Assembly: GCA_020723385.1 (NCBI GenBank)
Contig: DYIZ01000048.1
Span: 1-35,160, forward strand
DNA length: 35,160 nt
Direction of reading: 5' to 3'
Source of the DNA: Candidatus Aquidulcis sp.
GTDB taxonomy: Bacteria > Chloroflexota > Anaerolineae > Anaerolineales > UBA4823
The notes under the pieces were generated by a model that saw only the letters and a program-made list of their open reading frames with translations, did no database searches and had not been told where the DNA came from. The position numbers and the translations under genes are program-made. Below are positions 1 to 35,160 of the stretch, piece by piece (position 1 is the stretch's first letter; each line of letters begins with the position of its first letter).

Positions 1-1
1 G

Positions 2-7
2 TATAAT
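2..7 (+). promoter_or_regulatory. -10 box of a probable leaderless promoter
   Basis: A perfect TATAAT sits seven bases before the ATG at 15, so transcription would begin at or next to the start codon. The -35 region lies outside the window. The same spacing is seen at 10136-10141, 30840-30845 and 30884-30889, which supports reading it as a real leaderless promoter. Confidence 0.55.
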
Positions 8-14
8 GGAGATG

Positions 15-824
15 ATGATCCCCAACCTGAAGCCGAATCTGACCCCGGGAGCGGGTGTGACGCGGACCGCCGAGGGGGCGTGGCATTGTGAGATTCCCGC
101 CGGCCCGCGGGGGCGCTACCGCCTGGCCCAGCTCGACGATTACCGCGACCTGCCGCGCCGCGGCTTCCCCTGGAGACCGCCGCTGCGCCTGAGCCTGCGC
201 GCCCGCGTCTCCGCCGAAGAGCTGCCCGGCACGTGGGGTTTCGGGCTGTGGAACGACCCGTTCAGCGTATCGTTTGGGCTGGGCGGGATGGCGCGGCGGT
301 TCCCGGCGCTGCCCAACGCCGCCTGGTTCTTCTACGCCTCGCCGCCCAATTATCTATCTTTCCGCAATGATCTCCCGGCGCAGGGTTTCCTGGCCGCCAC
401 CTTTCGGGCTGCGGCCATCCCCGCCCCGCTGTTGGCGCTCGGCTCGCCGGTGATGGCGCTGGCGGTGATCCCGCTCACTGCCCGGCTGGTGCGCCGCCTG
501 CTGCGGGCGATGGTGGCGCAGGGTGCCGCGCTCGTACCCTCACCCCCTCCCCAGCCATCCCCCATTCCTGCTCTGGAAATAGGCGGAGGGGGGTTGACCG
601 CCTGGCGCACCTATACCCTCGATTGGCAGGCGGACAGCGTCTCCTTCGGGCTGGACGGCGCTACCTTTTTCGAGACCCCCATCAGCCCACGCCCGCCGAT
701 GAGTCTCGTCTTGTGGATAGACAATCAGTACGCCGCGCTGCCCCCACGCGGACGGTTGTCTTACGGCGTCTTGCTTAATCCCGAACCTGCCTGGCTCGAA
801 ATCGCCGATCTTCACATCGGATGA
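15..824 (+). CDS. Hypothetical protein with ConA/LamG-like jelly-roll features
   Basis: About 269 residues. I do not recognise a named family. The pattern of aromatic-rich beta strands (GTWGFGLWNDPF near the middle of the N-terminal half, YTLDWQADSVSFGLDG and PMSLVLWIDNQYA near the C-terminus, ending WLEIADLHI) is what concanavalin A-like, glycoside-hydrolase-16-like domains look like, but no catalytic ExDxE motif is visible, so an enzymatic role is not supported. The middle holds a hydrophobic helix and a proline/glycine-rich stretch encoded by a palindromic insert at 543-592. The ATG at 15 is chosen from the -10 box at 2-7; ATGs at 6 and 12 are in frame alternatives. It has no signal peptide, so it may act in the cytoplasm or on intracellular polysaccharide or lipid. 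Function unknown. Confidence 0.75.
   Translation: MIPNLKPNLTPGAGVTRTAEGAWHCEIPAGPRGRYRLAQLDDYRDLPRRGFPWRPPLRLSLRARVSAEELPGTWGFGLWNDPFSVSFGLGGMARRFPALPNAAWFFYASPPNYLSFRNDLPAQGFLAATFRAAAIPAPLLALGSPVMALAVIPLTARLVRRLLRAMVAQGAALVPSPPPQPSPIPALEIGGGGLTAWRTYTLDWQADSVSFGLDGATFFETPISPRPPMSLVLWIDNQYAALPPRGRLSYGVLLNPEPAWLEIADLHIG
543..592. repeat. Palindromic C/G-rich element inside a coding sequence
   Basis: CCCCCTCC (543-550) pairs with GGAGGGGG (585-592), with a smaller inner GCC/GGC (554-556, 582-584) and TTCC/GGAA (565-568, 575-578) pairing. It is translated in frame as a Pro-rich then Gly-rich stretch. Its composition resembles the insert in the polymerase gene at 11588-11663. Confidence 0.5.
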
Positions 825-846
825 AGGTTGGCCGTGAAAAATGCCG

Positions 847-875
847 TTGACTTTTAGCCTGTAAGGGCTTATACT
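847..875 (+). promoter_or_regulatory. Sigma70-type promoter
   Basis: TTGACT (847-852), a 17-base spacer and TATACT (870-875). Predicted start is near 882, so the transcript has a leader of about 130 bases before the SWIM gene, interrupted by the terminator hairpin at 949-978. Confidence 0.7.
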
Positions 876-881
876 GAAAGA

Positions 882-978
882 GCCTTGAGAACACCAATCT
901 GTATTTCGAGCAGTCCTTCGAAAACGAACTCCTGCATCGGTAGTTGAAGGCACGCGCGTATTGGCGTGTGCCTTTTTT
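882..978 (+). ncRNA. Possible small RNA or attenuator leader
   Basis: A strong promoter and a textbook intrinsic terminator enclose about 97 bases with no open frame of note. CCTTC (915-919) plus AACT (927-930) can pair with the contiguous AGTTGAAGG (942-950), whose last bases form the 5' arm of the terminator, so an antiterminator-terminator switch is possible. No known riboswitch class is recognised. It is either a free small RNA or a regulated leader of the SWIM gene. Confidence 0.35.
949..978 (+). terminator. Intrinsic terminator in the leader of the SWIM gene
   Basis: GGCACGCGC (949-957) pairs with GCGTGTGCC (964-972), nine pairs including one G-T, six-base loop, followed by six T (973-978). 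It lies 34 bases upstream of the ATG at 1013. Confidence 0.7.
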
Positions 979-1012
979 GCTACATAATTTGCCCGAAAGG
1001 AGAAAACAATCT

Positions 1013-1255
1013 ATGGATTATGCGATGGTCAACAAGCTCCAAAAAGCGAAGCGCTATGCCGAACAGCGCGATCGCATCCACATCGAATCGCTCTCGGTGA
1101 CGTTCAATGGGGACAATAATCCGCACACCGTTCATTACCAGAATGGCGTTTGGCAGTGTGATTGTGAGTTCTTCCAGGCACGCGGGCTTTGCAGCCACAC
1201 AATGGCGCTGGAGATCATTTTAGAAGGGATGATCCCCCAACCGACCGAATCCTGA
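1013..1255 (+). CDS. Small SWIM zinc-finger protein
   Basis: An 80-residue protein. It holds a CxC near residues 46-48 (QCDCEFFQ) and a CxH near residues 57-59 (GLCSHTMA), the CxCxnCxH signature of SWIM zinc fingers, which bind DNA or protein. In larger proteins this domain accompanies SWI2/SNF2 helicases or transposases; here it is alone apart from a short helical N-terminus. The ATG at 1013 is preferred over an in-frame ATG at 944 because GAAAGGAG lies at 995-1002 and because 944 sits upstream of the terminator hairpin. It is monocistronic, closed by the terminator at 1309. Role unknown. Confidence 0.85.
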   Translation: MDYAMVNKLQKAKRYAEQRDRIHIESLSVTFNGDNNPHTVHYQNGVWQCDCEFFQARGLCSHTMALEIILEGMIPQPTES

Positions 1256-1308
1256 CAACCGAGCGTCAAACGCGGGGGATATCCCCCTCAATAGAGAACT
1301 TTCCGTCA

Positions 1309-1342
1309 AAAACGGGCGATTCAGTCGCCCGTTTTCTCTTTT
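1309..1342 (+). terminator. Intrinsic terminator after the SWIM gene
   Basis: AAAACGGGCGA (1309-1319) and TCGCCCGTTTT (1325-1335) form a perfect 11-bp stem with a five-base loop, followed by CTCTTTTA. The rest of the gene-free stretch 1256-1579 shows only this hairpin, a small GGGGGATATCCCCC palindrome (1274-1287) and the promoter at 1514. Confidence 0.85.
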
Positions 1343-1513
1343 ATCGCCGATTTTTGTGTTTATCCGATCAGCGGGGTGCAGCCCTTCAACAGGCCCAAGA
1401 CAAGACTTCAGCCATCCAGTATGTGCGTCCTAAAGGCCACACTCCAGGGGTATTCGCGAGACGATTAGATTCGTCCCGGTTCTTCTTTTCGGACGCTTTC
1501 ACAGATTTTCCTC

Positions 1514-1564
1514 TTGACAAAGTGCAGAAAATTCTATAGAATACTCTGTAGTGCAGAGTTCTCT
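1514..1564 (+). promoter_or_regulatory. Strong promoter with operator-like repeats
   Basis: TTGACA (1514-1519), a 17-base spacer and TAGAAT (1537-1542). A perfect palindrome ATTCTATAGAAT (1531-1542) covers the -10 box. A second inverted repeat, ACTCTG-TAGTG-CAGAGT (1543-1559), covers the expected start site. AGTGCAGA occurs twice as a direct repeat (from 1521 and from 1550), 29 bp or about three helical turns apart. The winged-helix regulator encoded at 2154 is the obvious candidate to bind here. Confidence 0.75.
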
Positions 1565-1579
1565 AAAAGGAGCAACCAC

Positions 1580-2149
1580 ATGAACATCTCCCCCAATGAA
1601 GCCGAAGAAGCGTTGGCTGCCATCCAAAAGGTGACGCAGAAAACCCGCCGCTCGGTAGCCAGCAGCGGCGCTTACATTTTCCTGATTATCACGGGTTTGG
1701 TCTGGCTTGTCGGATTCCTGGCTACCCAATTCCTGACCGGCGACATTGTCGGGTATATCTGGACCGGGATGACCATCCTGGGTACTGCTCTCTCGATCCC
1801 GCTGGGCGCCAGGATAAGCCGACGGGTCCACAACCCATCGGTGGGCGCGATAGCCAGGCGGGCTGTGCTATTCTGGGTGTTCCTGATCTTGTGCGGCATC
1901 GCCACCATCGCCGTCACCCGGCCAACGGATGGGAAACAGGCAACCATGATCATCATCCTTTTCATTATGATCGGCCAGATGGCCATGGGCATGCTGACTT
2001 CTTTCTCATCCGTTTGGTGGACGCTGCCGGTCGTTATCCTGGCGTTGATTGGCTACTTCTTGCTGCCCGGTTATTTCTATTTGTGGATGGCGATTTTGGG
2101 CGGCGGCGGGATGATTGCCCTGGCCTTTTACTATCGCTCGAGGTGGTAA
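1580..2149 (+). CDS. Polytopic membrane protein, first gene of an ABC-exporter operon
   Basis: 189 residues. The first 30 are soluble and rich in charged residues (a short helical segment with NEAEEALAAIQKV); the rest is about five transmembrane helices, with arginine-rich loops (GARISRRVHN) that would face the cytoplasm. I do not recognise a named family. The ATG at 1580 follows AAAGGAG at 1566-1572; an upstream in-frame start at 1514 would lie inside the promoter. It is followed after 4 bases by a winged-helix regulator and then by an ABC ATPase and permease, so it is likely an accessory, sensing or immunity-type membrane component of that system. Confidence 0.8.
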   Translation: MNISPNEAEEALAAIQKVTQKTRRSVASSGAYIFLIITGLVWLVGFLATQFLTGDIVGYIWTGMTILGTALSIPLGARISRRVHNPSVGAIARRAVLFWVFLILCGIATIAVTRPTDGKQATMIIILFIMIGQMAMGMLTSFSSVWWTLPVVILALIGYFLLPGYFYLWMAILGGGGMIALAFYYRSRW

Positions 2150-2153
2150 ACCC

Positions 2154-2447
2154 ATGGCCGAGCTGAACGAAACCATCCACCAGCCGGTGCGCCTGCGCAT
2201 CATGGCCGCCCTCGTCACTCTGGAAGCAGGCAACGAAGTGGATTTCTCGTATCTGCGCAACCTGCTCGAGGTCACCGATGGCAACCTGGGCGCACACCTG
2301 CGCAAGCTGGAAGAGGCTGGCTACATCGCCGTCAATAAAACTTTCGTCGAACGCAAACCGCGCACCTACGTTACCGCCACGACCGAAGGGCGCAGGGTTT
2401 TCCAGGAGCATGTGGCGGCGCTCGAAGCAATTTTGAAAAGGAAGTGA
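2154..2447 (+). CDS. Winged-helix transcriptional regulator (HTH_34/ArsR-MarR-like)
   Basis: 97 residues, nearly all one winged helix. Helix-turn-helix residues run through VDFSYLRNLLEVTDGNLGAH and LRKLEEAGYIAV, with a wing containing KTFVERKPRTYVTATTEGR. This matches the small winged-helix DNA-binding family often placed beside ABC-2 exporters. The start at 2154 uses GAGGTGG at 2140-2145, overlapping the preceding stop. No metal-binding cysteine pair of classical ArsR sensors is visible, so the inducer is not predicted. It probably represses its own operon by binding the repeats at 1521-1559. Confidence 0.88.
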   Translation: MAELNETIHQPVRLRIMAALVTLEAGNEVDFSYLRNLLEVTDGNLGAHLRKLEEAGYIAVNKTFVERKPRTYVTATTEGRRVFQEHVAALEAILKRK

Positions 2448-2455
2448 GGCAAGCT

Positions 2456-3379
2456 ATGACTGCCATTGTTCAAGTTCAAAAGCTCCACAAAACTTACGGG
2501 GCAACCGTTGCCGTGGAGGATATTTCGTTCGAGGTCCAGGAAGGCGAGATCTTCGGGATGGTTGGCCCCAATGGGGCGGGCAAGACCACCACCATCGAAT
2601 GCCTGGAAGGATTGCGCAAGCCAGATGGCGGGACGGTGCGCGTCCTGGGCGTGGACCCGCAGCGCGAGGGCCAGAATCTTTGCCTGCGCGTGGGGATGCA
2701 GTTGCAGCAATCCAACCTGCCGGATCGTATGCGCGTCTGGGAGGCGCTCGACCTGTATGCTTCGTTCTACCCAAAGGCCGTAGATTGGAAGGAACTGCTG
2801 GTCGAGCTGGGATTGGAGGAGAAACGCAACACTCCCTTCGCGAAGCTGTCTGGCGGGCAAAAGCAGCGCCTGTTCATCGCCCTGGCGCTCCTTCCAGACC
2901 CGCAACTGGTTTTCCTCGATGAGCTGACCACCGGTCTCGACCCCCAGGCGCGGCGCGCCATTTGGGATTTGGTGCGCGAGGTGCGCGGCAGAGGCAAAAC
3001 CGTTCTGCTGACCACCCATTTCATGGAGGAAGCCGAGCGCCTTTGCGACCGGATCGCCATCCTCGACCACGGAAAGATCGTGGCTCTGGATACACCCGCC
3101 AGCCTGATTCAGGGATTGGGAGCGGAGGAGCGTGTCGTCTTCAACGTGGATAGGCCCCTGCCGGCAGGCTTCGAAAAGGATTTTTCCAGTCCGGTCAGGC
3201 TCGACGTCCAGGGAGAGCAGGTGGTCATCCATTCCAAGAATGGCCGCGACGTCCCCTTGGTGAGCGAAGTGGTCACGCTGTTGAGCGAGAAACACATCCA
3301 ATTTCGAGATTTACGCACCGAGCAGCCGAACCTGGAAGATGTCTTCCTGAGCCTGACCGGGCGTGAGATGAGAGCGTGA
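2456..3379 (+). CDS. ABC transporter ATP-binding protein
   Basis: 307 residues. Walker A GPNGAGKTT, Q-loop, signature LSGGQKQRL, Walker B LVFLDE followed by LTTGLDP (the usual proline after DE is leucine), and H-loop TTHFMEEAE are all present. After about residue 220 there is the C-terminal extension common in CcmA/drug-export type ATPases that work with ABC-2 permeases. The ATG at 2456 is preferred; a GTG at 2444 overlapping the previous stop is possible and adds four residues. It couples ATP hydrolysis to export by the permease encoded next. Substrate (drug, lipid or peptide) cannot be told from sequence. Confidence 0.95.
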   Translation: MTAIVQVQKLHKTYGATVAVEDISFEVQEGEIFGMVGPNGAGKTTTIECLEGLRKPDGGTVRVLGVDPQREGQNLCLRVGMQLQQSNLPDRMRVWEALDLYASFYPKAVDWKELLVELGLEEKRNTPFAKLSGGQKQRLFIALALLPDPQLVFLDELTTGLDPQARRAIWDLVREVRGRGKTVLLTTHFMEEAERLCDRIAILDHGKIVALDTPASLIQGLGAEERVVFNVDRPLPAGFEKDFSSPVRLDVQGEQVVIHSKNGRDVPLVSEVVTLLSEKHIQFRDLRTEQPNLEDVFLSLTGREMRA

Positions 3380-3387
3380 GGTGGACC

Positions 3388-4143
3388 ATGTTTAACACGA
3401 AAAGCCTGACGAAAATGGTCTGGATGGAAGCCAAGCTGTTCCTGCGCGAGCCGGTGAGCGCCTTTTTTACGCTGGTATTCCCCCTGTTGATGCTGTTCAT
3501 TTTTGGCAGCATCTTCAGCAACAAGCCTGTACCGGGCATGGGCGACAGCCAGGGGGTGATAGACAATCTGATCCCGGCCTTGACTGCCATGGTCATCGGC
3601 ATGACCGGGTTGATGCCCATCACCATCACACTGGCGACTTACCGGGAAAACGGCATCCTGCGCCGCCTGCGCACCACCCCTGTCAGCCCACTGGTCGTCA
3701 TGGCTGCGCAGTTGGTTGTGGTTTTCACCATGACCACTCTGGGTGTGCTTCTGCTTGCCGCTGCCGGGAAGCTGTTTTATCACGTGCGCTTCGTAGGCAA
3801 TATCTTCAGCATCCTGGGCGGATTTACCCTGAGCAGCCTGAGCTTCTTCGGGATCGGGTTCATCCTGGCGGGTGTCATGCCATCGGCCCGCTCCGCCCAA
3901 ATCGTCGCCATGGTGCTGCTCTACCCGATGCTGATCCTCTCCGGGGCTGCCTGGCCGCGTGAATTGATGCCCAACGCCGTCTCGAAGTTGTCGTCTTTCT
4001 TGCCGCTGACCTACGTGGTCAACCTGCTGCGCGGCCTGTGGGGTGGCGAAAGCTGGGGCCATCACCTGCTGGATGTGGGGGTATTGGCGGGGGTGCTCGT
4101 GCTGGGAGTCATCATCTCGATGAAGACTTTTCGCTGGGAGTAG
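3388..4143 (+). CDS. ABC-2 type permease
   Basis: 251 residues with about six transmembrane helices and the ABC-2 family layout: an amphipathic N-terminus (MVWMEAKLFLREP), a short extracytoplasmic loop (SNKPVPGMGDSQGVIDN), and the conserved cytoplasmic stretch YRENGILRRLRTTPVSP before the third helix. The start at 3388 has GTGAGGTGG just upstream; a GTG at 3376 overlapping the ATPase stop is an alternative. It is the membrane half of the exporter and the last gene of the 1580-4143 operon. Confidence 0.93.
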   Translation: MFNTKSLTKMVWMEAKLFLREPVSAFFTLVFPLLMLFIFGSIFSNKPVPGMGDSQGVIDNLIPALTAMVIGMTGLMPITITLATYRENGILRRLRTTPVSPLVVMAAQLVVVFTMTTLGVLLLAAAGKLFYHVRFVGNIFSILGGFTLSSLSFFGIGFILAGVMPSARSAQIVAMVLLYPMLILSGAAWPRELMPNAVSKLSSFLPLTYVVNLLRGLWGGESWGHHLLDVGVLAGVLVLGVIISMKTFRWE

Positions 4144-4148
4144 AAAAA

Positions 4149-4209
4149 TGGCGACAGTCGCCTGTTTTGGAGTGAGTTGTGACTCCAAATCATCAGGCGA
4201 CTGTCGCCA
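4149..4209. terminator. Long perfect inverted repeat, terminator for the minus-strand gene
   Basis: TGGCGACAGTCGCCTG (4149-4164) and its exact complement (4194-4209) enclose a second stem TTTGGAGT/ACTCCAAA (4166-4173, 4182-4189). Each outer arm is itself a small palindrome (GGCGACAGTCGCC). Read on the minus strand the hairpin is followed by five T (4144-4148), so it can terminate the gene that ends at 4334; it may also stop the exporter operon from the other side. It could alternatively be a mobile palindromic element. The remainder, 4210-4333, shows nothing recognisable. Confidence 0.7.
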
Positions 4210-4333
4210 GACCCCTATGCTGTTGGTGAAGGGAATGGGGAGCGTGGTTGTAAATGTGCCGTTTTGCTATGACAGGAGATAATATTTTGGAACCAGAGCA
4301 ATGCGGCGCATGAGGCGGAGAACCATTTTCTCC

Positions 4334-4840
4334 TTACCTCATGCAAGCACCCACGCAGAAGGGTAACGAAATAGTAAAGGATGAATACTTCAACGGAGTG
4401 TAAGCGGTAGCTGTGAATGAGTGGGATTGGTTGATTTCATCCACAACAATCGTCATGTTAGCTTCGAACTTCTCACCTGGTTTGAGCTCAAGATGCCCGA
4501 TAGCCAAATCTGGATGTACCTTGGACCAAGCAATATCTTCACCATCAATATACTTAATGTCCAAAACCGGCGAATCTCCACCACTGTCTATCACGATTGT
4601 TTTTCTCGTCACATTTTCGATTGTTGCGCGAACAGAAACGGGTTCCCCATTCTCATATCGACTCTGCGGTAACCATAAAGTGAGACGAACACCACTATCA
4701 GTCCGGGTTTCACTGATAGGACAGCCGCCGCCGAAACACCAGACGAATGACCCAATCTTCCAAACCACGATAACGACACAAGAAAGGCTCAGCAGCGCAA
4801 TCGCTAACAAAATATACTTGTTCGTATTTTGATTCACCAT
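4334..4840 (-). CDS. Membrane-anchored protein with a BsuPI-like beta domain
   Basis: 168 residues. An N-terminal hydrophobic segment (YILLAIALLSLSCVVIVVW, about residues 9-27) anchors an exported domain. The outside part has the pattern of the intracellular-proteinase-inhibitor/BsuPI-like fold: VRLTLWLPQSRYENGEPV, then VRATIENVTRKTIVI, then LELKPGEKFEANM. Two cysteines (FCVGAC) lie at the C-terminus and one pair-like site follows the anchor (WCFGGGCP). The start codon at 4840 has only a weak purine-rich upstream signal. Base composition is clearly more AT-rich than the neighbours, which suggests acquisition by transfer. Function unknown. Confidence 0.75.
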   Translation of the reverse strand: MVNQNTNKYILLAIALLSLSCVVIVVWKIGSFVWCFGGGCPISETRTDSGVRLTLWLPQSRYENGEPVSVRATIENVTRKTIVIDSGGDSPVLDIKYIDGEDIAWSKVHPDLAIGHLELKPGEKFEANMTIVVDEINQSHSFTATAYTPLKYSSFTISLPFCVGACMR

Positions 4841-4890
4841 TTTCTCTTGCGTCCGTCGAGCTTATTGTGAAAACAGCGCAGTGCAACGAT

Positions 4891-6009
4891 TCACGAGTCG
4901 ATCAGCCATAGCCACGCATTATCGAAGCGGCAGGTGGTATCCCCCGACTCATTGATTCCCACCAATCCCACGAAGCCCTCCTCGAGCATCGAATCGGCGG
5001 TTTGGTATTCGGTCACCAGCTCGGCGTAGCGGGCATTGATCGAGGCCACCGCCTGCTCGTATTCGGCCAGCGCCTTCTCGTATTGATCCATCTGAACCTT
5101 GTCATCGAGGTCCGCTGGTTTCTGGGGTTTGGCGGGGAGCTTGGGCAGCGGGGCGGGCGGCGCGGTGACGTCCACTTCTCCCAACAGCAGGTAATTCGAA
5201 TAGATATAGAGCATGTTGCCTTTTCCCACCACCGCCAGCCGGTTGGTCGTGCCGCTCTCCCATTGGTAATCGGGGTCCAGATCGTTGGCGTAGAAATCGC
5301 TGAAATTGGCGGGTTTGCCCTCCACCATCGCCCCGAAAAAGACATGACCATAGCTCAACCCGGTGGCAATGACCATATATTGGCTGGGGAAATCCTCGTC
5401 GCCGCTGGCCCGCAAGACGAAACCACAGCCCGCTGACTCGTAAGTGCTGTTCCAGGTAATATCGGCCACCATGACGAAATCGCGGGCGATGACGGTGGGG
5501 AACTGGTTGGCGTAGCCGACGCCGTGGTACTCGGTGACGGTGATCGTCACCGGGGGGTGAATCCAGCCCACCGCGCCCGAAGTGGGGTCCACGCTATAAA
5601 AAGGCAGCTCGGCGATGATCGGCGCAATGGCAGTGGCCGTCGCCCGCATGGATTCGTCTATCACCGTAGCTTTCACCACCTGCGTAGCCGCCGCCGACTG
5701 CCGGGTAGCGGTGGCGTTCACCTGGGCCGATTCGGCGGTCGAACGGGCCTCGCTCTCCCCGCCGGCGCGCTGGGTAGCCGTCTGGGCAAAACTGGCGATC
5801 TTGGCCTCGGCGGTGGGATTCGGCGTCGCCTGGGGGAGACAGGCTGTAGTTAGAGATGCGGATAGAAAAATCAAAGCGAGTATCATTATCAGTTTGAGTT
5901 GTGCGCTAAAGCGCACACTACGGGCGTTCGTAGTAGGCGCTTCAGCGCCCTTGTCTGCGCTAAAGCGCACACTACGAGCCTTGTGCAATTTTGGCCTGGA
6001 AATTGACAT
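4891..6009 (-). CDS. Lipoprotein with ConA/LamG-like domain and coiled-coil insert
   Basis: 372 residues. A signal sequence (LIMILALIFLSASLTTAC, lipobox cysteine at residue 57) predicts a lipoprotein. It is followed by a helical Ala/Thr/Gln-rich region (about 60-125) and a beta-rich ConA-like domain (about 140-275, finishing with FVGLVGINESGDTTCRFDNAWLWL at the extreme C-terminus). The last two strands are separated by a proline-rich linker and a coiled coil (VQMDQYEKALAEYEQAVAS, about 290-350). Residues 11-36 are encoded by a palindromic repeat and contain ARSVRFSA twice, giving an unusually long region before the hydrophobic core. The start at 6009 lies 8 bases after the stop of the ABCG-type gene, so the two form an operon, and that protein carries a similar proline-rich coiled-coil module. 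Probably a cell-surface partner of the transporter. Confidence 0.8.
   Translation of the reverse strand: MSISRPKLHKARSVRFSADKGAEAPTTNARSVRFSAQLKLIMILALIFLSASLTTACLPQATPNPTAEAKIASFAQTATQRAGGESEARSTAESAQVNATATRQSAAATQVVKATVIDESMRATATAIAPIIAELPFYSVDPTSGAVGWIHPPVTITVTEYHGVGYANQFPTVIARDFVMVADITWNSTYESAGCGFVLRASGDEDFPSQYMVIATGLSYGHVFFGAMVEGKPANFSDFYANDLDPDYQWESGTTNRLAVVGKGNMLYIYSNYLLLGEVDVTAPPAPLPKLPAKPQKPADLDDKVQMDQYEKALAEYEQAVASINARYAELVTEYQTADSMLEEGFVGLVGINESGDTTCRFDNAWLWLIDS
5902..5976. repeat. In-frame palindromic repeat cluster in a signal-peptide region
   Basis: A 21-bp sequence is repeated exactly at 5902-5922 and 5956-5976, a spacing of 54 bp or exactly 18 codons. Each copy contains the palindrome GCGCTAAAGCGC. 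Between them lies another hairpin, GGCGC-TTCA-GCGCC (5936-5949), and a CTACG/CGTAG pair (5918-5922, 5929-5933). The cluster is translated as part of the lipoprotein N-terminus without breaking the frame. Confidence 0.85.
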
Positions 6010-6017
6010 CGTATATC

Positions 6018-8291
6018 TCACTTCTTGTCTTTCCGCTTGATGATAATGAGAATGGCGACGAACAACGCCAGAACGATGAGTCCCTGCGCCGCCCAGCCCG
6101 TGCCGAGCGCCATCCAATATTGCTGCGGGTTTTTCTTGTTCACGAAAGCCCAGCCAAAGCGGTCGCGTACCCCGCTGATGATGCCCTCCGCCGCGCCGAC
6201 CGAAGCGGTGCGGCCCATGTACCAGGTGGTCAGCTCTTTTTGATAGGCGGCCGCCTGGGTTTTGTACACTTCGCTGAGCGCCTGGTAATCGGCCATCTGC
6301 TGTTTGAATTCATCCTGGATGAGCGCAACTTCAGATTGATAGGTCTGCAGAGCATTGAGATACATCGCCACCTGCACCGGGTCGCCCTGATCGGCGGGGG
6401 CATCGGGGGGGGCGGGCAGCGCCGGCTCGGCAGGCGGGTCGCCGAGGGGCGATGGCTCAACCGGCTTGGGCTGCCCCAACGCAGCGTTGTAGTACGACCC
6501 CATGCCTGGGAAATTGCACGAGTCGGGATCGAACATATCCGCGCCCAGGCACTTGCAGCCGTAGAAAGCCTTGTCATCGAGCGTCATCGCCGTGCGCAGG
6601 CTGTCGGGGAATTTCCAGCAGTCGTCGGCAGCCACGTCCGAGCCGATGCCGGTGATCGCCATCAGCCCCTTGAAGGCCCAATACGACGACGAGACCGAGC
6701 TGACCGGCTGGGGCAGCGAGACCAGCACACCGCTCAGCACGATGTTGGGGATGATGAGCAGGATAGTCAGCATGGGGGCCGCTCCGGCCGTGGGGGCGCG
6801 CGCCGAAGCAAGCAGGCCGAGCATCATCCCGGCAAACGCCGACAGGAATAGGGTGACGTAAACCAGCGCCAATTCGAGGTTGCCGCCGGGCATTCGATAA
6901 GCGAAGTAGCGCATCGCGGTGAACGCCGCGGCGTGGTAGGCCGCCATCACCATCGCCACCCACACTTTGGAGGCCGCGTAGGGCAGGATTTTGAGATTGA
7001 CCAGCCGCTCACGGCGATAAATATCCTGCTCCTTGATGAACTCGCGCATCTGCGACAGCGACCCCACCAGCACCGTGTACAGCGTGAGCAGGAAGAGCGT
7101 CATCGAAGCGTTGGGGGCTTTGCCCTCGTAGAAATCGTAGATGTTGCGGCCCATGATGGGGGCGATGAGCAGGTCGAGCGAGCCAATGAGAATCGGCGCA
7201 AGCAGCATGAGAATGAGGCTGGCGCGGTCCCGGGTGAGGATCTTGATATTGCGGGAGGACAGGATGATGAACTGGCCGAGGGCGGTCACTGGTTTCCGGT
7301 GGGTGACCGGCGCTCGATGGGCGTTACCAACCGGGGCCGTCTCCCCCTTTCCCTTTTCCCCTATCCCTTTCTCTTCAGCCGCCTTCAATGGCTGTGCGAT
7401 GTATTTCTGGTATTCCGAGGATTTCTGGAATCGCTCAGCCCAATCCTGCGGCGTTCCATTCGCCGGATCGTCGAGGAAAGAATAAATATCGTCGAACTCG
7501 ATCTGCGGGGCGAGGCGGTCGAGAATAGGGCGCGCCTTGCGATGGGGGTGATAGTGGGCGAAGTATTTGAGCGCCTCCTCGGGCGGGCCGAACCAGGCCA
7601 AATAGCCGCCGCGCGCCAGGAAAACGACCTTGTCGGCCAGCATGACGTTTTTGGTGGCGTGGGTGATGAGGATGATCGTCCGCCCCTGGTCGGCCAGCTT
7701 GCGCATGAGCTGCATGAGGGCCGTCTCCGTGCCGGGGTCGAGGCCGGAGGTCGGTTCGTCGAGGAAGAACAACTCCGGGCGGGTGAGCAGCTCGACGCCG
7801 ATGGAGACGCGTTTCTGCTGCCCGCCGGAGAGCCGGCTGATCTGCACATCTTTGCGGTGAGCCAGATCGAGGTCGTCGAGCACTTCTTCGATGCGCTGGC
7901 GGCGCTCCTTTTTGGGCGTGCCGCGCGGCAGGCGCAGCTTGGCGGCGTAATCGAGCGCCTGGAAAACGGTCAACTCCATGTGGATGATGTCGCGCTGCGG
8001 CACATAGCCGATGCGGTCGCGCACCGCATCGAAATGGCGATACACATCCACCCCATTGACCAGCACGTGCCCGTCGGTGGCCGGGCTGTACCCGGCGATG
8101 GCATCCACCAGCGTGGATTTGCCGCCCCCGCTCTGCCCAACAACAACGATGAACTCGCGCGGCTGGAACGACAGAGAGATGTCCTGCAAAATATTGAGGT
8201 CTTTGCGCACCCACTTGTTGAGGCCGATGGCATTGACTTGGACACCGCTTGCGGCGGTCGGGTTGGAAGGTTGATCTTTGGGCATGGGCAT
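6018..8291 (-). CDS. ABCG-type ATP-binding/permease fusion protein
   Basis: 757 residues. ATPase domain: Walker A GQSGGGKST (52-60), Q99, signature LSGGQ (154-158), Walker B LFFLDEPTSGLDP (from about 174), switch H211. A linker of about 100 residues leads to an ABC-2 membrane domain (about 345-570) with the RRERLVNLKI stretch. The order ATPase then membrane domain is that of the White/ABCG half-transporters. The last extracytoplasmic loop is enlarged to about 140 residues: a cysteine-bearing part (DDCWKF, YGCKCLGADMF, DSCNF), a proline-rich linker, then a coiled coil (about 640-690), before a final transmembrane helix and a KRKDKK tail. The coiled coil resembles the insert of the downstream lipoprotein. 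No FHA domain is present. The substrate is unknown; export or lipid handling with the lipoprotein as partner is inferred. Start at 8291; an ATG six bases in is also possible. Confidence 0.9.
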   Translation of the reverse strand: MPMPKDQPSNPTAASGVQVNAIGLNKWVRKDLNILQDISLSFQPREFIVVVGQSGGGKSTLVDAIAGYSPATDGHVLVNGVDVYRHFDAVRDRIGYVPQRDIIHMELTVFQALDYAAKLRLPRGTPKKERRQRIEEVLDDLDLAHRKDVQISRLSGGQQKRVSIGVELLTRPELFFLDEPTSGLDPGTETALMQLMRKLADQGRTIILITHATKNVMLADKVVFLARGGYLAWFGPPEEALKYFAHYHPHRKARPILDRLAPQIEFDDIYSFLDDPANGTPQDWAERFQKSSEYQKYIAQPLKAAEEKGIGEKGKGETAPVGNAHRAPVTHRKPVTALGQFIILSSRNIKILTRDRASLILMLLAPILIGSLDLLIAPIMGRNIYDFYEGKAPNASMTLFLLTLYTVLVGSLSQMREFIKEQDIYRRERLVNLKILPYAASKVWVAMVMAAYHAAAFTAMRYFAYRMPGGNLELALVYVTLFLSAFAGMMLGLLASARAPTAGAAPMLTILLIIPNIVLSGVLVSLPQPVSSVSSSYWAFKGLMAITGIGSDVAADDCWKFPDSLRTAMTLDDKAFYGCKCLGADMFDPDSCNFPGMGSYYNAALGQPKPVEPSPLGDPPAEPALPAPPDAPADQGDPVQVAMYLNALQTYQSEVALIQDEFKQQMADYQALSEVYKTQAAAYQKELTTWYMGRTASVGAAEGIISGVRDRFGWAFVNKKNPQQYWMALGTGWAAQGLIVLALFVAILIIIKRKDKK

Positions 8292-8315
8292 CTCTGCAAA
8301 TAGAAGGTTGTAAAA

Positions 8316-8344
8316 AGTCTATACCAAATTGGTCGCAGGGTCAA
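8316..8344 (-). promoter_or_regulatory. Possible promoter of the ABCG-lipoprotein operon
   Basis: Read on the minus strand, TTGACC (8344-8339), 17 bases, then TAGACT (8321-8316). A second TTGAC lies just upstream (8350-8346). The match is moderate. Confidence 0.4.
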
Positions 8345-8425
8345 CGTCAAAGAGGGGGTATTCGCTGGCCTTCTTTTGGATGGTCGGGGCATCGTAATGG
8401 AAGGTTTACATGTTCAATTTGCCCC

Positions 8426-8513
8426 TTCTAAACACAAAGTGAGCGAAGGATTCACAAAGGCCGCTAAGTTTTTTGTGCCCTTTGTGTGAACTTGGTATCC
8501 TTTGTGTTTAGAA
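8426..8513. repeat. CACAAAG-type intergenic inverted repeat, copy A
   Basis: Arms 8426-8439 and 8500-8513 are perfect 14-base complements (TTCTAAACACAAAG). An inner pairing joins 8451-8460 with 8479-8490, with a two-base bulge. GCGAAGGATTCACAAAGG (8443-8460) recurs exactly in copy C at 24038-24055. It lies between divergent genes, so it is unlikely to be a terminator. The remaining gene-free sequence 8292-8739 holds the promoter at 8316-8344 and the structured leader at 8573-8689. Confidence 0.85.
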
Positions 8514-8561
8514 TATGCCTTATCCGTTCAGCGCGCCATCTTCGGATGGATGCGCCTGTGC

Positions 8562-8567
8562 TATACT
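8562..8567 (+). promoter_or_regulatory. -10 box upstream of the structured leader
   Basis: TATACT lies seven bases before the structured element. No good -35 box is seen; in its place is a hairpin with a TTCG loop (8531-8554). If used, the transcript would begin almost exactly at 8573-8575. Confidence 0.4.
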
Positions 8568-8572
8568 CAGCA

Positions 8573-8689
8573 GATGAAAATTTCACGCTCTGAGGGGACG
8601 ACGCGGTTGCATAACAACCGGCGTCCCCGATTCCGCCGGATGTCGGTTGCGCGCAACCGCGTCATCCAGCGTGAGCAAAAATTTTCATC
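8573..8689 (+). other. Highly structured leader or MITE-like element before the nitroreductase
   Basis: Terminal arms GATGAAAATTT (8573-8583) and AAATTTTCATC (8679-8689) are perfect complements, followed inward by CACGCT/AGCGTG (8584-8589, 8668-8673). The interior can fold in two ways. One has two hairpins: GGGGACG/CGTCCCC (8594-8600, 8622-8628) with CGGTTG/CAACCG (8604-8609, 8615-8620), and GGATG/CATCC (8638-8642, 8663-8667) with CGGTTG/CAACCG (8644-8649, 8654-8659). The other is a long-range stem of GACGCGGTTGC (8600-8610) with 8653-8663. It is either a regulatory leader RNA or a miniature element with terminal inverted repeats; no target-site duplication is evident. Confidence 0.55.
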
Positions 8690-8739
8690 CACTGATACTC
8701 AATCCATCGAACATCACCCATCCCAAAGGAGCTTCCCCA

Positions 8740-9510
8740 ATGGAGAATCCCACCATCAACTCAATGCTTGCCCGCCGCTCCGTGCGCCGCTATAAACCCG
8801 ATCAGCCCACCGACGAGATCGTCGAGACCATCGTCCGCGCCGGGCAGCAGGCGCCGTTTGCCTCACAGTTGTACAGCGTGCTGCTTTCGCGCAAAAAGAA
8901 AGCGCCTTTCAAAGCGCCGCTGTGGTTCACCATCTGCGTGGATTTGTACAAACTGGAGCGGTTCATGAAGATCCGCGGCTGGGAGTTGGTGACCAACGAT
9001 CTGTCGCTGCTCTTCTTCGGCATCCAGGATGCCGCTTACATGGCCGAAAACATGGTCATCGCCGCCGAAAGCCTGGGGCTAGGATCGTGCTTCATCGGCA
9101 ACGCGCCTTACCTGGCCGAGCGGATCGCCAAAGAGTACAAGCTGCCCCCGCGGGTGCTGCCACTCGTCGGGCTGGTGATGGGCTACCCGGCGGAGGATTT
9201 CCCACCCCGCCCGCGCTACCCGCTGTGGTTCACCCTCTTCGAGGATGAATACCCCGAGTTCAGCGACGAGCAAGTAGCCGAAGCGATGAAAGTGATGGAC
9301 GACGGTTACCTGGCCCAGGGATATTACCGCAAACAAAAGGCCAAGATTTCCCTGGAAGTCGAGCGCGAGGAAACGTTCACCTACAACGATTATTCCTGGA
9401 CAGAGCATATTTCCCGCAAATGGGGGCAGTGGTATCACTCGCCAAAGGAGCTGCTGGAGCAATTGGCGAAAAGAGGGTTCACGATGGAGGAACGTTTGGA
9501 ACACGAATAA
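8740..9510 (+). CDS. Nitroreductase family FMN-dependent oxidoreductase
   Basis: 256 residues. The N-terminal RRSVRRYKPDQPTDEIVETIV with QQAPFASQLY is the FMN phosphate and ring-binding start of the nitroreductase fold, and AAESLGLGSCFIGNAPY with VLPLVGLVMGYPAE is the conserved second half. The family reduces nitro compounds, quinones or flavins with NAD(P)H and usually works as a homodimer. The C-terminal 60 residues (YYRKQKAKISLEVEREE and onwards) form an extension resembling the NfsA-type tail. The ATG at 8740 follows AAAGGAG at 8725-8731 with good spacing; an upstream in-frame start at 8647 would overlap the structured leader. Physiological substrate unknown. Confidence 0.93.
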   Translation: MENPTINSMLARRSVRRYKPDQPTDEIVETIVRAGQQAPFASQLYSVLLSRKKKAPFKAPLWFTICVDLYKLERFMKIRGWELVTNDLSLLFFGIQDAAYMAENMVIAAESLGLGSCFIGNAPYLAERIAKEYKLPPRVLPLVGLVMGYPAEDFPPRPRYPLWFTLFEDEYPEFSDEQVAEAMKVMDDGYLAQGYYRKQKAKISLEVEREETFTYNDYSWTEHISRKWGQWYHSPKELLEQLAKRGFTMEERLEHE

Positions 9511-9570
9511 TACGAAAGGTGCGAAAGACTTTCGCGCCTTTCGCTCGATTCGCGGTTCAAACCCATTAAA

Positions 9571-9593
9571 CAGAACACATGTTCTGATATAAT
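9571..9593 (+). promoter_or_regulatory. Promoter with SOS-box-like palindrome
   Basis: TATAAT (9588-9593) is preceded by a perfect 7-2-7 palindrome CAGAACACATGTTCTG (9571-9586) that fills the spacer to a weak -35 (ATTAAA, 9565-9570). The core GAAC-N4-GTTC is the form of the LexA box of Bacillus and several other phyla. The placement would let a repressor block RNA polymerase directly. That the binder is LexA is inferred. Confidence 0.6.
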
Positions 9594-9628
9594 ACCTGTA
9601 GCTTGCCATCCCAAGCGCCCAACCGATC

Positions 9629-10015
9629 ATGTCACTCTGGCACAGGCTCCGACGGATTCTAGGCCTCCAGGTTATCCGCTTTGAACAGCCCGTAATTGAT
9701 GAACTGCAAAACCTGGCAGAACAGGAACGACGCCCCAAAGAAGCCGTGGCGGCGGATTTGATCGCGCTGGGACTCGTCCGCCGCCGCGCCGCTGAAGCCA
9801 GCCTGCACCGCTGGCGGCAGCTTTCGCCGCGCGAACAGCAGGTGGCGGCGCTGGTCTGCCGGGGGTACACCAACCGCCAGATCGCCGCCCGGCTGAAAAT
9901 TTCCCTGCCCACCGTCAAAACCCACGTTCGCAACATCCTCATCAAGTTCGGCCTGTCGCGCCGGGTGGATTTGCAGCAAAGCCTGGCCGATTGGGATTTC
10001 AGCGGCTGGGAATGA
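9629..10015 (+). CDS. LuxR/GerE-type regulator with a ribbon-helix-helix-like N-terminus
   Basis: 128 residues. The C-terminal half is a GerE helix-turn-helix: LSPREQQVAALVCRGYTNRQ, IAARLKISLPTVKTHVRNIL, IKFGLSRR. The N-terminal 55 residues (VIRFEQPVIDELQNLAEQER and PKEAVAADLIALGL) have the strand-helix-helix pattern of CopG-like ribbon-helix-helix proteins rather than a receiver or ligand-binding domain, so it is not a conventional two-component regulator. The start at 9629 is 35 bases after the -10 box; no strong ribosome site is seen. It stands just upstream of the polymerase cassette in the same direction, separated by 132 bases carrying that cassette's own promoter, and could regulate it. 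Confidence 0.88.
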   Translation: MSLWHRLRRILGLQVIRFEQPVIDELQNLAEQERRPKEAVAADLIALGLVRRRAAEASLHRWRQLSPREQQVAALVCRGYTNRQIAARLKISLPTVKTHVRNILIKFGLSRRVDLQQSLADWDFSGWE

Positions 10016-10112
10016 CGCGCCTACCAGTGGCTCATCCACCGGTTCTCCACCCCGCCCCTGGCTCATCCCAACGCTCACACCCTTTTTCATCCTATCCTCA
10101 TCCCGCAGACGA

Positions 10113-10141
10113 TTGCTCCCGCCCGCGGGATTTGCTATCCT
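10113..10141 (+). promoter_or_regulatory. Leaderless promoter of the polymerase cassette
   Basis: TTGCTC (10113-10118), a 17-base spacer and TATCCT (10136-10141), with the ATG six bases later at 10148. Transcription would start at the first codon. Confidence 0.55.
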
Positions 10142-10147
10142 GAGGGT

Positions 10148-10717
10148 ATGGATGAGCCACTCGCCCCGCCTCTCGACCGTTCCGGCCTGTTCCTGCTGAT
10201 CGCCCCGCGCGCCGCTGGCAACCGCCTGGTCAACGCCTGCGCCGCCAGCCTGGCGCTGTCTTGCCCGGTGCGCGTGCTGGACGGCGGCAATGGCTTCGAC
10301 GCTCTCGCCATCGCCCGCCTCGTTCGCCGCCAGACCCATCGGGTGGAAGCCAGCCTCGGGCGCATCCGCGTGGCGCGGGCGTTCACCTGCTACCAGGTGG
10401 CCGCGCTCCTTGCCGGGCTGGAGGCGGGCGCAGCTCCCATCCTGGCGCTCGATCTCCTGGCAACCTTCGGGGACGAGAACGTTCTCGCCGCCGAGCGCCT
10501 GCGCTTGCTGCGCCAGTGCCTGGCCCACCTCAAACGGCTGGCCGGGCAGGCCCCGCTGCTAGTCAGCGTCTCGCTGCCGGTCAGCGCCGCCCCTGCCTCT
10601 CAGATGGACGGTTACCTGGCGCTCCTGATGGATGCCGCCGATAACGTGTGGCGCTTCGAGGATCGCACTGACCCTTCGGGCCGCCAGATGACCTTGCCTG
10701 CCTGGGATAGGGTCTGA
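10148..10717 (+). CDS. RecA/RadA-like pseudo-ATPase of a predicted DNA-damage cassette (ImuA-like position)
   Basis: 189 residues. It has the pattern of a small RecA-fold domain: an initial strand and loop at the Walker A place reading LLIAPRAAGNR, then VRVLDGGNGFDALAIARLVR, then ILALDLLATFGDE as Walker B, then LLVSVSLP as the next strand. The P-loop GxxxxGK[ST] is degraded (the lysine and the Ser/Thr are replaced), so ATP hydrolysis is doubtful. Compared with RecA it is truncated to the core. The next gene begins three bases after the stop and the third overlaps it, so the three are one operon with the PolB-like gene. A role as recombinase-like accessory of that polymerase, as ImuA is for ImuB/DnaE2, is inference from context. 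Confidence 0.75.
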   Translation: MDEPLAPPLDRSGLFLLIAPRAAGNRLVNACAASLALSCPVRVLDGGNGFDALAIARLVRRQTHRVEASLGRIRVARAFTCYQVAALLAGLEAGAAPILALDLLATFGDENVLAAERLRLLRQCLAHLKRLAGQAPLLVSVSLPVSAAPASQMDGYLALLMDAADNVWRFEDRTDPSGRQMTLPAWDRV

Positions 10718-10720
10718 GCG

Positions 10721-10978
10721 ATGGGCCGCACCGTTCCATCCATCACCCAGGCATTCCTGCACGAAGAAGCATCATTCGCCCGCTTCCGCCGCGCCCTGCG
10801 CCGCTCCGACCAGCTCGCCCTCGACGATCTCTTCGCTGCCGCCCGCCAGCACCTGGCCGCCGCCGCGTACGCCGCCCACGCCCTGCCCTTCGAGATTTTC
10901 CTGCTGGCGATGCTGCTCGAAGAACATAAAGAAGTCATGCGCCTGCGGGCGCGGGTCGAAGCGCAGGATGGCGGATGA
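10721..10978 (+). CDS. Small helical protein of the polymerase cassette
   Basis: 85 residues, predicted all-helical: ITQAFLHEEASFARFRRALRR, DQLALDDLFAAARQHLAAAA, and FEIFLLAMLLEEHKEVMRLR. No cysteines or catalytic motifs are visible and I do not recognise the family. It starts 3 bases after the preceding stop and its own stop overlaps the ATG of the polymerase gene (ATGA at 10975-10978), so translation of the two is coupled. It is probably a structural bridge or clamp-like partner of the polymerase. Confidence 0.8.
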   Translation: MGRTVPSITQAFLHEEASFARFRRALRRSDQLALDDLFAAARQHLAAAAYAAHALPFEIFLLAMLLEEHKEVMRLRARVEAQDGG

Positions 10979-13377
10979 ACACGACCCTTTCAGGCTGGCT
11001 GCTGGATGTGTATCCCGATCTCAAAGGGGGGCTGGCCCTGTGGCTGATCGAGGATGCCGGGGCCGCGCGGGGTCGCCGCATCCGGTTGAGGCAGCCCTTC
11101 CCGGTGGTATTCTACGCCGCCGGGCCGGATGAGCGCCTGCGCGCCCTGTGGAAATACCTGCGCTCCCAGGAAATCCCCGTCGAATTGGAGCGCGCCGAGC
11201 GCCGCGATCTGTTCCAGCCCCACCCGGTGACGGTGATGCGCATTCAGGTGGACGACCCTGCCCGCCAGCCCGCGCTGCTGGCGCGGCTCGCCAGCGCCTT
11301 CCCCGATCTGACCTGGTACGATGCCGACCTCGCCATCTCCCTGCGCCACGCGGCGGTTTACGGAACCTTCCCGCTCGCTAAAGTGCGCGCTGTTGTGGAC
11401 GAGCGTCTGGCGGTTCACTCCCTGTCGGTATTGGATTCCCCCTGGGATCTCGATCCCCCTGCGGCCCCGCTGCGTATCATGCGTCTCGAGCCGGATTGCG
11501 ACCCCCATCACACCGCGCCGCGCTATCTCCAGATTCGCTGCGAGCGGCGGGAATATCGTCTGCCGCTGCCCACCTACCCCCCTCCGGCTCCCCCCATCGC
11601 AAATACAGCGATGGGGGGAGAGTCCCTGCCCCTCCCCCATCCGTGCTTTTCGGATGGGGGAGGCCGGGAGGGGGGCCGTCCGCTGTTGGTCAATCTCACC
11701 GCCATCCTCAAGCGCCACGATCCCGACCTGCTGCTCACCGCCTGGGGCGATACCTGGCTGCTGCCGTATCTGCTCGAACTCTCGGAAAGCGCGGGAATCC
11801 CGCTGCCCTTGAACCGCGACGCAAGCCAGCCAGTCGTTCACAAGCAGGAGCGCTCGTACCAGGCTTACGGCCAAGTGATCCACCGCGGGCGGCAGGTGCA
11901 TCTGTTCGGGCGCTGGCATATTGACATCTTCAACGCCATGATGTTCCATGACTACGGGCTGGACGGCATCCTCGAGTCGAGCCGCGTCACCGCTCTGCCG
12001 GTGCAGCAGGTTGCGCGGCAGTCGCCGGGGACGGGCATCTCTTCTATGCAGATCGTGACTGCCCTGCGGCAGGGGGTGCTCATCCCCTGGCGCAAGCAGC
12101 AGGCCGAGATGCCCAAGAGCGCCCTCGACCTGATCCACGCCGACCAGGGCGGGCTGGTCTACCAGCCCACCATCGGGCTGCACCGCGACGTAGCCGAGAT
12201 TGACTTCGTCTCGATGTACCCCTCGATCATGGCGCGCTTCAACATCTCGCCGGAGACGATAGGCGACGAATCGGATGAGTTTGCAGAGCAGGCGCCTGAA
12301 TTGAACTTGTGGGTCAAGCGCGAGACGCCCGGCCTGATCCCCCAGACGCTACGCCCGCTGCTCGACAAGCGCATCGCTTTCAAGCAGCGTATCCCCGAAT
12401 TGCCTGCCTGGGACCCCCGGAAGGCGGTGTACAAGGCCAGGGCGGCGGCGCACAAGTGGCTGCTGGTGACGTGTTTCGGCTACCTGGGCTACAAGAACGC
12501 CCGCTTCGGACGCATCGAGGCGCACCAGGCGGTGACGGCCTACAGCCGCGAATGCCTGCTGCGGGCGAAGGAAGCCGCCGAGGATGCCGGTTACACCGTG
12601 CTGCATCTGTATGTGGATGGGCTGTGGGTGCAGAAACCGGGCTGCGCTGCCGTAGCGGATATCCAACCCTTGTTGGATGAGATCGCCGTTCGCACGGGGC
12701 TGCCGGTGGCGTTGGATGGCATCTACCGCTGGGTGGCGTTCCTGCCCTCGCGGGTGAATACGCGTGTCCCGGTGGCGAACCGCTATTTCGGCGTTTTCCA
12801 GGATGGGACGATCAAAGTGCGGGGCATCGAGGCCCGCCGAAGAGACACGCCGCCCTTCGTCGCCCAGACGCAGATGGCGATCCTGGAATATCTGGCTGCC
12901 GCATCAAACGCTGATCAACTGCGGGAGCGGCTGCCCGAGGCGCTGGCTTACCTGAACCGCCGGGTACGCCAGCTTCGGGAGCGGCGCGTGTCCCTCCCGG
13001 AGTTGCTGGTGACGCAGAAGGTCAGCCGCGAGCTGGCGCTGTACCGCACACCGTCTCCGGCGGCGCGGGCGGCCCTGCAGCTTCAAGCTGTGGGCAAGAC
13101 GGTGCGTCCGGGGCAGCCGGTGAAACTTCTGTATTTACTCGGTAAGCCGGGCGTCCATGCCTGGGACTGCCTGCCGTCGCCATGCCTGGCGCAGGTGGAC
13201 ACGCGGCTGTATGTCGAGCTGCTGCTGCGCGCGGCGGAGGCGGTGCTGCAGCCGGTGGGCGTCTCGAAGGAGGCGCTGCGCGGCCGGCAGCAGCAGGCTC
13301 TTTTGTCCAGTTTTTCCACCCCGACAGGGCATTTTCTGGCAAGAAATATCAATAATGATATTGACATTATTTCATAA
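10975..13377 (+). CDS. Family B DNA polymerase homologue with degraded active sites (PolB2-like)
   Basis: 800 residues. Motif A is intact (DFVSMYPSI, Asp410). Motif B is altered: K494 remains, but the usual N and Y of KxxxNSxYG are V498 and F501 (KWLLVTCFG). Motif C, normally YGDTDS, reads YVDGLW (546-551): Asp548 remains, but the second aspartate, which binds the catalytic metals in family B enzymes, is Leu550. The exonuclease region is also degraded: in the DPD motif at 249-251 and the following stretch, the positions normally N and D are W257 and L262. Between 205 and 237 an in-frame palindromic repeat is inserted. The combination recalls archaeal PolB2/Dpo2, which also lacks canonical carboxylates and is tied to damage-induced mutagenesis. 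The frame is intact for 2.4 kb, arguing against a pseudogene. It could be a translesion enzyme with altered metal binding, or a structural factor. Confidence 0.88.
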   Translation: MNTTLSGWLLDVYPDLKGGLALWLIEDAGAARGRRIRLRQPFPVVFYAAGPDERLRALWKYLRSQEIPVELERAERRDLFQPHPVTVMRIQVDDPARQPALLARLASAFPDLTWYDADLAISLRHAAVYGTFPLAKVRAVVDERLAVHSLSVLDSPWDLDPPAAPLRIMRLEPDCDPHHTAPRYLQIRCERREYRLPLPTYPPPAPPIANTAMGGESLPLPHPCFSDGGGREGGRPLLVNLTAILKRHDPDLLLTAWGDTWLLPYLLELSESAGIPLPLNRDASQPVVHKQERSYQAYGQVIHRGRQVHLFGRWHIDIFNAMMFHDYGLDGILESSRVTALPVQQVARQSPGTGISSMQIVTALRQGVLIPWRKQQAEMPKSALDLIHADQGGLVYQPTIGLHRDVAEIDFVSMYPSIMARFNISPETIGDESDEFAEQAPELNLWVKRETPGLIPQTLRPLLDKRIAFKQRIPELPAWDPRKAVYKARAAAHKWLLVTCFGYLGYKNARFGRIEAHQAVTAYSRECLLRAKEAAEDAGYTVLHLYVDGLWVQKPGCAAVADIQPLLDEIAVRTGLPVALDGIYRWVAFLPSRVNTRVPVANRYFGVFQDGTIKVRGIEARRRDTPPFVAQTQMAILEYLAAASNADQLRERLPEALAYLNRRVRQLRERRVSLPELLVTQKVSRELALYRTPSPAARAALQLQAVGKTVRPGQPVKLLYLLGKPGVHAWDCLPSPCLAQVDTRLYVELLLRAAEAVLQPVGVSKEALRGRQQQALLSSFSTPTGHFLARNINNDIDIIS
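11576..11676. repeat. Two tandem perfect hairpins inserted in frame in the polymerase gene
   Basis: CTCCCCCCATCGC (11588-11600) pairs with 11608-11620 around a 7-base loop; CCTCCCCCATCCG (11631-11643) pairs with 11651-11663 around another 7-base loop. Both stems are perfect 13-mers. The flanks (C-rich before 11588, G-rich after 11663) can pair as an outer stem. The element encodes a low-complexity Pro/Gly segment between the N-terminal and exonuclease-like regions. Confidence 0.85.
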
Positions 13378-13388
13378 AAGCGTATAAT
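13345..13388 (+). promoter_or_regulatory. Consensus promoter and operator of the MFS gene, inside the polymerase 3' end
   Basis: TTGACA (13361-13366), 16 bases, TATAAT (13383-13388). The inverted repeat AATATCA-ATAA-TGATATT (13345-13362) overlaps the -35 box and is a likely operator. The promoter overlaps the last codons and stop of the polymerase gene, and the whole 13340-13450 stretch is AT-rich unlike its surroundings. Confidence 0.8.
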
Positions 13389-13449
13389 ATTTTAAATAAT
13401 AGAATATATCACTTCATAAAATTCAACACAATTTCAAAAGGATATTTTT

Positions 13450-14733
13450 ATGAACAAGAAAGCACCCTTATTGACAACGACCCTGGCGGTCTTGCTGTTC
13501 AGCATGATCGTGGCCAATATTGGCGGACAGATGTATGGGATGCAGTTGCCGTTATATGTGCAGCAACTCGGCGCGGATATGTCGCAGATCGGCATCTTCT
13601 TCACACTGTCCATGGTCATCCCCCTGCTGTTCCAGATTTTGGGCGGCTGGCTTTCCGATGCCATCGGGCGTGTGCAGGCAATGGCGATTGGCAGTATCGG
13701 TGGGCTGATCGGGTACATCATCTTCGTCTTTGCGCCCTCCTGGGAGTGGCTGCTCCTGGGAATGACCGGTTTATCGGTGGCGACTTCCTTCGTCGGGCCG
13801 AGCTTCCAGGCGCTGGTGGCCGAAGAGACCCCCGAGGAAACGCGCGGGCGAGTGTTCGGGATCGTGCAGGGCATTTTTCTGGTCGTTGGCGTCATCGGCG
13901 GCCCACTGGGTGGGCTGTTGGCAGATCAGTTCAGCTTCAGAATGATGTTCGCCGTTGCAGCCGGGCTGTATGGGGTTGCGACCGTGATCCGCCTGCTGAT
14001 GGCGCGCAAGATCCGCAACACGCAGACCACCCCGCGGGCCGCGCCATCCTTCGGTCATTTGAAGACCACCATGGCTGCCATTATCGGGCTGCTTGCCGCG
14101 GGCGGCATCGTCACCTGGCTTTTCATCGCTGATGGCGTGGGCGATGTGACCTTTAGCATGGTCGGCCAGCTTTTCCCACTCTATCTCAATAACATCATGG
14201 GAATCTCGAAGACGCAGTTGGGTATCCTCGGCGCAATCGCCTCGATTGCCACGATGGTTTTCATCGCCCTGGGCGGTATGCTGTCCGACAAGTATGGTGA
14301 ACGGGTAGGTATCGTTTCAGGCAACCTGCTGGTCGGCGGAGCGCTTTTATTGATGCTGAACGTAAAGACCTTCCCCTTATTCATCGCCGCCTGGGTTTTG
14401 CTGGGCGTCGGTCAGGCGTTGACCGGCCCGGCTTATAGCTCTCTCATCTCGAAGGCGGTACCGCAAAACATACGCGGGACGGCTTTCGGCTTCTTCTCCA
14501 CCAGCCTGGGGGTCATCTCGCTGCCTGCGCCCTACATCGGCGTGATGATGTGGGAAAAGTTCGGGCCGCGCGTGCCGTTCTACGTGCCGCTCGTGGCGAT
14601 GATGCTGATGCTGCCAGTGATCTGGATCAAGTTCCGGCTGCCGAAGGCCAACGGGACAGCAGGGCAGTCGCAATCAACGGACAACGCGGAACTCGTCGGT
14701 GCAGCAATGGCTCCAGTAACCACAGAAGGGTAG
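13450..14733 (+). CDS. MFS transporter (multidrug-efflux-like)
   Basis: 427 residues with about 12 transmembrane helices in two bundles of six. The loop between helices 2 and 3 has the MFS motif A in the form GGWLSDAIGRVQAM, repeated in the second half as GGMLSDKYGERVG. Helix 5 has the ERxxG-like region (EETRGRVFG in the preceding loop; GVIGGPLGGLLAD resembling motif C of drug antiporters). This suggests a proton-driven drug or metabolite exporter. The ATG at 13450 follows AAAAGG at 13436-13441. It has its own strong, apparently repressible promoter; no regulator gene is adjacent. Confidence 0.93.
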   Translation: MNKKAPLLTTTLAVLLFSMIVANIGGQMYGMQLPLYVQQLGADMSQIGIFFTLSMVIPLLFQILGGWLSDAIGRVQAMAIGSIGGLIGYIIFVFAPSWEWLLLGMTGLSVATSFVGPSFQALVAEETPEETRGRVFGIVQGIFLVVGVIGGPLGGLLADQFSFRMMFAVAAGLYGVATVIRLLMARKIRNTQTTPRAAPSFGHLKTTMAAIIGLLAAGGIVTWLFIADGVGDVTFSMVGQLFPLYLNNIMGISKTQLGILGAIASIATMVFIALGGMLSDKYGERVGIVSGNLLVGGALLLMLNVKTFPLFIAAWVLLGVGQALTGPAYSSLISKAVPQNIRGTAFGFFSTSLGVISLPAPYIGVMMWEKFGPRVPFYVPLVAMMLMLPVIWIKFRLPKANGTAGQSQSTDNAELVGAAMAPVTTEG

Positions 14734-14776
14734 AATAAACAGCGATCTAAGGAAAAGCGGGGAGCCAAAATTTTTT

Positions 14777-14830
14777 ACCACAAAGCACGAAGGTCACAAA
14801 GAAAACTTTGTGACCTTCGTGCTTTGTGGT
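14777..14830. repeat. CACAAAG-type intergenic inverted repeat, copy B (perfect 25-bp stem)
   Basis: Arms 14777-14801 and 14806-14830 are exact 25-base complements with an AAAA loop. The units CACAAAG, CACGAAGG and TCACAAAG match copies A (8426-8513) and C (24025-24118). It lies 43 bases after the MFS stop and may end that transcript, but no T-run follows the stem on the plus strand. Confidence 0.9.
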
Positions 14831-14901
14831 GTATTTCCTTTCACAAAAAACAGAATTTCATCGGTACTGATACAAAAAGTGATACAAACGCTTCAAATCC
14901 A

Positions 14902-14930
14902 TTGCGCCGGATTTGCAATTGTGCTACAGT
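14902..14930 (+). promoter_or_regulatory. Promoter of the small lipoprotein gene
   Basis: TTGCGC (14902-14907), a 17-base spacer and TACAGT (14925-14930). Confidence 0.5.
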
Positions 14931-14997
14931 CTAATTGATGCAGTGTACTTCGCAACCTACCATGTGGCAAATTTCAATCAGCCTTTTGGAGGAACCC

Positions 14998-15420
14998 ATG
15001 CAACAACTCGCTTTACTTTTGCTCGTCGTTTTCCTGCTGACAGCCTGTCAGTCGCCCCAACCGCCAACCCCCACACCGACTCTCGCTCCAGTGGAGACAC
15101 TGGCAAGTTCGATAGACGATCTGGCTGGCGTCTGGTGGTTTTCCAAGATAGGGATGATCGAATTTAAAGTGGACGGTACATACAGCATCTCTTTTAAGGA
15201 CTCGCTAGTAGACGAAGGAACCTATACGTTTGATAGCGGAAAATTTACTTGGGACTCTGCCTCAAGTGGCGCCTGTAAGGATAAGCCCGCGACTTATGAA
15301 GCTTACGTGGCCAGACAGGATGATAAACCGGTCCAGCTTCGTATGCAAGTCGCAGGAAGCGACCCTTGCAATGATCGCGCGAATGCCTTGTCCAGTCCAG
15401 GTAAATTCCAATATCCATAA
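14998..15420 (+). CDS. Small lipoprotein, lipocalin-like beta pattern
   Basis: 140 residues. A classical lipoprotein signal (MQQLALLLLVVFLLTAC, cysteine at 17) is followed by a Pro/Thr linker (QPPTPTPTLAP) and a domain with strands LAGVWWFSKIGMIEFKVDG, YSISFKD, EGTYTFDSGKFTWDS, which looks like a small antiparallel barrel of the lipocalin or META kind. Cysteines at GACKDK and DPCNDR may form a disulfide. The ATG at 14998 follows GGAGG at 14988-14992. Substrate and function unknown. Composition is less GC-rich than the core genes. Confidence 0.82.
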   Translation: MQQLALLLLVVFLLTACQSPQPPTPTPTLAPVETLASSIDDLAGVWWFSKIGMIEFKVDGTYSISFKDSLVDEGTYTFDSGKFTWDSASSGACKDKPATYEAYVARQDDKPVQLRMQVAGSDPCNDRANALSSPGKFQYP

Positions 15421-15523
15421 ATTCTCATGGCCGCACGAACAAGGCGATCTAAGCGAGAAACCTTTGCTATACTAAAAGCGGGCTAACGCCGTATACATTG
15501 GGCAGTGGGATTCGTCGCTATTT

Positions 15524-15598
15524 TTGAGTATTTTTCTGGTTTTGGGTTCATCCTGCTCCCAAGCAGAATCCACACCCGCCCACCTGCCAGTATCGTAA
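15524..15598 (+). pseudogene. Possible remnant of a lipoprotein signal peptide
   Basis: In one frame, from a TTG at 15524, the sequence reads like a lipoprotein signal (SIFLVLGSSCSQAEST) and stops 24 codons after the start. No ATG or ribosome site is seen. The hairpin CCGCCCA/TGGGCGG (15576-15582, 15608-15614) with inner TATCG/CGATA (15591-15595, 15601-15605) falls across its end. It may be a decayed gene or chance. Otherwise 15421-15724 holds nothing I can name. Confidence 0.25.
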
Positions 15599-15724
15599 AC
15601 CGATAGTTGGGCGGTGCTTGGTGATTGATAGAATTAAGCGACAATGTTTACGCCGTTTATCAAAAGACACCATATGGTTGAGCCAATCGGTTTGGTGCAT
15701 CCATCAAGCGAAAGGAGTAAAACC

Positions 15725-16585
15725 ATGAGGGGCAGGAGACGATTTCTGGCGCTTGGTTTTATAATGACTGCACTGTTGCTCATTGGCTGTGGCGAAATTT
15801 CACCTGAACATCCCGAAACACTTGCCACCACATTACCTAATGCTCAACCGTCTCCGACGCCCGTCCCAATGCCCAGAGGACCCGGGGTCGAATGGCGCTT
15901 GGTCGTGATCAGCGAATCGAGTGGATGGGGATTGGGGTCGGCATATGCGAGGCAGATTGAAAAAGATAATGGGGTGAAAGTTATCCTCGATGATTTTGCC
16001 ATCGGTGATCTCAGCGCCAGTGCAGTTCTCAAAGCACTAGAGACCGGAGCCTCCGCTGACCCCCAATTGGTAAAAATGCCAGCCGCTCTGATGAATGCAG
16101 ATGTCATCGTTTTGTTTCCCAGTCCAATGGTCTCGGTTGACCAGGAGGCATTCCTGAGTATCCAAAGTTGTTTTGGAAATCGGGTGGAAGCTCCAACACT
16201 GTGTACATCCGATGGTTTTGAAAGGTATACGGCTGACCTGGGGTCAATTTGGGCAAAGGTGTTTGAATTACGTGCTGGAAAGCCGACCATTCTCCGTGCA
16301 TTGGATTACGCCAACCCCTTCATCGGTCGCTGGATTGAGGAGCAGGTCTTTGATACCTGTACTGGTTGCTGGCAATGTGGAAGCGATGCAATACGAAAGG
16401 CCGCTGAAGCCTATCACATCCTGTTTCTCAGCCGTTATGATGCCTTCAATGGCATAAACCATGATGAAGATATAGGCCAGAAAGGATATTTGAGAGGCGA
16501 TGGAATACATCCCAACGGCCTGGCTCAAGAATATACCGCCGAACTACTTTCAAAATTGGGATATGATCCTGTGATAGCGCCGTAG
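15725..16585 (+). CDS. SGNH/GDSL-like hydrolase lipoprotein
   Basis: 286 residues. RRRFLALGFIMTALLLIGC is a lipoprotein signal with the cysteine near residue 23. A Pro/Thr-rich linker follows. The domain starts with the strand WRLVVISESSGWGLGSAYAR, in which the serine is placed like the block I serine of SGNH hydrolases, and ends with GDGIHPNGLAQEYTAELL, matching block V (DxxH, the catalytic Asp and His). Cysteine-rich FDTCTGCWQCGSD lies between. It is probably an extracytoplasmic esterase or lipase-like enzyme acting on cell-surface or external esters. The ATG at 15725 has AAAGGAG at 15711-15717; an upstream in-frame start at 15644 would put charged residues before the signal. Confidence 0.82.
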   Translation: MRGRRRFLALGFIMTALLLIGCGEISPEHPETLATTLPNAQPSPTPVPMPRGPGVEWRLVVISESSGWGLGSAYARQIEKDNGVKVILDDFAIGDLSASAVLKALETGASADPQLVKMPAALMNADVIVLFPSPMVSVDQEAFLSIQSCFGNRVEAPTLCTSDGFERYTADLGSIWAKVFELRAGKPTILRALDYANPFIGRWIEEQVFDTCTGCWQCGSDAIRKAAEAYHILFLSRYDAFNGINHDEDIGQKGYLRGDGIHPNGLAQEYTAELLSKLGYDPVIAP

Positions 16586-16609
16586 GGTTATACTTCAGCG
16601 GAGAAAGTC

Positions 16610-16804
16610 ATGGACATCAAACCATCCATTTCCATCGAGATGTATTGGCAACCGGTACCGGCTATCATGGAACAAAAACCGCCCAACGGCGGCTCGCAGG
16701 CGGACAGCGGCTGTGCCGCTCATCCAATTGCGTACCAAGGCATCAAATGTATCAGCCCGCAATCTTTCTTTGCTCGCCTCACCGCTGCCGCTGAAGCCGG
16801 TTGA
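16610..16804 (+). CDS. Doubtful 64-residue open frame upstream of the giant kinase
   Basis: It begins with an ATG preceded by GGAGAAAG and ends one base before the ATG at 16806, so it could be a coupled leader peptide for the kinase gene. The protein has no recognisable motif and the C-terminal half is encoded by GC-rich, hairpin-forming sequence (AGCGGC/GCCGCT, 16706-16720). I cannot rule out chance. Confidence 0.25.
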   Translation: MDIKPSISIEMYWQPVPAIMEQKPPNGGSQADSGCAAHPIAYQGIKCISPQSFFARLTAAAEAG

Positions 16805-16805
16805 T

Positions 16806-19800
16806 ATGGGCGAACAAGACTCCTTCGGACAACGCGTCAAAACACTTCGACGCAAGCATGACCTGACCCAGGAAGAGCTGGCGCGGCGGGTGGGCTGCGC
16901 CCCAGTGACGCTGCGCAAGATCGAGTACGATGATCTGCGACCTTCTGTCCAGATTGCTGAACGGCTGGCGATGGCGTTGAGCATCCCGCTGGAAGAGCGC
17001 GCCGCCTTCGTGCGCCAGGCTCGCCTGGAGCGATCCCCTTTCATCGAGCCAACCCCCACCCCTTCTCCCAAACCCGAAGAGATCGGTCTGGAAGACTTGA
17101 GCGGGCGCGCCATCCGCGGCTACACCCTGGGCGAGCGTATCGGCAAGGGCGGCATGGGTGTGGTCTATCGCGGCGTGCAGCCGCTCGTCGAGCGCGAAGT
17201 CGCCGTCAAGATCATCCTGCCCCAATATGCCAACCACCCCGATTTCATCCGCCGCTTCGAAACCGAGGCCCAGCTCGTGGCGCGGCTGGAGCACCCCCAC
17301 ATCGTCCCGCTCTACGACTACTGGCGCGAACCCAATATCGCCTTTTTGGTGATGCGCCTGCTGCGCGGCGGCAGCCTGCAAAAACTGCTCGAAAACGGGC
17401 CTCTGCCCCTGGAGATCGCCCTTCAGGTTATGGAACAGGTGGGCAGCGCCCTGGGGGTAGCGCACCGGGTGGGAGTCATCCACCGCGATCTCAAACCTGC
17501 CAACATCCTGCTCGATGAAGATCAAAACGCCTATCTGGCCGATTTCGGCATCGCCAAGAACCTGGGCAACCCGAATCTGGAAGACCTGACCCAGCCTGAC
17601 GCGATCATCGGCTCGCCCAACTATATTTCTCCTGAGCAGATTCGCTCCGAGTTTGTGCGCCCGCAGTCCGACATCTACTGCCTGGGGGTGGTGCTGTACG
17701 AGATTCTCACCGGGCAAACGCCTTTCACCGGGCCGACGCCCATCGAGGTGATGCACCAGCACCTGAGCGCCCCGCTGCCCCCGCTGGCGGCGCGCCGCAG
17801 CGGGCTGCCGCGTCGCCTGGATGCCATTATCGAGCACGCCACTGCCAAAGACCCGCTGGCGCGCTATGCCAACGTGGATAACCTGCTGGTTGATTTACGA
17901 CAGGCGATTCACGGCGAAACAGCGCCACTCCCGGCTGTCGCTCCCACGAGAGAGCTACCCCCTCTGACGGCTGCCGATAACCCTTACAAGGGTTTGCGCG
18001 CCTTCGGCGAAGGCGATGCTGCCGATTTCTTCGGGCGTGAGACGCTCATCCAGCAACTGCTGGTGCGCCTGGGTGAAGGCGGCGACATCTCCCGTCTGTT
18101 GGTCATCGTCGGGCCGAGCGGCAGCGGCAAATCGTCGGTCGTCAAAGCCGGGCTGATCCCGGCCTTGCGGCGCGGCGCTCTGCCTAGCTCAGAAAATTGG
18201 TACATCATTGATCTGATGCCCGGCGCACACCCGTTCGAGGAGATCGAGGCTGCCCTGCTGCGCATCGCCGTCAACCCGCCGCCATCGCTCCTGAGCCAGT
18301 TGAAAGAAGACCGGCGCGGCCTGCTGCGCGCCGTGAATCGCTGCCTGCCTGAAGACCCATCGGTAGAACTGGTGCTGGTGATTGATCAATTCGAGGAACT
18401 GTTCACTCTGGTAAACGATGAAGCCACACGCACTGCTCTGCTCGACAGTCTGGTGTGCGCCGTTCTGGATGAGCGCAGCCGTCTACGCGTAGTGCTGACC
18501 CTGCGAGCCGATTTCACCGACCGGCCGCTGCAATACGTGGATTTCGGCGAGATGTTGCGCCAGCGCATGGAAATCGTGCTGCCGATGACACCCGACGAGT
18601 TGGAGCACACCATCACCGGGCCGGCTGAAAAGGTGGGACTGATTGTGGAGCCAGAACTGGCGGCGGCTATCGTGCGCGATGTCGGTGAACAACCAGGCGC
18701 TCTGCCGCTGATGCAGTATGCCCTCACCGAACTGTTCGAGCGGCGCGAGGACCGCACGCTGACCCGCGCCGCCTACCAGCAGATCGGCGGCGTCTCGGGG
18801 GCACTGGCCCGCCGCGCCGAGGCAATTTTTGGAGAATTGAGCATCGCAGGCCAATCGGCCGCCCGCCAGCTCTTCCTGCGTTTGGTGACATTGGGCGAGG
18901 GAGTGGAAGACACACGGCGCAGGGTTTTAAGGTCGGAGATTCTCTCCCTCACCCTCGCCGAGGAAGAAATCGCTATCGAGAACATTCTCGAAGCACTTGG
19001 CCGCGCCCGCTTACTGTTCTTCGACCGGGATCTGCAAACACGCGGCCCCACAGTGGAAGTAGCCCACGAGGCGCTGCTGCGTGAGTGGAGTCGCCTGCGT
19101 ATCTGGTTGGACGAGAGCCGCGATGATCTGCGCACGCAGCGGCGGCTGGCAATAGCGGCGGGCGAGTGGGCGCAGAGCGGTCAAGAAGCCGGATTTTTGG
19201 CGTCTGGCTCACGCCTCGACCAGTTCGAATCATTGGCGCAGAAGGGCAGCATGGCCCTCACCCCCAGCGAGCGCGCCTATCTCGACGATAGCCTGGCCGA
19301 GCGCCACGCGCAACAGGTTGCCGAAGCAGCGCGCCGGCAGCATGAGGCTGCCCTGGAGAAGCGCTCCCGCGCTTTCTTGCGCAGCCTGGTGGTTGTCCTG
19401 ACCCTGGCGGCCGCGATTCTATTGGGGCTTTCTTCCATCGCTTATCGCCAGGCGCGCCTGGCCAACGCCCGCGAGCTGGCGGCGGCAGCCTCGAATAACC
19501 TGCAAGTCGACTCCGAACGCAGCCTGTTGCTGGCGATGGAAGCCATACGCACCCAGGATATTTGGGAAGCGCGCAATGTGCTGCACCAGGCGATCCTGGC
19601 CTCCCGGCTGCGTCTCTCCCTGCCGGCCCATTCCCAAGTGGCTTTTGGCGTGGCGGTCAGTCCAGATGGCAGCCGTTTTGCCTCGGCCGGCATGGATTCC
19701 ACGATCAAAATATGGAAGTTGGGCGAATCCCTCCCTTTGCCTGACAGCCAGCCCCTGCTAACGATCTCGAACCCAATTGATTATCCGGTATCAATGGAAG

Positions 19801-21524
19801 CTGGTGGTCACACCCTGGAATTCAGCCCCGATGGCAGCCGGATTGCTGCCCCCGGCTCGAATTTTAGCGCCCGAATATGGGATGCCACGAGCGGCAATCT
19901 GCTCCTATCCCTGGAGGGCCACAGCGGGAACGTTTTAGGCCTTTCCTTCAGCCCTGATGGCAAGCGCCTGGCTACTTCCAGTGGGGATCATACTGTGAAA
20001 ATTTGGGATACAGCGAGTGGGGAAGAACTGTTCACCCTGGCCGGCCATGAATATTCTGTCTACGTCGCGGTCTTCAGCCCCGATAGCCGCTACCTGGCTT
20101 CTGGCGCTGACGATAGCACCATCCGTGTTTGGGATTTAGAAAGCTCGCCACCCGGTAAAGAACTGCTTCAACTAGCAAATGATGAGGCTCCCGGAACGCT
20201 GGCCTTTAGCTCGGATGGCAAACGCCTGGCGTCCGGTGTGGGGACGATTGCCAAGGTCTGGGAAATCGATCTATCTCCCTCCGACGCAACTTACAGACTG
20301 GCGCTCACTTTGCCTGGGCATCAAAATAGTATCAATCGTATTCTTTTCACTTCCGATAATTCAGCCTTGCTCACTGTCAGCGCCGATGGCAAGGCCCGTG
20401 TCTGGGATGCCGCCACCGGCCAAACTACTTTAATCCTGGCCTCCGAAACCGGGGCGGTGAACAGCGCTGCCCTGGGGAGCGATGGCGCGCTGTTATTGAC
20501 AGCCAATTCTGACGGCACTATCAAAGCCTGGGATATCTCGCCCGCAGGCAACCAAGAGTGGTTTGCTTTTCCGGCCTACCGCGCCCGTTTCAGCCTCGAC
20601 GGGAAGCGCCTGCAAAGCATGATCCTCGCCGACAACAACACCGCCAAGGTGCAGACCTGGGATCTGTCGGCTTCAGGAGCATCAGAGGTGCATAGTGTAC
20701 TCCTGGATCACGGCGCCCGCCTCTCGGCTTATAGTTCCACTCCGGACCTTTCGAGATACGTTACGATCGGAGCCGATAACACCGCCCGGGTTTGGGACAC
20801 AACCAGCGGCCAGGAATTAATCTCCTTCACCCTGCAAAACCACACCGGCTTTATCTTTGGCCTGGTCATCAGTCCAGATGGAACCCGCATGGCAACCGGC
20901 AGCGATGATGGCGCCGCCATGATCTGGGATTTATCCAACGGCCAGCGCATCCTTACGCTTTCCGGCCACCAGGGGCCAATCCGAGGCCTGGCCTGGAGCC
21001 GCGATGGCCTGCGCCTGGCAACCGCCAGCTTCGACAACACTGCCCGTATTTGGGATGCCCGCTCCGGCCAGTTGCTGCATGAGCTGGCCGGCCACAGCGG
21101 CTTGGTTATCAGTGTAACTTTCAGCCTCGATGGTCAGCTCCTGGCCACTGCCAGCGACGACACCACTGCCCGTCTGTGGGATGCCAGTACAGGAAAGGAA
21201 ATCCTGACCCTGGCCGGCCATGCCAGCACGGTTTTTGGGGTAGACTTCTCGCCCGACGGCAAATATGTAGCCACCGGAGGCGTGGATGGAACGTGCAAAT
21301 TGTGGGATGTACACACCGGCGAGAGCCTGCTTACTCTGCCTGGCTTTTGGGCATACTTCAGCCCAGATGGCAAAGGATTGGTGACCATCCAAATCTCCGA
21401 GGGAATGGCGCGCGGTTTCTATTTGGATACAAGCCAACTGATGTCGTTGGCCCAATCGCGCCTGACCCGTTCCTGGACTGTTCAGGAATGTAAGCAATAT
21501 TTGCACCGCCAGACCTGTCCATAA
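16806..21524 (+). CDS. XRE-HTH / Ser-Thr kinase / nSTAND NTPase / WD40 giant protein
   Basis: 1572 residues. An XRE helix-turn-helix (about 4-65, LTQEELARRVGCAPVTLRKIE) is followed by a complete Hanks-type kinase (about 105-369) with GKGGMGVVY, VAVK, HRDLKPAN and DFGIAK. An nSTAND1-type P-loop NTPase follows (about 391-700): NPYKGLRAFGEGDAADFFGR, Walker A GPSGSGKSS near 435-443, Walker B LVLVIDQFEELF near 522-533. A coiled region leads to one transmembrane helix (about 857-880), then 14 WD40 repeats (about 939-1530), enough for two seven-bladed propellers, and a short cysteine-bearing tail. DNA-binding, kinase and NTPase parts would be cytoplasmic and the propellers outside if the helix spans once. 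Likely a sensory or STAND-type switch that phosphorylates partners. The ATG at 16806 has no clear ribosome site; a GTG at 16713 is in frame upstream. Confidence 0.92.
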   Translation: MGEQDSFGQRVKTLRRKHDLTQEELARRVGCAPVTLRKIEYDDLRPSVQIAERLAMALSIPLEERAAFVRQARLERSPFIEPTPTPSPKPEEIGLEDLSGRAIRGYTLGERIGKGGMGVVYRGVQPLVEREVAVKIILPQYANHPDFIRRFETEAQLVARLEHPHIVPLYDYWREPNIAFLVMRLLRGGSLQKLLENGPLPLEIALQVMEQVGSALGVAHRVGVIHRDLKPANILLDEDQNAYLADFGIAKNLGNPNLEDLTQPDAIIGSPNYISPEQIRSEFVRPQSDIYCLGVVLYEILTGQTPFTGPTPIEVMHQHLSAPLPPLAARRSGLPRRLDAIIEHATAKDPLARYANVDNLLVDLRQAIHGETAPLPAVAPTRELPPLTAADNPYKGLRAFGEGDAADFFGRETLIQQLLVRLGEGGDISRLLVIVGPSGSGKSSVVKAGLIPALRRGALPSSENWYIIDLMPGAHPFEEIEAALLRIAVNPPPSLLSQLKEDRRGLLRAVNRCLPEDPSVELVLVIDQFEELFTLVNDEATRTALLDSLVCAVLDERSRLRVVLTLRADFTDRPLQYVDFGEMLRQRMEIVLPMTPDELEHTITGPAEKVGLIVEPELAAAIVRDVGEQPGALPLMQYALTELFERREDRTLTRAAYQQIGGVSGALARRAEAIFGELSIAGQSAARQLFLRLVTLGEGVEDTRRRVLRSEILSLTLAEEEIAIENILEALGRARLLFFDRDLQTRGPTVEVAHEALLREWSRLRIWLDESRDDLRTQRRLAIAAGEWAQSGQEAGFLASGSRLDQFESLAQKGSMALTPSERAYLDDSLAERHAQQVAEAARRQHEAALEKRSRAFLRSLVVVLTLAAAILLGLSSIAYRQARLANARELAAAASNNLQVDSERSLLLAMEAIRTQDIWEARNVLHQAILASRLRLSLPAHSQVAFGVAVSPDGSRFASAGMDSTIKIWKLGESLPLPDSQPLLTISNPIDYPVSMEAGGHTLEFSPDGSRIAAPGSNFSARIWDATSGNLLLSLEGHSGNVLGLSFSPDGKRLATSSGDHTVKIWDTASGEELFTLAGHEYSVYVAVFSPDSRYLASGADDSTIRVWDLESSPPGKELLQLANDEAPGTLAFSSDGKRLASGVGTIAKVWEIDLSPSDATYRLALTLPGHQNSINRILFTSDNSALLTVSADGKARVWDAATGQTTLILASETGAVNSAALGSDGALLLTANSDGTIKAWDISPAGNQEWFAFPAYRARFSLDGKRLQSMILADNNTAKVQTWDLSASGASEVHSVLLDHGARLSAYSSTPDLSRYVTIGADNTARVWDTTSGQELISFTLQNHTGFIFGLVISPDGTRMATGSDDGAAMIWDLSNGQRILTLSGHQGPIRGLAWSRDGLRLATASFDNTARIWDARSGQLLHELAGHSGLVISVTFSLDGQLLATASDDTTARLWDASTGKEILTLAGHASTVFGVDFSPDGKYVATGGVDGTCKLWDVHTGESLLTLPGFWAYFSPDGKGLVTIQISEGMARGFYLDTSQLMSLAQSRLTRSWTVQECKQYLHRQTCP

Positions 21525-21547
21525 TCCATAGACATCCAGCCACAGAG

Positions 21548-21596
21548 AGGGGCAGGTAGAGCGATCCAATCTCTCCTGCCCCTTTCTGTTTTGTTG
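21548..21596 (+). terminator. Terminator 1 after the giant kinase gene
   Basis: AGGGGCAGG (21548-21556) pairs with CCTGCCCCT (21575-21583), with an outer ACAG/CTGT, followed by a T-rich run TTTCTGTTTTGTT. Confidence 0.7.
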
Positions 21597-21616
21597 AGAC
21601 AAGGCCAGCGCCCCTC

Positions 21617-21650
21617 AACGACGAAGTCGCCCCTTCGTCGTTTTGTTTTT
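21617..21650 (+). terminator. Terminator 2 after the giant kinase gene
   Basis: AACGACGAAG (21617-21626) and CTTCGTCGTT (21633-21642) form a perfect 10-bp stem with a six-base loop, followed by TTGTTTTT. Together with the hairpin at 21548 this gives tandem termination. Confidence 0.85.
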
Positions 21651-21689
21651 CCCACCCTGTGGTAGACTCGATTGCGGATAACCTTCAAT

Positions 21690-21711
21690 CCTTCGACAAG
21701 CTCAGGACAGG
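21690..21711. repeat. Fragment of a widely dispersed repeat (CTTCGACAAGCTCAGGAC)
   Basis: The sequence CTTCGACAAGCTCAGGAC (21691-21708), which reads as FDKLRTG- or STSSGQ-like peptides in different frames, is a known kind of dispersed short repeat in environmental genomes. Here it lies in the leader of the LLM oxidoreductase gene. Confidence 0.6.
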
Positions 21712-21750
21712 CCTTTCAACCTTCAACCCGCACTCCAAATGAGGAATTCC

Positions 21751-22595
21751 ATGAACTATGGTCTCTACCTCCCCAACTTTGGCGACGAATCCAGCCCCCA
21801 GGCCTTTGCCGACCTGGCTCAGGAAGCCGAATCCGCCGGATGGGATGGCTTTTTCCTGTGGGATCATCTGCTCTACAGCAAAAGCCAGAAGGTGACCCTG
21901 GTTGACCCCTGGGTGGCGCTGACCGCCGTGGCGGCGAAGACCACCCGCATCCGCTTCGGGACGACGGTTACCCCGGTGTGCCGCTACCGCCCGTGGCAGT
22001 TGGCGCGCATCACCGCCTCGCTCGACCAGTTCTCCGGCGGGCGGTTGATCCTCTCGGTGGGCATCGGCGACCCGCCCGACGCCGATTACGCCTACTTCGG
22101 CGACGATCCCGATCCCAAAGTGCGCGCCGAGAAGCTCGACGAGGGGCTGGACATCCTCAACGGGCTGTGGAGCGGCAAGCCATTCGGATATCAGGGCAAG
22201 CACTATCATATCGAAAAGGTCGCCTTCCGGCCCACGCCCGTCCAGCAGCCGCGCATCCCGGTGTGGGTGGGCGGATTTTGGCCCAACAAGCCCCCCTTCC
22301 GGCGGGCAGCGCGTTGGGACGGGGTGCTGCCGCTCAGAAAATCCGGCGGGTTCTTCGTCGGCCCGGAGATGCTGGCCGAAATCCTGGATTTCATCCACCA
22401 GCATCGCACGAGCGACGCGCCGTTCGATGCCGTTATCATTGGCACGCGGCCAGGATTGGGCAAGAAACCGGGCGAGGCGGCAAGAGCATTGGCAAAGCTC
22501 GAGGCCGCCGGGGCGACGTGGTGGCTGCAGAGCCTGTATTTGGAGCGCAACGATTTCGAGCGGGCGCGCATTGCTATCCGTGAAGGAGTACCATC

Positions 22596-22599
<4 letters not shown>
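21751..22599 (+). CDS. LLM-class flavin-dependent oxidoreductase (luciferase-like)
   Basis: 282 residues. MNYGLYLPNFGDESSPQAFA, AEESAGWDGFFLWDH-like (EAESAGWDGFFLWDHLLY), TTRIRFGTTVTPVCRYRPW, and ARITASLDQFSGGRLILSVG are the typical blocks of the bacterial-luciferase-like TIM barrel that uses reduced FMN or F420. The C-terminal third is shorter than in many members. The start at 21751 follows GAGG at 21741-21744; an ATG at 21739 is in frame but has no ribosome site. Its stop overlaps the ATG of the aspartase gene (ATGA, 22596-22599), so the two are translationally coupled. Substrate and cofactor cannot be decided from sequence. Confidence 0.92.
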
Positions 22600-24005
<1,406 letters not shown>

Positions 24006-24024
24006 TTCCCATGACGCGAATTCT

Positions 24025-24118
24025 GAACACAAAGGTCGCGAAGGATTCACAAAGGAACACAAGTTTTATTTGTTTTCTTCGTGTCCCTTTGTGTGCCCTT
24101 TGTACCCTTCGTGTTTAA
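24025..24118. repeat. CACAAAG-type intergenic inverted repeat, copy C
   Basis: The left half (GAACACAAAGG..GCGAAGGATTCACAAAGG, 24025-24055) is complementary in pieces to the right half (CTTCGTGTCCCTTTGTG 24077-24093 and CCTTCGTGTTTAAA 24106-24119). It sits between convergent genes and may serve as a two-way terminator. It shares an exact 18-mer with copy A. Confidence 0.8.
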
Positions 24119-24128
24119 ATCCCCCTGC

Positions 24129-25400
24129 TTATCCGGGCAGCAGCTTCTCGATCAGTCCATCAATCGAGACTTTCCGCCGGGCGAGTCTCTTGCGCTGCGC
24201 TTTGACGAACCCGAACCGGAAGGGAAAATGCGCTTCCAGTTGTTTGAGATAGCCTCGGGTATACAGCCGCCCGTGCTGACCGATGGTGTCAATCAGCAGC
24301 GGGGTAATCGCCAGGCGCATCATCTCCTTGAGCGGCTCCAGCCCCGGCGTTTCGAAGCGATCCAACGCATCCAACACGCGCTGGCCGAAGTGGATCGTGC
24401 GATTGGCGACGGCGTCCAGCGGCCAATGCTGCGCGGTCTGCGAGAAAACCGTCATAATCCCGGCGCGCAAATCTTCCGCCACATCTTCGAGATCGTCCAT
24501 CAACTGGGTGAACGTCCCGTAGTAGAACATAAATTCCCGCTGGGCCGGGGTGAGCGTCCCGGCGACAAGATAACCATCCGCCAGCACCGACGCGCCGCCT
24601 TTTTCGAAGACGATCCCCAACACATCCATCTCATAAGGCGAGGCCTTCGGGCGCAGCAGGCGCAGGCTGTTCGTCTGGGCGTAATAGATCGCCAGCAGGC
24701 TGTCGTAAACTTCTGGGTAGCACCAACGCGGGAATTGACCCTCGATCATCTCCACCAGGTCGAAGATTTTCTGCTCGTGAGCGTTGGCGGGCGTGGCCGG
24801 CTCGCCTTCCAGCCGCTGCCGGAAACGCAGGCTGAAAGCTGCCTTCGCACCCGATGAGATGCGCGGATCGTCGAGATAGTTGTCGCTGTAGGGGTAAAGC
24901 AGGCTGTAAGCCAGCACCGCCGGGGTAACGGCTACCGGCAGGCCGATCAACAGTTGCATGAAATTCATAGACCAGGCGTTGCGGCTGGCCTGGAAGATAT
25001 CGGCGGCGGAGAGAGCCGGGTCGAAGCGGCGCGCCTGGGCGACGAATTCCTGCGTCGCCTCGATGAGACCATACGATCCCAGGGCAGCCAGGTGGCGCTC
25101 TTCCATGCCGAAGGCTGCGATGGCAAAGTCGCTGAGCAGGGCTACGGCGCGTTCCTGGGTTGCTTGCCGTTCGAGCGGGGTTTGCGGCAGGCGCTCCAGC
25201 TCGGCGGTCAATCCATTCAGGCAGTAGGCCAACTGGGCCTCCCGGGATTGCTTCTCCTCGGGGGAATATACCGGCCCCAGGGGCGGCAAATCCGTATCGC
25301 ACGCCCACCACAAATCTTTGAATTGAGTCACCAGTTCGTGGACAACGTCTGGCATGGGTGGATTCATGACGATCACCTTCGGCGAATTGATTGTCAACAT
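24129..25400 (-). CDS. Helical protein with Asp-rich motifs, possible isoprenoid-synthase fold
   Basis: 423 residues, almost all predicted helix, no signal peptide. I do not recognise a named family. Two aspartate-rich motifs on helices are spaced as in class I isoprenoid synthases: YPYSDNYLDDPRIS (about residues 174-187) and TQLMDDLEDVAEDLRAG (about 299-315), which could hold the Mg-diphosphate cluster as in squalene/phytoene synthase-like enzymes. This is inference from motif pattern only. GAGGAG at 25409-25414 supports the start at 25400; a TATACT -10 box lies at 25427-25422 on the minus strand. It is monocistronic, downstream of the sensor-like gene and convergent with aspA. Confidence 0.8.
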   Translation of the reverse strand: MLTINSPKVIVMNPPMPDVVHELVTQFKDLWWACDTDLPPLGPVYSPEEKQSREAQLAYCLNGLTAELERLPQTPLERQATQERAVALLSDFAIAAFGMEERHLAALGSYGLIEATQEFVAQARRFDPALSAADIFQASRNAWSMNFMQLLIGLPVAVTPAVLAYSLLYPYSDNYLDDPRISSGAKAAFSLRFRQRLEGEPATPANAHEQKIFDLVEMIEGQFPRWCYPEVYDSLLAIYYAQTNSLRLLRPKASPYEMDVLGIVFEKGGASVLADGYLVAGTLTPAQREFMFYYGTFTQLMDDLEDVAEDLRAGIMTVFSQTAQHWPLDAVANRTIHFGQRVLDALDRFETPGLEPLKEMMRLAITPLLIDTIGQHGRLYTRGYLKQLEAHFPFRFGFVKAQRKRLARRKVSIDGLIEKLLPG

Positions 25401-25464
25401 CGGTCAATCTCCTCTGCGAAAAGTATACGGGAGCGAGGACGAAAAGTTGCCCAATGCTGGTAAC

Positions 25465-25492
25465 AAAAAAGCGACCGGCTCGCGCCAGTCGC
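25465..25492 (-). terminator. Intrinsic terminator after the DUF4118-GAF gene
   Basis: Minus strand: GCGAC/GTCGC (25488-25492, 25471-25475) with an inner GCC/GGC and TCGC-type loop, followed by six T (25470-25465). The gene-free stretch 25401-25519 otherwise holds the promoter and ribosome site of the gene ending at 24129. Confidence 0.75.
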
Positions 25493-25519
25493 CAATTATT
25501 CGAAGAAATTTTTGCATAT

Positions 25520-26263
25520 CTATACGCTTGCAGAAACGCGAGGCTCCGTTTCGACCAGTCGCGCCCGCTCGAAAGCCTGGGCGGCCTGCGTCACGAAGTT
25601 TCGCAGCAGGCGGCTGTCTTCTGGCGGGAGCCAGCCGTGGCCGCGCCACAGGCGAATCTCACCCACCAAGCCGGGCGCGGCCAGGATCGGCAGTACCCGG
25701 TCGGGCTTGCCATCTTCGGCGCTGCCGGATGGCGCTCCGGCGATGATCGGTGCTGACTGGCGGTCAGGCTGGATAAAAACCTCGATCTTTGCCGCTTGCA
25801 GCATTTGCTGGAGATACCCCGCCAAAGCGTGAGCGACAGCTTCGCGAGAGCGCATCCCGGCGAGGGCATTACTCAGCTCGTACATAAAGATGGCCTCGCG
25901 CTCGCTCATTTGCGCTTTGGAAAGGCCCAACTGGATACGACCAACGACGATGATCGCCACCGCCAGAAAGATCGCCAACACCAGCCAGCCTTCCAGGTTG
26001 CCGACCGTGAATGTATTGAATGGTGGAATGAAAAAGAAATCGAAGGTAAGCGCTGCGGCGACCGCCGCACAAAAGCCGGGAATCTGCCCCCAGCGGGCGG
26101 TGATCCACCCGACGGGAACCAGGTAAACCAGGGCAATCACCGCCTCGCCGAGCGTGTCGCGCCCAATGAGCTTAAGGGGAACAGTCGTTATCGCAACGGC
26201 GATCAGGGCAAAAAGGCAGTCAAAATAGAGCTTGGTCGAAAATGAACGGCGGATTTTATCCAT
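25520..26263 (-). CDS. KdpD-like DUF4118 membrane sensor with GAF-like domain, no kinase core
   Basis: 247 residues. The first 100 form the four-helix DUF4118 module of KdpD-type sensors (VYLVPVGWITARWGQIPGFC, LTFDFFFIPPFNTFTVGN, and a final helix WLVLAIFLAVAIIVVGRI). A coiled stretch (EREAIFMYELSNALAGMRS) leads to a GAF-like domain ending RLLRNFVTQAAQAFERARLV. In KdpD and related sensors this is followed by HisKA and HATPase domains; here the protein simply stops, with a terminator shortly after, so it is a natural kinase-less form or a truncated gene. The start at 26263 is chosen because it precedes the first basic segment; an in-frame ATG at 26323 would run through the hairpin at 26292. 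Signal unknown. Confidence 0.85.
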   Translation of the reverse strand: MDKIRRSFSTKLYFDCLFALIAVAITTVPLKLIGRDTLGEAVIALVYLVPVGWITARWGQIPGFCAAVAAALTFDFFFIPPFNTFTVGNLEGWLVLAIFLAVAIIVVGRIQLGLSKAQMSEREAIFMYELSNALAGMRSREAVAHALAGYLQQMLQAAKIEVFIQPDRQSAPIIAGAPSGSAEDGKPDRVLPILAAPGLVGEIRLWRGHGWLPPEDSRLLRNFVTQAAQAFERARLVETEPRVSASV

Positions 26264-26280
26264 AGCCAATCCTGTAAAAT

Positions 26281-26324
26281 CAAACAATAGAAATGTCAGC
26301 CACATTGATTTGCTGGCTGACATT
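26281..26324 (-). terminator. Hairpin after glyQS
   Basis: AATGTCAGCCA (26292-26302) and TGGCTGACATT (26314-26324) form a perfect 11-bp stem with an 11-base loop. On the minus strand it is followed by a broken T-rich stretch (TCTATTGTTTGATTTT). It lies 70 bases after the GlyRS stop and could also act as an operator or leader hairpin for the sensor gene. Confidence 0.5.
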
Positions 26325-26393
26325 GTACGGCAAGAGAGATTAAATTTATGGCAAGGCTTGGCGTGAGGATGTCAAGAAAGTGTCAAGATGTGG

Positions 26394-29300
26394 TTAGAAC
26401 CCTTCCAACCTCGAAAAATCCGCTACCCCTTCGGCCAGCGCGGCGATGTGCTGCAACAGCCCCAAACGGTTCTCCCGCAAGGCGGGATCCTCCGCCATCA
26501 CCAGCACCACATCGAAGAAGCGATTGATCGCCGGGATCATTGGCAGGAAGGTATCGAGCAGATCGTCCACCGAGCCGGGAGCGCGATGCGCAGCCTCGGC
26601 GATTTGGATGGCGGCGAACAGCTCGCCTTCGGGCGCTTCTGCGAATGCTGCCGCGTTGACGACAAAGCGGGTTTTCTGGTCACGGGTGATGCGCACACAG
26701 CGGGCGTAGGCTGGCAAAATTGTGCGCCAATCGGGGCGCTCCACCCAGGCAGTCAGCGCTTTCACAGCCTGCGCCGCCCCCGCCGGGTTGTAACCCTGGG
26801 CGGCCACCACCGCCTCGACCACGTCGTAGCGATTCCCCAGGTCGAGCAGCACATTGCGCAGCCGCTCGACGATGAAATCCAGGCAGGCAGCTTGATTTTC
26901 AGCGGGGATGGGCAAGAGAGCAGACGCCGATTGCAGGGCGGCGCGCAAATCGAAGGGGATAGCGTGCTCGATGAGCGGCTGCACCAAGCCAATAGCGGCG
27001 CGGCGCAGCCCGAAGGGGTCTTTGGCCCCGGTGGGAATCAACCCGGCCGCGAACAGCCCGGCCAGCGAATCGAGCCGGTCGGCCAGCGCCACCGCCAGCC
27101 CGGCCTTCGTCTTCGGGATGGGCTGGTACTGCTCGCCGATAGCCGCCGCTACCTGCGGAGCCTCGCCAGAGCGCAGCGCATACTCGCGTCCCATGATGCC
27201 TTGCAGCGAGGTCATTTCGACCACCATTTGCGTCGCCAGATCGGCCTTGCACAGGTAAGCAGCCCGGCGGGCGAACACGGCTTCATCGGCGGCGAGGCCC
27301 AACATCGGAATCAGCGCCTCGGCCAGCTTGACGATGCGGTCGGCTTTATCGCGCATCGAGCCGAGCTTGGTTTGGAAGATAAGCTGCGACAACTGGTCGC
27401 GGTAGGCTTCGATGGGTTTCTTCACATCTTCCCGGACGAAGAAATTGGCGTCGGCAAAACGTGCGTTGAGCACGTGCTCGTTGCCCTGCTGCACCAGGTC
27501 GAGGTGGTGCTCGTCGCCGTTGCGGATGGCAATGAAATACGGTTGAAGGGAACTTTCAACTTTCAACTTCGAACCTGCAACCACCGGGAAATAACGCTGG
27601 TGCTTTTTCATCACCGAGATGAGCACATCGCGCGGCAGGGACAGGAAATCAGGGCTGAAACCGCCCAAAACAGCGGTCGGTTTTTCGACCAGGTTGGTCA
27701 CTTCGGCCAGCAGGCCTGGCTCGACGAGGGCTTCGCCGCTCACAGACGCGGCGGCAGATTTGATTTGCGACTCGATGGCAGCCCGGCGGTCATCCGCGTC
27801 GAGCAGGATGCCCGCCTCCCGGATGAGGTCGAAATACCGGGCCGCAGAGGGGATGGTGATCTCGGGGGAATCATATGGCCGCAGGCCGCGCGTGACGTTG
27901 CTTGCGTCCACATCCGCGTAGCTGAACGGGATGATATGCTCTCCGTACAACGCGACCAACCAGCGGATGGGCCGCGAGAAAGCTTTGTTGCTGGCATTCC
28001 AGCGCATGGATTTGTTGAACGCGATGCTGGCAATCAGGCTGGGCAGCGCATCGGCTAGCACAGCAGACGTGGCGCGGCCGGTTTGCTTGACGACCGCCGT
28101 CACGTATTGGCCGCCGTCCATCTCACGCACTTGCAGCGCGCTCACCTCCACGCCCTTGCCTTTTGCAAAGCCAATCGCGGCCGGGGTGGGATTGCCCGCC
28201 GCGTCGAACGCCCGCGCCGCCGGGGGGCCTTTGACCACGTCTTCGCGGTCGGGCTGATGCGGAGCGAGCGATTCCACAAAGGCCATAAGCCGCCTGGGGG
28301 TGGCAAACACCCTGACTGCTCCATGTTCGAGACGTAAATCATCTAACAATGCAGGCACGTTCTTCTGTAACTGCTCACTGGCTGCATCCACATCCTGAAC
28401 CGGAAGTTCCTCCACTCCAATCTCTAGGATGAAGGGGGATGGTTCGGCGGGAGCAGGTGGGTTGACAAACTTTTTAGCCGACGCAAGGCCAACAGTCGAA
28501 ATACCACCGGCGGTCTGCCGTCCACCGTCCACCGTCTCCGTCAACAGAGGGTATTCCAATAATTTCCTCTGCTCCAAATACGCCACCGCCACGCGGCGCG
28601 CCAACTCGCGCATCTGGCTGAAACAGGCCTGGCGCTCGGTGAGGCTGATAGCGCCGCGCGTGTCGAGAACGTTGAAAGTGTGCGAACACTTCAACACATA
28701 ATCGTGGGCGGGCAGCACCAGCCCCCGCTCGAGGCAGGCTTCGGCTTCGGCGCGGAAGAGATCGTACATCTGCCGCACGCGGGCCACGTCGGCGGTCTCG
28801 AAGTAATACTTCGAGTGCTCGAACTCCTCCTGGCGGCGCAGCTCACCATAGGGTACGCCGGCCCCCCACGGCTCAGTCCAGATCGCCTTGGCGTTGTTGA
28901 GCGCAATCAGGATGCGATCCAGCCCGTAGGTCAGCTCCACCGCCACCGGGTCGAGCATCTGCCCACCCACCTGCTGAAAGTAAGTGAATTGGGTGATCTC
29001 CTGCCCGTCGAGCCACACTTCCCAGCCGAGACCCCAGGCGGAGATGGCGGGCTGCTCCCAGTTGTCTTCCACGAAGCGGATGTCATGCTGGCGCGGGTCA
29101 ATCCCGATGGCTTTGAGCGATTCGAGGTACAGTTCTTGCGGGTTGCCGGGGTCGGGCTTGAGGATGACCTGGTATTGGTAGTGCAACTGGAAGCGGTTGG
29201 GGTTCTCGCCGTAGCGCCCGTCGTCGGGGCGCACGGAGGGTTCGACGTAGGCCACGTTCCACGGCTCGGGGCCGAGCACGCGCAAGAAAGTGGCCGGATT

Positions 29301-29408
29301 CATGGTTCCGGCACCGACCTGGGTATAGTATGGCTGCCAGATCAGGCAGCCATGATCGGCCCAGAAATGATGAAGCTGGAGGATGATGGTTTGGAAGTCG
29401 GTTGTCAT
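26394..29408 (-). CDS. glyQS: Glycyl-tRNA synthetase, fused alpha and beta subunits
   Basis: 1004 residues. Residues 1-290 are the alpha (catalytic) subunit: [66 protein letters not shown]. From about 320 the beta subunit follows ([66 protein letters not shown]). Most bacteria with the alpha2beta2 enzyme encode two chains; the fusion is known in some lineages such as Chlamydiae. It charges tRNA-Gly. Two short repeats sit in the coding sequence: one in the alpha-beta linker (28509-28542) and one in beta (27549-27582). The start at 29408 has no ribosome site; longer in-frame starts exist but would add a non-conserved N-terminus. Confidence 0.96.
27549..27582. repeat. AACTTTCAACTTTCAACTT repeat inside glyQS
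   Basis: A short tandem repeat of ACTTTCA followed by CGAACCTGCAACC, read in the gene as [10 protein letters not shown] around residues 609-620, just after [10 protein letters not shown]. The composition differs from the surrounding GC-rich codons, suggesting insertion of a dispersed repeat. Confidence 0.55.
28509..28542. repeat. GTCCACCGTCCACCGTC repeat at the GlyRS alpha-beta junction
   Basis: Tandem GTCCACC units followed by GTCTCCGTC, read in the gene as [12 protein letters not shown] at residues about 290-300, in the linker between the alpha and beta parts. It is a low-complexity repeat of the kind found dispersed in related genomes. Confidence 0.55.
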
Positions 29409-29442
29409 TGGGGTTGTGGGGTAGATGGAAAAGCAAATGGGT

Positions 29443-29673
29443 TCAAGCGGGAATCTCGGCTGTGGCCAAAATCTCGTTCTTGATTGCTCTCGCCGCATAC
29501 TGGAGCGCCTCTTCAACGGCCTCGTTTGTCAGTTGAGGATATGTCCAAAGCATCTCGGCACGTGTTGCACCGCTGGCAAATAACTCAACGATAAATTCGA
29601 CGCTCAGGCGAGTATTTCGGATGCAAGGCTTTCCTCCCAGGATATTAGGATCAAAGGTGATATATCGAAACAT
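29443..29673 (-). CDS. DUF433 family protein (VapB45-like antitoxin)
   Basis: 76 residues matching DUF433: [58 protein letters not shown]. The family is usually the antitoxin beside a DUF5615 PIN-like nuclease. Here the next gene downstream, after 34 bases, is glyQS; no toxin is seen. The ATG at 29673 is preceded by a purine-rich stretch (GGTAAAAAGTAG). Likely a DNA-binding regulator of its own operon. Confidence 0.88.
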
Positions 29674-29711
29674 ACGCTACTTTTTACCAAACCGTAGAAT
29701 TGTAAGTTTTC

Positions 29712-29939
29712 CTATACTTCATGCGCAGACAAATAGATTGCTACATCTTCAGCTGTTTTGAAAATCCGGTGGCCTGGGGCCTCGGCTAGAATATCTATAA
29801 CCGAACGACGAGCGGCAGCAGGGGTTTCTGACATCAAAACGATCACTTCCACTTTCTCACCAGAACGAAGCTGAGGCGCTCGAATTTCAATCCGGCCGCC
29901 GGACTTTACCGTCGTATTTACTCTCAACGCTGTTTGCAT
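29712..29939 (-). CDS. Small antitoxin-like protein
   Basis: 75 residues. TLRV-type N-terminal strand (ALRVNTTVKSGGRIEIRAPQ), LRSGEKVEVIVLMSE, and SVIDILAEAPGHRIFKTAEDVAIYL resemble antitoxins that precede PIN-domain toxins in cyanobacteria and Chloroflexota, but the C-terminal toxin-binding tail is short (LSAHEV). GAGGAGAT at 29943-29950 on the minus strand gives a good ribosome site. It is followed after 38 bases by the DUF433 gene, and no toxin is encoded. The -10 box at 29978-29973 drives the pair. Confidence 0.75.
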   Translation of the reverse strand: MQTALRVNTTVKSGGRIEIRAPQLRSGEKVEVIVLMSETPAAARRSVIDILAEAPGHRIFKTAEDVAIYLSAHEV

Positions 29940-29972
29940 GACTATCTCCTCAGCTTATTCAGCTTGTCGCAC

Positions 29973-29978
29973 ATTATA
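29973..29978 (-). promoter_or_regulatory. -10 box of the antitoxin pair promoter
   Basis: TATAAT on the minus strand, 33 bases before the start at 29939; the -35 is weak (TTGCCC at 30003-29998 with a 19-base spacer). The gene-free 29940-30058 otherwise holds the terminator at 30002-30035. Confidence 0.45.
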
Positions 29979-30001
29979 ACCGCGACCATCTGGCTTTGGG
30001 C

Positions 30002-30035
30002 AAAAAACGACCGCCGCGGGCGGGCGGCGGTCGTT
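30002..30035 (-). terminator. Intrinsic terminator of the DsbA-like selenoprotein gene
   Basis: AACGACCGCCGC (30006-30017) and its exact complement (30024-30035) form a 12-bp stem with a six-base loop; on the minus strand the stem runs into six T (30007-30002). Confidence 0.88.
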
Positions 30036-30058
30036 ACGAAAAGTTCAGTCGAGAAAGG

Positions 30059-30832
30059 CTAATCCAGCTCGCCAGCCAGTTCTTTGTCAATCAAATCCTT
30101 GAAGGATTCGAACGGCTGCGCGCCAACCAGGGCGATACCGTTGATGAAGAAGGTGGGGGTTGATTGCACACCCAGGTTGCTGGCCCAATTCAGATCGGCC
30201 ATGATTTCGTCTTTGACAGATGTGTTGGAGAGACATTCTACAAATTGGGCCGGGTCCAATCCCAGCTCGACCGCGTACACCTGATAAACCTCGGAACCCA
30301 GTGAGCTGCTGCTGAACAAGGCGTCATGGTATTCATAATACTTGCCCTGCTCGCCGGCGCAGTTGGCGGCAATGGCGGCCGGGAGCGCCTCGGGGTGAAT
30401 GCTGGTGAGGGGAAAATCACGATAAACCAGGCGAATCTGGCCGGGATAATTTTCTTTCAGGAGGGGGAGCACTTCCAGTGCCCACTTACGGCAGTATGGT
30501 CATTGGTAGTCGCTGAATTCGATGATCGTAATGGGCGCATTGTCAGGGCCAAACGACGGGTCGCCATCAATCGGGACATCATAGCGGGTGGGTTTCTGCG
30601 ACTGCGTCGGTTGAACGGCAGCCTGCTGGCCGGATGATTGCGTCGCCGCAGGGGGCTGCGCGGCAGACTGGGTTGGCGACGATCCCTTGGGAAATCCCCA
30701 CGCCAGGAAGCCGATCCCCACGCCCATCAAAAAGGCAATCACGACCAAGATCGCTGTCACAGGAGAAAATGTCAGCGAGACAGGTTCTTTGGAAGATTCG
30801 GTCGTTGCAGAACGGGGTGATTTTTTATTCAT
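30059..30832 (-). CDS. Membrane-anchored DsbA-like thiol oxidoreductase with in-frame TGA (probable selenoprotein, UPYC)
   Basis: 257 residues if the TGA at 30502-30500 is read as selenocysteine (residue 111). Residues 20-45 are a single membrane anchor (VTAILVVIAFLMGVGIGFLAW), followed by a Gln/Ser/Pro-rich linker (50-85) and a DsbA-type thioredoxin domain: ITIIEFSDYQ, then TGA-Pro-Tyr-Cys, RKWALEVLPLLKENYPG, the helical insert (ANCAGEQGKYYEYHDALFS), and the cis-Pro strand VQSTPTFFINGIALVGAQPF. The stop falls exactly on the first Cys codon of CxxC, both halves are in one frame, and the rest of the gene is intact and terminated. A SECIS-like hairpin lies at 30467-30483. Without readthrough the product would be a useless anchor. 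It would form or isomerise disulfides outside the membrane. A TGC-to-TGA nonsense mutation or sequencing error is the alternative. The start at 30832 is leaderless after the -10 box at 30845-30840. Confidence 0.8.
30467..30483 (-). promoter_or_regulatory. Candidate bacterial SECIS hairpin
   Basis: On the minus strand GGGCACT-GGA-AGTGCTC (30483-30467) gives a 7-bp stem (one G-T) with a GGA loop. The first loop G is 24 bases after the TGA, within the range reported for bacterial SECIS elements, which also favour G at the start of the apical loop. Part of this is protein-coding, so the fold alone is not proof. Confidence 0.5.
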
Positions 30833-30839
30833 GGCGGCG

Positions 30840-30845
30840 ATTATA
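30840..30845 (-). promoter_or_regulatory. -10 box of a leaderless promoter
   Basis: TATAAT on the minus strand, seven bases before the ATG at 30832. The -35 is weak. Confidence 0.6.
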
Positions 30846-30883
30846 TCACCAAAAATAGTCGGATTTGGGCAGGCTAATTGAGA

Positions 30884-30889
30884 TATAAT
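30884..30889 (+). promoter_or_regulatory. -10 box of a leaderless promoter for murJ
   Basis: TATAAT, six bases before the GTG at 30896. It is back to back with the box at 30840-30845, so the two genes share a 63-base divergent control region. Confidence 0.6.
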
Positions 30890-30895
30890 CTTTTC

Positions 30896-32476
30896 GTGGC
30901 TGCCTCTGCAAACCGTCAAATCGCCCGCGCCGCAGGAACGGTGATGCTGGCGTTCGTCATCAGCCAGCTTGCCGGGTTGGCGCGGCGGATGTTGGTGCTC
31001 GATGCTTTCGGCACATCCGCCGAGTTGGATGCTTTCATCGCCGCTAACCGCGTCTCCGAGACGCTGTTCAACCTGGTGGCGGGAGGCGCGCTCGGCTCGG
31101 CGTTCATTCCCACGTTTACGACGCTCCTCGTTAAAAACGACCGCTCATCCGCCTGGCGGCTGGCCTCGGCGGTCGCCAACCTTGCGGGATTGACCCTCAC
31201 CGCGCTGGCAGTGTTGGCGGCAATTTTCGCGCCTCAGATCGTGCGTTACACCCTGGCTTCCGGCTTTTCCGACAATCCGGCCCAAATAGCGCTCACCATC
31301 TCGCTCCTGCGTATCCAGTTGGCATCGGCGGTACTGTTCGGTTTGAGCGGGCTGGCGATGGGCATTCTCAACTCCCACCAGGTTTTTCTCATCCCCGCGC
31401 TGACGCCTGCCATGTACCAGCTTGGGCAGATCTTCGGCGTGCTGGCGCTGGCCCCGCGCTACGGCATTTTCGGACTGGCTTATGGTGTGGTGATCGGCGC
31501 GGCGCTGCACCTGTTGCTGCAAGCCCCGGCGCTGCTGAGGCTGAAAGGGGCTTACACACTCTCGCTCGGCTGGGGCAACCCGGCGGTTGGCGAAGTGGTC
31601 CGCTTGATGGGGCCGCGACTGCTGGGCGTGGGCGTGGTCCACCTGAGTTTTTGGGTCAACATCTGGCTGGCATCATTCATGGTTCCCGGCAGCATGGTGG
31701 CTATCGAAAATGGCTTTGCCCTCATGCTCATGGCGCAAGTAGCCATCGCACAGTCTATCGCAACGGCTGCCATGCCTACCCTGTCGGGGCAGTATGCATT
31801 GGGCAAGCTGGATGAGGTGCGCGGCTCCCTGGCGGCCGCGCTGCGCAGCGTTCTGCTGCTCTCGGTTCCGGCAACTGCCGGGCTGATCCTGCTGCGGGTG
31901 CCGCTCATCACATTGCTCTACCAGCGCGGGCAGTTCGATGAGCGTTCGACGCAGCTCGTCGCCTGGGCGCTGCTGTGGTACGCTGCCGGGCTGGTGGGAC
32001 ATTCGATCATGGAGATTTTGTCGCGCGCTTTCTACGCCATGCACGACACGAAAACGCCCGTGCTGGTTGGCTCTGCGATGATGGCATTGAGCCTGGTTTT
32101 TAGCTTTGTTTTTTCGGCTTTGTTTACCCGCTTGGGCTGGATGCCGCACGGCGGGTTGGCCCTGGCGATCTCACTGGCGACAGCCCTGGAAGCATCCCTG
32201 CTGCTGATCATCATGCGCCGCCGCTTGAACGGACTGGCAGGCTCCCGAGTGCTGGCTGGCGGTTTGCAAGCCGTGGCGGCAGCGCTGGCGATGGCAGTTG
32301 CCTTATGGGGCTGGCTGGCTCTCACAGTTGGCCGCCCCGCCTGGTTAACCGCAGGCGGCGGCGTGATTATTGGTACACTCGTCTATGGGTTAGCAGCCGT
32401 GGCCATTGGCGTGGGCGAGATTCGCGGGTTGGCGCAGGTCGCCGCCCGGCGGCTCAAAGTCCTGGCCCGGTCGTAG
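30896..32476 (+). CDS. murJ: MurJ family lipid II flippase
   Basis: 526 residues with about 14 transmembrane helices. The N-terminal RQIARAAGTVMLAFVISQLA, GLARRMLVLDAFGTSAELDA, FIAANRVSETLFNLVAGGAL and GSAFIPTFT are highly characteristic of MurJ/MviN. RIQLASAVLFGLSGLAMGIL and PLITLLYQRGQFD with ALLWYAAGLVGHSIMEILSR follow. It flips lipid II or a related undecaprenyl-linked precursor across the membrane for envelope building. The GTG at 30896 is chosen because the -10 box is six bases upstream and the sequence from here matches the family N-terminus. Confidence 0.93.
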   Translation: MAASANRQIARAAGTVMLAFVISQLAGLARRMLVLDAFGTSAELDAFIAANRVSETLFNLVAGGALGSAFIPTFTTLLVKNDRSSAWRLASAVANLAGLTLTALAVLAAIFAPQIVRYTLASGFSDNPAQIALTISLLRIQLASAVLFGLSGLAMGILNSHQVFLIPALTPAMYQLGQIFGVLALAPRYGIFGLAYGVVIGAALHLLLQAPALLRLKGAYTLSLGWGNPAVGEVVRLMGPRLLGVGVVHLSFWVNIWLASFMVPGSMVAIENGFALMLMAQVAIAQSIATAAMPTLSGQYALGKLDEVRGSLAAALRSVLLLSVPATAGLILLRVPLITLLYQRGQFDERSTQLVAWALLWYAAGLVGHSIMEILSRAFYAMHDTKTPVLVGSAMMALSLVFSFVFSALFTRLGWMPHGGLALAISLATALEASLLLIIMRRRLNGLAGSRVLAGGLQAVAAALAMAVALWGWLALTVGRPAWLTAGGGVIIGTLVYGLAAVAIGVGEIRGLAQVAARRLKVLARS

Positions 32477-32496
32477 TCATTGGGAGATTACATGTC

Positions 32497-33921
32497 ATGA
32501 GCAGGAAAGATCACTTAGAGGTTCCACAGACTCCCCCTTCACTGTGTTTGGATATCATCCAGAGATTGCAGAACGGCGATTATAACTTTCGCCTGACCCC
32601 GGAACAGCTCGCAGAGAGTGATCCATTGGGGGCAGCCCTGCAAAACCTGGCAGGCGCGCTCGAATCCCGCCGGCGGGAGCGCCAGAAACTCGAGGCCATC
32701 ACCACCCGGATCAACGCCGGTCTGCTGCTGGACGAAGTGCTGGATAACATTTATCAAGATTTCCGTGAGCTGATCCCCTACGAGCGCATCGGATTGGCTT
32801 TGATCGAAGACAATGGTCAGATGGTTCGTTCTTATTGGGCAAAGAGCGAACTGCCCGGTTTGGGACTTCAAGGCGGTTTCAGCGCTCCGTTGGCTGGCAG
32901 CAGCCTGGAAACGATCATCCAAACCGGCCAGCCGCGCATCTTGAATGATCTGGAGGCCTACCTTACCCACAAACCCCAATCGCATTCCACCCGGCTGATC
33001 GTCGAAGAGGGCTTTCGCGCTTCGCTCACCTGCCCGTTGGTGGTCAATGACACCCCGGTAGGATTCATCTTTTTCTCCAGCGTGCGGCCCAACGCCTACG
33101 CCAACGTGCATATCGAAATCTTCCAGCGGATTGCCGAGCAGCTTTCGATCATCGTCGAGAAGGGCCGCCTGGCATCGGAATTGGCCGCGCAAAAGCAGGC
33201 GGTCGAGCAGCAGAACGATGAGCTGCGGAGGTTGAACGATCTCAAAAACACATTCCTGGGAATCGCCTCGCACGATCTGCGCAACCCGGTGGGTTACATC
33301 GAAACCTGCATTTCGATCATGGCAGACCCCAGCTATGAATTTACGCTGGATGATTATAAAAATTCCTTTCGGGATATCCTGAAACAAACCAACCACATTT
33401 TGACGATGTTAGATGATCTGTTGGATGTGACTCGTATCGAAGCTGGGAAACTGGATCTGAAGCTGGAGCTACTCGATCTGATAGATTTCCTGGCCGAGAC
33501 GGTGGCCCGGCACGACCGCATGGCGCGAACCAAAGGGTCGCGTGTGACCCTGGAGTCTTTGCCCGCCCTGCAGGTCACTGCCGACCCGATGCGCCTGCGC
33601 CAGGTGATGGACAACCTGATCTCGAATGCGGTGAAATACTCGCCGCCCGGCAGCCAGGTGCGGGTTGGCGTTCTGTACAAGGATGGGGTGACAAAAGTTT
33701 ACGTACAAGACGAAGGACCGGGAATCAAGGAAGCCGACCGAACGCGCCTGTTCCAGGATTTTGCCCGGCTTTCGGCGCGGCCCACCGGCGGCGAGAAGAG
33801 CACCGGCCTGGGGCTGGCGATCACCCGCCGGGTGGTGGAAGCCCACGGCGGCCAGATCGGCGTTGATTCCGATGGTGAGAAAGGCGCCAGTTTTTGGTTT
33901 ACGCTGGTGAACGACCCTTAA
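32497..33921 (+). CDS. GAF-domain sensor histidine kinase
   Basis: 474 residues, soluble. A short N-terminal segment (FRLTPEQLAESDPLGAALQN) resembles a HAMP-like or PAS-linker region; a GAF domain spans about 70-225 (LDEVLDNIYQDFRELIPYER, TCPLVVNDTPVGFIFFSS); a coiled coil joins it to HisKA (GIASHDLRNPVGYIE, with the phospho-His in SHDLRNP) and HATPase_c (N-box NLISNAVKYS, G1 DEGPGI, G2 STGLGLAI). It autophosphorylates on histidine and passes the phosphate to an unlinked response regulator; none is encoded within the window. The ATG at 32497 follows GGGAG at 32482-32486, 20 bases after murJ, so it may be cotranscribed with it. Confidence 0.93.
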   Translation: MSRKDHLEVPQTPPSLCLDIIQRLQNGDYNFRLTPEQLAESDPLGAALQNLAGALESRRRERQKLEAITTRINAGLLLDEVLDNIYQDFRELIPYERIGLALIEDNGQMVRSYWAKSELPGLGLQGGFSAPLAGSSLETIIQTGQPRILNDLEAYLTHKPQSHSTRLIVEEGFRASLTCPLVVNDTPVGFIFFSSVRPNAYANVHIEIFQRIAEQLSIIVEKGRLASELAAQKQAVEQQNDELRRLNDLKNTFLGIASHDLRNPVGYIETCISIMADPSYEFTLDDYKNSFRDILKQTNHILTMLDDLLDVTRIEAGKLDLKLELLDLIDFLAETVARHDRMARTKGSRVTLESLPALQVTADPMRLRQVMDNLISNAVKYSPPGSQVRVGVLYKDGVTKVYVQDEGPGIKEADRTRLFQDFARLSARPTGGEKSTGLGLAITRRVVEAHGGQIGVDSDGEKGASFWFTLVNDP

Positions 33922-33951
33922 TTCGGCCCGCTTCTACAATGGGGTAACACT

Positions 33952-33971
33952 ACTCGGGAAACAGCCCGAGT
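33952..33971. terminator. Small hairpin after the histidine kinase gene
   Basis: ACTCGGG (33952-33958) and CCCGAGT (33965-33971) around AAACAG. No T-run follows, so it is only a possible terminator or leader hairpin of the next gene. Confidence 0.35.
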
Positions 33972-34002
33972 CAAACTAATCTGTTCGACACAAGGAGATG
34001 AT

Positions 34003-35160
34003 ATGAGAATAAATACCAACCGACTATTGCGCTGGCTGGCGCTGCCGCTGGCGGCGCTGGCGCTGCTCGGCCTGGCTGCGCTCGTAGCGCGCCCGGTCTG
34101 GGCCAGCGCGCCGCTCAACAGTTCCGCTGACGACCTGTGGAGCGACGTTCTCGAGGCCGACATTGCCGTTCAGGGACAGCGCGATATCGTCCCGCAGGCG
34201 TACCGCACCGTCGCGGCAGATGTCGCCGCGCTCCAGGCGGCGCTGGCGCAAGCCCCGCTCGAGACCGATCCCAATGCGCTGGCGGCAGCCGTCGTTATCA
34301 CCCTGCCGCTCCCGGATGGCACGTTCGAGCGTTTCCAGGTGGTCGAGGCGCCCATCATGGAGCCGGGCCTGGCGGCCAAATTCCCCGATTTCAAAACCTA
34401 CGCGGTCAAAGGATTGGATGATCCCACCGCCGGCGGCCGCCTCGATTGGACGCTGTTTGGCTTCCATGGGATGATCTTTTCCACCCGCGGCGCGTATTTC
34501 ATTGACCCTTACAGCCGCAACGATACCACGCATTACATCAGCTATTTCGTGGCGAATTTCGTCAGCAGCAAGACCTTCACCGAGCTGGGGTTGTTCAGTG
34601 TGCCGGATCGGCCAGCGCTCGATCTGCCCCTGGGGGTCAACGCCACAAGCGGGCCGCAGCTTCGCTCCTATCGCACGGCAGTCGCGGCCACCGGCGAGTA
34701 CACACAGTATTTTGGCGGAACCGTTCCGGCGGGGCTGTCGGCTGTGATCACTTCGGTCAACCGCGTCACCGGCGTCTACGAGCGTGAAGTCGCTGTCCGG
34801 TTGATACTCATTGCCAATAACAACCTGCTCATCTATACCAACGGCGCTACTGATCCTTACACCAACGATGATGGCGTCGCAATGCTGGCTGAGAATCAGG
34901 CCAACATTGATTCTGTCATCGGAACCGCCAACTACGATGTGGGGCACGTGTTCAGCACCGGCGGCGGCGGTGTGGCCTACCTGGAAGTTCCATGCGATCC
35001 CGGCTATAAGGCCCAAGGCGTGACCGGCTCGTCTGCTCCGGTGGGCGATCCCTACGACATTGACTACGTGGCCCACGAGATGGGACACCAGTTCGGCGGT
35101 AACCACACCTTCAACAGCGTCACCGGCTCGTGCGGGGGCGGCAACCGTAATGGCCCAACA
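34003..35160 (+). CDS. Secreted reprolysin-type (M12B-like) metalloprotease, 3' end beyond the window
   Basis: The first 386 codons of an open frame. A signal peptide (LLRWLALPLAALALLGLAAL, cleavage probably near VWA-SA) is followed by a propeptide-like region (about 35-200) and a catalytic domain with HEMGHQFGGNH, the complete HExxHxxGxxH zinc site of metzincins, at about residues 357-367. The preceding GGGGVAYLEVPCDPGYKAQG and YDIDYVAHE match the Reprolysin_4-like bacterial family. The Met-turn and any C-terminal sorting or repeat domains lie outside the window. AAGGAG at 33992-33997 marks the start at 34003. It would degrade external protein. Confidence 0.92.
   Translation, partial: MRINTNRLLRWLALPLAALALLGLAALVARPVWASAPLNSSADDLWSDVLEADIAVQGQRDIVPQAYRTVAADVAALQAALAQAPLETDPNALAAAVVITLPLPDGTFERFQVVEAPIMEPGLAAKFPDFKTYAVKGLDDPTAGGRLDWTLFGFHGMIFSTRGAYFIDPYSRNDTTHYISYFVANFVSSKTFTELGLFSVPDRPALDLPLGVNATSGPQLRSYRTAVAATGEYTQYFGGTVPAGLSAVITSVNRVTGVYEREVAVRLILIANNNLLIYTNGATDPYTNDDGVAMLAENQANIDSVIGTANYDVGHVFSTGGGGVAYLEVPCDPGYKAQGVTGSSAPVGDPYDIDYVAHEMGHQFGGNHTFNSVTGSCGGGNRNGPT

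Follow-up and report, generated by a model that had tools for sequence, protein, structure and literature searches.

A Chloroflexota PolB2 mutasome operon with a predicted LexA box and a LuxR-type first gene

The window, a 35,160-nucleotide stretch of contig C149 from a genome of 6.43 Mb in 239 contigs, comes from a host that is, by its relatives, an Anaerolineae member of the Chloroflexota. On the + strand, a nitroreductase-type gene is followed by a palindrome, four genes that we refer to as LuxR-type, iRadA, PPB2 and PolB2, and an MFS transporter gene. The palindrome (9571–9586, unstranded; CAGAACACATGTTCTG, with arms CAGAAC and GTTCTG around ACAT) is a predicted LexA box with the core GAACACATGTTC at 9573–9584, and directly downstream of it lies TATAAT (9588–9593, + strand), which, judged from the sequence, probably serves as the operon's −10 element. 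The first gene (9629–10015) encodes a small LuxR-type protein of 128 aa with a GerE helix-turn-helix (Pfam, E 1.2e-15), the second (10148–10717) iRadA, a 189-aa protein of RadA/Rad51 fold that has lost Walker A, the third (10721–10978) PPB2, an 85-aa arCOG07300-type PolB2 partner assigned by alignment and gene position, and the fourth (10975–13377) the 800-aa PolB2 polymerase. Only 3 nt separate iRadA from PPB2, and the PPB2 and PolB2 genes overlap by ATGA (10975–10978); the LuxR-type gene is set off from iRadA by a 132-bp gap, which a single transcript is assumed to span. All five features that an earlier sequence-only reading had listed for this locus (an SOS-box-like palindrome, a regulator, a RecA-like domain, a small helical protein and a family B polymerase) were found, and the last three genes are tightly coupled, as it had claimed.

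PolB2 matches the family B polymerase profile PF00136 (E 8e-28), and its best NCBIfam match is the short type-B polymerase model NF004416 (E 3e-112). The predicted structure (pLDDT 87.5) has an archaeal PolB, 5mdn, as its top Foldseek match (E 2e-39). Alignment to solved PolBs places the motif A aspartate at D410 and motif C at Y546-V-D548, where active PolBs read DTD; the first motif C aspartate is gone, as the sequence-only reading had noticed, and the second is retained. The exo II aspartate is replaced by leucine. Among 100 PolB2 relatives, no sequence has Asp at the first motif C position (91 have Tyr) and none keeps the exo II Asp (Leu in 97, otherwise Ile or Phe); D410 and D548 are present in all 100, and the KxRG residues are likewise invariant. 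At the site of the D(K/R) motif before motif A, which contacts the PPB2 arm in models of bacterial PolB2 mutasomes (PMC11791011), 99 of the 100 carry Asp, often followed by Q (ADQGG in the window). Ratios of dN/dS between close pairs of relatives were 0.05–0.16 for PolB2, 0.03–0.12 for PPB2 (one very close pair excepted) and up to 0.30, mostly below 0.2, for iRadA. These values indicate purifying selection on all three genes, which we assign to the family and not to the window copy because the window's nearest relative is too distant for dS. For the polymerase, this family-level result is the opposite of the relaxed selection that the sequence-only reading had named as counting against its proposal.

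The window's PolB2 also carries an in-frame dispersed palindromic repeat (11577–11674, + strand, aa about 200–234) with two 13-bp perfect stems, both inverted repeats, that adds about 34 residues and is absent from the other 28 sequences of the alignment. The repeat has 15 further matches elsewhere in the genome, and the segment that it encodes is predicted to be disordered (pLDDT <50 at residues 205–229).

Neither iRadA nor PPB2 gave anything useful as a single sequence against Pfam or NCBIfam. Against the PDB, iRadA by itself matched nothing, and only the profile of its family gave matches, to archaeal RadA (E 3e-8). The AlphaFold model of iRadA (pLDDT 91) has RadA, Rad51 and DMC1 as its top Foldseek matches (E 9e-8). 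A Walker A pattern is found in 1 of 92 iRadA proteins and is missing from that of the window, which is a RadA/Rad51 core without the N-terminal domain and without the ATPase residues. A RecA-like domain with a broken Walker A is present, as had been read from the sequence, in the form of a RadA-fold protein; the description of it as ImuA-like does not hold, since the profile matches archaeal RadA/Rad51 and the cassette has neither ImuB nor DnaE2. We conclude that iRadA is derived from RadA/Rad51.

The PPB2 of known bacterial PolB2 mutasome operons is a helical protein of about 90 aa. PPB2 relatives are 36–84% identical, and all 25 aligned proteins begin with MG[RKH]T, which in the window is MGRT from residue 1; in published models this MGRT arm inserts between PolB2 and iRadA (PMC11791011). 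A C-terminal clamp-like motif is present in 54 of 89 iRadA proteins (e.g., QLRLF, QPRLF, QLSLW) and on seven PolB2, with both partners carrying it in only three loci, a distribution that fits the published complementarity in which iRadA or PolB2, but seldom both, bears the clamp motif (PMC11791011). The iRadA of the window ends in QMTLPAWDRV, where QMTLPAW is a plausible candidate for a variant beta-clamp motif. At three loci (L055, L058, and L059) iRadA and PPB2 share one open frame, a fusion also reported for some bacteria, and at L058–L060 it is PolB2 that bears a clamp-like motif.

Of 61 related genomes, 36 encode a true PolB2; the matches number 37, one being to the repeat insertion only. 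A scan of a genome collection gave 542 relatives, the best 80 of the 542 being Chloroflexota. The complete iRadA-PPB2-PolB2 set, whose lack of conservation would have counted against the sequence-only reading, is present in 91 of 101 distinct loci and its order never differs. In one genus (L040, L041; L199, L200) the operon is split, with PolB2 alone at one place and LuxR-iRadA-PPB2 at another. The three genes together with lexA were already noted in bacteria by Makarova 2014 (PMC4104785), and Timinskas, Timinskas and Venclovas 2025 (PMC11791011) modelled the bacterial operon, for which iRadA-PPB2-PolB2 is the only order in bacteria, with PolB2, iRadA and a PPB2 trimer forming a heteropentamer; most PolB2 in that work lack the first DxD aspartate, and the exonuclease is dead. 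The bacterial PolB2 group is termed G2 in a NAR 2026 survey (PMC12926913). With its three genes adjacent, on the same strand and in the order iRadA-PPB2-PolB2, the locus is a Chloroflexota copy of this known bacterial PolB2 mutasome operon. A bacterial counterpart of archaeal PolB2, which the sequence-only reading had put forward as a novelty, was thus reported in 2014 (PMC4104785) and modelled in 2025 (PMC11791011).

To assess the palindrome, we counted GAACN4GTTC within 300 bp upstream of genes, with the reversed pattern as control. This pattern, which matches the known Gram-positive LexA core, precedes 28 of 29 lexA genes of relatives (reversed control, 0), and GAACACATGTTC itself occurs identically before lexA in two of them; lexA of the window's own genome has GAACGGATGTTC upstream, with the same core as the operon box, and its recA has a one-mismatch site only. 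The box precedes 50 of 91 PolB2 operons at distinct loci with enough upstream sequence, the exact pattern being missing within 300 bp at the other 41. With duplicates included, it is found at 54 of 102 operons vs. 1 of 102 for the reversed control; the 19 box sites in the remaining 1.07 Mb correspond to about 0.6 expected at 102 operon fronts. The bare box in one genome is near chance because the 6.43-Mb genome holds 45 exact copies vs. 36 of the reversed pattern, and the excess is visible only through comparison of relatives. Many relatives have the box between TTGAC and a TATAAT-like element; in the window no good −35 match was found upstream of the box, which would likely occupy the −35/−10 spacer. 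In the genus with the split operon, the PolB2 half and the LuxR-iRadA-PPB2 half each have their own box. Taken together, the comparative data strongly support predicted LexA control of the PolB2 operon. An SOS-box-like palindrome at 9571–9586 had been the starting point of the sequence-only reading, and the box along with three conserved, coupled genes supports the SOS-type, PolB2-based damage-tolerance cassette that it proposed.

Further AGAACN4GTTCT sites were seen in passing elsewhere in the genome. AGAACAAAAGTTCTGATATAAT at L064 1501–1514 (G000:C31:5732–5745) resembles the window closely in both box and −10 element, and the gene behind it, for a 275-aa FtsK/AAA-type ATPase, is a candidate further SOS gene that we do not claim as a regulon member. 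At position 1501 of L066 and L067, AGAACN4GTTCT overlaps the start of two genes resembling IS200/IS605-type transposases; this is possibly a coincidence of a conserved transposase gene start, and these genes too are not claimed as regulon members.

The LuxR-type gene stands first in 55 of the 91 operons whose upstream sequence is available, in each case preceding iRadA, a frequency that rules out a chance neighbour. Across the 61 genomes, kinship ignored, 29 have both the LuxR-type gene and PolB2, seven PolB2 only, five the LuxR-type gene only, and 20 neither. The box GAACN4GTTC is found in front of 18 of 20 further LuxR-type copies fetched from elsewhere; two of these 20 regions (L220 and L228) adjoin iRadA, and the other 18 have none of iRadA, PPB2 or PolB2. 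Because it leads 55 of 91 operons and its further copies so often carry the box, the LuxR-type gene looks like a dedicated gene of the predicted SOS regulon. The encoded protein has, besides the GerE domain, a conserved tail, WDFSxW. It had been read as a LuxR/RHH regulator, of which the GerE/LuxR helix-turn-helix stands and the RHH-like N-terminus is weakly supported, by matches of 2 of 11 relatives to RHH models (E 0.01–0.02). In the searchable papers, supplementary tables aside, we found no apparent description of this gene.

A protein that has lost both the first DxD aspartate and the exo II aspartate, and whose motif B is changed too (KWLLVTCFG for K..NS.YG), could be a truly dead polymerase that serves only as a scaffold or replication regulator, as was first proposed for archaeal PolB2. 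We consider this improbable, since the motif A aspartate, the second motif C aspartate and KxRG are invariant in 100 relatives, none of which a scaffold would need, and Dpo2 of S. islandicus polymerizes despite the same loss (PMC8764526). Archaeal Dpo2 is an active, mismatch-extending enzyme without exonuclease in which the second Asp is a metal ligand, and the same has been suggested for bacterial G2 (Feng et al. 2022, PMC8764526). The sequence-only reading had called the polymerase inactivated; that label is out of date because archaeal PolB2 works as an extender polymerase despite lacking the same Asp (PMC8764526), and the second Asp never varies among the 100 relatives. We also reject a pseudogene or decaying polymerase, given the family's dN/dS values and the invariant residues.

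Control of the operon invites a different reading as well, in which the operon responds to damage through the LuxR-type protein instead of LexA, and the palindrome is that protein's own operator; the position of its gene at the head of 55 of 91 operons, usually with the box right before it, would suit such an arrangement. It sits poorly, however, with the same box at 28 of 29 lexA genes and at 13 of the 36 PolB2 operons that have no LuxR-type gene, and with the match of the box to the known Gram-positive LexA core, and we rate it as highly improbable. The sequence-only reading had drawn a parallel to the ImuA-ImuB-DnaE2 cassette, with the C-family enzyme swapped for PolB2, and the layout does offer, behind a LexA-type box, a RecA-fold protein that has lost its ATP site, then a small protein and then an error-prone polymerase. 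Shared descent fails on the match of iRadA to RadA/Rad51 rather than RecA/ImuA and on the lack of an ImuB-like Y-family or a C-family gene in the cassette, the genome's sole Y-family gene lying elsewhere, and published trees place the origin of PolB2 operons in archaea (PMC11791011). We give such a swap next to no chance; what remains of the parallel is a functional analogy.

We therefore favor a LexA-repressed PolB2 mutasome operon, and regard the whole scheme that follows as very probable. As comparative genomics suggests, LexA bound to GAACN4GTTC, usually in the spacer that separates the promoter's −35 and −10 elements, would hold the operon off; on damage, activated RecA would bring about cleavage of LexA, and the LuxR-type gene, iRadA, PPB2, and PolB2 would be co-transcribed. 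Going by the published models and the motifs seen here, a PPB2 trimer would wedge one of its MGRT arms between PolB2 and iRadA, the ATP-site-less iRadA would dock on PolB2 as a pseudo-filament subunit, and iRadA or PolB2 would supply the sliding-clamp motif. By homology to S. islandicus Dpo2, the proofreading-free PolB2 may then extend mispaired or lesion-bearing primer ends, giving tolerance at the cost of mutations. The LuxR-type protein, made simultaneously, might be a second-tier SOS regulator of the Anaerolineae that has so far gone undescribed, with the mutasome itself or genes of the late damage response under its control, a part of the picture that we offer tentatively, as something short of an even prospect.

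As a route to damage-induced mutagenesis, PolB2 mutasomes have received little study, and the activity tests that we found are from archaea only. Because about 50 Anaerolineae operons conserve the box, damage induction, as predicted for the bacterial version, can be tested directly, also in cultured carriers such as Leptolinea tardivitalis, which has the LexA-type box, and Longilinea arvoryzae, which has the operon. The putatively co-controlled LuxR-type protein may point to an added SOS layer in the Chloroflexota, a phylum in which little has been described of the SOS response.

With ImuA-ImuB-DnaE2 and Pol V (UmuD'2-UmuC-RecA), the locus shares the predicted combination of an SOS-controlled error-prone polymerase and a RecA-fold partner, whereas those systems use an unrelated polymerase family and a RecA-type partner, and the window has a RadA-type partner and no ImuB. 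The Dpo2/PolB2 operon of Sulfolobales (PMC7390963, PMC8764526) is closer, with a homologous polymerase, the same active-site change and a three-gene operon; it is induced by damage in archaea, and the archaeal operons are tied to control of the Orc1/Cdc6 type rather than to LexA (PMC7390963, PMC8764526). Polymerase activity has been demonstrated for its Dpo2, whereas that of the window's PolB2 is predicted. The published bacterial G2 operon agrees in its three genes and their order, the MGRT arm, the lost Walker A, the loss of the first Asp, the dead exonuclease and a link to LexA. That link is a neighbouring lexA gene there and a predicted LexA box in the promoter in the window, which in addition has a LuxR-type gene in first place and a repeat insertion in PolB2. 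For the Chloroflexota, our analysis adds to the known operon sequence evidence for its predicted direct control by LexA and a putatively co-controlled LuxR-type protein.
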